Of a stretch of DNA of 64,000 bases, positions 1 to 64,000 are shown one piece after another. The position numbers and the translations under genes are program-made. The notes under the pieces are model-generated. The model saw only the letters and a list, made by a program, of their open reading frames with translations, had not been told where the DNA came from and made no database searches. The first letter of the stretch is position 1, and each line of letters starts with the position of its first letter. The stretch is from Spirochaetes bacterium GWE1_32_154. GTDB lineage: Bacteria; Spirochaetota; GWE2-31-10. Where the stretch lies: contig MIAY01000034.1 of assembly GCA_001829315.1 (NCBI GenBank), forward strand, positions 28,845 through 92,844, in the 5' to 3' direction.

Positions 1-828
1 ACCGGAGAATCCGGTACGGGAAAAGAAGTAACTGCCCGGTTAATTCATGAGTTATCAGATAGAAGCGAAAGACAGTTCGTTCCTGTTAATTTAGGTGGAA
101 TTCCCGATAATCTTCTTGAATCAGAGCTTTTCGGCTATGAAAAAGGTGCTTTTACCGGCGCTGATTACCGGAAAATAGGGCTTTTTGAGGTGGCTTCAGG
201 TGGTACTTTATTTCTTGATGAAATTGGTGAAATGCCGGTGTTGCTACAGGTAAAACTGCTTCGTGTTTTACAGGAGCGTAAAATAGTACGAATCGGTTCG
301 ACAAATCAAATACCGGTTGATATTAAAGTGATTGCAGCAACAAACAGAATTCTGGAAGATGAAATAGTTGCAGGCCGATTTAGAGAAGATTTGTATTACA
401 GACTTAATGTTGTGAAAATCCATCTGCCCCCATTACGTGAACGTTTAGAGGATATTGCAGAAATTACCGGGTTTTTTATTGAAAAATATAATGAACGGTT
501 TAAAAAGAAAATTAAAACCATTTCTTCTGCTGCTATTAATAAACTGTCTGCTTATTCTTTCCCCGGGAATATTCGTGAACTTGAAAATATCATTGAAAGA
601 GCATTTATATTTTGTGATACAGATACTATTTCGGAAAATGAATTGATGTTACCGGATAGTGGAACAAAAAAATTACCGCTTGCACAGTCGGTAACGGTAA
701 AAGATGTAGAGCGGGATGCAATTGTTAGAGCATTGGAAAAATGGAATGAAAACAGAACAAAAGCTGCATTGGAGCTTGGTATTTCAAGAAGAACTTTAAT
801 TAATAAGATCAGAGAGTATCAGTTGTGA
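1..828 (+). CDS. Sigma-54-dependent activator, C-terminal part (cut by window start)
   Basis: The frame is open from base 1 to the stop at 828 (276 codons), so the 190 start in the ORF track is only the first internal ATG. The fragment opens inside the Walker A loop (GESGTGKE), then shows the sigma-54 contact loop GAFTGA and the Walker B stretch [11 protein letters not shown]. It ends in a Fis-type helix-turn-helix ([18 protein letters not shown]). This is the AAA+ and DNA-binding half of an NtrC/AtoC-type enhancer-binding protein, which uses ATP to open sigma-54 promoters. The N-terminal receiver or sensor domain lies outside the window, so the signal is unknown. The 3' end runs straight into decayed antitoxin sequence on the opposite strand. 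Confidence 0.93.
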
Positions 829-840
829 TGTTTTATAGAG

Positions 841-1014
841 AGTATCACCATTAATATTTTTAAAAATATCTTCCATTGATTTTGTTTTAATCTTTCCGGA
901 TAAATAACCGTCAATTCGTGACTCAGCTTCAACAGCCTATTCTTCATCAATTTCATTTTTTAGTGATAATTCAAATATTTCACTTAGAACAACTTCTTTT
1001 TTTGTTAAAACCAT
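841..1014 (-). pseudogene. Broken addiction-module antitoxin (Unstab_antitox-like)
   Basis: Reading the minus strand from the ATG at 1014 gives MVLTKKEVVLSEIFELSLKN..., then an in-frame TAG at 937-939 (codon 26), then AVEAESRIDGYLSGKIKTKS in the same frame. The second part has the shape of the short RelB-like 'addiction module component' antitoxins (E.RI..Y..G......E.I). An AAGGAG site sits before the ATG. With the internal stop, and with the reading continuing into the 3' end of the sigma-54 gene without a clear native stop, the gene looks dead. No partner toxin is seen beside it. Confidence 0.6.
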
Positions 1015-1049
1015 ATAATGCACTCCTTTATTGATAATTCGTTATTATT

Positions 1050-1178
1050 TCAATCTCCCTTCACAATTCGCACCTCTTCATCCGTCAACCCATAAAGCTT
1101 ATACACCACGATATTTTGGAGTGAGTGTCAAAGTCTTGTTTAACGAAAGCATCGCGTCGGCTTTTTCGATAACTATTT
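1050..1178 (-). pseudogene. C-terminal remnant of a type IIG restriction-modification enzyme (copy 2)
   Basis: On the minus strand, VIEKADAMLSLNKTL is followed after a frame change by QNIVVYKLYGLTDEEVRIVK and a TGA at 1050-1052. The ending 'VY.LYGLT.EE..IV.G' is the usual C-terminus of Eco57I/TaqI-like fused methylase-endonucleases. Only about 40 codons remain and they are in two frames, so this is a relic. It sits directly downstream of the intact antitoxin at 1184-1369. Confidence 0.6.
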
Positions 1179-1183
1179 TATAA

Positions 1184-1369
1184 CTACAAATCTAATTCTT
1201 TCTTTAAATCATTATGAGAAGTCCATTTTTTATTATCAGATTTTATTGAAACAGCATTATAATAATCCTGTTGATTTTCATCGATCTCTTTTAGCCTTAA
1301 ATATTCCGCATAATCCAGTATAATAGCAACGGGTTTATTGTCTTCTTTTATAATTTGAGTACTAATCAT
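1184..1369 (-). CDS. Phd/YefM-like antitoxin
   Basis: This short protein of 61 residues starts MISTQIIKEDNKPVAIILDY and resembles the N-terminal half of Phd/YefM antitoxins (a 'kPvAvil...eYl.L' core). The ORF track begins at 1429, but that extension lies wholly inside the toxin gene. The ATG at 1369 overlaps the toxin stop codon by 8 bases, so translation is probably coupled. Unusually for type II modules, the toxin gene comes first. Such antitoxins bind and neutralise the toxin and repress their own operon. The family call rests on short similarity. Confidence 0.7.
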   Translation of the reverse strand: MISTQIIKEDNKPVAIILDYAEYLRLKEIDENQQDYYNAVSIKSDNKKWTSHNDLKKELDL

Positions 1370-1625
1370 TGTAAATCTCCTGTCTATGTTTAATATCATA
1401 TATATTAATAACATTGATGTTTTCATCAAATATTATTCTGTAATTGCCAACTCTTATTCTTTTAAAGAATCCGAAATTTCCTTTTAAAGCTTTAATATCA
1501 AATGCACCATTAGGATTATTTGCATAATTTTCAATAGCTTCAATAATCTTTTGAGCTGATTTTTTATCACCTTTTGCTATTTTTTTCATACTCTTAACTG
1601 CTTTTTCAGAATATAAAATATCCAT
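1362..1625 (-). CDS. RelE/ParE-family toxin
   Basis: The protein has 87 residues with the RelE/ParE fold pattern: an N-terminal helical pair (EKAVKSMKKIAKGDKKSAQK) and the core strands IKALKGNFGFFKRIRVGNYR followed by IIFDENINVINIYDIKHRQEIY. The 'L.G....FRIRVGNYRIIF' core is typical of mRNA-cleaving RelE toxins. Its ATG lies directly after a TAG that ends a restriction-modification remnant. It forms a toxin-first operon with the antitoxin at 1184-1369 and is the only apparently intact gene pair in this decayed island. Confidence 0.85.
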   Translation of the reverse strand: MDILYSEKAVKSMKKIAKGDKKSAQKIIEAIENYANNPNGAFDIKALKGNFGFFKRIRVGNYRIIFDENINVINIYDIKHRQEIYND

Positions 1626-1857
1626 CTACTTCTCTCCCTCCACAATCGCGACCTCATCCTCAGTCAAACCATAAACATTCTTTAAAAAGATCACGCAAAA
1701 ACCCTTCCTGATACTGTTCTTCTTTCAGATGCTGAATACTATCTGATTTTCCGGCGTCACAAAATATTTTTTTAAACTTTTCATACTCCGCTTTAACTCT
1801 ATTTTTATCTAACCCGTTGCTATATTTATTAACCACCGATTGCTGAAATATACTCAT
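1626..1857 (-). pseudogene. Type IIG restriction-modification gene, internally deleted
   Basis: The ORF 1660-1857 encodes MSIFQQSVVNKYSNGLDKNR... and LKEEQYQEGFLRDLF, which is the start of an Eco57I-type fused methylase-endonuclease. Immediately after, in another frame, the minus strand reads NVYGLTEDEVAIVEGEK and a TAG at 1626-1628, the typical C-terminus of the same family. Both ends of a gene normally over 1,000 codons long therefore survive, joined by a large internal deletion with a frame shift. The toxin ATG follows the TAG directly. Confidence 0.65.
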
Positions 1858-1994
1858 TTTTTAATACTCCTATACAATTTTCTACTAAGTAATAGTTCAA
1901 TTTCAGGCTTTTTTAAGTCCTCGATCCATTTTGTATGTTCTTCAAAAGAAATATCATGATTAGAATTCCTCTGTTTTGAAACATCATCACTATT
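1854..1994 (-). pseudogene. Fragment of an upstream partner gene of the RM locus
   Basis: An open minus-strand stretch of 46 codons, with no start of its own, ends SRKLYRSIKK and a TGA that overlaps the ATG of the RM remnant as ATGA. The middle reads RNSNHDISFEEHTKWIEDLK, which faintly resembles the N-terminal part of GNAT acetyltransferases of the NeuD/PseH kind. The ATGA overlap suggests the parent gene was once translationally coupled to the restriction-modification gene. The function is not identified with any certainty. Confidence 0.3.
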
Positions 1995-2073
1995 TCATCA
2001 GTCCCGTTCGGTATTTTTAAATTCAAAATTCATTGATAACAAACTTCAATTATTCGTTTAAAGATTGCAATAA

Positions 2074-2192
2074 GAACCTCTTGCAAAAATACACTTTTTA
2101 TCTCGAATTTTTGCATGAAGTTTTCTCTAATACGATTATATCGCATATCAATCCAGAAAAAATTAAGTACTCTTGATTTTTGCAAGAGACTC
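2074..2192 (+). repeat. Palindromic MITE-like element, copy 1 (long form)
   Basis: This 119-bp element starts GAACCTCTTGCAAAAAT and ends ATTTTTGCAAGAGACTC. It has a left hairpin arm, a central arm (TACGATTATATCGCATA) and a right arm around GTAC. It is flanked on both sides by ATAA, a perfect 4-bp duplication. It carries no ORF of its own; the track ORFs 2115-2303 and 2180-2416 simply run through the repeats. Confidence 0.85.
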
Positions 2193-2232
2193 ATAATACT
2201 ATCATTTTTTGCAAAAAAACAAAACTACAATC

Positions 2233-2365
2233 GAGCGTCTTGCAAAAATGCTCTTTTTATCTCGATTTTTTGCAAGAATCTACCCTGCTCGACCAAACTC
2301 TAATGCGATTATATCGCATATGGCGGAAGCATAAAGTAAGTACTCTTGATTTATGCAAGAGCCTC
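2233..2365 (+). repeat. Palindromic MITE-like element, copy 2 (long form)
   Basis: This 133-bp element starts GAGCGTCTTGCAAAAATG and ends ATGCAAGAGCCTC. It repeats the arm order of copy 1 but contains an extra TACCCTGCTCGACCAAACTC, which corresponds to part of the additional arm in copy 5. The flanks (AATC and ATGA) do not match. It lies 40 bp after copy 1. Between it and the chemoreceptor gene is an AT-rich stretch likely to hold that gene's promoter. Confidence 0.8.
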
Positions 2366-2473
2366 ATGAGACAAAAGTATAAAAAAAATAATTTTTTTTA
2401 TATCCCTATTGCATAATTACAGTATTTGAATAATAGTATATGATATAGTGTAAAATATACTTTGGAGGATATG

Positions 2474-4066
2474 ATGAAAATGAGTTTAAATTTTAAATTG
2501 ATAGGCGGCTTTTTAATCGTTGCTTTAATTACAGCTGTAGTTGGTATAATTGGTTTACTTGGTATCCGTACATCCGCAGAAGATATTGATGAGCTTGGGA
2601 ATCAGTTGATTCCTAAAATCATTAGCCTTGAAATCATGAAAATCAAACAAATTGAAATTAAAGTTTCAATGCGTTCTCTAATGACTCCATACGCAACAAA
2701 TGATGATTATAAGAGACAGTTTGATGCCATAGAAAAATCCCGTTTAGAATTTGCAGAGGCAGAAAAAGAATTTGAAGCAATTCCTATGTCTGTAAAGGGG
2801 GCAGAACTTTATTCTGAAATTAAGCGGAAACTTGATATAGCACGAAAACTTAATGATGAATTTATTGATGAGGCAGAACATCTTCTTGATTCAAACTATG
2901 ACAAGGAAGTATTAACGAAAGAGCTTACCGAAAAGGGGCTTACTGGTGAGGTTCAAGAAGCTTTTAATGCGATGCTCGCATCGATTGATGAATTACTGGC
3001 ATTTACCAAAGATATTTATATCAAAAATATTGTTGAAAACGCTGAAAAATCAAGTATTATGAATGTCACGATTATTACAATAGCAAGTATTGTTGGTTTT
3101 ATGCTTGCCCTCATACTGGGTATTATAATAGCGATCAGTATATCAAAACCGATCAATACAATAACTCAGGAATTGACAAGTTCATCTTCAAGCCTTGAGT
3201 CTGCTGCCGGCCAGGTTTCCGCATCAAGTCAGGAGTTATCAAGCGGAGCCTCTGAACTTGCATCATCTGTTGAAGAAATGACATCATCAATTGAGGAACT
3301 TCAATCGATTATTGAGTCGAATTCAAAAAACATCAATGAAGGCGAAATGATGATGAATGAAACAATGATTGGTTCGAAAAAAGCCGTTGATCAGATGGAT
3401 TTATTGAAAGTGTCTCATGAAGAAATCAGGTCAAACAGTAAGAAAATAGAAAAAATTATTAAGGTCATTGACGATATTGCATTCCAGACAAATATTTTGG
3501 CATTAAATGCTGCTGTTGAAGCAGCAAGAGCCGGTGAAGCAGGGCGTGGTTTTGCTGTCGTTGCAGATCAGGTAAAGAATCTTGCACAAAAAAGTGCAGA
3601 TGCCGCAAAAGAAACATCTGCGCTTATTGAAACAAGTATAACCGGTGTTGATAAAGGGTACATGCTTGGTGAAAATGTAAGTGAGTCGCTATCAAAAGCG
3701 GTTGAACTGGCATCAAAAGTATCTGTTTTAATGGACGAAGTGAATAAAGCATCTAAAGAACAGTTAAAAGGTGCTAATCAGGTAACGCAGGGTATTACTC
3801 AAATAAATACGGTTGTTCAACAAACAGCATCCAGCTCAGAAGAAACTGCTGCTGCCGGTGAAGAGTTATTAAGTCAGGCTGATGTTACCAAAACTATTGT
3901 CAGTCGTTTAAAAAGCATTGTTTCCGGTAAAGCTGAAGATATTGAATCACATACAACCCATAAAACGAATAATAAACACGTTAGACAAATTGAGCATGTT
4001 AAAAAACAAATACAAACTCATACAATCCACAATCCGGAGTCACAGATTCCTTTTGATGAATTCTAA
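2474..4066 (+). CDS. Methyl-accepting chemotaxis protein
   Basis: This transmembrane chemoreceptor has a first membrane helix at about residues 8-30, a periplasmic helical bundle of about 165 residues, a second helix at about 197-222 ([20 protein letters not shown]), and a long cytoplasmic coiled coil. The conserved tip ([20 protein letters not shown]) near residues 335-355 contacts CheA and CheW. No clear CheR-tethering pentapeptide is present at the C-terminus (IPFDEF). The track start at 2462 is a TTG overlapping the GGAGG ribosome site; the ATG at 2474 (or 2480) fits that site better. It is followed 42 bp later by cheW. The ligand is unknown. Confidence 0.93.
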
Positions 4067-4108
4067 ACTTTTATAAGAAGAACCTCAGAAGCAAAAAGGA
4101 GTTTGAAC

Positions 4109-4591
4109 ATGAGTGAAGAATTAAAACGTTATTTAACATTTTCTATTCAGACAGAGACGTATGGTATAGCAATTGAGAAAATAAGGGAAATAATCAGACA
4201 TGAGAAAATAACGGTCTTAAGGGATTCTGCAAATTATTTAAAAGGTGTTATTAATTTACGTGGCTCAATTATTCCGATAATAGATATGAAAGTGAAATTT
4301 GGTTTGGAATTTCAGGAATATAATGATAGAACTGTGTTTATTATTGTAGAGTTAGCCGATTCGTCAAGTACACAATTAATTGGGCTTGCTGTTGATAATG
4401 TCTTTGAAGTTGTGAATGTCAAGGAAGATAGCATACAGCCACCACCAAAAATAGGTTTAAATAAAAAAGGTGAGTATTTACACGGTATTATACGATTGCA
4501 AGATGATATGGCTATGTTATTGAATATTGATAAAATCTTATCGACAGAAGAGATTCTTACGATAAGTCAGGAATTAAATCTTAATATTTAG
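4109..4591 (+). CDS. cheW: Chemotaxis coupling protein CheW
   Basis: The 160-residue protein consists of one CheW-like SH3-type beta barrel: TYGIAIEKIREIIRHEKIT, then YLKGVINLRGSIIPIIDMK, then GLAVDNVFEVVNV. It couples receptors to CheA at the inner membrane. The track start is a TTG at 4103; the ATG at 4109 lies 7 bases after AAGGAG and is preferred. It probably shares a transcript with the chemoreceptor upstream. The TAG stop uses the first G of a palindromic element (4591-4710). Confidence 0.95.
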   Translation: MSEELKRYLTFSIQTETYGIAIEKIREIIRHEKITVLRDSANYLKGVINLRGSIIPIIDMKVKFGLEFQEYNDRTVFIIVELADSSSTQLIGLAVDNVFEVVNVKEDSIQPPPKIGLNKKGEYLHGIIRLQDDMAMLLNIDKILSTEEILTISQELNLNI

Positions 4592-4710
4592 AGCTTCTTG
4601 CAAAAATCCCTTATTTTTTTCGAATTTTTGCATGAAGCTACTTCTAACGCAATTATATTGCGTATTGCCGTAAGCAAAAATCAAGTACTCTTGATTTTTG
4701 CAAGAGGCTC
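4591..4710 (+). repeat. Palindromic MITE-like element, copy 3 (long form, best preserved)
   Basis: This 120-bp element has GAGCTTCTTGCAAAAAT at the left and ATTTTTGCAAGAGGCTC at the right. It folds as three arms: a left hairpin closed by GCAAAAAT/ATTTTTGC, a central ACGCAATTATATTGCGT, and a right arm GCAAAAATCAAG-TACT-CTTGATTTTTGC with a 12-bp perfect stem. Perfect TTTA duplications flank it (4587-4590, 4711-4714). Its first base is the G of the cheW stop codon; the right flank also supplies TTTAG, so the stop was TAG before insertion too. Confidence 0.88.
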
Positions 4711-4745
4711 TTTAGTTGGTATTATTATAGTCAGGGGTAATTGAT

Positions 4746-5888
4746 ATGTCAAAGAAAATTCTTATCGTCGAGGATCAATGGTTAATCGCTCAGGAAATGC
4801 AAATCGGGTTAGAACGATATAATTATGAAATAACCGCTATTGTTTCAAATGGCGATGATGCTATTGTTTCGGTGTCAGAGAATACCCCCGATATTATACT
4901 GATGGATTTAAATTTGAATGGCAGTAAATCAGGGGTTGATACCGCTTTAGAAATTGCCAGGTTTCATAGTATACCCGTTATTTTTATAACCGGTTTCAGT
5001 GATGATGAATCTGTTGAAAATTCTAAAATTGCTAAACCTTACGGGTATATTATTAAACCGGTTAAATATGATGAATTAAAAATTGCAATTGAAATTGCAT
5101 TATATAAACATCAGGCTGATATTAAGATTATCAATATTGAAAATGAGAAGCGTATGCAGGAGCGAATCAGTTTGAGAAATCAGCGATTAGCCTCGCTTGG
5201 CGAATTGTCCGCATCAATTGCCCATGAGATCAGACAACCACTTCAGGTCATAAAAACACTTTCAGAGAGCATTTTATTTGATTATCAGGAAATTAAAGAA
5301 ACTAATGGAAAGGGTTTTGTTGATATTGAGAGAATTGAAAAGATTTCTTCAAATGTTGATAAGATAAATAATATGATTATTCAGTTAAGTGATTTAATTA
5401 AAAAAGAAAATAGAGATAATAAAAAAGAGTTGGATGTTAATTCAATGATTCATAAAATTCTTTCCTTTTATACTCATCAATTTGAACACAACAACATTTC
5501 TATTCAATTGGAGTTTGAAGAAAATTTACCTCATATTCAATATTCAGAAATTCAATTTGAACAGATAATGAATAATATTATAAAGAATTCAATTGATGCT
5601 TTTTCCGAAGTTGCTAAGGACAATAAAAAAATAATTATTAAAACAACACGAAAACATTCTCATGTTTTATTTGAATTTATTGATACAGCAACAGGGGTTG
5701 TGTCTGATATTGAAGAGAAAATATTTAATCCGTTATTCACGACTAAAAAAGACTCTGACTCTGATGCAATGGGACTGGGGTTGTATATCGTCAATTCTAT
5801 AATTCAATCAAACAAAGGTTTTGTTGACTATGAGAATAATGAATATGGTGGTCTAACATTTAAAATATTATTTATCGGGTACAACTAA
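4746..5888 (+). CDS. Receiver-histidine kinase hybrid
   Basis: This soluble 380-residue protein has an N-terminal receiver domain (phospho-acceptor Asp54 in LMDLN, Lys104 in IIKP), a short coiled coil, and a C-terminal kinase core. The dimerisation helix reads SASIAHEIRQPLQ with His160. The ATP domain shows an N box (QIMNNIIKNSIDAF) and a G2 box (GLGLYIV). The G1 box is weak (DTATGV instead of D.G.G), so ATP binding may be altered. There is no membrane segment, so input must come by phosphorylation of the receiver. It ends by a 4-base convergent overlap with the response regulator on the other strand. Confidence 0.88.
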   Translation: MSKKILIVEDQWLIAQEMQIGLERYNYEITAIVSNGDDAIVSVSENTPDIILMDLNLNGSKSGVDTALEIARFHSIPVIFITGFSDDESVENSKIAKPYGYIIKPVKYDELKIAIEIALYKHQADIKIINIENEKRMQERISLRNQRLASLGELSASIAHEIRQPLQVIKTLSESILFDYQEIKETNGKGFVDIERIEKISSNVDKINNMIIQLSDLIKKENRDNKKELDVNSMIHKILSFYTHQFEHNNISIQLEFEENLPHIQYSEIQFEQIMNNIIKNSIDAFSEVAKDNKKIIIKTTRKHSHVLFEFIDTATGVVSDIEEKIFNPLFTTKKDSDSDAMGLGLYIVNSIIQSNKGFVDYENNEYGGLTFKILFIGYN

Positions 5889-6253
5889 TTTCTGTAAGTT
5901 GCATGATACAAATCAAAGATTTTTTCAAAATCTGATTGGGATAGTGGTTTTATTAAATATCCTATCGGGTAGGTTTTCATCGCTTTTTCTTTTACATCGC
6001 AATCATCGTACCCTGTTGCATAAACAATTGGAATATCTGATTTTTTCCTTATTTCTGCAGCAGTTTCTATTCCATTCATTTCTCCGGCAAGTAAAATATC
6101 CATTATTATAAGATCTGGTTTTAATGTATCAACAATACGGATTGCTTCTTCACCGGTTGCAACAGCATTTTGAACTGTGTGCCCGAGTTCTTTTATGATT
6201 ACTTTCATCAGCATAACGGTTATTGCTTCATCCTCAACAATTAGTATAGTCAT
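5885..6253 (-). CDS. Stand-alone CheY-like response regulator
   Basis: The 122-residue protein is a single receiver domain: an acidic pocket in ILIVEDEA, phospho-acceptor Asp in LIIMDILLAGEMNG, Thr in VYATGY and Lys in LIKPLS. The LAGEMNGIETAAEIR loop is typical of receivers paired with HisKA_2-type kinases. Its ATG lies 1 base after the stop of the histidine kinase at 6255-8801, and its ribosome site (AAAGGA) is inside the kinase gene, so the two are a coupled pair. No output domain is present. Confidence 0.9.
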   Translation of the reverse strand: MTILIVEDEAITVMLMKVIIKELGHTVQNAVATGEEAIRIVDTLKPDLIIMDILLAGEMNGIETAAEIRKKSDIPIVYATGYDDCDVKEKAMKTYPIGYLIKPLSQSDFEKIFDLYHATYRN

Positions 6254-6254
6254 T

Positions 6255-8801
6255 TTATATCCTTTCAGAATAAGAGTTATTTTTAAATTCGATTAAGCAG
6301 TTAAAACCTTTACCGTTTACTGGTATTTGAATTTTTCCTCCAAGTTGATGCTCTACTAAAGAAACGATCATCATCATCCCCAGTGTTTCTGATTGTTTGT
6401 AGTTAAAATCAGCAGGTAAACCAACACCGGTATCGGAATAGTGCAGGGTAATACTATTATTTTCTGTATTTTTGACAAGAATTTTAATTTCACCTTTTCC
6501 TGTTTCATGAAAGGCATATTTTAAACTATTTGTTATTAGTTCATTACAAATAAGACCGCAAGGAATAGCAAGATCAATGACAAGAGATATGTTTTCTGAT
6601 TCAACTGAAAAAGATACCATATTAGATTTAATATTAAAACTTGTAAATAATATATCAATCAGGTCATTTAAATAATCGCAAAAGTTAATTTTTGATAAAT
6701 TTTGAGATTGATATAGTTTTTGATGTACCAATGCCATTGATTTAATTCTATTTTCAATATCAAGAAGAATATTTTTCAGATCATTATTTTTACATTTATA
6801 ATTTTGTAAAGCAATCATTGAACTGATGACTTGCATATTATTTTTTGTTCTGTGATATAATTCCTGAATAAGTATTTTTTTTTCTTTGATAATTGCTAAA
6901 AGTTTTTCTTCAGTTCTTTTCCGTTCTGTGATGTCTGTTATAACTCCGACAAGGTTGATTATTTTTAATTGTTTATCAAATAAAACTGCTTTATGAAATA
7001 ATACTGATTTATAATCTCCGGTTTTGGTAACAACTTCCCATTCATAGCTTTGAATTTTAGAAGGGTTTGCAAATAGTTCGCTATCTTTTTCATAGTATTT
7101 ATATGCAATTTCTTTTGGTGCCATTTCAAAAACTGTTTTACCGATAATTTCATTCCTGGGTCTTTCCAAGTATGCTTCAAATGCTTTATTACATCCCGTA
7201 TATTTTCCGCTGATATCTTTATAAAAAACCGGATTTGGTATTGTATCAAGAAGTGTGTTTAAAAAATGCAGTTGTGAATCCATTTTTTTATCAGCTTCTT
7301 TTCTCTGGTTAAATAATGTAGAAAGAATTAGTATGAATAATATAGAGCCTGATAATAACAATAGTAAGATTATGAAAATGATAATTGTTTTTAACCTGCT
7401 TAATTTTTCTGCTTTTAACTGATTTGATACATCAAAAATTATTGATAATAATAATGTTGTGTTATTAATGGTTATCGGATATGAATAATTGTAAATATCT
7501 TTAATTAACCCGTTTGATAGTTTGTGTTTAAAATGGAAAAAGTTCTTTTTTAACAGCTTTGCGTTATTCATTTCAAGTGCAACTTGAGTAGCAGATAATG
7601 TATTAATATCAGTTATCAATTTCCCTTCAAGTCTTGGATATCCATAAAAATCTCTGGCAGCCCGGTTTGCATCAACAATAATTCCTGTTCGCGGGTCAAT
7701 AAATAACATTATTGCCCCATGTTTTTCAAATAATTCATATCCGATGAAATGCTTTCTTAATGTGTGATGATCATTATCTAAAAACCTTGTATAAAGCTGA
7801 TTAATAATTGTAGAGTTGGCGGGGAGAGCTGAATCAGGTATTGAGTATTTATTAAGAACATTGTCATTAAATATATAGGTGTTATGACTCTTCATTGCAA
7901 CCGGGATTTGTGATGTTCTTCTTCCATTCATAATCTGCGTTGTCATTTGTGCAGCGGTTTCTCCCTGATAATAAGCGTTTGAAACACATCCGCCTAAAAC
8001 TCCGTCAAGAATCATAAAATCAGATGTGACAAAAACCATGGATGAAGTTGCATTGGTAACTATTTTAATACCGTTCTGATATGAATAATTTTTACCGGAT
8101 GGTGATAGTAGATATGATAAATACAGTACAATTGTATCATCGCTCAGTTCTTTAAGATTTTCTGTCAATTCTTCAGGTTCCATATTGGTCAGGTAGATGC
8201 TTTCAAATTGGTTAAAATGATTTTTCATTGTTTCAGTAAAACTTGCTGCATTTTTATGTTCGGTTAGTCTTGAACCGGAAACTACGGCGATTTTCTTTGT
8301 TTGCTTATTGATTTGAAGGGCCACTTCAATTGTTTGTCTGATTGATTTTTCTTCATTAACACCGGTGATATTTGGTATGTTTTTTATTCTATCAGCCGAA
8401 AAGTCATTTATTCCGCAAAAAATGATGGGGGAATCTTTAAAAAGTATATCCCTTTTTTCAATTATAAAGTTAAACGCATTATCATCACTGACTACAATTG
8501 CATCAAACCGGATATTTTTGTTTGTATATTTAATTGTATATAATTCTTCAAGTTTTACTAACGTTTCATCTGATTGATTTCTAATTAAATCCATATATTC
8601 GATACATAACTCAATGTTTTCTTCTTTGTTTAGTATGTCAACAATCCCTTGATGAATATCATCAGTCCATTTATATCCCTGATGATATGAATGCAGGATT
8701 AATACCCTTTTATCAACGGGGGGCTGTGATGCATCAATAACGGTTATTGATATAAGAAAAAACCAGATTAGAACTATTTTTTGTATTGAAATATCAATCA
8801 A
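6255..8801 (-). CDS. Membrane sensor histidine kinase with ABC-substrate-binding-like domain and two PAS domains
   Basis: After an N-terminal membrane segment, the protein has a periplasmic domain resembling PF04392 substrate-binding proteins (VLILHSYHQGYKWTDDIHQG). A PAS-like domain (IDPRTGIIVDANRAARDFYG) lies before the second membrane helix (IIIFIILLLLLSGSILFILI), which would place it outside the cytoplasm. A second PAS domain, a HisKA_2 dimerisation helix (ELYHRTKNNMQVISSM) and an ATPase domain follow. The track start at 8807 is a TTG immediately abutting AAGGAAG; the TTG at 8801, 6 bases after it, fits better. It probably signals to the receiver protein that follows it. Confidence 0.88.
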   Translation of the reverse strand: MIDISIQKIVLIWFFLISITVIDASQPPVDKRVLILHSYHQGYKWTDDIHQGIVDILNKEENIELCIEYMDLIRNQSDETLVKLEELYTIKYTNKNIRFDAIVVSDDNAFNFIIEKRDILFKDSPIIFCGINDFSADRIKNIPNITGVNEEKSIRQTIEVALQINKQTKKIAVVSGSRLTEHKNAASFTETMKNHFNQFESIYLTNMEPEELTENLKELSDDTIVLYLSYLLSPSGKNYSYQNGIKIVTNATSSMVFVTSDFMILDGVLGGCVSNAYYQGETAAQMTTQIMNGRRTSQIPVAMKSHNTYIFNDNVLNKYSIPDSALPANSTIINQLYTRFLDNDHHTLRKHFIGYELFEKHGAIMLFIDPRTGIIVDANRAARDFYGYPRLEGKLITDINTLSATQVALEMNNAKLLKKNFFHFKHKLSNGLIKDIYNYSYPITINNTTLLLSIIFDVSNQLKAEKLSRLKTIIIFIILLLLLSGSILFILILSTLFNQRKEADKKMDSQLHFLNTLLDTIPNPVFYKDISGKYTGCNKAFEAYLERPRNEIIGKTVFEMAPKEIAYKYYEKDSELFANPSKIQSYEWEVVTKTGDYKSVLFHKAVLFDKQLKIINLVGVITDITERKRTEEKLLAIIKEKKILIQELYHRTKNNMQVISSMIALQNYKCKNNDLKNILLDIENRIKSMALVHQKLYQSQNLSKINFCDYLNDLIDILFTSFNIKSNMVSFSVESENISLVIDLAIPCGLICNELITNSLKYAFHETGKGEIKILVKNTENNSITLHYSDTGVGLPADFNYKQSETLGMMMIVSLVEHQLGGKIQIPVNGKGFNCLIEFKNNSYSERI

Positions 8802-8821
8802 AATCAACTTCCTTGTTTATG

Positions 8822-8850
8822 ATTATATTTAGTATAGTATCAAAAATCAA
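8822..8850 (-). promoter_or_regulatory. Promoter of the sensor kinase-response regulator pair
   Basis: On the minus strand TTGATT (8845-8850) and TATAAT (8822-8827) are separated by 17 bases and lie just before the kinase gene. This is a good sigma-70-type match seen directly in the sequence. Confidence 0.6.
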
Positions 8851-8884
8851 GTAATGCAAGTTGTTTTAGCTTTTTATAGAAGTT

Positions 8885-9691
8885 TTATTTTATTTTATAA
8901 ATAGAATTTCTTCCCTGTTTAAACGGATGTTTGATTCCAACCAGTGATTCGGATAAACCAAGAACCAGGACACCATCAGGTTTTAAGTATTGTGCGACTT
9001 TATTCACAATGATTTCTTTTTTTGCTTCATCAAAATAGATCAGAACATTTCTAAGGAATATAACATCAAACTGTTTTTTAAACGGATAGTGATCAAGAAG
9101 ATTTAAATAACGAAAAGCAATTAATCGTTTAACTTCATTTTTTACAGTAGCAAACTCACCATCTTTGGTGAAATATTGATTTAAGTCACCTTTGAGAATA
9201 TTAGTTTTAATTTTATCTATTTTATAGGTGCCCTGCTCGGCGATTGATAACACTTTATTTGATATATCTGTGCCAAGTATTTTGAAATCTATTTTTTTAA
9301 TATCAGGTAATGCATTTATAGCTGTAATTGCCATGCTGTAACCTTCTTCGCCCGTTGAAGATGCAGCACTCCATAGTCTGATATAATCTTCTTTCTGATC
9401 GCGGTCTTTTAAAAAATCTGTAAGAAACTGAAACGACTCAGGTTCACGAAAAAAGAAACTGAAATTAGTTGTTAATGAGTTGGTAAAAATAGTAAATAAT
9501 GCACCGGTCTTGTCATTAACAAGGCTCTCAAAAAAATCTTCATAGGTTTTATATTCCTTATCATAACCAACAAATTTCGATAGTCGATTAATGACAAGGT
9601 ATTTTTTATAGTCCTTTAATGTTATACCTGTTTTATCATAAAGATACTTTGTTATTTTTTTAAACATAGTATCTGATAATGTCAATTCCAT
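8885..9691 (-). CDS. cheR: Chemotaxis methyltransferase CheR
   Basis: The 268-residue protein has the helical CheR N-domain, the NFSFFFREPESF motif, and the SAM-binding stretch RLWSAASSTGEEGYSMA. The C-terminal domain contains LLDHYPFKKQFDVIFLRNVLIYF, as in all CheR proteins. It transfers methyl groups from SAM to receptor glutamates for adaptation. The matching methylesterase CheB is not in this window. The gene is divergent from cheA, with a 156-bp shared upstream region. Confidence 0.96.
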   Translation of the reverse strand: MELTLSDTMFKKITKYLYDKTGITLKDYKKYLVINRLSKFVGYDKEYKTYEDFFESLVNDKTGALFTIFTNSLTTNFSFFFREPESFQFLTDFLKDRDQKEDYIRLWSAASSTGEEGYSMAITAINALPDIKKIDFKILGTDISNKVLSIAEQGTYKIDKIKTNILKGDLNQYFTKDGEFATVKNEVKRLIAFRYLNLLDHYPFKKQFDVIFLRNVLIYFDEAKKEIIVNKVAQYLKPDGVLVLGLSESLVGIKHPFKQGRNSIYKIK

Positions 9692-9786
9692 TATAATTCC
9701 TTATTTCATTGTAATCTTTCTTAACTATAGTATACTATACTATTAAGAAAATAATTGCAAAAAATTGCAAATTCTATACATAAAAT

Positions 9787-9815
9787 TTGATTTATTTGGA
9801 AAATTATCTGATAAT
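9787..9815 (+). promoter_or_regulatory. Likely cheA-cheY promoter
   Basis: TTGATT (9787-9792) and GATAAT (9810-9815) are 17 bases apart, about 30 bases before the cheA start. The adjacent AT-rich stretch 9722-9745 contains overlapping TATACTA boxes that may serve the divergent cheR. Confidence 0.5.
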
Positions 9816-9847
9816 TATTCATATATAAACTAACCGGAGCAAATGAT

Positions 9848-12034
9848 ATGACGGAAACCGATTTTAAAGGGGGCCTTGCAGATTTAAAAGATTTATTTGA
9901 TAAATTTGAAAAAGGTGATCTTTTTACATTGTATGAAATAAAAGAAGGTCTCGATAAAATCATTAAATTCATACCAAAAAAAATAGAAAAACTTTTTGGC
10001 GATTATCTCGGGGTTATACGAAGTTTTTTTACCGTAGATGTCAGTATGGAAAATGTTGATGAATTTATTGATGCCGGTTATTCACTTGTTGTTTCAATTG
10101 ATTCATATTATAAAGGTACGATAACACCAAAGGATTTTGAACAGGCTGTGATCGAAATAAAAAACAAAGCTAATGCTTTTGTCGATAAAAATGTTCTTCA
10201 TAATGATAAAGAAATATATCCGGAAGGGTACTTTGATAATATTGTTGACGATGAAGATATGTTAATGAAATTTTGTGATGAATTACGGGAACATATGGAT
10301 GAATCACAAATTACATTGATTGATTTGGAATTTGACAGCACGAATCAGGAGAATATTAACAAAGTTTTTAGAGCGTTTCATACCGCTAAAAGTTCCTCAG
10401 CATTTCTCGGTTTGAAAAACATTGAAGAAATTGCCCATAAAATGGAAGATATGCTTGTACTTGTCAGGGATAATAAATTGCAGGTTACAAAAGAATTAAT
10501 CGATGTTATTTTTTATGGTATCAATTTTTTCAGGGAACTCACATCAATTATTGAAACTGAGAAGTATGTTAGAACTAAAATTATCAGCAGTTATAAGAAT
10601 ATAAATATTTACAGTTACATTGATATCATAAAAGAAATTCTAGGAAATTATCATGTTAAGAAATTAGGTGAAATTTTATTAGAAGAGGGCAAACTTGATA
10701 AGGAATTAATTGAAACCATTCTAAAAAAACAGAATCAGGATAAAAATAAAAAATTCGGGCAAATCGCTGTCGAAGAGAAAATAATTACAGAAGATGAATT
10801 ACAACACGCTATGCAAAAACAAGCCGTACCTGTTAAAGTTAAAAGTGCTGTTTTTGTTAAAGTGTCAAATAATAAATTAAATGAATTAATAGATTTAGTT
10901 GGAGAACTCGTAATTAATCAATCGATGATGAGGCAGACAAAAACAGATAGCAGTAAAATAAATACTAATATGATATCATATGACACCTCATATACTCAGC
11001 TTGAGAAAATTACAACGAGTATAAAAAATATTGTTCTTTCTATGGGGATGGTGCCGGTTTCAGAAATATTCAATAAATTACGGGTGGTTATTAGAAATGC
11101 AGCAAATGAATTGAATAAAATGGTGAATGTGGAAATTGAAGGTGAATCGACCGAATTAGATAGAAATGTAATAGAAACTATTTATGATCCGTTAGTTCAT
11201 ATAGTTCGTAATGCTGTTGATCATGGTTTGGAAGATGCTGATGAAAGGGTCGCTGCCGGGAAGAATAATGTAGGTAAAATCAAAATTGAGGCTTTGCACA
11301 AAGGTAATAATATTGAAATAAAAATTATTGATGATGGTCATGGAATTGATCGTGACAGAGTATTGCAAAAAGCAATTGAAAAGGGGATGGTCTCTGCTGA
11401 AGATGCATCAAGGCTCGATGATAAGGAAATTTATAATTTTATGTTTTTACCGGGGTTTTCAACGGCAAAAACAGTTACAGAGTTATCCGGTAGAGGTGTT
11501 GGTCTTGATGTGGTAAAAAGAAATATCGATCAGATTCATGGAAAAGTTGAGATCCGGTCAGTTAAGGGGAAATATAGTCAGTTTATAATAAAGTTGCCTT
11601 TGACACTTGCAATTATTGATGGATTTGTTACTATTATAAATAATGTTAAGTACATTTTCCCATTCAATATTATTGAAGAAATAATTATTCCTGATGGTAT
11701 TAATATAAGTAAAATGGAAGACGGTCAAATTATGCTTTATCTGCGCAATGGTTATATCCCTGTTATATTTGCCGGAAAAACCTTTGATGAAGATACATAC
11801 AATACAGACTTGTCTACAATTTTAATTATTATAATAACATATCAGAATAAATATTATGGTATTGCTGTTGACGGTATTGCCGGTAAACAGGAAATTGTAA
11901 TAAAGAATTTAAATCAGGCACTTAATAATTTACGGATTTTTTCCGGCGGTACTATTTTTGGTGATGGAACAATTGGTTTTGTTGTTGATATAGAAGAATT
12001 TATGGAAAAATCGAAAGATGTAATAGAAGAGTAA
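9848..12034 (+). CDS. cheA: Chemotaxis histidine kinase CheA with MshEN-like insert
   Basis: This 728-residue kinase has an extra N-terminal domain (about 1-150), an HPt domain with the phosphorylated His178 in FHTAKSSSAFLG, a dimerisation segment (NKLNELIDLVGELV), an ATPase (HIVRNAVDHGLED and GRGVGLDVV) and a C-terminal CheW-like domain. Where CheY-binding P2 is usually found there are two short repeats, KLGEILLEEGKLDKELIETI and KFGQIAVEEKIITEDELQHA. These look like the MshEN/GspE_N fold, some members of which bind cyclic di-GMP. The gene is followed 17 bases later by cheY. The start is supported by GGAG at 9836. Confidence 0.95.
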   Translation: MTETDFKGGLADLKDLFDKFEKGDLFTLYEIKEGLDKIIKFIPKKIEKLFGDYLGVIRSFFTVDVSMENVDEFIDAGYSLVVSIDSYYKGTITPKDFEQAVIEIKNKANAFVDKNVLHNDKEIYPEGYFDNIVDDEDMLMKFCDELREHMDESQITLIDLEFDSTNQENINKVFRAFHTAKSSSAFLGLKNIEEIAHKMEDMLVLVRDNKLQVTKELIDVIFYGINFFRELTSIIETEKYVRTKIISSYKNINIYSYIDIIKEILGNYHVKKLGEILLEEGKLDKELIETILKKQNQDKNKKFGQIAVEEKIITEDELQHAMQKQAVPVKVKSAVFVKVSNNKLNELIDLVGELVINQSMMRQTKTDSSKINTNMISYDTSYTQLEKITTSIKNIVLSMGMVPVSEIFNKLRVVIRNAANELNKMVNVEIEGESTELDRNVIETIYDPLVHIVRNAVDHGLEDADERVAAGKNNVGKIKIEALHKGNNIEIKIIDDGHGIDRDRVLQKAIEKGMVSAEDASRLDDKEIYNFMFLPGFSTAKTVTELSGRGVGLDVVKRNIDQIHGKVEIRSVKGKYSQFIIKLPLTLAIIDGFVTIINNVKYIFPFNIIEEIIIPDGINISKMEDGQIMLYLRNGYIPVIFAGKTFDEDTYNTDLSTILIIIITYQNKYYGIAVDGIAGKQEIVIKNLNQALNNLRIFSGGTIFGDGTIGFVVDIEEFMEKSKDVIEE

Positions 12035-12051
12035 TATGGAGGACCGGATAT

Positions 12052-12420
12052 ATGAAGATTTTTATAGTTGATGATTCAACCGTTGGTAGAGAAGTAATAA
12101 AAAAAGCTTTAGGAGTGTATGGCTATAATGATATTGAAGAAGCAAAAGACGGGGTTGATGCCCTTGAGCAAATTGAGTTAAAAAAACCTCTTGTAGATCT
12201 TTTTGTATTGGATATTAATATGCCTCGAATGGACGGGTTAACGCTTCTCGGGAAAATACGAACTATTTATAAAACAACACCTGTGGTTATGCTTACAACA
12301 GAAACTGATAAAGCAAAAATGGTAAAAGCAAAAGAATCCGGAGCAACAGGCTGGATAATTAAACCGTTTGATGCTGAAAAACTTGTAAAAGTTATTGAAA
12401 TGGTTGTACCGAAAAAATAA
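12052..12420 (+). CDS. cheY: Chemotaxis response regulator CheY
   Basis: This 122-residue receiver domain has the acidic pair in FIVDDST, phospho-acceptor Asp in FVLDINMPRMDG, Thr in MLTTE and Lys in IIKPFD. It follows cheA at 17 bases with a strong GGAGG site. Phosphorylated by CheA, it should bind the flagellar switch; no flagellar gene is present in the window. A short palindromic element follows and may act as the 3' end of the transcript. Confidence 0.94.
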   Translation: MKIFIVDDSTVGREVIKKALGVYGYNDIEEAKDGVDALEQIELKKPLVDLFVLDINMPRMDGLTLLGKIRTIYKTTPVVMLTTETDKAKMVKAKESGATGWIIKPFDAEKLVKVIEMVVPKK

Positions 12421-12432
12421 TTTGGATACATT

Positions 12433-12476
12433 GAGCCTCTTGTAAAACTATTTTTTCGATTTTTTGCAAGTGTTTC
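12433..12476 (+). repeat. Palindromic MITE-like element, copy 4 (short form)
   Basis: This single-hairpin 44-bp form reads GAGCCTCTTGTAAAACTA... to ...TTTTTTGCAAGTGTTTC. The flanks are CATT and TATT (three of four match). It sits between the convergent cheY and diguanylate cyclase genes; the terminal C at 12476 gives the G of the cyclase stop codon TAG on the minus strand. Confidence 0.75.
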
Positions 12477-13990
12477 TATTGTAGAGTGTTTTTTTTCTCA
12501 TTTTTCATAGTGTACATTCGATTGTCAGCAGTTTTAATTGCCTCTATGAGATTGTCACCTTTGTTTACGGTTTTTATACCAAATGAAAAATTAAGTTTGA
12601 CTTCAGATTGTTCTTTGTTGAGTATCTCAAGGTTTTTAAATAATCTTTCTCTTATAATTTCTACTGCCTTTTCATCAGTGCAAGGAAGGAATACAACAAA
12701 TTCGTCGCCACCAATTCGTGCAATCATATCATCGGTACGGAACTCTTTGAGTAGAAAATTGGACATTTTGCGGATTAATGTGTCACCGTATTCATGACCC
12801 TTTGTGTCATTTAAAGATTTCAGGCCATCAACATCGAACATAATAACCGATATTGGATATCGTCTGCCTGATGATAGTCGTTTAATTTCTTCATCAAAAT
12901 ATGTTCTGTTATATAAGCCGGTTAGTTGGTCATGGAAGCTCAAGTATTTGAATTTTTCTTCAATTTGTTTTCGATCAGTTACATCCCTGCCAACAAGAAC
13001 ACTTCCTCTCGGCTCATTAATTGATGTGTAAAACGGATAAATATTCATATCATAATATTTTATTTCATTATTTCTAAAGATTTTTACTTCAGTATTAAAT
13101 TGTTTTTTTGTATTAAAAGCATCAACAAAATCTGCCCATAAGTAGAAATGCTCAATTGCTTTCGTTCCAATAATTGAATCAAGTTTTCGGTCAAGAAGGT
13201 TTTCAGCGGCTTCGTTAGCATCAATAATATTTGAATCTTTATCAAGTACGATTATCCCGTCACTTATTTTATCAAAAACAATATCGCGTGCTATTGGTTT
13301 GAAGTTGAGATAATTATATTTAACGAAGATGAGTAATATATAAAAAGCACTTAACAATAATGCCGGAGGTGTTAAATTATAAGGTATTATTTTTTTAAGT
13401 TCCGGATAGTAATTTATAATTATTGAGACAAAATTAGCTAAAACAGGAAATAAAACAGCTATTTTCATATATAATGTCAAATTTTTATAATAGTTAAATT
13501 TTGATTTATTATAAAAACAAAATATAGTAGTTCCGCCAATCAATACAATATAAGTATAAGTAAGATGAATCCAATACCAAACCCCGAAATGAGGAATAAT
13601 TTCAAAATTAAAAATATATGATGGAAATAATATTGAGGAATTACCATCGAAAAAAAGGATCGATAAAGTAATGACCGGTTCGATAAATAAAAGGAAAATA
13701 ACCCAATGTTTGAGCATTTTCAGTTTATTAGTAAATGAAAGTACAAATAGTAAAAATGATGGATATATTAATATTATACCAAAGTATTTTAATTTAAACC
13801 AGAAAAAAGCCTGTGCACTGTTTGTTGCAGAGATTTCAAATGAATAAAATAATAACCATAAAAAAGCACCAATGAGTGTAAAAAAAAATACGTTAGAGCC
13901 TGTTATTTTTGAATTAACAAGAATAAAAGTACATGAAAGAATAAGAAAAAAAATTGTTATACATATAATGAGGTATAAATAATAAATCAA
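12476..13990 (-). CDS. Membrane diguanylate cyclase (7TM-PAS-GGDEF)
   Basis: The N-terminal third has about seven membrane helices like the 7TM region of sensor kinases. A PAS domain (LDKDSNIIDANEAAENLLDR) and a GGDEF domain follow. The active site is intact (ARIGGDEFVVFLP) and the inhibitory RxxD site (RTDD) lies five residues before it. It should make cyclic di-GMP with product feedback. It starts at TTG 13990 after AGAGG, 14 bases behind the STAS gene, so the two form an operon. The last base of its stop codon belongs to a palindromic element; without it, the frame would continue about a dozen codons. Confidence 0.9.
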   Translation of the reverse strand: MIYYLYLIICITIFFLILSCTFILVNSKITGSNVFFFTLIGAFLWLLFYSFEISATNSAQAFFWFKLKYFGIILIYPSFLLFVLSFTNKLKMLKHWVIFLLFIEPVITLSILFFDGNSSILFPSYIFNFEIIPHFGVWYWIHLTYTYIVLIGGTTIFCFYNKSKFNYYKNLTLYMKIAVLFPVLANFVSIIINYYPELKKIIPYNLTPPALLLSAFYILLIFVKYNYLNFKPIARDIVFDKISDGIIVLDKDSNIIDANEAAENLLDRKLDSIIGTKAIEHFYLWADFVDAFNTKKQFNTEVKIFRNNEIKYYDMNIYPFYTSINEPRGSVLVGRDVTDRKQIEEKFKYLSFHDQLTGLYNRTYFDEEIKRLSSGRRYPISVIMFDVDGLKSLNDTKGHEYGDTLIRKMSNFLLKEFRTDDMIARIGGDEFVVFLPCTDEKAVEIIRERLFKNLEILNKEQSEVKLNFSFGIKTVNKGDNLIEAIKTADNRMYTMKNEKKNTLQ

Positions 13991-14004
13991 ATTGTGAACC
14001 TCTG

Positions 14005-14346
14005 TTAACTAATGGCCTTTTTTAGTTCAAAGTAATTTGAAAAACCTAAGAGATCAAAAACTTTTACAATTTCGTCTTTTACATTAATGATTAATAAATT
14101 GCACAGTAATGTATCTGCATTTGTTTTCAGATACGTAAATGCCCCAATACCTGACGACGAAATATACACTAAGTTTTCACAGTCTATAATGATTTTTGTT
14201 TTATCTTTTATAAATAAGTTAAGACGAACTTGAAAATCGTATGAATTACTCGAGTCAATTGAGCCTAATACATTTATGTAGAGTATTTCATCAGAATCAG
14301 TGAAGAACGTGAAAGATAGTTTTTTATTGATTATAACTTTGTTCAT
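14005..14346 (-). CDS. STAS-domain anti-anti-sigma-like protein
   Basis: This single STAS domain of 113 residues has the central IIIDCENLVYISSSGIGAF motif, where the serine after SS is the usual phosphorylation site of SpoIIAA/RsbV proteins. Such proteins bind anti-sigma kinases, or act in other partner-switching systems. It lies just upstream of the diguanylate cyclase and is probably co-transcribed with it. No anti-sigma kinase or PP2C phosphatase is seen nearby, so its partner is elsewhere. Confidence 0.85.
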   Translation of the reverse strand: MNKVIINKKLSFTFFTDSDEILYINVLGSIDSSNSYDFQVRLNLFIKDKTKIIIDCENLVYISSSGIGAFTYLKTNADTLLCNLLIINVKDEIVKVFDLLGFSNYFELKKAIS

Positions 14347-14486
14347 TATTTCCCCAAATAATAATTCTGTTATTAAATAATTAAATCTATTTTACCCAAT
14401 AAATTTTATTATATACTTAAATATGATTAAATAATATAACTATTTTGTCAATCACTTATAGAAAAAAACTTAAATTTATTAAAATA

Positions 14487-16370
14487 TTATATTTTATATT
14501 GAGCTATTGCTGATTCAAGTTTATTTATATCATCAAATGATGTTTTTGAATTTTCTTTTATTTGAAGAAATGATTCAATAAGTTCTTTGATTCCTTCTGT
14601 TTTATTATGTTCATTATCAGATATTTTTCGAGTATCTGCATTAATTATATCGATCGATTGTTTTAATTGTTCAATTTGATTGTGTTGAGTTATTGTATCT
14701 TTTTTAATATCAATTGATGCGTTAAGTAAATCATCAATTTTTGCTATATTTTCTCGAGCAGATTCAATTTGTTTCGTGGATTGGGCGGATATTCCGGTAA
14801 TCATCGTCGTAATAGAATTTGTCTTCTCGTGCATAGCAGTAAATGTTGATGATAAGTCTTTAAATATTTCTTCACCATTGATAATTTTATCTGAAATCTC
14901 ATCTATAAGTGATGAAATCATTTTTGCTGAACTTGCCGTATTTTGTGATAATTTTCTAATTTCTGAGGCAACTACAGCAAAACCTTTACCTTGTTCTCCT
15001 GCATGAGCAGCTTCTATTGAAGCATTCATTGATAAAAGGTTTGTTCTATCAGCAATATCAGAAATGATTTTTACGATATTTTGTACTTTTTTACCTGTTT
15101 CACTTATTTCAGAAATAGAATTTGTAGCCATTGATATGTTGTAATTGCTTTTTTGAAAAGCATCCTGTAGTTTATTAAATTCCTTATCAACCGATATCGT
15201 TAAATTTAAAACATTTTCAAATGATGTTATCATTGTTTTTAGTGAATTAGATGTTGTCTCTATTTTTGATGCCTGATTATTATTTTTATCAATTGATGTT
15301 TTGGTAATTTGAATAATTGAATTAACACTTGAAACCATATTTTCAATGTTTGTTATTTGAATTTTTATTTCTTTTTCAGTTAATAATATATTAGATTCAA
15401 TTTCAACCGCTCTCTCATGTGATTTATTAATTGTGCCATGCATTAAATTTCCTGATTGAGAAACTTGCATTGTTAATTGTTTTATTTTAACAAATGTAGA
15501 AAATAACCTGTCTATGAGAACATTTATTTTACTTGTAATTAACCCGATATCATCAAAATTGGTTAGAATTACTTTATCAGAAAGGTTCAGTTCTTCCCGA
15601 ATCATGTGGTTTAACTGAAGCAATAAATTTTTAAGATAAGACAGTGACTCGAAAATTATAATAAAAGCTATTAAACAGATAAGAAAAAATAACATTATAT
15701 TAATAAGAACAATGTTATTTATTGATTCTTTTAACAGGTTTTTTGAACTGTAACTTATAAAAAGAAGAATGTTTATAATAATCGGAAAAGATAATAATGC
15801 AGCTATAGGGAAAAATAATCTTTTTAATATTGTTGTTGTTCTTGTTTCGTTTTGATTAATTGTGAAGATTTTAAATTTCACTTTTGCTTCAATAAGAAAC
15901 CAGTTTAAAATTCGTGCTGTGATAAACCCGTTTATTATACCCCAGCAAATAGCTATGAGTAATCTGAATGTTAATTCCTGAGAATCAATAGCGATTCCTT
16001 TCAGGAATAATGGCAAGTAATTGATTGTAACACCGATTAAGTAAGAGAATGAACCGATTATAAAAAGAAATGGTGGAATCTTATCTATTGAACGGATACC
16101 TTTTTTTATTTCACTATCAGATAAAGTAATGTTGTTATCAATTTTTTTTATTACTTTTTCAGCTGGTTTATAAATAAGATAAACAAAATATGTAGATAAA
16201 GGGCCGAGAGTAAACACATTAACAACAAGTTTTTTTATAAAATGAATAGTCTGTTCTTTAGTGTATAAAACAATAAGAGGAACGAATATTCCATATAAAA
16301 AAATTGCCCCTGCGATACTGATAAAAGTTGCTAAAACAATTTTTAATGTTAAATAATTTTTTTTTTCCAT
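14487..16370 (-). CDS. Methyl-accepting chemotaxis protein with multi-helix membrane domain
   Basis: Unlike the receptor at 2474, this 627-residue protein begins with about six membrane helices spread over the first 250 residues and has no large periplasmic domain. The cytoplasmic part carries the conserved tip (IADRTNLLSMNASIEAAHAG) and the following GKGFAVVASEIRKLS. It could sense membrane or energy state, which is an inference. The upstream sequence has no ribosome site, and its promoter places transcription at or beside the start codon (see the promoter entry). It lies 43 bp behind mntP but seems to have its own promoter. Confidence 0.9.
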   Translation of the reverse strand: MEKKNYLTLKIVLATFISIAGAIFLYGIFVPLIVLYTKEQTIHFIKKLVVNVFTLGPLSTYFVYLIYKPAEKVIKKIDNNITLSDSEIKKGIRSIDKIPPFLFIIGSFSYLIGVTINYLPLFLKGIAIDSQELTFRLLIAICWGIINGFITARILNWFLIEAKVKFKIFTINQNETRTTTILKRLFFPIAALLSFPIIINILLFISYSSKNLLKESINNIVLINIMLFFLICLIAFIIIFESLSYLKNLLLQLNHMIREELNLSDKVILTNFDDIGLITSKINVLIDRLFSTFVKIKQLTMQVSQSGNLMHGTINKSHERAVEIESNILLTEKEIKIQITNIENMVSSVNSIIQITKTSIDKNNNQASKIETTSNSLKTMITSFENVLNLTISVDKEFNKLQDAFQKSNYNISMATNSISEISETGKKVQNIVKIISDIADRTNLLSMNASIEAAHAGEQGKGFAVVASEIRKLSQNTASSAKMISSLIDEISDKIINGEEIFKDLSSTFTAMHEKTNSITTMITGISAQSTKQIESARENIAKIDDLLNASIDIKKDTITQHNQIEQLKQSIDIINADTRKISDNEHNKTEGIKELIESFLQIKENSKTSFDDINKLESAIAQYKI

Positions 16371-16376
16371 GACAGA

Positions 16377-16404
16377 ATTATATGCAGTAAAAATTAAAAG
16401 TCAA
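16377..16404 (-). promoter_or_regulatory. Promoter giving a probable leaderless mRNA
   Basis: On the minus strand TTGACT (16399-16404) and TATAAT (16377-16382) are 16 bases apart. Only six bases separate the -10 box from the receptor ATG at 16370, and no Shine-Dalgarno sequence fits. Transcription should start at or within a base or two of the ATG. Confidence 0.6.
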
Positions 16405-16413
16405 ATTTTTTTC

Positions 16414-16977
16414 TTAAAAAAATGCTTTAAATAATATATGTAAACCAATTCCGATAATAATAAGTCCGCCTGTTATTTCCGACCATTTTCCCATGAAATT
16501 TCCGACCAGTTTCCCAATAAAAACACCTGAAAATGATAATATCAAAGTAATCACGCCGATTATCGAAACTGAAATAATCAGAGGAACTCTGAGTATTCCT
16601 ATTGTAATTCCTGCTGCAAGTGCATCTATAGATGTTGCAATTGCAACAATGAATAAATGTTTACCTTTGGATATGTCGTAAATATCACAATCTTCTTTAA
16701 CCTCAAAAGCCTCAATTATCATTTTTAAACCGACTATAAACAGAAGAACGCATGCAATAACCGGACTGATTTTTTCCATTGACTTGCCGATTGCATGACC
16801 GCCAAACCACCCGATTAATGGCATGAGCGCTTGAAATAGTGCAGTTACTACAGCTAAACGTATGGCACTCCAGAAATTAGCCTTTCTATAGCAGACGCCA
16901 AACCCGACGCAAACAGAAAATGCATCCATTGCTAAGGCAAAACCAAGCAGAATAACAGATAGTAAACCGGTTGTCAT
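16414..16977 (-). CDS. mntP: Manganese efflux pump MntP
   Basis: This six-helix membrane protein of 187 residues has the duplicated MntP signatures: LLGFALAMDAFSVCVGFGV near the N-terminus and VAIATSIDALAAGITIGI in the middle, each with the essential membrane aspartate. It exports Mn2+. The start has a strong GGGGGA site 7 bases upstream. No yybP-ykoY manganese riboswitch could be recognised in the 120-bp upstream gap. Confidence 0.95.
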   Translation of the reverse strand: MTTGLLSVILLGFALAMDAFSVCVGFGVCYRKANFWSAIRLAVVTALFQALMPLIGWFGGHAIGKSMEKISPVIACVLLFIVGLKMIIEAFEVKEDCDIYDISKGKHLFIVAIATSIDALAAGITIGILRVPLIISVSIIGVITLILSFSGVFIGKLVGNFMGKWSEITGGLIIIGIGLHILFKAFF

Positions 16978-17049
16978 AATAAATCCCCCGGTGATTTATA
17001 GTATTTCATGGTTAAAAAGTAAAGTTATTGTTTTGGAAAGGTTAGTGTG

Positions 17050-17088
17050 TAATATAAGGTCACTAAAAATTGTAGTGACCTTATATTA
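17050..17088 (-). terminator. Long perfect hairpin behind the lipoprotein gene
   Basis: A 16-bp perfect inverted repeat (TAATATAAGGTCACTA and its complement) with a 7-base loop begins 10 bases after the stop of the minus-strand gene at 17098. There is no T run on the outgoing side, so it may act as an mRNA end stabiliser or a weak terminator. Confidence 0.55.
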
Positions 17089-17097
17089 TATTTAGTA

Positions 17098-18471
17098 TTA
17101 TAGAGTAATTGAGCCTGAAACTTTTTTTACGGTATTCGTATCATAGTTAATTTCAAATAGCTTAGCATCCTGTACTAAATCTTCATCCCAGATAGAAATA
17201 TACCATTCACCGGAATCTGCATTTTTTGTTGCATATCCGATTGAATTGAGCCAGAAATCGTCAGTTGCATTTGTTGCATTGTCATTTGCAAATGATGAAG
17301 TGATAACAAGTTCTGTTGCATTTCCTGTGTAGTTTAATGTATATGATGAAGCATATTCAGTTTCATATTCATTATAATTATCATCATATTCACCGGCATC
17401 AAAAGAGTCATATTCGCCTGAATCGGTATATTTAATTCCGTCAAAACTGTATTGTGAACCGGTTAAATCACCTGTGCCATTAAATGTTTCTTTCCAATAG
17501 GCTTTTGTAGTTGAATCATCGTATGTTGTGTTTATATAGCCACCGTCATCATCGGCTAAACCTTTAACAAGGTATGAGTAATCCATTGAGCCCATATTTG
17601 ATGTAACACTGTAATCAACAAGAACACCGTTTTTAATACCTGTTTCCTGTGCACTAATAACATTTTTCATGTTGGTTGTGCCCATTGTAAAATCAATTTG
17701 AATACTGCTTTTTGGTAATGCTGCTGTAGCGTCATATGCAAATTTAACTGAATAGTTTAAATCTTCAGGCATTGAATCTGATGTAGTTTTAAAATTTGAA
17801 TAAATAAAAATTTTATTTTTTGTAAGATTCCATTTGATTGTCATTTCCATTTTTATTTGCATTTGCGTTTCTATATCTTCCTGAGTCCTATTCATTGATA
17901 CGATGTAATTATATCCGTCTGCAGGCGAGGCGTATTTTGTAATTGTCATTGCAGGACATGGAATTTCAGTTCCAATGGTTTTTTTCATTTCTTCTTCCAA
18001 CCCTTCTATATCTTCACCCCATTCCTGACATGACTCAAGGATTTTATTAACTATTTCTTCGGTATATATTATTTTGAAATCACCTTCTTTAATGGAATAT
18101 GGTGTATCATTAACTATTTTATTTTCTATTGATGCTAATACAATATCGATAAAGATAAAATACATATCAAATTGTTTCGCATACGTTTTAATACTTTTTA
18201 CACCATCTTTTAAAGTTTTATAACCTGAACTTTGACTCGTTTCACCTCGTGTAGATTGAACCAGCGGTGTATCTTTAGTTGCAGTTAAACTGGCAGGAAA
18301 TGTAACAACAAAATTGGGTGGTGCAATTTTATTCTGATAAGTCTTTTTTGTTTCCTGAGTTGCCGATGGCGTTGCTGTTGTTCCGTCATCAAGATTACAC
18401 CCTGTAGAAACAAACATTGTAATAAAAGAAATAAACATAATTGGCAGAAATCGAGCTATAATTTTTAACAT
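17098..18471 (-). CDS. Lipoprotein of unknown function
   Basis: From the ATG at 18471, after AGGAGG, the protein starts with a signal peptide and lipobox (MFVSTGC). The longer track ORF (to 18555) would overlap the bio promoter and lacks a ribosome site. The mature part is acidic, rich in Thr, Ser, Tyr and Asn, with a coiled region near residues 120-170 and a C-terminal part of likely beta structure. No known domain was recognised. The gene is divergent from the biotin operon. Confidence 0.75.
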   Translation of the reverse strand: MLKIIARFLPIMFISFITMFVSTGCNLDDGTTATPSATQETKKTYQNKIAPPNFVVTFPASLTATKDTPLVQSTRGETSQSSGYKTLKDGVKSIKTYAKQFDMYFIFIDIVLASIENKIVNDTPYSIKEGDFKIIYTEEIVNKILESCQEWGEDIEGLEEEMKKTIGTEIPCPAMTITKYASPADGYNYIVSMNRTQEDIETQMQIKMEMTIKWNLTKNKIFIYSNFKTTSDSMPEDLNYSVKFAYDATAALPKSSIQIDFTMGTTNMKNVISAQETGIKNGVLVDYSVTSNMGSMDYSYLVKGLADDDGGYINTTYDDSTTKAYWKETFNGTGDLTGSQYSFDGIKYTDSGEYDSFDAGEYDDNYNEYETEYASSYTLNYTGNATELVITSSFANDNATNATDDFWLNSIGYATKNADSGEWYISIWDEDLVQDAKLFEINYDTNTVKKVSGSITL

Positions 18472-18548
18472 GAAAAATCCTCCTATCGTTGTAATATAGA
18501 ACAATTTCGAAAAAAAACAATACTTTGTGTTTTTAATTATTTCACTCA

Positions 18549-18606
18549 TTGACAAGGTGTGTAAAATACTTTATAACCGTTAACCATATTGTAGTTTAAG
18601 GTTAAC
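18549..18606 (+). promoter_or_regulatory. Biotin operon promoter with BirA-type operator
   Basis: TTGACA (18549-18554) and TATAAC (18572-18577) are 17 bases apart. Directly downstream is the perfect dyad GTTAACC-N14-GGTTAAC (18579-18585, 18600-18606), the form recognised by BirA, which binds as a biotinyl-AMP-loaded dimer. The operator covers the expected transcription start, and its right half lies against the bioA ribosome site (AAGG). Biotin excess should therefore block the operon. No birA gene is in the window. Confidence 0.85.
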
Positions 18607-18610
18607 ACAA

Positions 18611-19984
18611 ATGAATAAAAAAGAAATTTTAGAAATTGATAAAAAGTATATATGGCATCCGTTTACTCAGCAGAGTGATTATGAGGACTATGATCCGCCG
18701 GTAATTGTCAGAGGAAAAAATCAGTTTTTATATGATGTTAATGGTCATAAATATTATGACACAATAGCATCATGGTGGACTTCAACAATCGGACATTGTA
18801 ATAGTAAAATAAACAAAGGCATTATAAAACAGCTGAAATTATTGGATCATGTCAATTTTTCAGGTTTTACTCATCCTTACGCTGTAGAACTGACCCGTGA
18901 AGTTGTCTCATTAATGCCTCCAGGGTTAAGTCGTGTTTTTTTCTCTGATAATGGTTCAACAGCTGTTGAAGCTGCTTTAAAAATTTCATTTCAGTATTAC
19001 AAAAATAAAGGGATTCAGGGCAAAACAGCATTTGTAAAATTTAAAAATGCCTATCACGGAGATACAATCGGGGCTGTTAGTGTCGGGGGTATTGAGGGGA
19101 TTCATGATGTTTTTAATGAATTGCAATTTAAATCATACATAACCGAGGCGCCTGTTTGTTATCAATGCCGGTATAGAAAATCATCATACACTTTTGATGC
19201 TGAAAATACCGGCTGTTCTTTTGAATGTTTTGCATCGATAGAAAAAACTATTCAGGAAAACCATGAAAAAATTGCTGCAGTTATCATTGAACCTTTATTG
19301 CAGGCAGCCGGCAAAATGAGTGTTTATCCAAAAGAGTATCTTCAGAAGTTACGATGTTTAACTGAAAAATTTAATGTATTATTAATATTTGATGAAGTAG
19401 CAACGGGGTTCGGGCGTGTCGGAACATTTTTTGCAATGGAGAGGGCTTGTGTAACCCCGGATATTATTACAGTCAGTAAAGGATTAACCGGAGGCTATTT
19501 GCCATTAGCATTAACGGTATGTCAGGAGTCATTATATCAGTCATTTCATGGAATGTATAATGAGGGAAAAACATTTTTACATGGTCATAGTTATACTGCA
19601 AATCCAATATGCTGTGCTGCTGCTATTGCAAATCTTAAAGAAATGCGAAGATTGCAATTACCACAATCAAAATGCAGTACTATTGATTATTTTCAGATGA
19701 AAATAAGAGATTTTCAGCAGTATGATTTTATTGGAGATATACGGTACATCGGTTTGGTTGGTGCAGTTGATATTGTTAAATCACGAAAATCCCGCCATAA
19801 ATTTGATGATAAAGAAAGAACCGGATTCAAAATATACAAGGAATCTTTAAAAAATAATATCGTATTACGATCTTTAGGAGATACCGTTTACTGGTTTTTA
19901 CCTTTTTCAATGAGTATCAAAGATATTGATATCATAATGGAGCGGACTTTAAAAAGTATTCGTGCGGTGATATCAGATGAATAG
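18611..19984 (+). CDS. bioA: Adenosylmethionine-8-amino-7-oxononanoate aminotransferase
   Basis: BioA converts KAPA to DAPA with SAM as amino donor and PLP as cofactor. The 457-residue protein shows the N-terminal IWHPFTQ, the YYDTIASWWTSTIGHC active-site stretch, LLIFDEVATGFGR, and the PLP lysine in ITVSKGLTGGYLPL. A Cys-rich insert (CYQCRYRKSS...GCSFEC) near residues 180-205 could bind a metal or form disulfides and is not in the E. coli enzyme. It is the first gene of bioAFGCDB and overlaps bioF by 8 bases. Confidence 0.96.
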   Translation: MNKKEILEIDKKYIWHPFTQQSDYEDYDPPVIVRGKNQFLYDVNGHKYYDTIASWWTSTIGHCNSKINKGIIKQLKLLDHVNFSGFTHPYAVELTREVVSLMPPGLSRVFFSDNGSTAVEAALKISFQYYKNKGIQGKTAFVKFKNAYHGDTIGAVSVGGIEGIHDVFNELQFKSYITEAPVCYQCRYRKSSYTFDAENTGCSFECFASIEKTIQENHEKIAAVIIEPLLQAAGKMSVYPKEYLQKLRCLTEKFNVLLIFDEVATGFGRVGTFFAMERACVTPDIITVSKGLTGGYLPLALTVCQESLYQSFHGMYNEGKTFLHGHSYTANPICCAAAIANLKEMRRLQLPQSKCSTIDYFQMKIRDFQQYDFIGDIRYIGLVGAVDIVKSRKSRHKFDDKERTGFKIYKESLKNNIVLRSLGDTVYWFLPFSMSIKDIDIIMERTLKSIRAVISDE

Positions 19985-21110
19985 TAAATATGAATGTTAT
20001 ATATCGGATGAAATTGAAAAACTTACATCAAAGTCACGATTTAGAACTCTGCAAAAAAATAGTGAATATAGAGTCAATTTGTCATCCAATGATTATTTAT
20101 CAATCGCTAAAAATCAATCATTTATAGAAGAGTTTAATCATACCGTTACAAAAAAAGATTATTATACTTCGTCTTCTTCACGGCTTCTAACCGGTAATTC
20201 ATTATATTATGAACTTGTCGAAGAACAGCTTAATGTTTTATTTGGTAAGCAAAGCCTTGTATTTAATTCAGGGTATCACGCCAATCTTGGTATTATTCCG
20301 GCTGTGGCGGGTAGAAAAGATATTATATTTTCTGACCGTTTAAATCATGCAAGTATTATTGACGGATGTTTATTGTCAGGTGCAACAATAGTCCGTTTCA
20401 GACATTGTGATTATCAGCATTTGGAAGAATTACTGATTGAAAAAAGAGAACACTATAACCATTGTTTTATTATTTCCGAATCGCTTTTTAGTATGGATGG
20501 AGATTGTGCTGATGTTACAAAACTGGTTGAATTGAAAAATAAGTATGATGCAGTTTTGTATATAGATGAAGCTCATTCGTTTGGCGTTTATGGTGAAAGC
20601 GGGGCGGGTATTTGTGCAATGAATAATATGGTGTCTGAAGTTGATATTATTGTTGGTACATTTGGTAAGGCTGCAGGTTCACTTGGAGCATTTGCTATAA
20701 TTTCACCATTAATGAGGGAATTTCTTATTAATAAGGCACGGTCGTTGATTTACTCAACAGCATTACCACCGCTTATACTGAAATGGACATTGTTTATTCT
20801 TGAAAAATTCAGTGATTTAACAGATGTGCGAAATGATTTAATTGATAAAGGTATATTTTTTCGTGATTGTATGATTAAATCGGGGCTTCAAACATCTTCT
20901 GATTCATTTATTATCCCCATACACATTGGTGAAGATCAAAAAACAATAGAGATTTCTGATATTTGTAAGAACGCCGGTTTTTATATACTACCGATACGTC
21001 CACCGACAGTTCCCGAGGGAAAGGCGAGGTTACGGATTTCATTAAACACTTCAGTCAGTTATGATGATTTAGAAAAACTTACTAAACTGATAGCCGGAGC
21101 GATGGTATGA
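19977..21110 (+). CDS. bioF: 8-amino-7-oxononanoate synthase
   Basis: BioF joins pimeloyl-ACP and alanine to form KAPA, using PLP. Motifs are VNLSSNDYLSIA at the N-terminus, SRLLTGNSLYYELVEEQL, the PLP-contacting DEAHSFGVYG, and the Schiff-base lysine in VGTFGKAAGSLGAF. The length of 377 residues is normal. It overlaps bioA by 8 bases and bioG by 4 (ATGA), so the operon is translationally coupled. Confidence 0.96.
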   Translation: MNSKYECYISDEIEKLTSKSRFRTLQKNSEYRVNLSSNDYLSIAKNQSFIEEFNHTVTKKDYYTSSSSRLLTGNSLYYELVEEQLNVLFGKQSLVFNSGYHANLGIIPAVAGRKDIIFSDRLNHASIIDGCLLSGATIVRFRHCDYQHLEELLIEKREHYNHCFIISESLFSMDGDCADVTKLVELKNKYDAVLYIDEAHSFGVYGESGAGICAMNNMVSEVDIIVGTFGKAAGSLGAFAIISPLMREFLINKARSLIYSTALPPLILKWTLFILEKFSDLTDVRNDLIDKGIFFRDCMIKSGLQTSSDSFIIPIHIGEDQKTIEISDICKNAGFYILPIRPPTVPEGKARLRISLNTSVSYDDLEKLTKLIAGAMV

Positions 21111-21775
21111 AAATAAAACACATATGTGCAGGTGGACAAAAAGACAGTCTTCTCATATTTTTTTGCGGTTTTGCTTTGCATCCTGATTCGTTTACCTTTT
21201 TAAAAACCGGGAAATCAGATGTCCTTTTTATATATCACTATCAGTCTGTTCACTATGAAAAAATTGAAGAAATAGCAGCAGATTATAATGAATTAAAAGT
21301 AACAGGATATTCATTCGGATGTTTTATCGCAGCACATTTTATTGAAACAGCTTCAAATCTGATACGGAACAGGATAAAAAAATATACAATTATTAATGGC
21401 ACATATGTGCCTCTATCAAAACAATATGGAATACCGGAAAAAATATTTGAGTTAACAGTCAAAAACATTGAATCAAATGGAATCCGTGGCTTTTTTACAA
21501 ATATTTTTGATAATGAAAATGATAAAAATCGATTTCTACAAACAGCAGAGCAACCATATAGAACATATTGTGAAGAATTAGTATTTTTTAAACACCTTTT
21601 TCAGACGATTCAATTAAAAAATGTTGTACCTGACATTGCAATAATCAGCACTAATGATCGAATATTCAGTATGAAAAATCAGCTATCCTACTGGTCTTTT
21701 CAAAATGTAAAAATACAACACGTGGATACCGGACATTTTCCTTTTTATAGTTTTCAATCCTGGGACGAATTATGA
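21107..21775 (+). CDS. bioG: Pimeloyl-ACP methyl ester esterase BioG
   Basis: The 222-residue protein is an alpha/beta hydrolase of the DUF452/BioG family, with the nucleophile elbow VTGYSFGCFIA (Ser in G-Y-S-F-G), a probable oxyanion region LIFFCGFALHPDSF, a C-terminal Asp (ISTNDRIFS) and His (DTGHFPF). It removes the methyl group that BioC puts on the growing chain, releasing pimeloyl-ACP; BioG replaces the BioH of E. coli. It overlaps bioF and bioC by 4 bases each, and the order bioF-bioG-bioC fits this role. Confidence 0.88.
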   Translation: MKIKHICAGGQKDSLLIFFCGFALHPDSFTFLKTGKSDVLFIYHYQSVHYEKIEEIAADYNELKVTGYSFGCFIAAHFIETASNLIRNRIKKYTIINGTYVPLSKQYGIPEKIFELTVKNIESNGIRGFFTNIFDNENDKNRFLQTAEQPYRTYCEELVFFKHLFQTIQLKNVVPDIAIISTNDRIFSMKNQLSYWSFQNVKIQHVDTGHFPFYSFQSWDEL

Positions 21776-22518
21776 ATAAAACATTAATCTCCAGTCGTTT
21801 TAATAAATCGTTCATCACCTATGATAAACAGGCTGTAATTCAGTTCAAAACTGCACAGAAAATGATTTTTGAACTTAAAAAACAAAACAGAGAGTTTGCA
21901 ACAATATTCGAAATCGGTGCAGGAACCGGAATACTGACAGGCTTAATTTATAATGAATTGAAACCGGAATATTTGTATGTCAATGATATATGTGAAAACT
22001 CAAAAGTTGTCATTGAAAGCCGGTTTGCTGTAACAAAGTTTATTCAGGGTGATATTGAATCAGCTGAAGTCCCCGGGCAATGCAGTTTAATTATTTCAAA
22101 TGCAGTTTTTCAATGGCTTGATGATTTGCCAAAGTTATTTGAAAAATTATCAAATTCATTAACTAATGACGGGATATTCGCATTTTCAACTTTTGGAGTA
22201 CGCAATTATAATGAAGTCAGATACTTTGGATATGGTTTAGATAGTTATATTGAAATAGCCGTAATGACTGAATATTTACAACCTTTTTTTGATGTCATTT
22301 CAATTTCCGAGTCAATTGAAACAATGTGGTTTAATTCATCAGGTGATGTTTTTAAACATATAAGTGCAACCGGAGTTAATGGAATTTCTCAACCAGTTTC
22401 TTTCGCTGCAATGAAGGCAATGCTTAAAGAGTATGAAAAGAAATTCAGTCTGAATGAAAAAATACCGCTAACATATCATCCCCAGATTTTTATTGTAAGG
22501 AAGAAAAAATGCCCGTAA
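21772..22518 (+). CDS. bioC: Malonyl-ACP O-methyltransferase
   Basis: BioC methylates malonyl-ACP with SAM, disguising it as a fatty-acid primer for pimelate assembly. The SAM-binding motif I reads IFEIGAGTGILTGLI, followed by the acidic VNDIC and motif SLIISNAVFQWLDDLPK, which is highly characteristic of BioC. The length is 248 residues. It overlaps bioG by 4 bases and bioD by 10. Confidence 0.93.
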   Translation: MNKTLISSRFNKSFITYDKQAVIQFKTAQKMIFELKKQNREFATIFEIGAGTGILTGLIYNELKPEYLYVNDICENSKVVIESRFAVTKFIQGDIESAEVPGQCSLIISNAVFQWLDDLPKLFEKLSNSLTNDGIFAFSTFGVRNYNEVRYFGYGLDSYIEIAVMTEYLQPFFDVISISESIETMWFNSSGDVFKHISATGVNGISQPVSFAAMKAMLKEYEKKFSLNEKIPLTYHPQIFIVRKKKCP

Positions 22519-23141
22519 TTTTTATAACAGGAATTGATACCGGAATTGGTAAAACTATACAAACAGGACTTCTTGCAAAAAAATTATCAGATTCAGGTAA
22601 AACGGTAATTACGATAAAACCGGTACAAACCGGATGCAGGGGAATTGCAGAAGATATTATTATTCACAGAAAAATTATGGGTATTGTTTTAACAGATGAT
22701 GATAATCGTGGTGAAACTGCCCCGTATGTTTTTGAATATCCGGCCTCCTCTCATCTATCATCACAATTAGCAGGGGTTACAATTGATATTGATGTGATTG
22801 ACGCAACAATTGAAAAGTTTTTACAGAAGTATGAATATGTATTAGTCGAAGGAAGCGGGGGGATTACATCACCGATCAATAATGATATTAATTGGGGCGA
22901 TTTTATTCGAATGAGAGGGTATGATACTATTCTTGTGAGCGGATTTCGTCTTGGCAGTATAAATCACACCGTTTTATCAATTGAATATTGCATCAGTAAC
23001 AGTATTAATATAATAGAAGTAATTTTAAATAATTACCCGGAACAGGATGGTATTATCGCAGAATCAACATCCAGATATTTACAGGAAAGGTATAAAACAA
23101 TTAAATTCCGGGTCGGAGAATACTATAAAAATAAGGAGTAA
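22509..23141 (+). CDS. bioD: Dethiobiotin synthetase
   Basis: BioD closes the ureido ring of dethiobiotin from DAPA, CO2 and ATP. The P-loop is ITGIDTGIGKT at the N-terminus, followed by the catalytic KPVQTGC and the later VEGSGGITSPIN that binds the substrate. The length of 210 residues is normal. Its start lies within the end of bioC and bioB begins 2 bases after its stop. Confidence 0.95.
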   Translation: MPVIFITGIDTGIGKTIQTGLLAKKLSDSGKTVITIKPVQTGCRGIAEDIIIHRKIMGIVLTDDDNRGETAPYVFEYPASSHLSSQLAGVTIDIDVIDATIEKFLQKYEYVLVEGSGGITSPINNDINWGDFIRMRGYDTILVSGFRLGSINHTVLSIEYCISNSINIIEVILNNYPEQDGIIAESTSRYLQERYKTIKFRVGEYYKNKE

Positions 23142-23143
23142 CA

Positions 23144-24124
23144 ATGAATAACCGGTATGAGAATCTAATTGAAAAAAGTTTGCATGGAGGAGAAATTATC
23201 AGAGATGACATTCAATGGATAATGGAATCAGAAGATGTTGAACTTCTTCCTTTATTATATGCTGCATTTAAAGTCCGTGAAAAGTATTTTGGAAAGAATG
23301 TGAAAATCCATATTTTGAATAATGTAAAAAGTGGTAATTGTTCAGAAAATTGTCATTATTGTGCTCAGTCACATGAGGCTGATAATGAAATAGAAAAATA
23401 TCCTGTGAAAACGAGGGAAGAAATTATACAGGGGGCTTGCGATGCGACTAATGGCGGGGCGTTTCGATATTGTATGGTTTTTTCAGGCAGCCGTCAGAGT
23501 CCTGCGAATATCGATTTTATTTGTGATGTTGTTAGTGAAATTAAAGAAAAATATTCAATTGAAACCTGTGTTTCTGCCGGATTTATTGAAGAGGGCGATA
23601 TTATCAGGTTGAAACAGGCAGGCGTTGACAGGTATAACCATAATCTCAATACCAGTGAATTTCATTATGGGCAGATATGTACAAGTCATTCCTATAAGGA
23701 CAGGTATAATACAATTGTTATGGCACACAAATACGGACTTGATATCTGCAGCGGAATAATTGCCGGAATGGGTGAGTCATTAGACGATATATTTTCTATT
23801 ATAAGGGATTTAAAGGCGGTGAAAGTTAAGTCAGTTCCTGTTAACTTTTTTATACCAATTGAGGGACATCGGATTTCACAGTATCAGACATTAACACCTG
23901 AATATTGTCTTAAACTTTTGTCTGTTTTCAGATTTGCATTACCGGATGTAGAAATCAGATGTGCAGGCGGGCGGGAATATCATTTACGTTCTATGCAGGC
24001 ATTATCATTGTATCCGGCAAATTCAATTTTTGCACAGGGGTATTTGACAACCGGCGGGGATGGTATTGATGAAGCAAAACGAATGGTAACTGACGCAGGT
24101 TTTACAGTCGAACTATCAGATTGA
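23144..24124 (+). CDS. bioB: Biotin synthase
   Basis: BioB inserts sulfur into dethiobiotin by radical SAM chemistry. The 4Fe-4S-binding motif CSENCHYC is near residue 65, with the 2Fe-2S ligands expected in CMVFSG and CVSAGF, and the Arg in IRCAGGRE. YNHNLNTSEFHY is the substrate-site signature. The length is 326 residues. It is the last gene of the bio operon; no strong terminator hairpin is visible after it. Confidence 0.97.
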   Translation: MNNRYENLIEKSLHGGEIIRDDIQWIMESEDVELLPLLYAAFKVREKYFGKNVKIHILNNVKSGNCSENCHYCAQSHEADNEIEKYPVKTREEIIQGACDATNGGAFRYCMVFSGSRQSPANIDFICDVVSEIKEKYSIETCVSAGFIEEGDIIRLKQAGVDRYNHNLNTSEFHYGQICTSHSYKDRYNTIVMAHKYGLDICSGIIAGMGESLDDIFSIIRDLKAVKVKSVPVNFFIPIEGHRISQYQTLTPEYCLKLLSVFRFALPDVEIRCAGGREYHLRSMQALSLYPANSIFAQGYLTTGGDGIDEAKRMVTDAGFTVELSD

Positions 24125-24173
24125 TAATCAGGCCGCTTTTTTCGCTATAAATGTTAAAAAATGTATATTATAC

Positions 24174-24203
24174 TTGATAACTTCCTGTTATCTCTGGTAT
24201 AGT
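24174..24203 (+). promoter_or_regulatory. Candidate promoter of the SIMPL gene
   Basis: TTGATA (24174-24179) and TATAGT (24198-24203) are 18 bases apart, 40 bases before the gene start at 24243. A nearby stretch TTAAAAAATGTATATTATACT (24154-24174) is almost repeated at 57881-57901, upstream of the beta-solenoid lipoprotein. Confidence 0.4.
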
Positions 24204-24242
24204 CTTAATTCATACTATTTTAATTACATATAGAGGTAGCAT

Positions 24243-24944
24243 ATGAATTTACAAAAATTGATTGCATTATTTATTGTGAGTTGTTTTACGCTAAACGCAC
24301 AGGTGATTGATGAAAAACCGTCAATTACATTTAATGTTGTTGTGGAAAAAGAAATTGAAGCAAGTGTATTGATTCTCAATTTGAAAATAGAAAAGAAAGA
24401 TAAGGATTTTAAGAATGGTTCAGCCGAGGTTTCAAAAGCGATTACGAAACTTACCCAGGCGTTATTAAAAGCAGGATTAAAGGAAAATGAAATTATAACT
24501 GATAAGTTTAATCTTATTCCCGATACAACCTGGTGGAATAGTAAAGAATACACTGTTAAAACGATTATTAAAGCAAAAATTACGAATAAAGAGCTTATTT
24601 ATCCGGTTTTTACTGTTGCCGGTTCTATTGACCCGCTTGTTTCAATTGAAGGATTTGATTATGATTATGGTAATCTTGACACGGTTAAAAATGATTTGAT
24701 ACAAGTTGCCGGTGAGAAAGCACAATTATATAGATTGTCGTATGAGAAGAGTTTTGGTGTTAAACTTTCCGTTTTTAGTGTTTCGGTTAATGATGAATTG
24801 AATGAAGCTCAAAATGTGTACAAAAATTATAGCCTGGCAAATGTTAGAATGGATTCAAGCATGAATGATGCCCCGCACATTGCTCAACTTCCGGTAAAAA
24901 AAATGAGAATGTCGTTTTTTATGCGATATTTGATTGGGAAATAA
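24243..24944 (+). CDS. Exported SIMPL-domain (DUF541) protein
   Basis: A signal peptide (LIALFIVSCFTLNAQ) leads into one SIMPL/DUF541 domain of about 200 residues. Typical family features are the early VVVEKEIEASVLILNLKIEK strand pair, the 'GLKENEIITDKF' segment and a late 'A..KAQLYRLSYEKSFGVKL' region. The domain forms periplasmic oligomers in other bacteria and has no agreed function. It precedes yjdM by 25 bases and may be co-transcribed. Confidence 0.85.
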   Translation: MNLQKLIALFIVSCFTLNAQVIDEKPSITFNVVVEKEIEASVLILNLKIEKKDKDFKNGSAEVSKAITKLTQALLKAGLKENEIITDKFNLIPDTTWWNSKEYTVKTIIKAKITNKELIYPVFTVAGSIDPLVSIEGFDYDYGNLDTVKNDLIQVAGEKAQLYRLSYEKSFGVKLSVFSVSVNDELNEAQNVYKNYSLANVRMDSSMNDAPHIAQLPVKKMRMSFFMRYLIGK

Positions 24945-24969
24945 TAAATTATAAATAAAGAAGGTTACT

Positions 24970-25326
24970 ATGGGTAATATCAACAAATGTCCGGAATGTA
25001 ATTGTGAAAACACCTATCAGGATGTAAATCTATGGGTTTGCCCAGAGTGTTTTCATGAGTTTGATCCGTCTTTGTCTGTAAAAGCGGATGATGATGAAAC
25101 TCAGGACGCTCCAGTTCTTGATTCAAATGGAAATGTTCTGAATGACGGAGATTCTGTTTCGGTTATCAAAGATTTGAAAGTTAAAGGCTCTTTATCAGGG
25201 ATAAAAGCCGGAACAAAAGTTAAAAACATACACTTAGTTGACAGTAAAGACGGTCATAATATTTCATGTAAAATCGATGGTTTTGGTGCGATGTATTTGA
25301 AGTCGGAATTTGTTAAAAAAGCATAA
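24970..25326 (+). CDS. yjdM: Zinc-ribbon protein YjdM (PhnA-like)
   Basis: This small protein of 118 residues has an N-terminal zinc ribbon ([11 protein letters not shown] ... [10 protein letters not shown]) and a C-terminal SH3-like domain ([39 protein letters not shown]). This is the YjdM family formerly called PhnA; despite the old name it is not the phosphonoacetate hydrolase, and its role is unknown. A GGTTAC ribosome site is weak. It ends just before a bidirectional terminator. Confidence 0.93.
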
Positions 25327-25332
25327 TTAGAA

Positions 25333-25360
25333 AAACACCGGGCTTATAAACCCGGTGTTT
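25333..25360. terminator. Bidirectional terminator between yjdM and the esterase gene
   Basis: A 10-bp perfect stem AAACACCGGG/CCCGGTGTTT with an 8-base loop lies between two convergent genes, with A-rich sequence on one side and T-rich on the other, so it can serve both strands. Confidence 0.85.
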
Positions 25361-25373
25361 GAATATTTTAAAA

Positions 25374-26210
25374 CTACCTGAGAGTCAACGACTGGTTAAA
25401 AAGCCAGTCAAATAAAGCCTCGTCTTTATAGCATGGACCGGGGTCATGCCCGACACCCTGATATTCACTATATTTGACAATATCAACGCCGTCTTTACGA
25501 AGCGTTTTTGTTTCGCGGGAAAAACCGGTACTATTGTCTGTTGTAATAGTTTCAATTGCACCTGAGTTTGTCGTATGATTTTTTAGTTTTGTATATGTTT
25601 CTCGAGCAACATCAACTCGCACCTGGGTATCATTAAGACCAATATGATACCAGATGGACGTTTTTGATACGGCCTGGTCTGCTAATGTTGACTCACTTTG
25701 GCCGGCAACGCGAATAATTGCTGCAAAAAGTTTTTCTTTTGACAGCATCCCCCGAACAACTTTGAAACTGCCTGAACCACCCATGGAAAAATCGGTAAGA
25801 TAGATGCGGTTTGTATCAATACGATAGTTTGATTTAACTGCATTGTCTATTAGTTCAGCAAGAAAAGCACCATCAGTTTCAGACGATTTATTATTGAAAT
25901 CAAGAAAAAATGCAGGATATTTTTTACCGGCTTTCTGACTGACTGTCGTACCTTCGCCCCAGCTTCCGACTACCACAAGCGGGTAATTGCGGGTTGCATT
26001 TGTTGTTCGTGCATAGCCCCAGGGGGTTGTCAGAGTTATTTCCTGTATAGTTTCAGTTACCGGTGCATCAGTTTCAGTAAAGGTTTCCGCCGGGTTAAAG
26101 AGAGTTTTAGCATTTGCTGGTGTTTCATTGCTTATTTGTTCGGTACATGATGAGAGAGACAATGTGATAAGAACAAGTGCGGTTTGTAAAAATTTAAGTG
26201 TATTTTTCAT
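25374..26210 (-). CDS. Lipoprotein esterase of the alpha/beta-hydrolase fold
   Basis: A lipobox signal peptide (LITLSLSSC) precedes a hydrolase domain similar to PHB-depolymerase-like/feruloyl esterases. The nucleophile elbow is LTDFSMGGSGSF, the Asp is in WYHIGLNDTQV, and the His in YQGVGHDPG. It should be anchored in a membrane and hydrolyse an extracytoplasmic ester; the substrate is unknown. The gene starts 27 bases after the TolB-like protein gene and is probably the last gene of the sigma-factor operon, ended by the terminator at 25333. Confidence 0.78.
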   Translation of the reverse strand: MKNTLKFLQTALVLITLSLSSCTEQISNETPANAKTLFNPAETFTETDAPVTETIQEITLTTPWGYARTTNATRNYPLVVVGSWGEGTTVSQKAGKKYPAFFLDFNNKSSETDGAFLAELIDNAVKSNYRIDTNRIYLTDFSMGGSGSFKVVRGMLSKEKLFAAIIRVAGQSESTLADQAVSKTSIWYHIGLNDTQVRVDVARETYTKLKNHTTNSGAIETITTDNSTGFSRETKTLRKDGVDIVKYSEYQGVGHDPGPCYKDEALFDWLFNQSLTLR

Positions 26211-26237
26211 AGGTGTCCTTTTTTTTCATAAATATTT

Positions 26238-27185
26238 TTATAATACTCTAATTTCAAAAGAAAAGTTAACTTTTCTTCTATAATTCAAAGCAATATCATT
26301 TCGAGTGATATGTTTTTTATAATAAATAATACTATCAATAATCGACACTGTCCATAGAATAAGTGAAACTGAAATGCCGCCTGTTAATAATCCGTAAAAG
26401 ATATAATCCATTCCATTATAAATATTCTGCTGTATTATTTCTGCTTCAGCCTGATCTGTTGAATTACTTCGGCGATATTCCTCTGCTTTAACCAGATAGT
26501 AATTATAATAGTACATAGTTGAAGCAATCGGAGCGCTTATCATAGTCAGCGTTGCAATAGAAAAAAATGCTATGTAAACAGACGATTTTACGTATTGTTT
26601 TGTATAAATAGCAATTCCTGATGGGGCAAAACAAAGGGGAAATAAGTTTTTATCAATTGCGGTTAATTTTTCCGGTTTTGTATATTCTTCTTTCGGAACT
26701 TCCTGGTATGAGCTGATACCTGTTTCAATTTTTTTGTCAGTGCATACTTCTATTATTTGTATGGCAATTTTTTCGATAGTGTTAAATGAGAGAATACCTC
26801 CGGCTCCTGACATCATTTCGTTGTGAATAACAGTTCCTTTTTGCACATCAGTGATATAAAAACGTATAAAGATTTCATCATTCTCAACGTAATATTCACC
26901 GGAAATAATTTTTTCAATGCCGAAAGTGGCAGCGGTAATTATGCTTTGATTTACCGCTTGTTTATTATTTATACAATATTCTTTGTATGCGGTGTCAATA
27001 CTATAACCGTTTGAAAATGTAAGATACCCTGTGAGAGAATTCTGAATTAACTCATCATAAAAATTGTATTCCTCTGAACTTTTGTTTTCAAATGGAAAAA
27101 GTGCGATTTTTTTCTCTGAATAGATTGAAACGGGAAAAATGAAAAAGAAAAATGTAATTACTGATAACCGGAGTAACATTTTCAT
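26238..27185 (-). CDS. TolB-like N-domain protein with C-terminal membrane helices
   Basis: A signal sequence is followed by KKIALFPFENKSSEEYNFYD, the opening strand pattern of TolB/CsgG-like amino-terminal domains that sense or assemble at the envelope. The domain continues to about residue 155, then a linker and four or so hydrophobic segments (residues 195-300). The track start is a TTG at 27203 inside the upstream gene; the ATG at 27185 behind GGA is preferred. It is in one operon with the FecR/propeller gene, whose stop lies 10 bases upstream. Function is not known. Confidence 0.65.
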   Translation of the reverse strand: MKMLLRLSVITFFFFIFPVSIYSEKKIALFPFENKSSEEYNFYDELIQNSLTGYLTFSNGYSIDTAYKEYCINNKQAVNQSIITAATFGIEKIISGEYYVENDEIFIRFYITDVQKGTVIHNEMMSGAGGILSFNTIEKIAIQIIEVCTDKKIETGISSYQEVPKEEYTKPEKLTAIDKNLFPLCFAPSGIAIYTKQYVKSSVYIAFFSIATLTMISAPIASTMYYYNYYLVKAEEYRRSNSTDQAEAEIIQQNIYNGMDYIFYGLLTGGISVSLILWTVSIIDSIIYYKKHITRNDIALNYRRKVNFSFEIRVL

Positions 27186-27195
27186 TAGGTGTCCA

Positions 27196-28974
27196 TTATT
27201 CAATACCCATAATCTCTATATCACCATTTCTGCTTCCTGCAAATAATTTATTATCGAAATAGTGGATTTTTGTAACAGGTGAAACCAATGTTGTGTTTAG
27301 TTTTTTTGTTATACTAAGATCTTTTTTGTTGATAATGTATATTGTCGCCAGAGAGTCAGTTATTGCGATTGATTCCGGAAGTAAAGTAAAAACGCCTTGA
27401 TTGATAGCATTACGTTTGTTATTTGCAATCAGAATACTGTGTATTACACTGAAATCTTTTGGATGTATAGAATAGAATGTTCCGTTTTCATCTGTTGTAT
27501 AGATAACTCCATTTTCAATAACCGGTTGTGATGTTATAATAAAAGGCATACGCGTTTTTATCAGAATCTTTCCTGACATATCAAGTTTATACATATTTCC
27601 CTGAAGATCTGTGGTGATAATGGTATTTTCATGGAGAATTGCTTTGAAAACTGACCGGTCAGACAGTTGATATTTCCATTGTGGTTTACCATCCCGTGAA
27701 AATAAACCTATAGTTTTATCGGCAATTGAAGTGATAATGAAATTATTATCTGAAACTATCGGGGAAAGTGGTTCTGTAATGGTAATAAACGGTTTTGATT
27801 CAACAGTTTTCTTTTGAAAATTAAAAAGATAAATTCCCTTATTTAAAGGTAAATAAACATCAGATTCAATAACAGAAATGGTATTACCAAAAAGTATCGC
27901 GCCATCCATGATAATTTGTGAGGTTTCATTACCATTTTTCATGTTGAGTGTAATAAACTTTTTATCCGTTGAAGAAATAAAAAGTGAATTGTTGAATATC
28001 ACCGGTAATGACATAAAGCGGATGCCTGTTGTATTACCGTATATTTTCTTCCATATTGTAGAACCATTTGTATCAAGCATTGTAATGTGAGATTCAGATT
28101 GAGCAATTATTGTATTTTGATACGGTATAAAACCAAGAATTGCATTGTTTTTTTCGTTGCTGCCGTTTTTTATGATTTTTCTAAAAGGTGATTTTTCTGA
28201 AATGGGACTATTCTGTATATTTGTTTTGGGAATTTCAGCAATTTTTATCATACTATCGGTTATAAACCCATTTAAATCTGCTTTTATCACTTCACCGGCG
28301 TGTATTCGTATTATATCGCGGGATATTTTATGGGTGATTGACAGAACACCTTCTGTAAGTGTGACCGTTGAGAGAGAGGGCGCTTTATGATTAACTTCAA
28401 ATTGTGTTCCGATTACTTCAATAATTAAGAGAGGTGTATTAACATAAAATGGTATGTTATTTTTCTTATGTATTTGAAAAGTTGCCGTTCCTTTTTCAAC
28501 TGCAACCTTGTAATGACCGGTTTTCGTTTCTATTGAGTCTATACGAATCTCTGTTTCATTGTTTATTGTAATAATTCCTCTTTCGTTGAGGTCTAATGAA
28601 CATTCTGATATTTTGCCGGTGAAAATTATATCGTCTTTTTTGATAGAGGTTGTGGATGAAATCAATCGGGTATTATTTTCTCTGACATAATATACCTGAT
28701 TATTAATTGATGAAATTGATACCGGATTATTCACCAAAGATATTTTCTGATAGATAAAAGTGACTATAAAAAACAATAATGATACTGAAATAATTGCCGG
28801 AATTGTTCGAAATATGAAGTGAAAGTGGCTGTATGTATCGGTTTTTTTATAAGCACCATTACGGATTCTGGATAAAAAAGTGTAATCTGTCTTTTCTGAT
28901 GGATTTTCACTACTTTTTCCGGTGATATATTTTTCAAAATCGTTTTCAGATATATTTTCATACCATTTTTTCAT
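27196..28974 (-). CDS. FecR-domain protein with PQQ-like beta-propeller
   Basis: The protein has a short cytoplasmic N-terminus of about 55 residues, one membrane helix (PAIISVSLLFFIVTFIYQ), and a FecR-like periplasmic domain (residues about 90-235; GTATFQIHKKNNIPFYVNTP, VIGTQFEV). After it comes a beta-propeller of PQQ/WD-like blades (IFNNSLFISSTDKKFITLNM, GVIYTTDENGTFYSIHPKD). It follows the ECF sigma gene with stop and ribosome site overlapping (TAGGGG), so translation is coupled. FecR proteins normally relay envelope signals to an ECF factor; here the propeller could be the sensor. ATG 28974 is chosen over GTG 28980 by spacing. Confidence 0.8.
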   Translation of the reverse strand: MKKWYENISENDFEKYITGKSSENPSEKTDYTFLSRIRNGAYKKTDTYSHFHFIFRTIPAIISVSLLFFIVTFIYQKISLVNNPVSISSINNQVYYVRENNTRLISSTTSIKKDDIIFTGKISECSLDLNERGIITINNETEIRIDSIETKTGHYKVAVEKGTATFQIHKKNNIPFYVNTPLLIIEVIGTQFEVNHKAPSLSTVTLTEGVLSITHKISRDIIRIHAGEVIKADLNGFITDSMIKIAEIPKTNIQNSPISEKSPFRKIIKNGSNEKNNAILGFIPYQNTIIAQSESHITMLDTNGSTIWKKIYGNTTGIRFMSLPVIFNNSLFISSTDKKFITLNMKNGNETSQIIMDGAILFGNTISVIESDVYLPLNKGIYLFNFQKKTVESKPFITITEPLSPIVSDNNFIITSIADKTIGLFSRDGKPQWKYQLSDRSVFKAILHENTIITTDLQGNMYKLDMSGKILIKTRMPFIITSQPVIENGVIYTTDENGTFYSIHPKDFSVIHSILIANNKRNAINQGVFTLLPESIAITDSLATIYIINKKDLSITKKLNTTLVSPVTKIHYFDNKLFAGSRNGDIEIMGIE

Positions 28975-28982
28975 ATTCACCC

Positions 28983-29555
28983 CTATCGCTCCATTATGGA
29001 TTTTATTTCTTTCTTTAATGTGTTTCTTGCTCTATATAAAAGCCCTTCAGTTTCACGCTCATTTTTCATTATAATGGTACTGATTTCCAGTACAGATTTT
29101 TTTTCAATATATTTTAATGTCAGAACCTGTTTGTACATATCTTTAAGATTTTCCATGGCACAATTAAACGCCAGCTCCTTTTCCTGTTCAATAACAATTC
29201 CGGGTGAAGTATCTTCCTGATATTCTGTATGGGTCATTATCAGCATGTTATTTATTTTCTCATCACGGATATTTTTTCTGACAAAATCAATATACCGTCT
29301 GTGAGCTATTTTTATAAGCCATGACCGTATATTGGTGTTATTTTTGAGAGTTCCCACAGAGCTCAATGCAGAGTGAAATGTTTCACTGAATATATCTTCT
29401 GCAAGTTCTTTATTACCGCGGGTTTTTAAAAAGATGAAGCGAAATATATTCGATTTATAATCAATGTATAATTTCTCAAGCATGGCAGTATCCCCGTTTT
29501 TTAACTTTTCAAAATCATCGTTACTCCAGCCGATTATTGCCATTAAAATAAACAT
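28983..29555 (-). CDS. ECF-type RNA polymerase sigma factor
   Basis: The protein has sigma region 2 (LEKLYIDYKSNIFRFIFLKT, ELAEDIFSETFHSAL, IRSWLIKIAHRRYIDFVRK) and sigma region 4 (MENLKDMYKQVLTLKYIEKK, EISTIIMKNERETEGLLYRA). It directs transcription of an envelope-related regulon. The start is uncertain: ATG 29555 lies 9 bases after GGAG; the track start is 29570, and ATG 29543 is also possible. No zinc-finger anti-sigma follows; the next gene, a FecR-like membrane protein, likely takes that role. Confidence 0.88.
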   Translation of the reverse strand: MFILMAIIGWSNDDFEKLKNGDTAMLEKLYIDYKSNIFRFIFLKTRGNKELAEDIFSETFHSALSSVGTLKNNTNIRSWLIKIAHRRYIDFVRKNIRDEKINNMLIMTHTEYQEDTSPGIVIEQEKELAFNCAMENLKDMYKQVLTLKYIEKKSVLEISTIIMKNERETEGLLYRARNTLKKEIKSIMER

Positions 29556-29739
29556 TACTGATGTCTCCATTTTAATATCGTTTTGTTTTGTTATATCACA
29601 CGAAAAAACATTTTTAATACGATTTTTACAATAACAGGAATATACTCAAAAAGCAATCTATAGTTAAATGTCTTAAAATATGCACGGTGAGGGTAAGTGA
29701 AGATCGTTCGAAATAGGTTTATACCGGAAAGATTGACAT

Positions 29740-31563
29740 TTACTGATAGTACTCAATTGCTCCCGGGTCGCTTTGGGGTCTATCATCAGAATCCCCGTCA
29801 AAAATTCTTTGTTTTCTAAAATAGTCATATATATATTGTTTATCATTAGTCCCTTTATCGATAATTTCAGAAGCACTAACCGGTGTGTAATCTTTAGCCG
29901 TTACCGGTGCCATGAGTGAAAATATCTGACTTTTTCCTGCAAAATTAGTAAATGATGAATTATTCTGTCCATCATCATCAACAGACTGATAACTGATAGA
30001 ATTGGGGAAATAGAAAACATTGTTAAAAACAACATTGTTTCCCGATTCGATACCGAATTGATTATAAAAAATAACACCGGTTACAATACTATTCTCATCA
30101 TTAACTGATGTGCAGGAAAATGTATTATGATAGATTTGTATGTTTGATGGGGAATTTAAAACAATACCGTTATTCGATATTGTAATGGCTGTTTTTATTG
30201 TTGAAAGTGAGTAGTCTCCGATATTATTTCTTACGGTTATATTTTTACCATTGATACTTATAAGATTGTTTGTATAACTTCTGCTTACGATATGATTATT
30301 TTCAATCAGACAGTTTTGAATTATTTCATACGATGTATTATCGCCGGGTGAAAGAGTTATAATATTTCGTGCATTGGATGTTATCACATTATCCGATATT
30401 ATAATATGAGATGAAATCCGCTGGTCGTTGCTGAATTGTGTTGTTTTAATCGATGTATTTGCAAAAATTGCTAATGTACCATTATTAGCACCTGATGAAT
30501 TAATTATATTATGCTGAATTAAACCTTTGTTAAGATAAGTAAATACAATCTCAGCAGCATTATTGTCATCTGAAATGGTATTTCCAATAAGACTTATATA
30601 ATTACCGCCACAATATAATTCAAACGAATTATTAAAGTGGTTAAAAGTACATTCTGCAATTGTTATCATTTCATGGGGAGGTGTTTTAAAATAGTCTGTT
30701 GTATCGGTAGAAAAGAATAATTCTCCCTGTTGATTATTGAAATCAAGTCGGTATAAAAGAAGTTCTTTAATGTTCAGTCCGCTGTCAAAAACTCTACCTG
30801 TTGTTTTTTGAAATTGAAGGTCAGCTATTCGCCAATCTTTTGTTGCGTTATTCATTGAAGTGAAATAAAAAAGATACCCTGTATTACTTGAGATTATTAA
30901 CGGTTTTTCGCCACTGCCGTATGCACCGATATGTCCCGGTCCTTCACTATCGAGTGAAAACTGTGACGAAGAGGTAAATGTTTTTCCCCGATGAAAAAGT
31001 ATTCTTTTTCCTTTTTGGATATAAGGGAAGGCTGCATCAAAACTGTTTGTAACTATGTTAATTGAACCGGGCGGGGATTCTGAGAAATCGCCATCGGGAT
31101 CAAAGCATATTGTATTGTCACCGGAAAATACAATATCAGGGTTAGTCACCGTGATAATTTTTTCTGAATTGATCGTTGTTCCATCCGGTTGTATTGCTTT
31201 AACCGTTACGTGATAAACACCCGGATTGTCAAATATATGAACAGCAAGCGGCCCGTAACTGCTATTTCTGCTTTGTGCGGTACTCGTAAAAACACCTGAA
31301 TTAACATCATCAAAATCCCATAAAATACTGTAATTTTCAAATGCCGGATTATAGAAATTCTCACGATCTTCGCTTGTATCCGGTGTGATTTCTTTTATTC
31401 CAAAAAATACAGAAAGAGGAGCAACACCGGTATCGGTATTAGTGTCTATCGTAAAGTTTTTATATGATGAGAGATCTACTCTCGGTAGAATACCCGAACA
31501 TGATGATAATAGAAAAAATGTCAGTGAGTAGAAGATTGCCGTTTTTTTTATATAATAGTGCAA
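29740..31563 (-). CDS. Lipoprotein with PKD domain and right-handed beta-helix
   Basis: A lipobox (LTFFLLSSC) precedes a PKD domain (ILWDFDDVNSG... HIFDNPGVYHVTVKAI) at about residues 35-140, then a long right-handed parallel beta-helix region with many N-rich turns (LIQHNIINSSGANNGTLAIF, CLIENNHIVSRSYTNNLISI). The closing segment 'DRPQSDPGAIEYYQ' is usual for such repeat proteins. It is a surface or periplasmic protein that may bind or cleave a polysaccharide; no catalytic residues are evident. Confidence 0.82.
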   Translation of the reverse strand: MHYYIKKTAIFYSLTFFLLSSCSGILPRVDLSSYKNFTIDTNTDTGVAPLSVFFGIKEITPDTSEDRENFYNPAFENYSILWDFDDVNSGVFTSTAQSRNSSYGPLAVHIFDNPGVYHVTVKAIQPDGTTINSEKIITVTNPDIVFSGDNTICFDPDGDFSESPPGSINIVTNSFDAAFPYIQKGKRILFHRGKTFTSSSQFSLDSEGPGHIGAYGSGEKPLIISSNTGYLFYFTSMNNATKDWRIADLQFQKTTGRVFDSGLNIKELLLYRLDFNNQQGELFFSTDTTDYFKTPPHEMITIAECTFNHFNNSFELYCGGNYISLIGNTISDDNNAAEIVFTYLNKGLIQHNIINSSGANNGTLAIFANTSIKTTQFSNDQRISSHIIISDNVITSNARNIITLSPGDNTSYEIIQNCLIENNHIVSRSYTNNLISINGKNITVRNNIGDYSLSTIKTAITISNNGIVLNSPSNIQIYHNTFSCTSVNDENSIVTGVIFYNQFGIESGNNVVFNNVFYFPNSISYQSVDDDGQNNSSFTNFAGKSQIFSLMAPVTAKDYTPVSASEIIDKGTNDKQYIYDYFRKQRIFDGDSDDRPQSDPGAIEYYQ

Positions 31564-31635
31564 AGAATATAACCCCCGCTAATACATCATAAAAAATAAT
31601 AACAAAATCCGGATTTAAAACCATTTTCATCAGCA

Positions 31636-32178
31636 TCAATAAATGGTTGTAATGAAACTTTTTTTTGTTCTTTTTTTAAGTATTTTAAAAGGAAAAAATC
31701 TCGGAACATTTTTTAAATATTCTTCGTAAGATTTTCCAAATCTTATAATTAGTTCCGGCTCTTCAATGAATTTAGCGTTAAAATATAAAATTATTGTATA
31801 AAGTGCAGTTATAATAAAAAGGGAAATTGAATAGTAAACTATTGATTCTCCAAGTAAAACAATTGTCCCGCCTAATGCCATCAGATTTCTGACAAATTTA
31901 TAGGGTCCTTTTATTACAAATTCTTTAGGAGGCAGTGTTGGATTTGGAGTCCCTTTACCAAATTTCTTAAACAGAAATATTGTATACAATATTAAACTCA
32001 AACCACATAAACCAATAAATATACCTGCAATTAAGAAATAAACATTTGTTGTAATAATATAATTTTGTTTTAAAAAATATGTATCACATAATTTTGCTAC
32101 CAATGGTGAAATTACTAAAATTGCTGTCGGAACAATTATATACGTCATAATTTCAACTATTTTATCCTTTTTTGTCAT
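31636..32178 (-). CDS. Isoprenylcysteine carboxyl methyltransferase-like membrane protein
   Basis: This 180-residue protein has about four membrane helices and the C-terminal ICMT/PEMT signature: VIKGPYKFVRNLMALGGTIV and later FIEEPELIIRFGKSYEEYLK. In bacteria this family is often called 'methyltransferase family protein' and probably methylates small or lipid substrates with SAM; the substrate here is unknown. The start at 32178 follows GGAG. It is alone, bounded downstream by a gap of about 70 bp before the beta-helix lipoprotein. Confidence 0.85.
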   Translation of the reverse strand: MTKKDKIVEIMTYIIVPTAILVISPLVAKLCDTYFLKQNYIITTNVYFLIAGIFIGLCGLSLILYTIFLFKKFGKGTPNPTLPPKEFVIKGPYKFVRNLMALGGTIVLLGESIVYYSISLFIITALYTIILYFNAKFIEEPELIIRFGKSYEEYLKNVPRFFPFKILKKRTKKSFITTIY

Positions 32179-32225
32179 ATCATAATCTCCACAATTTAAT
32201 TAAGATAAATACTCAGGAAAATACT

Positions 32226-32381
32226 GAGCCTCTTGCAAAAATACTTTTTTTATCTCGAATTTTTGCATGAGGCTACCCTGGCTGCATGGTCGAGCAGCTG
32301 TACTCAGCGACCAGACTCTAACTCAATTATATTGCGTATGGCGGGAGCAAAAACAATGTACTCATTTTTTGCAACAGCTTC
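32226..32381 (+). repeat. Palindromic MITE-like element, copy 5 (long form with extra arm)
   Basis: This 156-bp element starts GAGCCTCTTGCAAAAATAC and ends TTTTTTGCAACAGCTTC, with perfect TACT duplications on both sides (32222-32225, 32382-32385). It carries an additional arm closed by GGTCG/CGACC between the left and central arms. It fills most of the 309-bp gap between the methyltransferase and the debranching enzyme gene; the rest is AT-rich without a recognised feature. The track ORF 32233-32433 is noise inside it. Confidence 0.85.
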
Positions 32382-32487
32382 TACTTTAAACGATTTTATT
32401 TACAAAATCAAACAAGAAAAAATAAAAGTTTAAAAAAATACTTCTTGCTATTGATTTGCGATATTTTATAATAATAAACTGATTTCA

Positions 32488-34866
32488 TTATAACTTATAC
32501 TTTCCTTTAAGAATAATTTCTTTCAGAAAGTCCTTCTTTTTTAAGACCGGATAACTTGTTTTCTTCATCTTTGCAAACTTCAATTCACCAATCAGATCTT
32601 TATATGAAGATTTTGTTTTAGTCACCGTCAGTTCTTTATCATTACAGAAATACTGTGAATTAACCGTTTTCAATGTGTAAACGCTGTCACTTTCCGCATC
32701 AAATTGTGATGAATACTCATTACCCGAATCATCGGTAAAAATAAATGTAATCTGTTTAGTGCCGAGTTCTTTCGTTTGAATTGAATATGTTCCATTGGTA
32801 TGAACAAAATAAATAAAACCGTTGCCGGCTTTTTGAACAACCGATGTTTTTCCCATTTTCACAGGAAATTTTGGTTTAACCGTTATTCTGTTTTCTAAAA
32901 GTTCAGGTTTGATGCCTGCATAATTCTGGTAAAAAACACGGGCAAATTCTGCAACGCTCCAGGCCTGACTGTATGTTCCGGTTAGTTTTACCTTGCCGTT
33001 TTTTCCCGGGATAGCATCCATATTTTCAGACATAGAACCAATACAACCTTGATTTAAAATCTGATCTGCTAAATTAAGGGTGAAATCAAAAGCAAAATCC
33101 TGGTAACTATACTCAGTCATTGCGTTAACCGAAAGTCCCGCATTCCAGCCCCAAATCGTACCGTTGTGATATGCAGCATCTTTATTATACATACCGTTTT
33201 CATGAAACGGATGAAAATACGGGTCGTTTTCATCAAGACTTAATACACCATATTCAAGTTGCAATTTAGGTATCGCATTTTTAAGTATTAATGCACCGTT
33301 TTCATCAGGTATAAATCGTGAAAATGGAACGGTAATTGCCATGAACTGATTCGGCCGAATTCTTTTATCCGCTTTGCCTTCCTTGGTTATTCTGTCAAAA
33401 AGCATTGAGCCCTTTTTATTCCAGAATTTTTCAAGAAATACCGTTTTAACCTTTTCAGCTTTTTCAAACCACTCGGTAGCCAGGTCATTGTGTCCGGTTA
33501 TCTGCGCAAGTTTTGCGGATGCGTATAATTGGTTAAACCATAACGCCTGTATTTCTACAGCCCGGTTTCCCCGAGGTGACCATGGCTGCGTACCGGCGAT
33601 TTTTGCATCCATCCACGTATCGGCATCAGCGTGGGTTAACATCCCGTATTCATCAACAAAATATTTTTCCGCCCCTTCAATTGCAAGTTTTGCAACATCA
33701 AACATCGCTTTTGCATATTCAGTATCATTCGTATATTGCAAATATTCGTATGCCTCACGAATCATCCAGGGAGTTCCATCTGTAGTATTGTAAATAATGC
33801 TTTTATCCATAACCCGGTTTGGTATGCGACCGTACATTTTTTTGTCAGCTTCTTTGTGCTGATAGTCTGAGAATGTTTTCAATATCGATTTAGCTTCATT
33901 AAATCGTCCCGTTACAATTGAAGTCCCCGGTAGAGAAATGAATGTGTCTCTTCCCCAGTTTTGCTGAAACCACGGAAACCCGGCGTAAATCCCCATTCCT
34001 GAATATTTTGTGTTAATCATCGTGTTTGCTGAAATGATTGACCAGCCGAGTGCTTTGTTGAATAATTGATTCTCGGTTTGCACATAACAGTTCGATAGCA
34101 TTTCGTAGAAGAACTTTTTAGTTCTGGATGCTAATTCTGCGTATTTACCTTTATAAAGTTTTGCTTGTGCTAAAAGATTTTCTTTATTGTCACTAAAAAG
34201 AATAATCAGTTTTACTTCACCCTTACTGGTGTATTTTCCTGCATAAATCCCTGTTTTAACAAGACCTTCAGCAGGTGCGTTTTCATCTGAACTTGAAATA
34301 AGCGGAGTATACTGTGCGGTATCATATAAAACGGCACAGTACTTCATTTTATTTTTTTCATCGGTAGAAGTAAAAAGTGCTAAATTATCATTTTTGATAA
34401 TTTCGGCAGAAATCATTTCTGATTTTCGCGCATTAATAATTGACGGTATGAGTGAGTACTCACTCATTACATCCCCGCTTACTGAAATCAAAACGCCATT
34501 TTCATTCTGTAGAAGCATGAATGTCGTTTTTATATTGTCAGGAAAGTTGTAGGTTAACCCATAAGGCTGTAAAGTTGCTGTCGGCGCAACTTGTATATCA
34601 AGCAATTTTCCATTTGAATATGCACTATAGTCAGTATATGCGTTAGAATCATTTATTTTATAATCACCGTTTCGTGAACTATACGTTTTTCCAAGATAAA
34701 CCCCGTTTGTTCTGTCAGTCATAACAATTTGTCGTGAGTCACCTTTTTGAAGGGTAACATTATAATAATCAAGTAAAACATCTATTTCCGGAATGGTTAT
34801 AATGTTTTCACTAAATACGTTTATTGTCAGAATAAGTGCCAGTACAATAACAATTTTTTTTATCAT
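32488..34866 (-). CDS. Exported glycogen-debranching enzyme-like alpha-1,6-glucosidase (GH133-like)
   Basis: A cleavable signal peptide (IVIVLALILTINVFS) sends this 792-residue protein out of the cytoplasm. The catalytic (alpha/alpha)6 barrel shows the debranching-enzyme signatures GFPWFQQNWGRDTFISLPG and VEIQALWFNQLYASAK, along with DADTWMDAKIAG. The N-terminal 270 residues are a beta-sandwich typical of the family. It should release glucose at alpha-1,6 branches of starch or glycogen fragments. Export is notable because most such enzymes act on cytoplasmic glycogen. It is divergent from the solute-binding protein and near the GH31/GH13 pair. Confidence 0.9.
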   Translation of the reverse strand: MIKKIVIVLALILTINVFSENIITIPEIDVLLDYYNVTLQKGDSRQIVMTDRTNGVYLGKTYSSRNGDYKINDSNAYTDYSAYSNGKLLDIQVAPTATLQPYGLTYNFPDNIKTTFMLLQNENGVLISVSGDVMSEYSLIPSIINARKSEMISAEIIKNDNLALFTSTDEKNKMKYCAVLYDTAQYTPLISSSDENAPAEGLVKTGIYAGKYTSKGEVKLIILFSDNKENLLAQAKLYKGKYAELASRTKKFFYEMLSNCYVQTENQLFNKALGWSIISANTMINTKYSGMGIYAGFPWFQQNWGRDTFISLPGTSIVTGRFNEAKSILKTFSDYQHKEADKKMYGRIPNRVMDKSIIYNTTDGTPWMIREAYEYLQYTNDTEYAKAMFDVAKLAIEGAEKYFVDEYGMLTHADADTWMDAKIAGTQPWSPRGNRAVEIQALWFNQLYASAKLAQITGHNDLATEWFEKAEKVKTVFLEKFWNKKGSMLFDRITKEGKADKRIRPNQFMAITVPFSRFIPDENGALILKNAIPKLQLEYGVLSLDENDPYFHPFHENGMYNKDAAYHNGTIWGWNAGLSVNAMTEYSYQDFAFDFTLNLADQILNQGCIGSMSENMDAIPGKNGKVKLTGTYSQAWSVAEFARVFYQNYAGIKPELLENRITVKPKFPVKMGKTSVVQKAGNGFIYFVHTNGTYSIQTKELGTKQITFIFTDDSGNEYSSQFDAESDSVYTLKTVNSQYFCNDKELTVTKTKSSYKDLIGELKFAKMKKTSYPVLKKKDFLKEIILKGKYKL

Positions 34867-35063
34867 GGTGTTCTCCGTTTAAATTGAGGGGCAGTTGTGT
34901 GTCAAAAATAGTTTTTATTATATGATATATAGAAATGAATTTCAATATGTTTATTCATATATACAAAGTGTCAAAATTTCCATTTCTTCTATTGAATTAT
35001 GATAATAAACTTACTATACTTCGCAAGGGCCTCAATATTCAAATAAATATCAGGAGATGGAAA

Positions 35064-35792
35064 ATGAAGCGATATGTTGTTAGTGCTGTTTTATTATTTT
35101 CTATTGCATGGCTATCAAACGCTGATGTGAAAAAAGAATACCTATGTGGAATAGCAATCGGTTTTCAGCCGTACCAGTATGTTAATGAAAAAGGCGAACC
35201 GGCTGGCATTGATTATGATGTTACAAAAGCTGTATTTGATAATGCAGGTTTGAAGGTGACGTTTATTCAGGAGCCATGGGATAATGTTTTGCTTCATTTA
35301 ATGCATAATGTTGGTAAAGTAAGTATGGTGTGTGGTGCTGAAATGAGCGATGAGAGAAAAAAATATCTTGATTTTACAGACTCATACTACAGTCGAAATA
35401 TTGTTATATTTACTTTAAAAGACAGTGCTGTTGAAAAAATAAGCGATCTTTATGGTCAGATAATTACCGGTGACAGGCATTCATTCATCGAAAGATTTTT
35501 AGGCGATAGTAAAAACAAAATTAGAATTATGACAACAGTGAGTAAAGAAGATTCATTTATAAAACTAAAAGATAAAAAGGTAGTTGCCGTTGTCGCACCG
35601 CTGGAAGTTGGTAATTTTATTGCAAAAAAAATGGGTTTAGAAGTACGGGTTTTATCGGAAAAAGATCCCGGTTCCCATGTTGCATTTGCTGTTGCAAAAG
35701 GTGATAAAGAACTATTGGATATTCTCAATAATTCTTTATCCAAGTTGATAAAAGATGGAACTGTTATAAAAATAATGAATAAATATAAATAA
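35064..35792 (+). CDS. Periplasmic solute-binding protein (family 3-like)
   Basis: The protein of 242 residues has a signal peptide (SAVLLFSIAWLSNA) and an SBP_bac_3 fold: YQYVNEKGEPAGIDYDVTKA near the start and the hinge motif CGAEMSDERKKYLDFTDSYY. Proteins of this group bind amino acids or other small solutes. The ORF track start at 34935 has no ribosome site; ATG 35064 follows AGGAG. There are no transporter genes beside it, so it may feed a distant ABC transporter or a chemoreceptor. Confidence 0.85.
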   Translation: MKRYVVSAVLLFSIAWLSNADVKKEYLCGIAIGFQPYQYVNEKGEPAGIDYDVTKAVFDNAGLKVTFIQEPWDNVLLHLMHNVGKVSMVCGAEMSDERKKYLDFTDSYYSRNIVIFTLKDSAVEKISDLYGQIITGDRHSFIERFLGDSKNKIRIMTTVSKEDSFIKLKDKKVVAVVAPLEVGNFIAKKMGLEVRVLSEKDPGSHVAFAVAKGDKELLDILNNSLSKLIKDGTVIKIMNKYK

Positions 35793-35829
35793 ATGTAGCT
35801 TCTGTAAAAATCCTAAATATAAAAAAACC

Positions 35830-35858
35830 TTGACAATTGGAAACGTTTCCATTATTCT
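35830..35858 (+). promoter_or_regulatory. Glucan operon promoter with LacI/CcpA-type operator in the spacer
   Basis: TTGACA (35830-35835) and TATTCT (35853-35858) are 17 bases apart. The perfect 14-bp palindrome TGGAAACGTTTCCA (35838-35851) fills the spacer. This has the central CG dyad of LacI-family operators (cre/MalR-like), so a repressor bound here would block the polymerase directly. Confidence 0.8.
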
Positions 35859-35884
35859 TGTTTATAGAAAATATGGAGGTAGAA

Positions 35885-38242
35885 ATGCCTGAAATACGGA
35901 AGGTTATGATGTTTGGTATATTAATAAGCAGTATAATTTCATCGTTGTCCGGGAAAACAACACCATTGTCAGTACCGCGAACCGGTGTTTTTTTTAGTGA
36001 TAAAACAGCATGGAAAAAAACCGGTAAGGTCACAAGCGTAACAATAAAAAATAACATGGCTCTCGTAAAAATTGCCGGTGTTAAAAATGCCGGGTTTACA
36101 TTCTATAAAAACGGCATAATACGTTTTGCCTTTGGCAATGAAACAATAAAACCACTGGGTGATACGCCGGCAATCAGTAGATTACCTGATTACTCACCGA
36201 TGAAACTGACAACAACGAAAGAACAGTTTGTGATATCTGATGATGAGAAGCGTGTGGTTATCAATAAGAAAACCGGTGATATTGAGGTCTTCAGGGGGGA
36301 TACAAAAATTGTTTTCATTCCTGCAAGCCATATTAATTATACCACATCGGGTTTTCTGAAATTGACATTAACCTATAATGAATCTCCATTATTCTATGGG
36401 CTCGGCGAAAAAACAGGCGACCTTGCAAAAAATGGCCGTATGTATGCAATGTGGAATACCGATGCGTATAAATACAATAGTAAAACTGATCCGATTTATC
36501 AGTCGATTCCGTTTTTTATATCTCATGATTCAAGCGGATATTCAGGTTTCTTCCTTAATAATAGTTATCCGTCATTTTTTGATATGGGGAAAACCACTTC
36601 AAATCAGGCAACTATCGGTTGTGCCGGCGGTAATAGTGATCTTTTCATACTATCGGGTGAAAAACCTGATGATATCGTAACAAAATATGCATCAATGACC
36701 GGTACGATGCGTCTTCCGCCTTTATGGTCATTGGGGTATCAGCAGTGTAAATTCAGTTATTATCCGGAAAGTAGGGTTCTTGAAGTTGCACAACAGTTTC
36801 GTAAGAGAAAAATACCTGCCGATGTTATATACCTCGATATTGATTTTATGGACAGATACAAAGTGTTTACGTACAATAAAACGTATTTTCCGGATCCGAA
36901 ATCTCTTATTGCAGAGCTGCATTCGATGGGGTTTAAAGTTATAACGATTATTGATCCGGGTATTAAAGTTGATAAAACCTTTGATATTTATAATCAGGGT
37001 ATTGCAGGAAACCATTTTCTGAAAACAGCCGACGGTAAGGATTCTGTCGGTACGGTGTGGCCGGGTTTATGTGTATTTCCTGATTTTACCAGACCGGAAA
37101 CTGCATCGTGGTGGGGGACTTTGTATAAAGAGCTGGTTGACTTTGGTTTTGACGGTTTCTGGAATGATATGAATGAACCGGTTACATTTAATGATAAAAA
37201 TAAAACGCTCAATCTAAATACAGTGCATTATGATAATGGCAACTATACATCCCACTTAAAAAATCACAACACCTATGGCATGTCAATGATAAAAGCAACG
37301 CTGGATGGTTTACAAATGCTAAAACCTGATGATAGAAACTTTGTATTATCCAGATCGGGGTTCCCGGGAATTCAAAGATACGCTGCTGTATGGACAGGTG
37401 ATAACTCGGCGAATTGGGAACATTTGCAACAGAACCTTACGATGGGACTTTCAATGGGGCTTTCCGGTATTGTTTTTAATGGCGCTGATATTGGCGGATA
37501 TAGTGGAATGCCTTCTGAAGAATTGTATGCCCGGTGGATGGCTGTCGGGGTGTTATTTCCATTATTTCGAGCTCATTCTGAACGGGGTAACCCGGATAAA
37601 GAACCGTGGGCTTTAGGTTCTCATGTTGAAGCAGCTTCAAAAAAATTGATTGAGTTGCGGTACCGTTTGATTGCCTATTTGTATGATGCTGTAAGAAATG
37701 CCTCGTTAACCGGGAAACCTGTTACCCGCCCGCTATTTTATGATTTTCCCGATGACCCTGAACTTTTGCTCATGTACGATCAGTGTATGTTTGGTGATTC
37801 CATTATGGCATGCCCGGTTATAAACGAAGGTGCTTTGACACGAAGTGTTTATTTTCCGAAGGGTACTGACTGGTTTGACTTTTACACCGGTACAAAGTAT
37901 ACCGGCGGCACAACTGCAGATATTGAAGTGCCTCTTGATTTTCTTCCCCTTTTTGTACGGGATGGGGGAATTGTTCCTGTAGCCGATGTCGTTGCGTTTA
38001 TTGACAGCAAAAATCCCGCACCGCTTCACATTAATGTCTATGGAAATAAAAACGGTTCTTATTATTTGTATGATGATGACGGTGAAACACTTGCATATCA
38101 ACAAGGTGAGTATACCATGCGTTTAATTACAACCGGTGAAGTTAATGGTGTTATGTCATCAAATGTTGAAATCATACAAAACGGGTATGCTAATAGTAGA
38201 AAAATTAAAAAAATATTGTATTTGAATAAGGAGAAATTATGA
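35885..38242 (+). CDS. Exported GH31 alpha-glucosidase
   Basis: A signal sequence (VMMFGILISSIISSLSG) precedes a family-31 glycosidase: an N-terminal beta-sandwich (LFYGLGEKTGDLAKNGRMYA), a TIM barrel (PPLWSLGYQQCKFSYYPES), and C-terminal beta domains. The nucleophile Asp is in GFWNDMNEP and the acid/base Asp in VWTGDNSANWEHL. It splits terminal alpha-linked glucose from maltodextrins. The ATG at 35885 follows GGAGG; the track start at 35837 lies inside the promoter. The stop overlaps the GH13 start as ATGA, so the two are one coupled unit under the palindromic operator. Confidence 0.93.
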   Translation: MPEIRKVMMFGILISSIISSLSGKTTPLSVPRTGVFFSDKTAWKKTGKVTSVTIKNNMALVKIAGVKNAGFTFYKNGIIRFAFGNETIKPLGDTPAISRLPDYSPMKLTTTKEQFVISDDEKRVVINKKTGDIEVFRGDTKIVFIPASHINYTTSGFLKLTLTYNESPLFYGLGEKTGDLAKNGRMYAMWNTDAYKYNSKTDPIYQSIPFFISHDSSGYSGFFLNNSYPSFFDMGKTTSNQATIGCAGGNSDLFILSGEKPDDIVTKYASMTGTMRLPPLWSLGYQQCKFSYYPESRVLEVAQQFRKRKIPADVIYLDIDFMDRYKVFTYNKTYFPDPKSLIAELHSMGFKVITIIDPGIKVDKTFDIYNQGIAGNHFLKTADGKDSVGTVWPGLCVFPDFTRPETASWWGTLYKELVDFGFDGFWNDMNEPVTFNDKNKTLNLNTVHYDNGNYTSHLKNHNTYGMSMIKATLDGLQMLKPDDRNFVLSRSGFPGIQRYAAVWTGDNSANWEHLQQNLTMGLSMGLSGIVFNGADIGGYSGMPSEELYARWMAVGVLFPLFRAHSERGNPDKEPWALGSHVEAASKKLIELRYRLIAYLYDAVRNASLTGKPVTRPLFYDFPDDPELLLMYDQCMFGDSIMACPVINEGALTRSVYFPKGTDWFDFYTGTKYTGGTTADIEVPLDFLPLFVRDGGIVPVADVVAFIDSKNPAPLHINVYGNKNGSYYLYDDDGETLAYQQGEYTMRLITTGEVNGVMSSNVEIIQNGYANSRKIKKILYLNKEKL

Positions 38243-40269
38243 AATTGCTAAAAATTGTTTTAATTACTATCGTTTTTTCTGTATTCTCAGTTTCTTTGTA
38301 TAGTACAAAACTTCCCGATTTCGGTATTCAGTTTAATAGTCGAAATCTTGTGTACAAAACACCGTTTGGTGCGATAAAAGAGGGCGAAACCGTATCGTTT
38401 TCGATAACAGTTGCCAAAGGTTTTCCAAAAGAAGTCAATCTGATTGTAAGCGAAGAAGTTTTAGAAGGTGAAATGTGGACGCATCGATTTGAAAATGATG
38501 TTGTATATCCAATGAAGAAAATAAATAAAACCACGTATACGGCGAATGTGACTTTTGATACAAAAAAAGTGTACGGGTATATTTTTGAAATTGTGAAAGG
38601 GAAAAATAAATACTATTACGGGAATGCAGATGAAACCTATACCGTTTCTCATGTTAAAATCAGAAAAACCGGCGGGGTCGGCAAGTTGTATGATAAAAAA
38701 CCATACAAAGGAAGATTTGTGCAAACCGTATACGATAAAAATTTTACCACTCCCGACTGGTCAAAAGACATGGTTACATACTATATTTTTCCGGAACGGT
38801 TTAAAAACGGTAATAAACAAAATGATCCGGTCGCTGGAAAACGAAAGTTTTACGGTACAAAAGATATTGAAGTTCACTCCGATTGGAATGACCCATATCC
38901 GTGGGTTCCAAATGACGGTAAAAGTGACGGTGAGTGGTGTAATGATTTCTACGGCGGAGACATAGCCGGTATTACAAGTAAACTGGATTACATAAAGAAT
39001 ATGGGTTTTAATGCAATTTACTTAAACCCGATTTTTCAGGCACCATCAAATCATAAATATGACACCGCTGATTATTTAAAAATTGATGAGAGTTTTGGTA
39101 CACTTGATGATTTTAAGAAATTCGTTAGTGAATCTCATAAAAGGAATATTAAAATAATTCTGGATACATCATTAAATCATTCAGGATCGGATTCTGTTTA
39201 TATGGATCGTTATGGTAAATATCCGGGTATTGGGGCTTTTGAAAATGAGGTGATTCGTGAAGATTCGCCGTATTATGACTGGTATACATTTACGCCAAAA
39301 GCAAAAAAAGCGGATGGTATGTATAAACAATGGGCTAACCCGACATTAGCGACATTAAAAGAAACCGAATCATATAAAAACTTTGCGTTCCGTGATGATA
39401 ATTCAGTGACAAAATACTGGTTGAATCTCGGTATCGACGGTTGGCGAATGGATGTTACTCCCTGGAAGTCAGATAGTTTCTGGCGTGAATGGAGTGTTGA
39501 AGTGAAGAAAACAAAACCTGAGGCGCTGACTATTGCAGAAGCATGGTTTGATTGTTCAAAGTATTTTCTTGGTGATATGTTTGATTCGACAATGAATTAC
39601 GTGTTTAGACAAGCTGTGTATGATTATGCAAAAGGGGGAAGTGCAGTCCGGTTTATTGAAATAATGGAAATGCTTCGCGAAAATTATCCGCCTGATGCGT
39701 TTCATTCGGTGATGAATCTTTTATCCACTCATGATTCTGACAGGGCATTAGCATATTTCGGGTTTGTGAATTATTCAGATTCAAAAGAAAAGTATGATGC
39801 AGCTGTAGAAAGACTGAAACTTGCATCGTTTATTCAAATGACGTATCCGGGGGCTCCTGCTGTATATTACGGAGATGAAGTCGGTATGACCGGGAAGGGC
39901 GACCCTGCAAATAGAGGCCCATATCTATGGGATGAAGAAGGCGGTAAACCTGATACAGCATTGCGTGACTGGTATACATCAATTATTACCATGAGAAATA
40001 ATAATGCTATTTTTCGACGGGGATCGGTTGAGACGTTTTTTGTTGATGATTCTGTTGTTGTTACCTTGAGAAAATATAATGACGAAGAAGCGTTTGTTAT
40101 TTATAACTGTTCTTCAGAGACAAAACAAATACAATTCAGAACATCGCCGGCTTCTGTGAAAACAGAGTTTTCTGAAATCGGTTCAGATGTGCTGTATACA
40201 AAAAAAGAAGGATTTATTGAAGTAGTCGTAAAACCCGTTTCGGGTATGGTGATGATTAGTGCTAAGTAG
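38239..40269 (+). CDS. Exported GH13 alpha-amylase/neopullulanase-like enzyme
   Basis: A signal peptide (LITIVFSVFSVSLYS) leads to an N-terminal beta-sandwich (residues about 25-150, CBM34-like position) and a GH13 barrel. Conserved regions are KIILDTSLNH, the nucleophile in DGWRMDV, the acid/base Glu in TIAEAW and the third acid in LLSTHDSDR. A C-terminal beta domain closes the protein (676 residues). The N-domain plus barrel resembles cyclomaltodextrinase/neopullulanase enzymes, which hydrolyse maltodextrins and pullulan. It is coupled to the GH31 gene by a 4-base overlap. Confidence 0.92.
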   Translation: MKLLKIVLITIVFSVFSVSLYSTKLPDFGIQFNSRNLVYKTPFGAIKEGETVSFSITVAKGFPKEVNLIVSEEVLEGEMWTHRFENDVVYPMKKINKTTYTANVTFDTKKVYGYIFEIVKGKNKYYYGNADETYTVSHVKIRKTGGVGKLYDKKPYKGRFVQTVYDKNFTTPDWSKDMVTYYIFPERFKNGNKQNDPVAGKRKFYGTKDIEVHSDWNDPYPWVPNDGKSDGEWCNDFYGGDIAGITSKLDYIKNMGFNAIYLNPIFQAPSNHKYDTADYLKIDESFGTLDDFKKFVSESHKRNIKIILDTSLNHSGSDSVYMDRYGKYPGIGAFENEVIREDSPYYDWYTFTPKAKKADGMYKQWANPTLATLKETESYKNFAFRDDNSVTKYWLNLGIDGWRMDVTPWKSDSFWREWSVEVKKTKPEALTIAEAWFDCSKYFLGDMFDSTMNYVFRQAVYDYAKGGSAVRFIEIMEMLRENYPPDAFHSVMNLLSTHDSDRALAYFGFVNYSDSKEKYDAAVERLKLASFIQMTYPGAPAVYYGDEVGMTGKGDPANRGPYLWDEEGGKPDTALRDWYTSIITMRNNNAIFRRGSVETFFVDDSVVVTLRKYNDEEAFVIYNCSSETKQIQFRTSPASVKTEFSEIGSDVLYTKKEGFIEVVVKPVSGMVMISAK

Positions 40270-40324
40270 AAGTGAATTGAAGGAAGGAAAATTGTTGAGG
40301 TAATTAATAAATCAGCAGAAATGA

Positions 40325-40357
40325 GGTACTGCCCGGACGATACAGCCAGGCAGTACC
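40325..40357. terminator. Hairpin between the GH13 and CBM21-like genes
   Basis: A 9-bp perfect stem GGTACTGCC/GGCAGTACC with a 15-base loop separates convergent genes. There is only a short T-poor tail, so efficiency is uncertain. Confidence 0.6.
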
Positions 40358-40364
40358 ATATTTA

Positions 40365-41216
40365 TTAAAGATTTCCAGGTACAGTTAATGTATAATTTAA
40401 ACCATCATTGTTGTCCCAGTAGGTAACACCATTGACATCATATGCAATAGCAAACTGCAAAGAAGTGATATCCAATGCAAGAAGACTGTTGATTGTCCAC
40501 AATTCATCAGAACCAGTCAGTGATTTACTGAAAGAAAGTGGCTGTGTATATGTAGTTGTCCAGTTATCAGTTGAACATACAAGTGTTACTTTTTTCGTAA
40601 AATTGAGGTTTTTTATTACTACAGAATAGTTTAATGAGTTAGCATACGCGGGCCATTGGTTTTTGTATGCGTTAGCTTCATAGAGTTTTACATTTAACGT
40701 GCCAAGAATTACTTCAGAATATGTAGGATTACTTCCGGATGTGGATATTTTATAATTAGATCCGTTATTATTATCCCAGTATGTTTTTCCGCCGACAGTA
40801 TATTTAATAGCAAATTCACAAGCAGCACTTGTCCATAATCCTGTATTAGGAACGGTAAAAGCTTTAAAATTAAAATGCCATATTTCGCTTGTTGTGTCCT
40901 TCATTTTTACAAATCCGGCTTTGACTGTTTTCCATGCTCCGCCTTCTACCGAGTAATGGATTTCAACATCTTTTGTGAAAGCGATATTTAGTAATTCAAC
41001 GTCGCCTTCGATGACACCTTCATTAAATGCACTTCCTAAATTAATAATGCGCTGTTTTGCTATTTGTAAAGCTACAGGTTTTGCCAAAGTTACAATAGCT
41101 TCTGACTTTGTAAGTGAATTATCTTTAGTTGATGCATCAGTTGCAGTTTCTGTAACCGCACATCCGGTTAAAAATAATGCGATGCAGAGTGAGAGAATAA
41201 TTGACATTTTTTTCAT
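40365..41216 (-). CDS. Lipoprotein with two CBM21-like starch-binding domains
   Basis: From ATG 41216 (after AAGGAT) the protein has a lipobox (IALFLTGC) and two similar modules at about residues 75-170 and 185-283. Each has a first strand of type VEIHYSVEGGAWKTV / VTLVCSTDNWTTTY, a tryptophan in a middle turn (EIWHFNF / ELWTINS), and the ending EFAIKYTVGGKTYWDNNNG / FAIAYDVNGVTYWDNNDG. The ending 'FAI.Y...G..YWDNN.G.NY' is the hallmark of CBM21, known mainly from eukaryotic glucoamylases and phosphatase targeting subunits. It probably holds alpha-glucan at the cell surface for the neighbouring enzymes. Confidence 0.82.
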   Translation of the reverse strand: MKKMSIILSLCIALFLTGCAVTETATDASTKDNSLTKSEAIVTLAKPVALQIAKQRIINLGSAFNEGVIEGDVELLNIAFTKDVEIHYSVEGGAWKTVKAGFVKMKDTTSEIWHFNFKAFTVPNTGLWTSAACEFAIKYTVGGKTYWDNNNGSNYKISTSGSNPTYSEVILGTLNVKLYEANAYKNQWPAYANSLNYSVVIKNLNFTKKVTLVCSTDNWTTTYTQPLSFSKSLTGSDELWTINSLLALDITSLQFAIAYDVNGVTYWDNNDGLNYTLTVPGNL

Positions 41217-41364
41217 AAGAATATCCTTAAAATTATTATTGAAATTATTAATACTATTTGAATAATCAGTTGTCAATAGGAGTTTTTTTATGAAACGCTG
41301 TAAGCCGGGTAAAAGATTTATTGATTGAAAATGATACAATATATTATAAATTATCGGGAAATTG

Positions 41365-41392
41365 TTGATAAAAAATTGTTTTTCATTATACT
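41365..41392 (+). promoter_or_regulatory. Promoter of the lipoprotein-PEGA pair
   Basis: TTGATA (41365-41370) and TATACT (41387-41392) are 16 bases apart, about 40 bases before the lipoprotein start, with GGAG at 41423. Confidence 0.55.
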
Positions 41393-41434
41393 ATATAGTA
41401 GAATATTTTAAACTTAATTTAATGGAGATGAATT

Positions 41435-41932
41435 ATGAGAAAGATGTTACAATGTATACTGTTAATAACTGCTCTTGGTATGATGAACAGCTGTATTATT
41501 CTGGGTGATAGTGCCACTGATAAGCTTATTAATGCGGGCGGGTTGACTATCGAAGTGGATAAGACTTCTGCAACTACTGTCGGATATACTAGTAATAGTA
41601 TATACATTTACAATATTACCGGTGAGGCAATAAAAACTGTTCAGGTTGCCGTTGCTGAGGACACAACAAGTATTGGTGATTCACCTATATTCGATGACCA
41701 TGATCCGGGCGCTGAACCTGACTGGACTAAAGTAGATCCTCTTACTCGTATTGATGCCCCGACTAGAACAGATATTCCACAAAATACAGCTGCGAGTTTA
41801 GCTATGTCAACTACCTTAAATGGATTTACTTGCTTTTTCAAGATAACTGCTGATAGTGGTAAATATGTGGTTTTTGCCCTGATACAGGAAAATAACAATG
41901 TTTGGAGAGTTCAGGTTAGAAAAGCAGAATAA
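41435..41932 (+). CDS. Small lipoprotein of unknown function
   Basis: The 165-residue protein has a lipobox (ITALGMMNSC) and a Thr- and Asp-rich mature part of likely beta structure. No known domain was recognised. It lies 11 bases before the PEGA gene and shares its promoter, so the two products probably work together at the envelope. Confidence 0.72.
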   Translation: MRKMLQCILLITALGMMNSCIILGDSATDKLINAGGLTIEVDKTSATTVGYTSNSIYIYNITGEAIKTVQVAVAEDTTSIGDSPIFDDHDPGAEPDWTKVDPLTRIDAPTRTDIPQNTAASLAMSTTLNGFTCFFKITADSGKYVVFALIQENNNVWRVQVRKAE

Positions 41933-41943
41933 GGGGAGAAAAA

Positions 41944-42633
41944 ATGAAAAAGATAACTTTAGCAATTTGTTTACTTGTACTGTCACTATCACTTAATGCT
42001 CAGACAATAGTACGAACTCAGGTTTCATCAAACCCGTCGGGAGCTACTTTTGCCGTAGATGGTAATGTTATCGGACAAACCCCGATGCAGTTTCGAATGA
42101 GAGACGGCCAGGCATATCAGGTTGTTTTTACTTTAGCGGGGTACAAAACCCTTACGGTTATACATACCGGTGGTAAAGGTGATGTAAATGTTAATCTTGA
42201 ATCTGAAATTACCAATTTTAATTTCAACATTAAAGGAAATGTTGCCGGGGCTGATGTGTATCTTAATGAACAGCCGTCTGGTAAAATACCGATGAATATC
42301 GCTGTAAAACCGGGAAGCTATACTGTAAAAGTTGTTGCTCCGGGATATAAAACAGCATACCAGTCTGTACAGATCAGCTCAAATAACTCGATATTTGTGC
42401 AGATGGAACAGGAAAAATTCATCAAACTGACTATTCCACCGAGAAGTCAGGTCTGGATAAATGGTGCTGAACATGGGACTAAGGGGCAGAATAACAGTTT
42501 TACAACTCTGATGATCAGTGCTCCTGCCGGATCAACGGGGGCAAATGTAAAAGTAAAATATTATGATCTTATCGTGGAAAAATACATAGAGTTTTCGACT
42601 CAGAATGTCGTATTCGGGGCTGATTTAAAATAA
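41944..42633 (+). CDS. Exported PEGA-domain protein
   Basis: A signal peptide (AICLLVLSLSLNAQ) is followed by PEGA-type repeats: VSSNPSGATFAVDGNVIGQT with QVVFTLAGYKTL, and GADVYLNEQPSGKIPMNIAV with YTVKVVAPGYKTA. A third, weaker copy follows (PPRSQVWINGAEHGTKG). PEGA domains are small beta-sandwiches common in surface proteins. It ends 20 bases before a good terminator. Confidence 0.87.
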   Translation: MKKITLAICLLVLSLSLNAQTIVRTQVSSNPSGATFAVDGNVIGQTPMQFRMRDGQAYQVVFTLAGYKTLTVIHTGGKGDVNVNLESEITNFNFNIKGNVAGADVYLNEQPSGKIPMNIAVKPGSYTVKVVAPGYKTAYQSVQISSNNSIFVQMEQEKFIKLTIPPRSQVWINGAEHGTKGQNNSFTTLMISAPAGSTGANVKVKYYDLIVEKYIEFSTQNVVFGADLK

Positions 42634-42653
42634 TTGAGCCATTATGTTATAAG

Positions 42654-42689
42654 GAGAGTTCAGTAATTTTCTGAACTCTCTATTTTTTA
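42654..42689 (+). terminator. Rho-independent terminator after the PEGA gene
   Basis: A 10-bp perfect stem GAGAGTTCAG/CTGAACTCTC with a 7-base loop is followed by TATTTTTTAT. Confidence 0.88.
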
Positions 42690-42732
42690 TATCACCAATT
42701 GTAATCATGCAATACAACATAAACAATTCACA

Positions 42733-42951
42733 AACCTCTGTGTCTTCTAGCAAAGCCCCTTGTTCGGCGGATGCTTTTGTGGTGGAAAATCTTAGGAATT
42801 GTTAACCACAGATGAACGCCGATAAATGCAGTCAGGATAAAGATAATTTATCTTTGGGCAGAGGGTATTTGGTGATTCAATGAAATTATGGAATCCAATG
42901 GAAGAGATTTTAGGAATTTTTCACGCAGAGTTTGTGAGTTCGCAGAGATCG
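42733..42951. repeat. Decayed widespread intergenic repeat
   Basis: This part of the 437-bp gap (42634-43070) has no plausible gene. It contains ACCTCTGTGTCTTCT, TTGTGGTGGAAAATC, TTAACCACAGATGAACGCCG and TTTTTCACGCAGAGTTTG, followed by TTCGCAGAGATCGG. These strings resemble a class of degenerate non-coding repeats ('accacagatgaacacagat', 'ctctgcgaactctgcgtgaaa') that I recall from many environmental bacterial genomes. The match is imperfect, so this looks like an old, decaying copy. The rest of the gap shows nothing else. Confidence 0.5.
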
Positions 42952-43070
42952 GATGTTAGGATTGGTTTGTGAATCTGCTATAACGATTTTCTTAAACTCA
43001 ATGTCTTAGTTGTTTCTACTTGATTGTACTCATATAGAGTTCACTTATTATCATTTTTTAGATGTACCTT

Positions 43071-44048
43071 TTATCGTGTGCTTGCCCGATTTAACCGGTC
43101 TTCGATAGCTCTGCCGAGCCCTGTTTCCGGTACGCTAATCGCATAGATTGTTTTAATATCAGACTCTTCCATATCATGTAAAATATCAAATAGTTTTGAA
43201 GCCGCTTCTATAAGATTGCCGCTTTCTGACAAAAAGAATGTTTCTTTAAATGACAATTCGCTGTATTTTTTGTTAAAGTACAAAACTCCCGCATCAGATA
43301 AATCAATTCCCTGTAATTCATCAGGATGTGAAAAACGAAACAAAGGTTTTGTAGGCGAATAATGTTTCTTTATCTGCCCCGGGGATTTAAACTTCAGCTT
43401 GTTGATATTTGAGTAATATTCAAGTGAACAACCAAGTACCGATTCTATATCCTCAATTGCAAGAGAGCCATATCTGAGAATTTGCGGAATCGGTGTTGAA
43501 ATATCGATGACGGTTGATTCAATACCAAACGTTGCGTTTCCGCCGTCAATTATGGCATCAATGTTTTTTCCTATTGTGTCAATAACATGAGAGGCTCTTG
43601 TCGGGCTTATATATCCGAACGGGTTGGCACTTGGTGCTGCAATTGCACCGGTACTGTATTCAATAAGTTTAAGCGCAATATCATTGTCAGGCATTCTGAT
43701 TGCAACGGTATCAAGTCCGCCTGTAATCAGATCGGGTACTATATCTTTTTTAGGCAGTATGATTGTTAACGGTCCCGGCCAGAATGCTTTTGTCAATGTG
43801 TTAAACAGGTCGCTATTGGGTATAAAAGCAAGTTTTTCAACAGTTTCGATAGTGGATACGTGACATATTAAGGGGTCGAAATGAGGTCTTTTTTTTACCT
43901 GAAACACTTTTGCGATTGCAGTTGTATTAAAAACATCGGCACCAAGTCCATAGACAGTTTCTGTCGGGAATGAAACAAGCCCGCCATTTTGTATAATTAA
44001 TGCGGCTTTTTTTATATCGTCTACGGTCGGGTTTTGAAATAATACCAT
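43071..44048 (-). CDS. sua5: L-threonylcarbamoyladenylate synthase (Sua5/YrdC family)
   Basis: The enzyme makes threonylcarbamoyl-AMP from threonine, bicarbonate and ATP, the first step of the universal t6A37 modification of ANN-decoding tRNAs. The YrdC domain shows GGLVSFPTETVYGLGADV, KKRPHFDPLICHV, WPGPLTIILPK and TGAIAAPSANPFGYISPT. A Sua5 C-terminal domain (IKKHYSPTKPLF...) makes it 326 residues, longer than TsaC. ATG 44048 follows AGGA; the track start at 44096 has no support. It appears to be the last gene behind DUF4954. Confidence 0.94.
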   Translation of the reverse strand: MVLFQNPTVDDIKKAALIIQNGGLVSFPTETVYGLGADVFNTTAIAKVFQVKKRPHFDPLICHVSTIETVEKLAFIPNSDLFNTLTKAFWPGPLTIILPKKDIVPDLITGGLDTVAIRMPDNDIALKLIEYSTGAIAAPSANPFGYISPTRASHVIDTIGKNIDAIIDGGNATFGIESTVIDISTPIPQILRYGSLAIEDIESVLGCSLEYYSNINKLKFKSPGQIKKHYSPTKPLFRFSHPDELQGIDLSDAGVLYFNKKYSELSFKETFFLSESGNLIEAASKLFDILHDMEESDIKTIYAISVPETGLGRAIEDRLNRASTR

Positions 44049-44131
44049 CTGTGTTTTCCTGTTGAATTGATGATTAAGTGTACCATACGATATCATTTAT
44101 GTAAAGGTACTTCTAAATAGATGGAGGTATA

Positions 44132-46273
44132 TTATTTAAGGCTGTTTGAGAAACGGGATAGTTGTTGTATAAATGTATTCGTAGTTTTTTTGAGGGTTAA
44201 CAGGAAATCATTTTCATCAATTGAGCCAATAACTTCGATCATTTCTTCCTTTGAACTATACGTGATATTTCTAAACGGGTCTTCATAATCTTTTTGTCTT
44301 GATGAATAGGAGTTGTTGTATATTTCCTGTGCAACTTCTGATACAATTGAAATCAGGTCATTTATTTCCTTTTCGGTGAAATCAATAAACGATTTATTAT
44401 ATATTTTTTCAATGACAAATAAACTGTATCGTGTTTTGTCGATTGAATATTCTGAATGGCATATATTATAATACTCATGAATTGATTCCCAACTGGATAT
44501 GAAACCTTTTTTAATTGATGAAATAAGATTTTTGACTTTATCAGCAGGAATCAATTGTCCACCGATATTATCCCATTGTGTATATGGTGTATTTTTATTG
44601 ATATCCTGTATGGTTTTGAAAGAAAACTCAATCGTATTTGAATCAAAATAATCAATGAGTGTTTTTAAGGCAAAATACAAAGCCATTTTTCTATATTGAA
44701 TATATGCTTGTGATGGTTTTACTATAGTTGCTCCAAATTTTTTCATACATTCAGTATCAACCAGTGTCAGCTCGTTACTTTTTTCTGAAAGCAAATAACC
44801 TGTAATTTCATCATCGTTATAAGTAGAGTTGTATTGTAATGATGTCAGTGTTTTAATTCTATCCATTGCTTTAAGAATTTCAGAAACTGTATCAGGGGCA
44901 AGGAAATCAGTTTCGATATGTTGTACTTTAATTTTTCTTTTATCCCGCAACTTAAACTTATAGCTATTTCGTGCCATAGCATACATGTTGTACATAAACC
45001 AGTATCCGGGCATTATATTAATCGATTCATTTTTTGAGTCTGTAAAAACCAGTGAGAAAGGGTATGAAATATGTAATTCCTGCTGATAACTGCCTTTGGC
45101 AATTAAACAGAAACTTGCAAATACACTGTTGTGTTTAAAATCGGTGCATAAACCCGGCCAGAAACCGCGACCGGCTATGATTTCACCATCAGGACTTCGT
45201 GAATTATGGTTTGAGCCTATTGTAGCGCCGGCAGCAATATTTGACTGCCCCATAACCGTTGAAGCAATAAGAAATGAAGTGTTGTGATGTTGTTCATGGT
45301 ATGGAAACAGTAAGTTATTAAGTATTTCACAGCATGAAACAGTTGAGTTATCACCTAAAACAGAGTTGATTACCCTGGCACCGTACTTAATCTGACAATT
45401 TCTGCCTATAACAAATCGAACTGCCACAGCCTGGTAAAATGCTTTGGAACCAAAACCCATTATACCATTAACCAGTTCAACACCTTCACCAATTTGTGAT
45501 GGTTCTTCGGCTGATGAGTGAATTGTAATGTTTTTGAGTTTTGACGCACCTTTGATATAAGCGTTTGCCCCGATTTTAGCATCTTTAATGATGAGGCTGT
45601 TTTTTATGACTGTATTATCACCAATAAAACCATATTCGCCTCTTTTTTTATCATACTGAGAGTCAGTTATTTCTAAAAGTTTATTTTGAAAAACACTATC
45701 ATCTCTATGTCGTGACCAAAGATACGCGTCACTGCAAATCATCGTGTCAAAAGGAATTATAGCCCGGCCACCATTTTCATTGGCTACTTCTAATCGGACT
45801 CTGTCATTTTCATCTTCACCTTCTTTGATAATACCATTACCAAATTTCGGGTGCTCACTGGTATTGATTTCAGCGACATTAAAAAGTATTACATTAGCGC
45901 CTGTAACATAGTTTGACATATATTTAACATTGGTAACAGAACAATTATCTCCTATAACAGAGGATATTATTAAGGAGTTATTTATACCGGTATCAAGTAT
46001 TAAGTCATGAAATTTAAGGACTCCTTTTGAAAGGTTTCCTATGATAACTGTACCATGAAATTGAGAGTTGTGAATTAAGTCAGGATCAAAGAACTCAGAA
46101 ACAAAAATAGATTTCCATTCTGAACATTTATTATTGTTGTTTTTTAAAACTCTGATTTCATTTGAAGTTAATGTTCTTTTGTTAATGAGAAATTTATCAA
46201 TAAAACCTGATTTTATATATTTTTCAGAAAATTCATATATTGATTTATTTTCGTAAAATTGAACTTGTGACAC
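44132..46273 (-). CDS. DUF4954-type left-handed beta-helix protein
   Basis: This 713-residue protein has hexapeptide-type repeats forming a left-handed beta-helix in its N-terminal and middle parts (IGDNTVIKNSLIIKDAKIGA, VIGRNCQIKYGARVINSVLG, NIAAGATIGSNHNSRSPDGE). A largely helical C-terminal region follows. The pattern fits DUF4954, which I recall from spirochaetes and Bacteroidetes; it resembles sugar-nucleotide or acyl transferases, but no function is established. Translation begins at GTG 46273, 6 bases after AGGGG. The gene lies 15 bases behind a diguanylate cyclase and probably shares its transcript. Confidence 0.82.
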   Translation of the reverse strand: MSQVQFYENKSIYEFSEKYIKSGFIDKFLINKRTLTSNEIRVLKNNNNKCSEWKSIFVSEFFDPDLIHNSQFHGTVIIGNLSKGVLKFHDLILDTGINNSLIISSVIGDNCSVTNVKYMSNYVTGANVILFNVAEINTSEHPKFGNGIIKEGEDENDRVRLEVANENGGRAIIPFDTMICSDAYLWSRHRDDSVFQNKLLEITDSQYDKKRGEYGFIGDNTVIKNSLIIKDAKIGANAYIKGASKLKNITIHSSAEEPSQIGEGVELVNGIMGFGSKAFYQAVAVRFVIGRNCQIKYGARVINSVLGDNSTVSCCEILNNLLFPYHEQHHNTSFLIASTVMGQSNIAAGATIGSNHNSRSPDGEIIAGRGFWPGLCTDFKHNSVFASFCLIAKGSYQQELHISYPFSLVFTDSKNESINIMPGYWFMYNMYAMARNSYKFKLRDKRKIKVQHIETDFLAPDTVSEILKAMDRIKTLTSLQYNSTYNDDEITGYLLSEKSNELTLVDTECMKKFGATIVKPSQAYIQYRKMALYFALKTLIDYFDSNTIEFSFKTIQDINKNTPYTQWDNIGGQLIPADKVKNLISSIKKGFISSWESIHEYYNICHSEYSIDKTRYSLFVIEKIYNKSFIDFTEKEINDLISIVSEVAQEIYNNSYSSRQKDYEDPFRNITYSSKEEMIEVIGSIDENDFLLTLKKTTNTFIQQLSRFSNSLK

Positions 46274-46288
46274 TCAGTTCCCCTGGAA

Positions 46289-47437
46289 TTAATCATTCAT
46301 AATATCTTCATAGACAATAACCTGATCCCGACCGTTTTCTTTAGCAAAGTAAAGTGCCTGATCAGCACGATTTATAATATCTTCATTTGTTGTATCGCTA
46401 ATTCTAAACTCAGAGATACCAATGCTTATTGTTACTCTAAATGTTTTACCATCATCAGAGGTGAAATCAAGGTTTTTGATTTGTTTTCTTAATCTTTCAG
46501 CAGGAATTTTAGCGTGAAAAATATTTGTTTCTGGAAGCATAATAACGAACTCTTCTCCGCCATATCGTGCTATAGTATCGTTTTCGCGGAATATTTCTTT
46601 AGAGTTTAAGATTTTACCCAATTCTTTTAATACTTCATCACCTTTTAAGTGGCCATAGGTGTCATTAATATATTTAAAGTGATCAATATCGAGAATAATA
46701 CAACAGTAATTACCATAATGATCAAAGAAACAACCATGTGGTTTGTGAAGTATCGTCAGTTTCTTTTGTAATGGTTCAGCACTTTCGGAAATAGTAGTAT
46801 TTGATTCATGGATTCTCCAGTGCTCGCGGAGTGTTCTTTTTCGTTCTGATTCAAGTGCGTCAAAAAAAGCCCGTCTGTTTAATACATTTGTTAAATAATC
46901 AGTTTTACTGAGTTTAGTCAGTTCCTGATTTAAATTTAATATTTCATTCCTTTGATCTTCAATTATTTGTGCATTTACAATAGTTTGAAAGGCATCTATT
47001 ATATAGGAATTGATTCTACCGATATAATGGAGTTTTTCAAATATAGCTTTAACAAAAAGTTTAAAATATGATGAATAGTGTTTTTCAATTTTCTCGGGAA
47101 GTATGTAATAAAATGAATCCATTTTAATGATATTTTCTTCTTCCTCAATGGTTAGTGGTGAATTTGTCAGAAATAATATATATGGGAATGAAAAATTAAA
47201 TGAGTTAATAAAAAAATTCATGAATTTCTTTTTTTTATCTTCATCGAGCTGGTCAATTCTTACAATAAACAGATTATGCTCTTTAATTTTGTCAAGATTT
47301 GTAGTATTGATAGTTTTAATATCATCTAATGATATTGGAATAAATTGTATTAACGGTTCATTGAATTGAATAGCTTCAAGATTTGGTTCAAGACCGTCTT
47401 TTAAAATAAAAACATTATTGATTACATTTTTTATCAT
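46289..47437 (-). CDS. Diguanylate cyclase with extended GGDEF domain
   Basis: The N-terminal 165 residues are a soluble domain without recognised family. After a coiled-coil linker (NEILNLNQELTKLSKTDYLT) comes a GGDEF domain with an active GGEEF site (ARYGGEEFVIMLP) and an RxxD inhibitory site (REND) five residues before it. Between RRAFFDALESERKR and CCIILDIDHFKYINDTYGHL is an unusual insert of about 45 residues. It should produce cyclic di-GMP. It heads a short operon with DUF4954 and possibly sua5. Confidence 0.9.
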   Translation of the reverse strand: MIKNVINNVFILKDGLEPNLEAIQFNEPLIQFIPISLDDIKTINTTNLDKIKEHNLFIVRIDQLDEDKKKKFMNFFINSFNFSFPYILFLTNSPLTIEEEENIIKMDSFYYILPEKIEKHYSSYFKLFVKAIFEKLHYIGRINSYIIDAFQTIVNAQIIEDQRNEILNLNQELTKLSKTDYLTNVLNRRAFFDALESERKRTLREHWRIHESNTTISESAEPLQKKLTILHKPHGCFFDHYGNYCCIILDIDHFKYINDTYGHLKGDEVLKELGKILNSKEIFRENDTIARYGGEEFVIMLPETNIFHAKIPAERLRKQIKNLDFTSDDGKTFRVTISIGISEFRISDTTNEDIINRADQALYFAKENGRDQVIVYEDIMND

Positions 47438-47504
47438 GATTATTTATACAATCAGAAAGAATAAAAGTCAACAGACAGGGGCTTAAATAACGCATTTTTT
47501 TTAT

Positions 47505-47540
47505 GTTTCTGCAGAATAACATACGTTATTCTGCAGAAAC
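47505..47540 (-). terminator. Perfect hairpin at the end of the fatty-acid operon
   Basis: GTTTCTGCAGAATAAC and its exact complement form a 16-bp stem with a 4-base loop, 17 bases after the last gene of the minus-strand fab operon. There is no T run on the outgoing side, as with the hairpin at 17050. Confidence 0.6.
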
Positions 47541-47556
47541 AGGTATTAATTGACTA

Positions 47557-47967
47557 TTAAAAAGCTATAGTTACTTTTCCATCTACTTTTACATCACCGT
47601 TTTGATCTTCAATATGAACTTTACAATCGATTAGTTTTGCACCATCTTTTTCATATTTCTTTTTTACAATGCCCTTTGCCGTTAAAATATCACCGGGTTT
47701 TGCCATGCTTTTAAAAGTAACCGAGTATTTTCTGATCGGTTTAATACCGGCAAATGATGAAATCATCTGGCCTAATATCCCCATTGATAACATACCATGG
47801 GCAATTGTCCCGTCTAAACCGGCTTCTTTAGCAAATTCAGGAATAGTGTGAATCTGATTAAAATCACCCGAAGCACCGGCGTATTTAATAAGTTGTAATT
47901 GCGTTACAGGTTCTTTTGTTAATGACGGTAATTCGTAGTTTTCTTCGATTTTATCCCACTCTATCAT
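47557..47967 (-). CDS. MaoC-type (3R)-hydroxyacyl-ACP dehydratase, catalytic subunit
   Basis: This 136-residue hot-dog protein carries the hydratase-2 motif AGASGDFNQIHTIPEFAKEA and the partner segment TIAHGMLSMGIL, with the catalytic Asp and His. With the preceding gene it forms a pair like mycobacterial HadA/HadB, where a catalytic and a non-catalytic hot-dog chain combine. It would dehydrate hydroxyacyl-ACP in fatty-acid elongation in place of FabZ. Its ATG directly follows the stop of its partner, with AGGAGG inside that gene. Confidence 0.85.
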   Translation of the reverse strand: MIEWDKIEENYELPSLTKEPVTQLQLIKYAGASGDFNQIHTIPEFAKEAGLDGTIAHGMLSMGILGQMISSFAGIKPIRKYSVTFKSMAKPGDILTAKGIVKKKYEKDGAKLIDCKVHIEDQNGDVKVDGKVTIAF

Positions 47968-48408
47968 TTAATTACCTCCTGGTACGACAATAGTCATTTT
48001 AGCGATTAAAACGGTTTCATCACCACGTTTATAAACCGACTTAAAAGTTACCATTTCCATTGCTGCTGAATCTCTCATAGATTCAACTGCAACCGTACCG
48101 GTAATAATATCACCGGGATAAATTGGTGCGAAATACTCATAATCTTCTTTTGCATGAAGAAGTCTTTTTATATTTATTCCCATTTCGGTCATTCTTTTCC
48201 AGATTTCAGGGTACCCCCAGAAATTTAAAACAGTAGGAAATGTTAAAGAAGCGGGTGTGTCTTTATATCCTTCTTTAATGGCAAATTCTTTATCAAAAAA
48301 CAAAGGATTATCATCTCCGATTGCAAGACAAAGTTCTTTTATTTTTGATCGATCAACTTCAAAATTATAACCGGGAAATTCTTTTCCCTGAAATGACATA
48401 TCAAGCAT
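47968..48408 (-). CDS. MaoC N-terminal-type dehydratase subunit (HadA-like)
   Basis: This protein of 146 residues has the MaoC_dehydrat_N hot-dog pattern (YNFEVDRSKIKELCLAIGDD, TFPTVLNFWGYPEIWKRM, LHAKEDYEYFAPIYPGDIIT). It lacks the catalytic Asp/His pair of its partner, as in the substrate-binding subunit of HadAB. ATG 48408 follows AGGAG. It sits between fabG and the catalytic subunit. Confidence 0.82.
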   Translation of the reverse strand: MLDMSFQGKEFPGYNFEVDRSKIKELCLAIGDDNPLFFDKEFAIKEGYKDTPASLTFPTVLNFWGYPEIWKRMTEMGINIKRLLHAKEDYEYFAPIYPGDIITGTVAVESMRDSAAMEMVTFKSVYKRGDETVLIAKMTIVVPGGN

Positions 48409-48420
48409 TGGATCTCCTTG

Positions 48421-49164
48421 TTATTTTAATAATAAACCACCGTCAACAACAAGTGTCTGACCGGTAATGTATTTTGACATATCTGATGCGAAGAAAGCAA
48501 CTGCATTTGCAATATCCTGTGCAGAACCCGCTCTTTCCATAGGAATCAATTTCATAAATTCTTCCTTAGCTTTATCAGATATTGCTTTAGTCATATCAGT
48601 ATCGATAAAACCTGGTGCAATTGCATTGATTGTGATATTTCTTTTTGCTAGTTCAACAGCCATTGATTTAGTAATACCAATTATACCTGCTTTTGATGCT
48701 GCATAATTTGCCTGTCCTGCATTACCCCTTACACCTACTATTGATGACATATTGACAATTTTACCATATTTTTCTTTCATCATCATAAGAGCAGCTTCTT
48801 TGGAAACTAAAAAAACACTTCGTAAATTAACATTAATAACGGCATCAAAATCATCGGCGCTCATTCTCATGGAAAGACCGTCTTTTGTTATACCTGCATT
48901 ATTTACACATATATCAAGTCTGCCGAATTTTTCGGCTATCGTTTTAAATAAAGATTTAACAACGTTTTCATCTGAAATGTCACCATAAAATGAAATAACT
49001 TCAACACCGAATTGAGACCCGATTTCTTTAGCAACTGTTTCAATTGCATTGCTTGTTGCTGTTATAATTAATTTTGCTCCGCCTGCAGCAAACGTTTCCG
49101 CAATTGCACGGCCAATACCTCTTGAAGCTCCGGTAACAAGAGCAATCTTATCTTTAAAATTCAT
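48421..49164 (-). CDS. fabG: 3-oxoacyl-ACP reductase FabG
   Basis: This NADPH-dependent short-chain dehydrogenase of 247 residues has the cofactor motif TGASRGIGRAIAETFA, NNAG, the catalytic Ser in MSSIVGVRG and the YAASKAG active site. The ending YITGQTLVVDGGLLL is typical of FabG. It reduces beta-ketoacyl-ACP during fatty-acid elongation, in one operon with the synthase upstream and the dehydratase pair downstream. Confidence 0.94.
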   Translation of the reverse strand: MNFKDKIALVTGASRGIGRAIAETFAAGGAKLIITATSNAIETVAKEIGSQFGVEVISFYGDISDENVVKSLFKTIAEKFGRLDICVNNAGITKDGLSMRMSADDFDAVINVNLRSVFLVSKEAALMMMKEKYGKIVNMSSIVGVRGNAGQANYAASKAGIIGITKSMAVELAKRNITINAIAPGFIDTDMTKAISDKAKEEFMKLIPMERAGSAQDIANAVAFFASDMSKYITGQTLVVDGGLLLK

Positions 49165-49182
49165 AGTTCACTCCCTCAATAA

Positions 49183-50481
49183 TTATTTATACTTTTTTAA
49201 TATAATTACAGCATTATGTCCACCAAAACCAAAAGAATTACTCATTGCGTAATTAACGCTTCGTGATTTCATTGTGTGTGCAACATAGTCAAGATCAAAA
49301 CCCTCATCAGGATTATCAAGATTAATAGTAGGGGGAACTTTGTCATCCATACATGCTTTAATACAAACCATAGCCTCAACAGCACCGGCACCACCAAGAA
49401 GGTGTCCTGTCATCGATTTTGTTGAGCTGACAGATAATTTGTGAGCTGATGTGCCAAACGCTTTTTTGATTGCATTTGTTTCCATGCTGTCATTTGCACC
49501 GGTAGAAGTTCCGTGAGCATTTATATAATCAATACTGTCAGGTTTAATCTCTGCAATTGCCAATGCGTCATTTATAGCTCTAATTGCACCGCTTCCTTCA
49601 GGATCAGGTGACGTCATGTGATGAGCATCTTCGGTAAGACCATATCCCACAAATTCAGCAAGGATTGTAGCCCCTCTTTTTTTTGCATGTTCATATTCTT
49701 CAAGTATTATAGTAGCGCCACCATCGCCCATAACAAAACCATCTCTGTCTTTGTCAAACGGTCTTGAAGCTTTTTGAGGTTCTTCATTTCTTTTTGAAGA
49801 AAGTGCATGCATGTTACCAAAACCTGCAAAAGAGATTTCGCATATACCGGATTCAAAACCACCGGAAATTATAACATCAGCTCTATTATTTTTAATCGCA
49901 AGAAATGCCTCGCCTAATGCGTTTGTACTGGAAGCACATGCAGTAACATAACTTGTGTTAATCCCTTTAGCATTTGTAGATTGTGCAACCCAGCCACCTG
50001 CTAAATTAACAATCATTTTTGGTATGATAAAAGGAGATACTCTTCTTGCGCCTTTTGTATCAAGAACCCGTAATTGTTCCTGGAATGACAGGATACCGCC
50101 GACACCAATACCAAACATAACACCCATTCTGAAAGGGTCTGAAACAACAGGTTTCATATTTTCAAAACCGGGAAGTATTACGCTGTGATCTTCAGGATGT
50201 GTCATTTGAATGCCTGCCATTTTTGTCGCTTCAACAGTACATGCAAATGCAATTTGCTGTGATCTATCCATCTTATTTGCAATTTTTGTATCAATATGAT
50301 AATTTGCGGGGGTAAAATCTTTTAATTCACCGCCGACTTTACATCGATAATCATCTGTGTTAAATGATTTAATTGTATCAATGCCTGAAACTCCGTCAAG
50401 CATTTTTTTCCAGGTATCTTCAACGTTATTAGCTAATGGGTTTATTGTACCGATTCCGGTTATTACTACTCTTCTGGACAT
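49183..50481 (-). CDS. fabF: 3-oxoacyl-ACP synthase II (FabF)
   Basis: This condensing enzyme of 432 residues has the active-site Cys in YVTACASSTNALGEAF, the two histidines in YINAHGTSTGANDS and STKSMTGHLLGGAGAVEA, and the opening VVITGIGTINPLA. It extends acyl-ACP with malonyl-ACP. It starts the fab operon, behind AGGAGG and a promoter with a palindromic operator. No acpP, fabD or fabI is present. Confidence 0.95.
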   Translation of the reverse strand: MSRRVVITGIGTINPLANNVEDTWKKMLDGVSGIDTIKSFNTDDYRCKVGGELKDFTPANYHIDTKIANKMDRSQQIAFACTVEATKMAGIQMTHPEDHSVILPGFENMKPVVSDPFRMGVMFGIGVGGILSFQEQLRVLDTKGARRVSPFIIPKMIVNLAGGWVAQSTNAKGINTSYVTACASSTNALGEAFLAIKNNRADVIISGGFESGICEISFAGFGNMHALSSKRNEEPQKASRPFDKDRDGFVMGDGGATIILEEYEHAKKRGATILAEFVGYGLTEDAHHMTSPDPEGSGAIRAINDALAIAEIKPDSIDYINAHGTSTGANDSMETNAIKKAFGTSAHKLSVSSTKSMTGHLLGGAGAVEAMVCIKACMDDKVPPTINLDNPDEGFDLDYVAHTMKSRSVNYAMSNSFGFGGHNAVIILKKYK

Positions 50482-50500
50482 TTGTGCCTCCTGTTCGATA

Positions 50501-50551
50501 TGACCAAATGGTCACTATTTAAGAATTATCATAAAAAATATTTATTGTCAA
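50501..50551 (-). promoter_or_regulatory. fabF operon promoter with TetR-type operator
   Basis: On the minus strand TTGACA (50546-50551) is followed at 17 bases by TAATTC, or at 15 bases by GATAAT. The dyad TGACCA-N2-TGGTCA (50501-50514) covers the expected start of transcription. This shape is like operators of TetR-family lipid regulators such as Thermus FadR. No regulator gene is seen nearby. Confidence 0.7.
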
Positions 50552-50619
50552 TAATCACTTTTTTATAATAAAAATTATCAAAATTACAGAACCTCATGTA
50601 AAATATTTTAACTTTAAAA

Positions 50620-50788
50620 GGGGCTCTTGCAGAAATTATGAGTATTTGATGAAAAAAAGTACACATTTTTTATGCTTTCGCTAGGGATATTTTCAGTACT
50701 CTGAAAATATCCCTAGGCAATAAAATCGCGATATTAAGCTGCTTCATGCAAAAATTGGAAATAAAAAAAGTATTCTTGCATGAGGTTC
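50620..50788 (-). repeat. Palindromic MITE-like element, copy 6 (long form, variant centre)
   Basis: In minus orientation this 169-bp element begins GAACCTCATGCAAGAATAC and ends at plus GGGGCTCTTGCAGAAAT. Flanks are AAAA and GAAA (three of four match). It contains a perfect 16-bp inverted repeat CTAGGGATATTTTCAG (50681-50716) with a TACT loop that other copies lack. An additional fragment, GAACCTCATGTAAAAT, lies at 50589-50604. The rest of the 419-bp gap holds the fab promoter and a poly-A run before the FN3 gene. Confidence 0.8.
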
Positions 50789-50900
50789 GAAATTAAAAAA
50801 AAAAAAAAATTATTTTTCATATTGTTTTTTTTAATATCATGTACTATATTGATATTGTAAAAAATGGGTAAATATACCAAAATAATTTAGGAGGAAAAGA

Positions 50901-52700
50901 ATGAAAAATCTTTTCAAAGTAATGTTTCTTGCTATTTTTTCTCTTGCTATTTTTAGTTGTACTGTGCCTGAAGCGGGGATCAGCACAACAAGTAATTCAG
51001 AGACGTCAAAAGGTACTCAGCTTTCAACCCCTGCTAACTTGAAAATCGAATTTGATAGTACATCTGATACTATTAAGTTGTCATGGGATCACGTTCTTCT
51101 TGCTGAAAAATATCTTGTATTTAGAGCGATTGGTTCAGAAAACAGTCCGTGGATTCAGATTGGTGATACAACTGAAAATGGGGCTACACCTACAAATTAT
51201 GATGATTTGGATATAAATCGAAATAGTACCTACTATTACCGTGTAATGGCTTTATCATATAATTATGAAAATACAAATCTTGACTATAAAGTTGGTAATG
51301 ATGAAGTGACTGATTACAGAGTCGGAAGTTCTGATAGATTTATTGAAAGTGCTTACAGTGAAGTTGTCTCTGTAGTAACTTCAGGAGTAACTGTTATTGA
51401 TCAGTTTACTGCACCTGTAAATGTTCGTTACGTTAGAACTGCTGAAGGTGGAATTTTTGTAAAATGGAATGAAGATTATCTTGTTAAGGCAAAAGGTGGT
51501 ACTTTTACAGTTCGTCTTGAAGACTCTACTGGTACTGCTAATGTAGGTACTGCAACAATAGAAGGTTTAAATACATTTGAATATTCTGAAACTAATGCAA
51601 ATACAAACTACTGGCTTAATATCACGAATATACCATCAGGAACATTCCGGGTTGGTGTATATGCTAAAACTACTGGTTCTATTGCTTCAAGTGCTATAAC
51701 ATACGCAACGGATGCAGTTACACAGTATGCAGCTATTGCTACGGCACCTAATGCTTCTGCTACTGATGGTCTTTTTAATAACAAAGTGCTGGTTTCATGG
51801 AACAAGGTTGACGGTGCTAATGCTTATTATGTGTACAGATCTAATGCTACTACAGGTCTTTACGATCAGATTGCTGCTGTGACTAATGTTGCCTCTTATA
51901 ATGATGTTTATGGCAATGTATATTATGAAGATACAACTGTAGCTGAAAATACAAAATATACGTATAAAGTTTATGCTGCAAATACAGTTACTGCACGTGT
52001 TTCTACATTTGGTACTGCAACTGTTTTAGTTGGAAGAGCTCAGACAGATAATAGTAATTTCAGTCTTACAAGAATTCAAATTGGTACTGTGGGTGCTAAT
52101 CAGGTTCGTATGTCATTTAATAAAATAACTGATGCTGCTTCATATGAAGTATATAGAAGCTATAATGGAGCTGACTCTAATTATGTATTAACAACTGCTG
52201 TACAGGCACCTCCTACATCACCTAGTTTAGTGTATACTTTTACAGATACAGTAGTTGCTGCAGATTACCCTACAGTTACAAGTGTATCTAATACTATTGT
52301 TAATCATTCATTTACTTACAGGGTATTGGCTAAGGATACTAATGGTATGGTTATAGTTGTATCAGCTACATCAGTTGCTTCGTATGTAGATCTTGCAATT
52401 CCGACAGTTTCAGTTGATAAAACAACTAATCCTGGTAGAGTTAGTTGGACCGGTGTTACTTTGTCAGCAACCGGAAGTTTTACAATCAGAAGATTAACTG
52501 ATGTGGAATATAATGCTCTTGGTGTAATGAATAATGATTTTGCTACTGCCGGTGCTCTTGTAACAACAACAGCGTTTGATGCTACTAGTTTTGATGATCC
52601 GGCATGGGCTGGACTTGCAAATGGTACTTACCATTATATAGTTAAGGCAACAGATGGAAATTCTGTATCTTATGGTGTAAGGGCAGTTACTAAACCTTAA
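50901..52700 (+). CDS. FN3-repeat lipoprotein
   Basis: A lipobox (AIFSLAIFSC) starts a 599-residue surface protein built from about five fibronectin type III-like domains. Each shows a 'P.NL.I......I.LSW' opening and a 'Y.YRV.A' or 'YTYKVYAAN' ending, for instance NKVLVSWNKVDGANAYYVYR and QVRMSFNKITDAASYEVYRS. It may have a role in adhesion or carbohydrate binding; no enzyme domain is visible. It has an AGGAGG site at 50890 and a good terminator behind it. Confidence 0.87.
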   Translation: MKNLFKVMFLAIFSLAIFSCTVPEAGISTTSNSETSKGTQLSTPANLKIEFDSTSDTIKLSWDHVLLAEKYLVFRAIGSENSPWIQIGDTTENGATPTNYDDLDINRNSTYYYRVMALSYNYENTNLDYKVGNDEVTDYRVGSSDRFIESAYSEVVSVVTSGVTVIDQFTAPVNVRYVRTAEGGIFVKWNEDYLVKAKGGTFTVRLEDSTGTANVGTATIEGLNTFEYSETNANTNYWLNITNIPSGTFRVGVYAKTTGSIASSAITYATDAVTQYAAIATAPNASATDGLFNNKVLVSWNKVDGANAYYVYRSNATTGLYDQIAAVTNVASYNDVYGNVYYEDTTVAENTKYTYKVYAANTVTARVSTFGTATVLVGRAQTDNSNFSLTRIQIGTVGANQVRMSFNKITDAASYEVYRSYNGADSNYVLTTAVQAPPTSPSLVYTFTDTVVAADYPTVTSVSNTIVNHSFTYRVLAKDTNGMVIVVSATSVASYVDLAIPTVSVDKTTNPGRVSWTGVTLSATGSFTIRRLTDVEYNALGVMNNDFATAGALVTTTAFDATSFDDPAWAGLANGTYHYIVKATDGNSVSYGVRAVTKP

Positions 52701-52727
52701 TCGGTTTACTATCTGATAGACTTTTAT

Positions 52728-52757
52728 GGGTGGCTTTGCAAAAAGCCACCCTTTTTA
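52728..52757 (+). terminator. Rho-independent terminator after the FN3 lipoprotein
   Basis: GGGTGGCTTT and AAAGCCACCC pair in a 10-bp stem with a 4-base loop and a TTTTTATTT tail. Confidence 0.93.
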
Positions 52758-52824
52758 TTTGCTCAAGATTGAGTATATTAAATTTACATAGACATGACAA
52801 AATCCATATTATATGATATAAATA

Positions 52825-54225
52825 ATGATGAAAAAATTATTATTATTTTTATTAATACTAACCGGTTGCAGTAAACAAATACCATCAGTATATCTGACTG
52901 AGTTTTCTTATAATGTTTCATCTGAAGATGATTATAGTAGAACCGATTTAAGTACCACTGAATTTATTAAAAGTGATTATTTTTATACCACAGGGTCTTT
53001 TTACAATTCTCTACCTGCAAAAAGTGGTTTTTTGTATCTCAGGTTTACTTTTTCTAATCCAGGTAACGGTGAATATGCTTTATTTGCTAAACAAATTGTT
53101 ATGGCGGATGAAGTTTATTTAAATGGTGAAAAAATCGGAAGCACCGGTCGTTTTCCACCGTATCAGTTTAGTGAGTGGAATCGTTCACGTGCCTACATAC
53201 TACCCGGGCGTCTACTGAAAGATGAAAATACATTGATCATAAAAATATATTATAGTAATGAAAAACCAGTCAGTCAGTTACTTGAAATAGGTGACCGTGA
53301 ATATATACTGACAAAATCGGCATTTATTAATCTAGTAACAATTCATTTAAATAGTTTTATTGCATTTTTTGTATTGTTATCTGCAATTCATTTTTTTATT
53401 CTTTTCTTTTTATCAGGAAATAAAAAAATTGCACTCCTTTATAGTTTTATCTGTATTTTTTCAGCCATTTATCTACTTAATTTTTTTATTACATCTATCC
53501 CCGGATTTACATACCTCAAGATGGATTATTTATTTTTTCAGAAAATTATTTTTACATGCCAATTATGTATAGTGTATGGTTGTACTAATTTTGCCAGAGA
53601 ATTCATTGGTGTTGAAGAGAATAAATATCTGCGTATTGCAATAAATGTATTAACTTTAATCGGATTGTTTTGCATAAATATTGCATTCAATTATGATGTT
53701 TTCTTTGTTATGAGATCAATTTCTCAAGGCATTTTTTTACTTCTTCTATTATATATAACAGTTTTAATTATCAGATATTATCTGTCTCTTAAATCTAATC
53801 ATTTATTTTTTATTTCTCTGAGTGCGACTCTTGTTTTTATTTATAGTGACTTTATGTTCAGAACAACGCTGTCATGGAATATTCCTCATATTTCCGGTAT
53901 CGGGTTTACTATACTTATTCTTGCAACCGGTAATTCATTATCGAAACAATTGTATAGTGAGAAATTTGTTTTTAAGGAAATTGCGCAGGATAAAACATCT
54001 TCCGGTATAATAAACTATCTTGACAGACAACAATTATCTCCGAGAGAATATGCAATTGCAAATTTATTGATAAGAGGACTTCATTATAAGGATATTGCAT
54101 ATAATCTGCAAATTTCTATAAAAACTGTTGAGTGGCATATTAGAAATCTGTATAAAAAATTACATATAGGTTCACGTGTTGATCTGATGCATGAAGTTTT
54201 TACCGATAAAGACATTCAAATTTGA
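52825..54225 (+). CDS. Membrane-bound LuxR-type regulator with lipobox and 7TM region
   Basis: The N-terminus has a lipoprotein-like signal (LLLFLLILTGC). Residues about 20-165 form a beta-rich domain of the jelly-roll/7TMR-DISM-extracellular kind (VMADEVYLNGEKIGSTGRFP). About seven membrane helices follow (170-375). The C-terminal 65 residues are a LuxR/GerE helix-turn-helix (LSPREYAIANLLIRGLHYKD, SIKTVEWHIRNLYKKL). This places an external sensor and a DNA-binding domain in one polypeptide, a one-component regulator at the membrane. Signal and targets are unknown. Confidence 0.85.
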   Translation: MMKKLLLFLLILTGCSKQIPSVYLTEFSYNVSSEDDYSRTDLSTTEFIKSDYFYTTGSFYNSLPAKSGFLYLRFTFSNPGNGEYALFAKQIVMADEVYLNGEKIGSTGRFPPYQFSEWNRSRAYILPGRLLKDENTLIIKIYYSNEKPVSQLLEIGDREYILTKSAFINLVTIHLNSFIAFFVLLSAIHFFILFFLSGNKKIALLYSFICIFSAIYLLNFFITSIPGFTYLKMDYLFFQKIIFTCQLCIVYGCTNFAREFIGVEENKYLRIAINVLTLIGLFCINIAFNYDVFFVMRSISQGIFLLLLLYITVLIIRYYLSLKSNHLFFISLSATLVFIYSDFMFRTTLSWNIPHISGIGFTILILATGNSLSKQLYSEKFVFKEIAQDKTSSGIINYLDRQQLSPREYAIANLLIRGLHYKDIAYNLQISIKTVEWHIRNLYKKLHIGSRVDLMHEVFTDKDIQI

Positions 54226-54403
54226 TACCCAGGGAAGAACCCGGGGTGAGCAATGGAAAATATCGGCTTATAAAATTGCAATTAAAGAGTACAATTTCTG
54301 TAATTACATGATTATCTGTAAATAATGTACTGTCAAAAATATTTTCTAATGTTTTAGATAGTACTGAATTTTGCAGCATGTAAAAAAAATACAGGAGTGC
54401 ACA

Positions 54404-56956
54404 ATGAAAAGAATTGTAAGTGTTTTTATGCTGATCATTATTTTGTCAGTAGTAGCGGCAGGTTGTTCGAGTAATGTTGACCCGGCAGTTTCTCAGGATT
54501 CCGGTTCGCCGTCTGATAGTCAGACAAATTCTGATGTAACTGTCGTTGATTTAAATTCAACAGAATATCCGGTCGAAGATACTCAGCTATGGCAGTCTGT
54601 TATGGAAGAGGTAAGTAAAGAATTTCCACTTCAACCAACAGTGACTGAAAACAAAGAGTCAAATCAATTGGAAAGGATGCAGGCAATAACGGGTAGTAAT
54701 CCTTCAAAAGCCCAAATAATTGAACACCTTAAATTCGCAGGAAATAAGTATTCTATTCCTTATGAAGTATTGTATGGTATTGCAATTGAAGAGTCGGGTT
54801 TACGTCAATATCTTTCGAATGGTCAACCATTAATTAGCGGTGATAACGGAATTGGTATTATGCAGGTAACTCCATGGGCAGTTTCAGAGAAATTTAATGA
54901 GTATTCATTAAAATGGGATTATAAGTATAATATTGAAGCCGGTGCTCAGGTAGTGCTTGGAAAATGGCGCTATGTATCACAAAGAAATCCGACAGGAAAT
55001 AATGATTCACTGATTCTTGAAAACTGGTATTTAACTATATGGGCTTATAATGGTTATAGTACAATTAATAATCCAAATGAGTATAGAAACGGACCCCGAA
55101 CGTGGTCTAACGGAATGATAACATGGACAAGAACAGCGTGCTATCAAGCGGAAGTTCTGGCGGAAATAAAAAAAGAATTCGGTATAGCAATTACTCCAAT
55201 ACCAAATAGTCAGTTACCTTTAACCGGTATTCCTGCCAGCGGAAAAGTATTTTCAACACCATTGCCAAAGCATTACACACAAACTGTTAAAACGGTTAAT
55301 CTTAAAGCAAATCCAATTTACTCATACAAGTTTAATTCTTTAAGAAGTGCGTATGATATTGAGGTGAAAATTGAAAATACCGGGGAGTCCGTTATCGGGG
55401 CATTCAGTGCAGGTGTATGGATTAATGGAGCGCATTATACGTATTCAATACAATCACTGCAAGCAAAAACAGTTAAGAGTTTTTTTATTGAAACTGCGAT
55501 AAAAAATCCGGGTGATTATCCATATAAAGTTCTTGCTGACAATACAGCTATCATTACAGAGGATAATGAGTTGGATAATGAAGTGTCGGCAACATTAATT
55601 ATCAGAAATTGTACAATAACGATTCCTGACAATATTATTGCGGGTAAACAAACAATAGTAAGCGGAAATACGTACGGGATTGCAAAAGTACAGATAAAAG
55701 TTGACGGATATGTTTTAAAAGACAGTTCTGGTAATTCATTTGTTACTGTTAATCAAAACGCATACAGTTTATCATATACATTTTCAGAACCGGGTTATGG
55801 TAGAAAGCTTGTTGTTGACGGATATGACAGTGCCGGTGGTAAAGTAATCAGTAAAGAAGCCACTATTAATATTACAGGAGAAAATACGGTCGATATTATT
55901 GTTGAATATCCTCAGGAAATTGTTGCGGGTGCTCAATGTACTTTTACCGGAACTGCACCGGGTATACATTCTCTTGTTTTTTCTGTTGATGGATATATTC
56001 TCAAATCAGGAGCTGCAAGTTCAATTGCAGTTGTTAATAACCGCTTTAGTTTTCCCTATACTTTTTCACAGCCCGGCTCGGATCGTTTGCTTGTTGTTAA
56101 AGGGTATGACAGTCAGGGAAATCTGCTTAAAACATTACAGGATTCACTTACAATCAAAGCAGAAGGTGCGCTAAGCCCTGTGCCGGTGATTAAAAGTATT
56201 AATTATACGACACTTCCTCTTAAAACAATGGATGAGGAAGGATTGCAGATTATACTGTCTGAACAGTCTCAACTACAGAAACAGCGATCATATTTTGTTA
56301 AAACATCTATTCGACGTACTTCAGGAACATGGGTTATTGCCTCTGCTGAAGCGATTATCAAACCGGGAACTACTCAAACGGCTATTGAAAGCTCCGTTGT
56401 ATTTAATACAGCGGGAACAATATATACCAAGGTCGAAGTTTTTGCTCCTGATCAGAAAACACTGCTTGTTTCACGGGAAGGGTCAGCTTCTGATACGATT
56501 GTTGATAGTACAGCACCTGCAACAGGTAAGTGGAAAATTGTTATTGATCTTTCAAAAAACAGATATAACATTGGTACATTATCTTTGTATGATCAGTATG
56601 GAACAGTTAAACTTACAATGAACTGCCTGGGACGTTCCGCAAGTAATGATTCAATGAGTGTTTTTCGTGGCAATACCCCAACCGGTGTATATAGCGGTTA
56701 TTTAGACGGTCCGTATGATAATGCTGTTTACGGGCCTTATAAAGTAGTTAATATGACAGGTGTATCGGGCTTAATTACTACAACCCCACGATCAGGAATC
56801 TGGATACACGGAGGCCGTTCGCAGACTTCATTGTCACCAACGTATGGATGTGTTCGAATCTTTAATGCAGATCAGAAAAAATTGCAGGATACTATTTCGT
56901 CTTTGATTAATACTGGTCATAAAAAAGTCGGGACAATAATTATTAGTGAGAAATAA
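54404..56956 (+). CDS. Lipoprotein fusing a lytic transglycosylase and an L,D-transpeptidase
   Basis: From ATG 54404 (after AGGAG) the protein of 850 residues has a lipobox (VVAAGC). An SLT-type lysozyme-like domain follows at about residues 105-240 (YEVLYGIAIEESGL with the catalytic Glu, GIGIMQVTPWAV, WAYNGY). Then come a CARDB-like domain (about 300-400), two Ig-like repeats with the shared 'YTFS.PG..R.LVV.GYDS.G' pattern, and a C-terminal YkuD domain (about 710-850) with IHGG and SPTYGCVRI. YkuD enzymes form 3-3 crosslinks or attach proteins to peptidoglycan. The usual 'S/T-H-G-C' is T-Y-G-C here. Confidence 0.85.
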   Translation: MKRIVSVFMLIIILSVVAAGCSSNVDPAVSQDSGSPSDSQTNSDVTVVDLNSTEYPVEDTQLWQSVMEEVSKEFPLQPTVTENKESNQLERMQAITGSNPSKAQIIEHLKFAGNKYSIPYEVLYGIAIEESGLRQYLSNGQPLISGDNGIGIMQVTPWAVSEKFNEYSLKWDYKYNIEAGAQVVLGKWRYVSQRNPTGNNDSLILENWYLTIWAYNGYSTINNPNEYRNGPRTWSNGMITWTRTACYQAEVLAEIKKEFGIAITPIPNSQLPLTGIPASGKVFSTPLPKHYTQTVKTVNLKANPIYSYKFNSLRSAYDIEVKIENTGESVIGAFSAGVWINGAHYTYSIQSLQAKTVKSFFIETAIKNPGDYPYKVLADNTAIITEDNELDNEVSATLIIRNCTITIPDNIIAGKQTIVSGNTYGIAKVQIKVDGYVLKDSSGNSFVTVNQNAYSLSYTFSEPGYGRKLVVDGYDSAGGKVISKEATINITGENTVDIIVEYPQEIVAGAQCTFTGTAPGIHSLVFSVDGYILKSGAASSIAVVNNRFSFPYTFSQPGSDRLLVVKGYDSQGNLLKTLQDSLTIKAEGALSPVPVIKSINYTTLPLKTMDEEGLQIILSEQSQLQKQRSYFVKTSIRRTSGTWVIASAEAIIKPGTTQTAIESSVVFNTAGTIYTKVEVFAPDQKTLLVSREGSASDTIVDSTAPATGKWKIVIDLSKNRYNIGTLSLYDQYGTVKLTMNCLGRSASNDSMSVFRGNTPTGVYSGYLDGPYDNAVYGPYKVVNMTGVSGLITTTPRSGIWIHGGRSQTSLSPTYGCVRIFNADQKKLQDTISSLINTGHKKVGTIIISEK

Positions 56957-57032
56957 ATCTAATACTTTACAAAATAGAGAAAGTAAAGTAATAGTTTTCA
57001 GGAAAATATCATCATGTTTTACCAAAAACGTT

Positions 57033-57060
57033 AAAAGCAGCCGGAAATGGCTGCTTTTTT
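57033..57060 (+). terminator. Rho-independent terminator of the transglycosylase/transpeptidase gene
   Basis: AAAAGCAGCC and GGCTGCTTTT form a 10-bp stem with a 6-base loop followed by T residues. The track start of the next ORF (57047) falls inside this hairpin. Confidence 0.9.
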
Positions 57061-57097
57061 TAAAATCTTTCACAATAATGCACAAAAAAGAGGTGGT

Positions 57098-57769
57098 GTG
57101 ATTAATACTATAAAAATTGTTTATCCTTATAAAGAAGGATTTGTTTTAACCGAGGACAACGTTATATTGAAAATACCGGAAAACTGGGCCTTTTTACCCT
57201 CAGGTGACCCCGGTGTTACACGAAAAATTACTTCACATTGCGATTGTTTCCGTGTTCAGATTAAAAAAGGGAGACGAATTATTTCAACAGGTCTTTGGAC
57301 ATTCTCTGATAGTATTGAACAGGCAAAAGCAGACGTTGAGAAGATAAGAGCAACTGATGTGTATAAAAAAAATCAAATAAATTCAAAAAAACGAAGAGAA
57401 AAAAAACAGGAAGAATACGGTATTGAATTTACAGAGGCTGTTAAAAAATATCTCTCATTTGCAGATTGTTACAAAGAGTATGAAAATACGATGGCAGAAG
57501 CTATTACTGCACATTCAATTCCGGTTGGTAGCGGTACAGTTGCAAGAACGGTAATGATTCCTTTAGAAGATCGGGCGGCAAAAGCTGTCATTGCATGGAT
57601 GAGGCATAAAACAACTGAGTATGATACGTTAAGAATTCCACGTATTAAAGGCAAACGACGCGAAGTAAGACGTTCTCTTGCGTCTGATTCAATTAAATTA
57701 TTAGCCAATTACCGCAAGGGTATTGAGATAGACAGTAATTGTCCGCTGAGAAATGCCCTTGATTGTTGA
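57098..57769 (+). CDS. DUF2293-domain protein
   Basis: The protein matches the DUF2293 pattern over most of its length: VILKIPENWAFLPSGDPGVT, a basic region with many Lys and Arg, AITAHSIPVGSGTVARTVMI and VIAWMRHKTTEYDTLRIPRI followed by KGKRREVRR. The function is unknown; the basic character suggests nucleic acid binding. GTG 57098 is preferred because the track ATG (57047) lies in the terminator of the upstream gene. The TGA stop is formed by one gene base and two bases of a palindromic element; without it the protein would end one residue later. Confidence 0.85.
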   Translation: MINTIKIVYPYKEGFVLTEDNVILKIPENWAFLPSGDPGVTRKITSHCDCFRVQIKKGRRIISTGLWTFSDSIEQAKADVEKIRATDVYKKNQINSKKRREKKQEEYGIEFTEAVKKYLSFADCYKEYENTMAEAITAHSIPVGSGTVARTVMIPLEDRAAKAVIAWMRHKTTEYDTLRIPRIKGKRREVRRSLASDSIKLLANYRKGIEIDSNCPLRNALDC

Positions 57770-57817
57770 AGTTCCGGCAAAAATGCGAGATAAAAAGAGT
57801 ATCTTTGCAAGAGGCTC
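57768..57817 (-). repeat. Palindromic MITE-like element, copy 7 (short form)
   Basis: This 50-bp single-hairpin element in minus orientation reads GAGCCTCTTGCAAAGATACT... and ends at plus GAAGTTCCGGCAAAAATG. Perfect TGTT duplications flank it (57764-57767, 57818-57821). Its first two plus-strand bases complete the TGA stop of the DUF2293 gene. Confidence 0.8.
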
Positions 57818-57935
57818 TGTTTATAAGTAATTTTTCTTTTGTATTCAGAAAAAATTGATTAATTTTTACAGTTTTTATTTTAAAAAATGTGTATTATACT
57901 GGAATAATGATATAATTAAAGTTAAGGAGAAATAA

Positions 57936-58835
57936 ATGAGTAAATATATATATTTATTTTGTATTATTACATTTTCAGTGTTCATATTATGGAATTGCGG
58001 AGAACCATCAGCTTCCGATGATTTTAATAAAAAATATCCGGTATCCTCAATAGATGAGATTGTTGTAAGAAATGTGAAAGGAACTATTACTGTTATGGAT
58101 AATACCGGAGATGCAACTAATATTTCTATTTCAGCTAAAAAAACCGGGTGGAGTAAATTTGATCTTGATCGGATAATTATTAATGCAGATATGTCCGGTG
58201 ATACTGTTTTGCTTGTTGAAACAACACATCCCAATGACGTGAACGACGTTTTTGTCAATTACGAAATTAAAATCCCTTCAACCGGGTTTTCGGTTTCTGT
58301 AAAAAATACAGAAGGTAATGTTACATTAAAAGACTTTGAAACATTAAAATCAGCAGAGGTTGAAAATGGTAATGTTTCAATCAGTAAGATTAAAACCGGA
58401 GAATTGATACAAGTTAAAAATGGAAGTATTTCAGCACTGGATTCTGATTCATTAAAAAAAATCTATGTTGAAACCGGAAGTGTTGCATTGTCAAAAATTA
58501 AATCTGCTCAATTAATTCAGGTGAAAAATGGTAATGTATCGGTTAGTAATTCAGATTATTTGAAAACGATAAGTGTAGAAACCGGTAATATTAGTGCTTA
58601 TATATCTGAATTAACCGATGATATTGCATTAACAACAAAGACCGGTGTGATAAATGCTTATATTGAACTAACTGATTATAAGTCGATAATTCTTAAAGCT
58701 GAAGATGGAGTTACTGTTTCAAATAAAAAAAACATTTCATTAACCGGAAGTGGAACCTATTCCATTAATCTATCTGTAACAGAAGGAAGTATTATCTTAG
58801 ATAATTCATCAGATACCACATCTGATGCACCGTAA
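57936..58835 (+). CDS. Lipoprotein with DUF4097-like beta-solenoid
   Basis: A lipobox-like signal (VFILWNC) precedes a beta-repeat protein of the DUF4097/auto-transporter-adhesin-head kind. It starts IDEIVVRNVKGTITVMDNTG and has repeated units of about 22 residues ('V.NGNVSIS.I...ELIQVKNGSI', 'VETGNISAYISEL'). Such proteins form narrow beta-solenoids at the envelope; the role is unknown. It has an AAGGAG site and probably shares a transcript with glgC, 36 bases on. Confidence 0.8.
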   Translation: MSKYIYLFCIITFSVFILWNCGEPSASDDFNKKYPVSSIDEIVVRNVKGTITVMDNTGDATNISISAKKTGWSKFDLDRIIINADMSGDTVLLVETTHPNDVNDVFVNYEIKIPSTGFSVSVKNTEGNVTLKDFETLKSAEVENGNVSISKIKTGELIQVKNGSISALDSDSLKKIYVETGSVALSKIKSAQLIQVKNGNVSVSNSDYLKTISVETGNISAYISELTDDIALTTKTGVINAYIELTDYKSIILKAEDGVTVSNKKNISLTGSGTYSINLSVTEGSIILDNSSDTTSDAP

Positions 58836-58871
58836 TTGAGCTTTTGGGAGATTACAAGGAAATAAGGAAAA

Positions 58872-60152
58872 ATGATGAAAGATACACTCTGTATTATATT
58901 AGGTGGCGGTCAGGGATCGCGGTTGTTTCCATTAACAAAAGACAGGTCAAAACCGGCTGTTCCGATTGGCGGTAAATACAGACTCATTGATATTCCGGTT
59001 AGTAATTGTTTAAATTCCTATATAAACAGGATTTATATACTTACTCAATTTAACTCGGCATCGCTTAATAAACATGTTAATCATACCTATAGATTTGATA
59101 GTTTTCATCGTGGTTTTGTTGATATTCTTGCGGCGGAACAGTCAATGGATAATACTGACTGGTATCAGGGTACTGCTGATGCTGTAAGGAAAAATTTAAA
59201 ACATATTCTAGCGTACCCTGATATAAAACATGTACTTATTTTATCTGGTGATCAGATTTATACAATGGATTTTCGTGAGCTTTATGAATATCATATCAGA
59301 ACCAGTGCAGAAGTGACTGTTTCATTAGTTCCGGTGAATAGAGAGGATGCTTCGTCATTCGGGTTGGTCAAGTTTGGTGACAATACTGAGAAAATTGAAA
59401 AATTTATTGAAAAACCTAAAAAAACAGGGGTTCTTGACAGCCTTAATTTTGAAACATTAATAAGAGAAAAATTTCCTAATATTGAACCGGGTAAAAATTA
59501 CTTGGCTTCAATGGGTATATATTTTTTTAATATTGAAACGCTTATTGATTTACTGGATTCCGATTGTTCTGATTTCGGTAAAGAAGTTATTCCACAGGCA
59601 ATTGATTCTAAAAGAGTAATGGGGTATTTATTTAATGGATACTGGGAAGATGTTGGAAGTATAAAAACATTCTGGAAAGCAAATCTTGATTTTACAAGGG
59701 TTATTCCTAATTTTAGTTTTTACAAATCTTTGATTTATACCAATTCAAGACATTTACCGGCTTCACGGATTTTTAATTCTCAAATTGATGAAACTATTAT
59801 TTGTGATGGAAGTGTTGTAAAATCATCAAAACTAACACGAACCGTTGTTGGTATACGAAGTATTGTTAATGAAGGTTGTGAAATAACCGACTCAATATTA
59901 ATGGGGTCAGATTTTTTTGAATCGGAGAGTGATAAGGAATATAATTTTGATAATCAAATCCCTGATGTCGGTATTGGTCAGAACTGTATTATTCATAACG
60001 CGATCATTGATAAAAATGCAAAAATAGGAAATAATTGTAAAATTGTTAATATTCAACACCATGAAACTCTTGATTGTGGTCATTATTATATTCGTGAAGG
60101 TATTATAATTATTCCTAAAAATGCTGTTATACCTGATAATACGATTATATAG
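58872..60152 (+). CDS. glgC: Glucose-1-phosphate adenylyltransferase
   Basis: GlgC makes ADP-glucose for glycogen synthesis. The 426-residue protein has the nucleotide-binding GGGQGSRLFPLTKDRSKPAV, PIGGKYRLIDIPVSNCLNS, WYQGTADAVRKNL, the catalytic SGDQIYTMDF and FIEKPK. A C-terminal left-handed beta-helix (VGIRSIVNEGCEITDSILMG, IGQNCIIHNAIIDKNAKIG) carries the allosteric part. No glgA or glgB is near. The TAG stop uses the first G of a palindromic element. Confidence 0.95.
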   Translation: MMKDTLCIILGGGQGSRLFPLTKDRSKPAVPIGGKYRLIDIPVSNCLNSYINRIYILTQFNSASLNKHVNHTYRFDSFHRGFVDILAAEQSMDNTDWYQGTADAVRKNLKHILAYPDIKHVLILSGDQIYTMDFRELYEYHIRTSAEVTVSLVPVNREDASSFGLVKFGDNTEKIEKFIEKPKKTGVLDSLNFETLIREKFPNIEPGKNYLASMGIYFFNIETLIDLLDSDCSDFGKEVIPQAIDSKRVMGYLFNGYWEDVGSIKTFWKANLDFTRVIPNFSFYKSLIYTNSRHLPASRIFNSQIDETIICDGSVVKSSKLTRTVVGIRSIVNEGCEITDSILMGSDFFESESDKEYNFDNQIPDVGIGQNCIIHNAIIDKNAKIGNNCKIVNIQHHETLDCGHYYIREGIIIIPKNAVIPDNTII

Positions 60153-60201
60153 AGCTTCTTGCAAAAATTCTCTTATTATTTCGAAGTTTTGCAAGAGGCT
60201 C
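60152..60201 (+). repeat. Palindromic MITE-like element, copy 8 (short form)
   Basis: This 50-bp hairpin reads GAGCTTCTTGCAAAAATTCT... to ...TTTTGCAAGAGGCTC. Flanks are TATA and TATT (three of four match). It begins on the G of the glgC stop codon and is well placed to act as the transcript end. Confidence 0.82.
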
Positions 60202-60341
60202 TATTGATATGAGCTATAGAAAAAAAATAAAATCCCATGAAAAAATATTTAATTGAATCGATTCTTTTAACGATAATAAAAATGTAGATACCTTAGTATT
60301 ATATACGAAACGTTAAGTATGAAAAAATAATGGAGTAGATT

Positions 60342-61295
60342 ATGGCTGTGCGAGGAAGAAGAAAACCAAAGAAAAATTATCAGAGATCAGGATTTCTCGT
60401 TATGTTTATTATATTGGTCATACTGGGGTCATTTGTTTATTTTTATCGGGATAGATTCATGGTTTTATTTGATACCGGCATAAGTTCAGGTAAAGATGTA
60501 ATTGCAAAAAAAATACCAAAGAAAGAATCTAAGAATAATAAGGCATTTGAATTAATCGATATGATTGAAGGGATTACCGGGAAAAGTTCTAAATCTGAGA
60601 AAAACAAACAAACTGTTTCAAATAATAAAGTGAATTCTTTGAATAAAGTTGAAAATAAACCTGTTGATAAAGTAATTGCAAAAGAAGTTACTCGAATTCA
60701 ATCAAAGCCTGCTCCGGTAATTAAAAAGAGTGAACCTGAGAAAAAAGTTATTGCAATAAAGAAAAATATAGAAGTGAAAAAAACTGTTATAAAACCTGTT
60801 GTAAAAGAATTACCAAAACAACAGGAGAAAAAAATTGAAAAAATAACACGAAAAACAGTCGAAGAGCCACCGTTAAAAAAGATGAAAATCTATTTAAGTA
60901 AATTTGATGAAAATTCCGGTTTATCTCTTATCTCAACTTATCGGGTACTTAATTTAGGTGATGCTCCACTTACTTCAACTATTTCGGCTTTATTAAAAGG
61001 CCCGACAAGTGAAGAGCAAAATAATGATATTATAACTAATGTGCCGGGTAATACTTTTTTACGATCAATTTATGTGAAAGAGGGGGTTGCTTATATAGAT
61101 TTGTCAGAGAACTTTGAGAATAATCCTTATGGAAGAGAATCAACTGTTTTACAGTTAAAACAAATTGTCTATACTGCCACAGAATTTTCAAGTGTTAAAG
61201 CTGTTCAGTTTCTTATTAATGGTAAGATTAAAGCATATATTGGTGGAGATGGTGTAATAATCAGCAAACCATTAAAAAGAAATGATTTTTCTTGA
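60342..61295 (+). CDS. Single-pass membrane protein with GerMN domain
   Basis: A basic cytoplasmic N-terminus is followed by one membrane helix (FLVMFIILVILGSFVYF), a long Lys/Val/Pro-rich linker (about 60-180) and a C-terminal GerMN domain (KMKIYLSKFDENSG, ISALLKGPTSEEQN, VAYIDLSENFENN, LKQIVYTATEFSSVKAVQFL). GerMN domains occur in sporulation and cell-wall proteins, including many in non-sporulating bacteria; here a role at the septum or wall is an inference. GGAG precedes the start. Confidence 0.85.
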   Translation: MAVRGRRKPKKNYQRSGFLVMFIILVILGSFVYFYRDRFMVLFDTGISSGKDVIAKKIPKKESKNNKAFELIDMIEGITGKSSKSEKNKQTVSNNKVNSLNKVENKPVDKVIAKEVTRIQSKPAPVIKKSEPEKKVIAIKKNIEVKKTVIKPVVKELPKQQEKKIEKITRKTVEEPPLKKMKIYLSKFDENSGLSLISTYRVLNLGDAPLTSTISALLKGPTSEEQNNDIITNVPGNTFLRSIYVKEGVAYIDLSENFENNPYGRESTVLQLKQIVYTATEFSSVKAVQFLINGKIKAYIGGDGVIISKPLKRNDFS

Positions 61296-61320
61296 CACCT
61301 GCTATGAAATTTGATATAAG
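61292..61320 (+). promoter_or_regulatory. tRNA-Met promoter
   Basis: TTGACA (61292-61297) overlaps the stop codon of the GerMN gene, and TATAAG (61315-61320) follows at 17 bases. The tRNA begins 13 bases later. Confidence 0.8.
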
Positions 61321-61333
61321 ACCACGTATTCAA

Positions 61334-61407
61334 GGCGATGTAGCTCAGCTGGTTAGAGCACTCGGCTCATATCCGAGGGGTCATTGGTTCAAATCCGATC
61401 ATCGCTA
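61334..61407 (+). tRNA. tRNA-Met (CAU), probably elongator
   Basis: The 74 bases fold as a standard cloverleaf: acceptor GGCGATG/CATCGCT (with a terminal G-U), D arm with AGCTCAGCTGGTTAGAGC, anticodon stem CTCGG/CCGAG with the loop CTCATAT (CAU), T arm with GGTTCAAATCC, and discriminator A. It lacks the C-A end mismatch and the GGG/CCC anticodon stem of initiators. An Ile tRNA with lysidine cannot be excluded. CCA is not encoded. Confidence 0.93.
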
Positions 61408-61410
61408 GAT

Positions 61411-61439
61411 AGCTCCCAGTTTATATGGGAGCTTTTTTT
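61411..61439 (+). terminator. Terminator of the tRNA gene
   Basis: AGCTCCCA and TGGGAGCT form an 8-bp stem with a 7-base loop and a run of seven T, four bases after the tRNA. Confidence 0.95.
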
Positions 61440-61498
61440 ATTGATAGCACGCTTATTATACCATAATTTGAAATAATTTCATAATCAAGGACGGGTAC

Positions 61499-62551
61499 AT
61501 GAAATTTAAAATATATAATGATGAGTATGCAAATTCTATTCAAAATTACCTGGAAAATCATCCTCAATATACAGTCTGGCATTCAAAATCATGGTTTAAT
61601 AATCGTTTAACATCGAAGAAGATTACAAAAATAATTGCTTTTAGTATAGAAGATACAAATACTGTTATTGCAGCCGGTGTTGTTCAGGTAGTGAATAAAT
61701 CAAGGTTTTTCAAGTATGGATATGTTCAGGCCGGTTTTTTATATGATTTCATTGATGATAGTGTTATGAATGAGATATTGAATGGGTTGAAAAAATGTGC
61801 AGATTCAGAAAAACTGATGTATATAGACATTGATTCAACCGGAAAATATTCAGATGATTATACAAATATTTTAAAAAACATTAATGAGTATTCACTCATT
61901 AATATAAAACCAATTATTCCTCAATTTACTACGATGATTAATATTAAGCAAACAGAAGACGAAATACTGGAACAAATGAAACCTAAAGGCCGTTATAATA
62001 TTAAAATTGCTTTGAAAAAAGGTGTGACGATTAGAGCTTCAAAATCAGAAAGTGATATTCGAGCGTTTTATACCATGCTTCTTGAAACAACGTTGCGGGA
62101 TGGTTTTAAACCCAATGATTTTGAGTATTATAAGAGTTTTGTAGAAACAATCAACGGATGTGTTTTACTCATTGCTGAACATGAAGGTGAAATAATTGCC
62201 GGTGGTATTTTTACGTATACCGGTAAACAGGCTTTGTATTATTACGGTGCATCATCAAATAATAAGAGAAATTGTATGGCTCCATATCTTGTTCAGTGGG
62301 AAGCAATTCGGGAAGGAATTAAAAATAGTTGTGAATATTATGATTTTATGGGAATTCAGGATCCTGATAAAACTGATGATCCTTTAGCCGGAGTTACTGA
62401 TTTTAAATTAAAATTTGGTGGTAGTATTGTAAAATTTAATAATTCGATTAGAATTGTTACCAATGAAATGAAATATATAGTATTTCGTAATTTGTTTGGT
62501 ATAAAAAATAATATTTCAAATTTATACAGTTTTTTTCATAAAATCCGATAG
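61499..62551 (+). CDS. FemAB-type peptidoglycan aminoacyltransferase
   Basis: This 350-residue protein shows the two GNAT-like halves of FemX/FmhB enzymes: EQMKPKGRYNIKIALKKGVT in the first, and EGEIIAGGIFTYTGKQALYY with YGASSNNKRN plus MAPYLVQWEAIREG in the second. YYDFMGIQDP... and FKLKFGGSIVKF close the fold. Such enzymes add amino acids from aminoacyl-tRNA to lipid II to build interpeptide bridges. AAGGA precedes the start. Confidence 0.87.
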   Translation: MKFKIYNDEYANSIQNYLENHPQYTVWHSKSWFNNRLTSKKITKIIAFSIEDTNTVIAAGVVQVVNKSRFFKYGYVQAGFLYDFIDDSVMNEILNGLKKCADSEKLMYIDIDSTGKYSDDYTNILKNINEYSLINIKPIIPQFTTMINIKQTEDEILEQMKPKGRYNIKIALKKGVTIRASKSESDIRAFYTMLLETTLRDGFKPNDFEYYKSFVETINGCVLLIAEHEGEIIAGGIFTYTGKQALYYYGASSNNKRNCMAPYLVQWEAIREGIKNSCEYYDFMGIQDPDKTDDPLAGVTDFKLKFGGSIVKFNNSIRIVTNEMKYIVFRNLFGIKNNISNLYSFFHKIR

Positions 62552-62575
62552 TTTAGTTATAGGACTGTAATAAAT

Positions 62576-64000
62576 ATGTCAAATTTTTCAAAAGCGATAG
62601 CGAGCTTTTTAATATTAATTATCATCTCCATATCTCTCTATTTTGTTATATATCAGGGAAATTTTGATATTAAAGCTATTAAATTTATTAATAGCAACCT
62701 TGAAATGCGATATACAAATGAATTAAATACAGTTTCATCCACCTTAGCAGATTTCCTTTCAAAGAAAACACTTCGTATTAATGAATATCTGGCTGGTTTT
62801 GATTACAATAAATATTTTAACCGGGTTCAGATTCGTCAGGTAAGTGTTGAAAATGAAAACAGATTATCTGAAAGAATTTTTCAGGATGATCCGCATTTAA
62901 AAAAAGTTAAATTTATCACTAATTCAGGTGAAGTTTTATATTCAACTGATAAAAGTGAAATTATTTCTATTAAACAGGGCAATAATATACTTTTTTCTTC
63001 AAGTGACGGTATCGAAAAAAATAAAGAGATTTTTAATTTTTCAACTGAAAAAGAAACGTTTATTCGAGTTGATAATGATGTTGTTTTAAAACGCAATGTT
63101 GTATTTAATGAAAAAAATTCAGGCGTTATACTGTTTTATTATAATAAAGGTTTTGTTAATGACTGTTTCAGAAATATTGACACTTTTTCATTTTATGATT
63201 CCACATTTATTGATGGTTCTATTGTAATCCTTAATAAACCTTCAATAATTCCTGATACAGAATTAAATAGTGCTATCTTTAATGAGAACAATGAGATTTC
63301 ATTTTTAATTAAAGACATTGAAAAAAATAGTGAAATCGAACAGAAATTCAGAGTTTTAAAATCGTCAGTGAATGGTTTTGATTTATCCGTTATTTCATTA
63401 CATGATATTGCATTATTTAATCTTGATAAAAAGAAATCGATGATTCTGATGTATCTTCTTGTATTTAGTGTATATTTATTAATTTTAATGGTGTTATTAT
63501 CTGGTAAGAGTGAAATTATTAAAGCACGGGAACGGTTGTCATTATTTACTGCCACATTACTCGAAGAATTTATTAATGCAAAAACAAAAGAAGATATTGA
63601 AGCTATTAGAAACAGTTTAGGCGATAAGAAAAAAACTATTTTAAAAGGTTTGTATATTAATTTCAAAAAATTAAAACCAAATGATAAAAAAAACATTGAA
63701 GATGAGCTTGATAGTGTATTATTAAAGATAGAAGATAGTTTTAAAAAGCGAATTAAACCTGAATATGATGGCGATAATATTGTAAGAATTGAAAAATTAT
63801 TCGAACGATTTATTGAAACTATTGCTGAAAAAGGTATTAATATTACCGGTGAAGTTCGTCAGGCCACAGGACATAAAAAATCAGTAAAAGAAGAACTAGA
63901 TGAAGTTGAAGATGCTGAAGACCTTGAAGATGCTGAAGACCTTGAAGATGCTGAAGACCTTGAAGATGCTGAAGACCTTGAAGATGCTGAAGACCTTGAA
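62576..64000 (+). CDS. Membrane protein with periplasmic sensor-like domain and acidic repeats (cut by window end)
   Basis: The frame is open from ATG 62576 to the last base (475 codons) and is missing from the ORF track because it has no stop. It has an N-terminal membrane helix (LIIISISLYFVIYQG), an extracytoplasmic domain of about 250 residues reminiscent of dCache sensors, a second helix (MILMYLLVFSVYLLILMVLL), and a charged, helical cytoplasmic part. At 63908 it enters a tandem 18-bp repeat (GAAGATGCTGAAGACCTT) encoding EDAEDL, five copies up to the window end. Spirochaetes carry similar acidic repeat proteins. The function is unknown. Confidence 0.85.
   Translation, partial: MSNFSKAIASFLILIIISISLYFVIYQGNFDIKAIKFINSNLEMRYTNELNTVSSTLADFLSKKTLRINEYLAGFDYNKYFNRVQIRQVSVENENRLSERIFQDDPHLKKVKFITNSGEVLYSTDKSEIISIKQGNNILFSSSDGIEKNKEIFNFSTEKETFIRVDNDVVLKRNVVFNEKNSGVILFYYNKGFVNDCFRNIDTFSFYDSTFIDGSIVILNKPSIIPDTELNSAIFNENNEISFLIKDIEKNSEIEQKFRVLKSSVNGFDLSVISLHDIALFNLDKKKSMILMYLLVFSVYLLILMVLLSGKSEIIKARERLSLFTATLLEEFINAKTKEDIEAIRNSLGDKKKTILKGLYINFKKLKPNDKKNIEDELDSVLLKIEDSFKKRIKPEYDGDNIVRIEKLFERFIETIAEKGINITGEVRQATGHKKSVKEELDEVEDAEDLEDAEDLEDAEDLEDAEDLEDAEDLE
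63908..64000 (+). repeat. Tandem 18-bp repeat encoding EDAEDL
   Basis: GAAGATGCTGAAGACCTT is repeated five times without a base change, and a sixth copy is cut by the window end. The identity at nucleotide level suggests recent expansion by slippage or recombination. Confidence 0.95.

Follow-up and report, generated by a model that had tools for sequence, protein, structure and literature searches.

The closest described system to the locus analyzed here is the LIC12757/LIC12756 pair of Leptospira interrogans. LIC12756 is a 350 aa protein composed of an N-domain (residues 1-73), a transmembrane (TM) helix (74-93), and a periplasmic part of 257 aa (94-350) (PMC12155086, PMC13118517). Its N-domain binds and inhibits the sigma factor LIC12757 (PMC13118517), full activation requires the periplasmic part, and no Leptospira TonB receptor bears a signalling extension (PMC12155086, PMC13118517). 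In the E. coli model, a TonB receptor reaches FecR through its signalling domain, and the proteases acting on FecR are Prc and RseP (PMC9249621). Spirochaetes encode many FecR proteins and ECF factors, but in Leptospira, the only spirochaete in which the matter has been studied, no FecA-like signalling receptor has been identified.

We analyzed a 64,000-nucleotide stretch of the genome of Spirochaetes bacterium GWE1_32_154 (the window), in which an earlier note, made from the sequence alone, had singled out a group of four genes. The locus is a conserved spirochaete variant of the ECF/FecR switch in which a BamB-like propeller, the putative sensor, is fused in cis and a TolB-like gene is a conserved companion. 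As in the Leptospira pair, a spirochaete ECF factor is combined with a FecR-like regulator consisting of a cytoplasmic N-domain, one TM helix, and a periplasmic part, and no receptor with a signalling extension is known; LIC12756 differs in that no propeller has been reported and no TolB-like partner described, the comparison being one of published descriptions. The earlier note knew of no described system with this set of genes; to hold that there is none would be too strong, as LIC12757/LIC12756 is a published spirochaete ECF/FecR pair for which no FecA-like receptor has been identified, albeit without a propeller (PMC12155086, PMC13118517).

The E. coli FecI-FecR-FecA and Pseudomonas FpvR/FoxR-type systems (PMC9249621) resemble the locus in their ECF factor, single-pass FecR-domain regulator, Gly-Thr motif, and S2P protease in the genome, whereas here there is no STN-bearing TonB receptor, the N-terminal segment is unrecognisable as a FecR anti-sigma domain, a BamB-like propeller is appended, and a TolB-like partner is present. 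Because two defining features, the recognisable FecR N-domain and the STN receptor, are lacking, we do not class the locus in the FecI/FecR/FecA system. SigI/RsgI-type pairs of Clostridia work in a comparable manner, in that a transmembrane anti-sigma protein carries its sensor domain in cis; their sigma and anti-sigma families are unrelated, and their sensors are carbohydrate-binding modules and similar domains. A text search, covering literature mostly outside subscription journals, found no paper on FecR domain-containing PQQ-like propeller proteins. The in-cis BamB-like propeller, apparently present in many lineages, and the TolB-like protein, present in some, are concrete candidates for the missing input of spirochaete FecR signalling.

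Operon layout and predicted products

The source genome (4.0 Mb, 43 contigs) falls in a small, deep-branching order of Spirochaetota that is known mostly from metagenomes and is referred to below as the order. The ORF listing of the window places four tightly packed genes on the minus strand, encoding the sigma factor, the FecR-propeller protein, the TolB-like protein, and the esterase (Table 1), much as the earlier note had described them. Intergenic gaps of 2-27 nt, with ribosome-binding-like sequences present, and the terminator at 25360-25333 are consistent with a single operon. Neither a zinc-finger anti-sigma (zf-HC2 or similar) nor a TonB receptor or Plug gene was found among the Pfam matches of the cluster, which bears out the earlier note on both counts. 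The shared promoter motif for which that note proposed a search was not found across six operons, no bipartite motif being present in at least five of the upstream sequences. Ahead of the window operon, a GAAC...CGT pair separated by 19 nt was weighed as a promoter motif and is not claimed.

Table 1. Coordinates of the operon and its features within the window. Likely start codons (ATG 29555, 28974, and 27185) were chosen by eye from ribosome-binding-like sequences.
Feature	Position	Strand	Remark
ECF sigma factor, regions 2 and 4	28983..29570	-	Likely start ATG 29555, GGAG upstream
FecR-propeller protein: N-terminal segment, TM helix, FecR domain, 8-bladed BamB-like propeller	27196..28980	-	ATG 28974 likelier start
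N-terminal segment (~55 aa, before TM helix) of FecR-propeller protein, proposed sigma-binding domain	28815..28980	-	
TolB-like protein: signal peptide, TolB_N/LpoB/CsgG-fold domain, two C-terminal TM helices	26238..27203	-	ATG 27185 likelier start
Lipoprotein with PHB-depolymerase/carboxylesterase-like fold; variable passenger gene	25374..26210	-	Weak matches, under cut-off
Intrinsic-terminator-like hairpin closing the operon	25333..25360	-	12-bp stem, 4-nt loop, T tail
Intergenic region ahead of sigma gene, expected site of operon promoter	29571..29739	-	169 bp

Several neighbouring genes were also inspected. The gene adjoining the operon upstream, also on the minus strand (29740-31563), encodes a large PKD-domain, beta-helix-like lipoprotein that could be a target of the switch. 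Beyond it lies an amylo-alpha-1,6-glucosidase-like protein (32488-34866, minus; GDE_C, E 1e-71), whose apparent signal peptide suggests export. Nearby genes at 21772-24124 (plus) were read by eye from their translations as biotin synthesis (BioC-like methyltransferase, BioD, BioB).

The sigma factor is a short protein (195 aa) with only sigma regions 2 and 4, as is typical of the ECF group. It matches NCBIfam sigma70-ECF (1.2e-15) and Pfam Sigma70_r2 (2.2e-8) over cut-off and Sigma70_r4_2 slightly under cut-off (2.0e-4); SigW is its closest solved structure. It is 38-45% identical to its positional counterparts in two further genomes of the order, and a scan of the genome collection with the sigma alignment returned only two already-known loci of the order and one unrelated Bacteroidetes ECF factor.

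The FecR-propeller protein, a single-pass membrane protein whose gene adjoins the ECF gene, matches Pfam FecR (PF04773, 3.9e-10) and PQQ_2 (1.7e-7), both over cut-off. Its AlphaFold model (mean pLDDT 80, pTM 0.54) comprises three short N-terminal helices of low confidence, a helix at residues 49-84 containing the TM segment, a beta-rich FecR domain at ~87-235, and a propeller at ~267-592. BamB, a component of outer-membrane beta-barrel assembly, is among the top structural matches of the model (4pk1, E 3.6e-17; 8orr, TM 0.75 by target length), and the propeller is of the 8-bladed PQQ type as in BamB. BamB is a separate lipoprotein, whereas the FecR domain and TM helix attach the window propeller to the inner membrane, and the protein scores 41 bits with the curated BamB model TIGR03300, whose cut-off is 285. 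Given the BamB-like 8-blade fold of the model, it is plausible that the propeller senses an envelope ligand. The N-terminal segment follows a pattern conserved within the order (W..NLsdnDI..yl...TD.K.L.MIRN), and a Pfam search with residues 1-85, run to an E of 10 and taking in the anti-sigma families, returned only noise.

The TolB-like protein has no Pfam match. Although its AlphaFold model has a pLDDT of 56 overall, most blocks of the N-domain reach 70-85, and this domain matches the TolB N-domain (4r40, E 9.4e-7), LpoB, PelC, FlgT, and CsgG. The likeness is one of predicted N-domain fold: in place of the propeller that follows this domain in TolB, the protein carries two predicted C-terminal TM helices. 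The description of this gene in the earlier note, a TolB/CsgG-like protein with membrane helices, stands. The esterase has a lipobox-like signal sequence, and its PHB-depolymerase/carboxylesterase-type matches are weak and under cut-off in both Pfam and NCBIfam. The order's other genomes contain no relative, and the best match, 35% identical, comes from a distant spirochaete. We conclude that the esterase is incidental and that the slot after the TolB-like gene is variable between loci; in one other genome of the order (G004), the slot after one TolB-like gene holds a lipoprotein with an FGE domain.

Conservation of the sigma/FecR-propeller pair

At 20 non-redundant loci, drawn from at least 17 genomes and at least 11 family labels, a FecR-propeller gene has an ECF gene immediately upstream of it; the loci were gathered via FecR matches and hence form no random sample. 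Within the order, the arrangement of sigma, FecR-propeller, and TolB-like genes recurs in G006 and in G004, which carries three paralogous sets (the TolB-like gene of one, L096:7263-7531, is cut by a contig end); in G001 the order of genes is TolB-like, sigma, FecR-propeller. A full-length FecR-propeller match is absent from five of the nine genomes of the order, three of these five being only 84-86% complete. Beyond the order, an ECF gene is directly followed by a FecR-propeller gene in G019, G026, G031, G032, G042, G049, G053, G067, G088, G093, G103, G123, and G212. The conserved unit of four genes implied by the earlier note thus holds for the sigma, FecR-propeller, and TolB-like genes and fails for the esterase, which is absent from related loci; lack of conservation, which that note had named as grounds for rejecting its reading, applies to the esterase only.

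Trees built from 18 sigma factors and from their FecR partners (N-terminal 270 residues) are broadly congruent. The main groups common to both are the order (weak in the FecR tree), G019 with G031, G053 with G026 and G212, and a group of the remaining members. The exception is G103, which has a long branch and is placed differently in the two trees.

For 56 FecR proteins of the loci collected through FecR matches, topology was scored by two features: a TM helix ahead of the FecR domain at position 30 or beyond, and an ECF gene as the immediate upstream neighbour. An internal helix occurred with an ECF neighbour in 22 proteins and without one in nine; an N-terminal helix was accompanied by an ECF gene in none of 25. 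The association between helix position and ECF neighbour gives a Fisher p of about 1e-8, with kinship ignored and start codons assigned mechanically, and some of the nine apparently internal helices without an ECF neighbour may be start-codon artefacts. All 22 sigma-adjacent FecR proteins have a segment of 50-80 residues before the TM helix. This is the result expected if the pre-TM segment were a sigma-binding (anti-sigma) domain, and it supports such a role, since the FecR proteins bearing the segment are those found beside ECF genes. A pre-TM segment together with an ECF neighbour would provide a simple rule for separating sigma-regulating from merely structural FecR proteins. The Gly-Thr motif is where FecR and FoxR self-cleave; as a sign of processing, this site was rejected, being present in all 56 FecR domains, ECF-linked or not.

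The TolB-like gene is the unexpected recurrent element of the locus. At each of the six loci sampled in the order it flanks the ECF/FecR pair, on either side (upstream in G001), and in three other families a TolB-like domain closely precedes the pair. A TolB-domain profile built from the order's own N-domains only, applied to 557 ORFs from the collected loci, gave matches outside the order at just L036, L037, L104, L123, and L142, all beside or near sigma/FecR genes; in L036 and L037 the domain forms the C-terminal part of a 655-664 aa protein immediately upstream of the ECF gene. An independent profile-profile comparison of the TolB-like domains gave an E of 3.5e-11. A first estimate of TolB-neighbour enrichment (8/56 near against 2/443 far) was dropped as circular, the profile having contained those proteins.

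Signal input and competing explanations

The genome contains a single match to the STN signalling domain, in a secretin-like protein (secretin read from sequence), and four Plug-domain receptors, none of them in the cluster. An S2P (RseP-type) protease is encoded at G000:C26 (Peptidase_M50, E 1.7e-54). With N-segment FecR proteins lying beside ECF genes and STN confined to the secretin, the earlier proposal of an ECF/FecR-type relay without a FecA-type receptor is upheld.

We consider it probable that the locus is an ECF-sigma/FecR transmembrane switch in which one protein is both anti-sigma factor and sensor. For sigma binding, proteolysis, autoregulation, and the nature of the signal, we infer the following course. 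The ~55-residue cytoplasmic tail of the FecR-propeller protein would hold the sigma factor at the inner membrane, while the periplasmic FecR domain and BamB-like propeller would read the state of the envelope, most likely through contact with a protein of the periplasm or outer membrane. The best candidate for such a partner, or for a co-sensor, is the TolB-like neighbour, which has a periplasmic interaction domain of its own. Binding of the signal would lay the FecR protein open to proteolysis, which the S2P intramembrane protease would finish, and either the tail-sigma complex or free sigma would then drive transcription, probably including that of its own operon. Weighing against this reading are the low-confidence model of the N-terminal segment and its lack of sequence likeness to known anti-sigma families, the nine internal-helix FecR proteins with no ECF neighbour, the abundance of TolB_N-like domains in spirochaetes, and the failure to find a promoter motif common to the operons. 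A more specific version, that the FecR-bound BamB-like propeller and the TolB-like protein form a dedicated spirochaete envelope-assembly monitor reporting outer-membrane or surface-protein assembly to the ECF factor without a TonB receptor, is speculative and on balance unlikely; if true, it would represent a receptor-free mode of FecR signalling.

The FecR-propeller protein could instead act mainly as a positive (pro-sigma) regulator, as E. coli FecR does for FecI, its tail being needed for sigma activity and not only inhibitory. N-terminal fragments of E. coli FecR activate FecI (PMC9249621), and LIC12756 of Leptospira is both an anti-sigma and a positive regulator (PMC12155086), but the sequence does not separate the two roles and the window segment lacks a match to known FecR N-domains, and we regard a mainly positive role as rather unlikely. 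It is very improbable that the locus belongs to the classical FecI/FecR/FecA type, with its TonB-dependent receptor gene at another place in the genome: the four Plug-domain receptors could supply one, yet a FecA-type relay is disfavoured because the only STN match lies in the secretin-like protein, and no receptor gene was identified in the cluster. Hardly any credence can be given to an accidental neighbourhood, in which a structural FecR-propeller envelope protein happens to lie beside an ECF gene; many spirochaete FecR proteins are indeed not beside ECF genes, but retention of the pairing over at least 11 family labels, the congruent groups, and the associated N-terminal segment contradict it.

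A different question is whether the TolB-like gene belongs to the switch at all. It may be a signalling partner, or it may be the first gene of a switch-controlled module of TolB-like and secreted proteins; this ambiguity arises because TolB_N-like domains are common, each spirochaete genome having several, and because both this genome and G004 contain ECF-free TolB-like two-helix paralogues, each with a gene for a secreted protein behind it. That it is a target or passenger drawn from such a separate module (a TolB-like two-helix gene plus a secreted esterase, FGE-like lipoprotein, kelch, or Ig-repeat protein) is a real possibility, though not the reading we favour. The ECF-free paralogues and the variable gene after the TolB-like gene speak for it; its constancy beside the pair throughout the sampled loci of the order and its recurrence in three other families speak for a partner.

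Related loci in this and other genomes

Two ECF-free loci in the window genome, L178:4695-9512 and L179:3778-6140 (contigs C31 and C36), encode a TolB-like two-helix protein followed by a secreted Ig-repeat or FGE-sulfatase-domain protein, and similar modules are present in G004 (L175, L176). At L177:1425-4614 (G004 C224), a FecR-propeller gene whose product has an N-terminal helix adjoins a TolB-like gene with no ECF match upstream, such that FecR-propeller and TolB-like genes go together even without a sigma factor. Tandem FecR-propeller genes follow an ECF gene at L045:7554-11715 and L100:3697-8135, the first product with a cytoplasmic segment and the second with an N-terminal signal-like helix only. 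A comparable ECF/FecR-propeller pair occurs in other spirochaete families (L041, L101-L103, L105, L039, and L047), those of its FecR proteins that were tested having a PEGA domain. The pair is preceded by a gene of ~118 aa (ribosomal protein L20 in L041, by Pfam) and one encoding a protein of 262-285 aa. The latter looks like an outer-membrane barrel and is thus another recurrent candidate partner.

Follow-up and report, generated by a model that had tools for sequence, protein, structure and literature searches.

The gene at positions 52825 to 54225 (+ strand) of the window, the 64,000-nucleotide stretch of DNA that was analysed, raises the question of how a single chain with an outward-facing sensor and seven membrane helices could bring a DNA-binding domain to a promoter. 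The original prediction placed a lipobox, a jelly-roll-like domain, about seven helices and a LuxR domain in this one protein, and Pfam, a structure model and the family alignment all agree with that description. The complete open reading frame (ORF) starts with ATG and encodes 466 amino acids. From N- to C-terminus it comprises a lipoprotein-type signal peptide with a lipobox (residues 1-15; 52825-52869), a predicted periplasmic jelly-roll domain (residues 28-157; 52906-53295), a seven-helix (7TM) membrane domain (residues 158-388; 53296-53988) and a LuxR/NarL-type HTH (residues 403-456; 54031-54192), all on the + strand. The HTH is a complete GerE domain that scored above the Pfam cut-off (E 1.2e-15) and matched the DNA-binding NarL structures (1je8). 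An AlphaFold2 model built from nine aligned sequences (mean pLDDT 73, pTM 0.65) has a signal helix, a beta domain at residues 28-157, seven long helices at 158-388 and the HTH helices, with pLDDT below 50 in parts of the signal peptide, in the stalk at 382-390 and in the last 18 residues. Hydropathy agrees with the model in placing seven transmembrane (TM) helices ahead of the HTH. The last of these, TM7, extends as a cytoplasmic helical stalk (approximately residues 373-400), the linker being only about 30 residues long, and receiver (REC) and kinase domains are absent from the protein. Homologues of the receptor half were found in 55 of the 393 sampled genomes of the phylum (E <= 1e-12), so the architecture is not a product of chance. 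The gene and its protein are thus confirmed as real.

The receptor half is a member of a Spirochaetota 7TMR-DISM-like family, whose named members come from Treponema and other Spirochaetota and with which it shares 24-31% identity. Seventeen of the 18 aligned family members, the target included, matched PF07695 (7TMR-DISM_7TM), with a best E of 3.5e-19; this assignment is made through the family alignment, the target by itself lying under the 29-bit Pfam cut-off (residues 182-366, 22.6 bits, E 1.2e-4). Residues of the receptor that are conserved across the family are kept in the target. The 18 sequences are too diverse for their alignment to serve for scanning. The jelly roll resembles the N-terminal sugar-binding domain of GH2 enzymes. 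Its strands are present in the model, Glyco_hydro_2_N was matched by sequence in 2 of the 18 alignment members, and Foldseek returned GH2 beta-galactosidases and glucuronidases (6se9, E 2.8e-5) together with a CBM35. The TM-scores of these hits, about 0.24 for the query as a whole, are low since the alignment covers the beta domain only. Pfam matched neither DISMED1 nor DISMED2 to the target's jelly roll.

The N-terminus (MMKKLLLFLLILTG followed by C) has MMKK and a hydrophobic stretch ahead of the lipobox L12-T13-G14-C15, and thus has the signal peptide and the Cys-terminated lipobox of a bacterial lipoprotein. Of the 17 aligned sequences with a residue in the lipobox Cys column (target included), 15 have Cys there; the preceding position is occupied by G, A or S in every one of the 17, and the remainder of the signal peptide is variable. 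Homologues without the lipobox, which the original prediction had taken as a sign against it, do occur: Gln replaces the Cys in L008 and L010, and inspection showed no Cys in L007 and L013 either. The expectation of a conserved lipobox therefore held for most of the family and failed for these members, and since L008 and L010 carry Gln at the Cys column the fold does not require the lipid anchor. We read the lipobox as conserved and the predicted lipidation as probably dispensable. In the target, export and signal-peptide cleavage would probably be followed by lipidation of Cys15, which would hold it on the outer side of the cytoplasmic membrane. A lipobox on a polytopic protein is unusual but has precedents among polytopic lipoproteins, CyoA and Bacillus SpoIIIJ being examples. 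The conservation of the lipobox poses the question of why a lipid anchor is found on a chain already held by seven helices.

The orientation of the protein was computed from the positive charges near the membrane, with 16 Lys or Arg residues on the loops predicted to be cytoplasmic versus 5 on the remaining loops. This positive-inside bias gives an N-out/C-in topology with the HTH predicted to lie in the cytoplasm, and not outside it, the placement that the original prediction had named as refuting it. With a receptor outside and a gene-switch domain inside, the protein would probably couple an external signal directly to gene control. Having a GerE domain and seven helices, it belongs to the transmembrane transcription regulators (TTRs), which combine a DNA-binding domain and at least one TM segment per chain. 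We consider it likely that the target is a one-component TTR that senses a periplasmic, probably carbohydrate, ligand and controls transcription from the membrane. The periplasmic jelly roll would probably bind a carbohydrate-like ligand, the seven TM helices would pass the signal inward through the short stalk, and the LuxR-type HTH would dimerise and regulate its target promoters while attached to the membrane. TTRs are widespread, are enriched in Spirochaetota and act from the membrane (PMC10269533), so contact with DNA there needs no special explanation. We think it improbable that regulated proteolysis operates instead, with the ligand triggering a cut in or near TM7 that lets the HTH diffuse to the chromosome. 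The HTH does stand at the extreme C-terminus behind a single stalk, hence one cut would free it; however, multi-pass TM-LuxR proteins and other TTRs have been described as membrane-acting, and the linkers of the minimal 7TM-LuxR relatives discussed below are even shorter than the target's. Nothing points to release, and a non-systematic search identified no protease partner or cleavage motif.

The outputs attached to related receptors bear on what the HTH does. The usual output of the same receptor is a SpoIIE phosphatase (L008, L014 and L021, with L049 also SpoIIE-like), and reading of the sequence gave a GGDEF-like output in L039. L014 (1261-2574, - strand) is a receptor-SpoIIE protein without most of the phosphatase, a 438-aa frame that looks as if it were internally deleted. 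A lipobox, jelly-roll and 7TM receptor followed by an AraC HTH was found by Pfam in L040 and by resemblance in L041-L043, which belong to another Spirochaetota family (f20). Because 7TMR-DISM relatives signal mostly through enzymes (SpoIIE, GGDEF and kinases), one could suppose that the HTH of the target serves mainly in protein-protein interaction, or depends on a phosphorelay, and does not control DNA directly. This seems very unlikely to us for a full GerE domain that matches DNA-binding structures, in a chain without the REC or kinase domain that a phosphorelay would involve. Direct control of transcription from the membrane thus remains our preferred reading of the HTH.

The sister genus (G001) offers a possible view of how the arrangement arose. 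There, one contig stops within the jelly-roll half of a receptor (L036, 6185-6688) and another begins inside a 7TM domain and continues as HisKA-HATPase-REC-LuxR (L037, 2216-4159), the two contig ends lying on C299 and C278. Apparently L036 and L037 are two parts of one receptor-kinase-REC-LuxR gene, read across separate contigs, and further 7TMR-DISM-kinase-REC-LuxR proteins occur in the class (L109 and L110). Among the HTH domains collected, that of L037 is the closest to the target's (27 of 54 residues identical), and the two are also nearest in the receptor tree. The target may derive from a protein of this kind through loss of the kinase and receiver, a derivation that draws on the HTH similarity and on two contig ends taken as one gene; because the target and L037 sit at a fork of long branches that lacks resolution, the tree goes no further than to suggest it. 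Internal deletion of the kinase and REC from such an ancestor might also have left a decayed hybrid, poorly regulated or constitutive and with little function, and the truncated SpoIIE form in L014, together with the two G001 contig ends and the closeness of the HTH, would fit that account. We judge it unlikely, as the reading frame runs unbroken from lipobox to HTH, the receptor retains the residues that its family conserves, and kinase-less direct 7TM-LuxR fusions occur so often in this class and phylum that the target's arrangement looks like a usual working form.

The extent of such fusions was seen at several levels. Eight of the ten GerE proteins above the cut-off in the same genome, the target counted, are polytopic, and at least six TM segments were found by hydropathy in 41 of 70 LuxR-HTH ORFs from nine genomes of the class, these fractions not being unbiased since some loci were cut at contig ends or picked by their match to the 7TM-LuxR profile. 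Besides the target, the eight polytopic proteins of the genome include three (L002-L004) in which a soluble region lies between seven TM helices and the HTH; Pfam matched HisKA_7TM weakly in L004 but not in L002 or L003. The remaining four are minimal 7TM-LuxR proteins (L071-L074, frames of 273-319 aa), which match PF07695 weakly (10.7 to 21.3 bits, all under the cut-off) and are collinear with the target family at an hhalign probability of 96 and E 2.6e-9, values for which the HTH is largely responsible. These minimal proteins, of about 270-320 aa, are without a soluble sensor, and a probable fifth lies at G000:C36:11292-12107. Similar 7TM-LuxR proteins of 300 aa are widespread in the phylum, with many examples across Spirochaetota genera, and the abundance of such proteins in the class suggests a large uncharacterised sensor group. 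More tentatively, it is possible that the lipid-anchored seven-helix receptor is a swappable front end for many outputs in Spirochaetota, and that this lineage uses it as a direct sugar-to-promoter switch in a broader radiation of one-component 7TM-LuxR regulators that partly replaces two-component signalling.

The exact combination was found only once. No orthologue of identical architecture was detected in the plasmids, the genome contigs or the class, and among the 393 sampled genomes of the phylum a lipobox, jelly roll and 7TM domain joined directly to LuxR was found in the target only, with four candidates scored per genome so that a weak paralogue could escape. One full-length match (L049, 27-446) was rejected as a SpoIIE-type protein. 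Evidence for the exact fusion therefore comes from a single draft genome, in 43 contigs; an origin in assembly or gene decay is conceivable, yet the ORF is intact. In the part of the literature that our search covered, no description of a 7TMR-DISM-LuxR fusion was found.

The original prediction had proposed looking for a dyad in the 124 bp upstream and for homologues beside polysaccharide genes. In those 124 bp, the sole strong inverted repeat is the intrinsic terminator of the upstream gene (52728-52751, + strand), a perfect stem of 10 bp with a T run behind it, which separates the upstream transcription unit from the target's. The best remaining dyad does not exceed chance, since 144 of 200 shuffles gave one at least as good. 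A candidate promoter, TTTACA-18-TATTAT (52783-52812, + strand), would put the transcription start a few bases ahead of the ATG, and is a weak candidate because the AT-rich DNA here contains many consensus matches (20 found versus 11.5 expected). The target's neighbours are two lipoprotein genes, one upstream for a fibronectin-like lipoprotein and one downstream (54371-56956) for a lipoprotein-like chain with SLT transglycosylase, CARDB and YkuD L,D-transpeptidase domains. No polysaccharide cluster lies beside the target, the nearest related gene being GlgC-like (58872-60152), and neither an operator in the 124 bp upstream nor a conserved neighbour points to a regulon. Farther upstream, the intergenic DNA that precedes the fibronectin-like lipoprotein gene contains a perfect inverted repeat of 16 bp around a 4-bp loop (50681-50716).

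Comparison with known systems places the target between several of them. Like the 7TMR-DISM proteins NicD, RetS, LadS and RgsP, it joins a periplasmic sensor to PF07695-type seven helices and a variable cytoplasmic output; unlike them, it has a lipobox, a LuxR HTH directly after TM7, and a jelly roll that is GH2-N-like and not of the Pfam DISMED1/2 type. The periplasmic domains of 7TMR-DISM proteins are predicted to bind carbohydrates, with up to 14 paralogues in Leptospira (PMC6107284), and the DISMED2 domain of NicD is reported to bind carbohydrates (PMC8544897). The receptor-SpoIIE and receptor-AraC proteins of Spirochaetota have the lipobox, jelly roll and 7TM domain of the target and differ in the output domain. 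The best-known TTRs are single-pass proteins with an N-terminal winged helix, whereas the target has seven helices and a C-terminal LuxR HTH. It shares with ToxR, CadC and TcpP the presence of a TM region and a DNA-binding domain in one polypeptide that, for TTRs, acts at the membrane, and two-component domains are carried by 8.2% of TTRs (PMC10269533). Closer in layout are the TM-LuxR regulators DadR, HcdR and CadR of Coriobacteriia, characterised genetically and belonging to a type that controls catechol metabolism genes in Eggerthella, in which a polytopic domain is likewise followed by a C-terminal PF00196 HTH and which are also expanded within a genome (PMC9734109). These have 10-12 helices, whereas the target has seven together with a periplasmic jelly roll and a lipobox. 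Membrane-embedded LuxR proteins are thus already known, and the target is a new domain combination within the TTR class. The protein connects two subjects that have been treated apart: the 7TMR-DISM receptors, which usually have enzymes as outputs, and transcription factors embedded in the membrane. Carrying its signal, membrane and HTH regions on 466 amino acids and lacking a kinase, it offers a compact test case for the control of a DNA-binding domain by a polytopic receptor.
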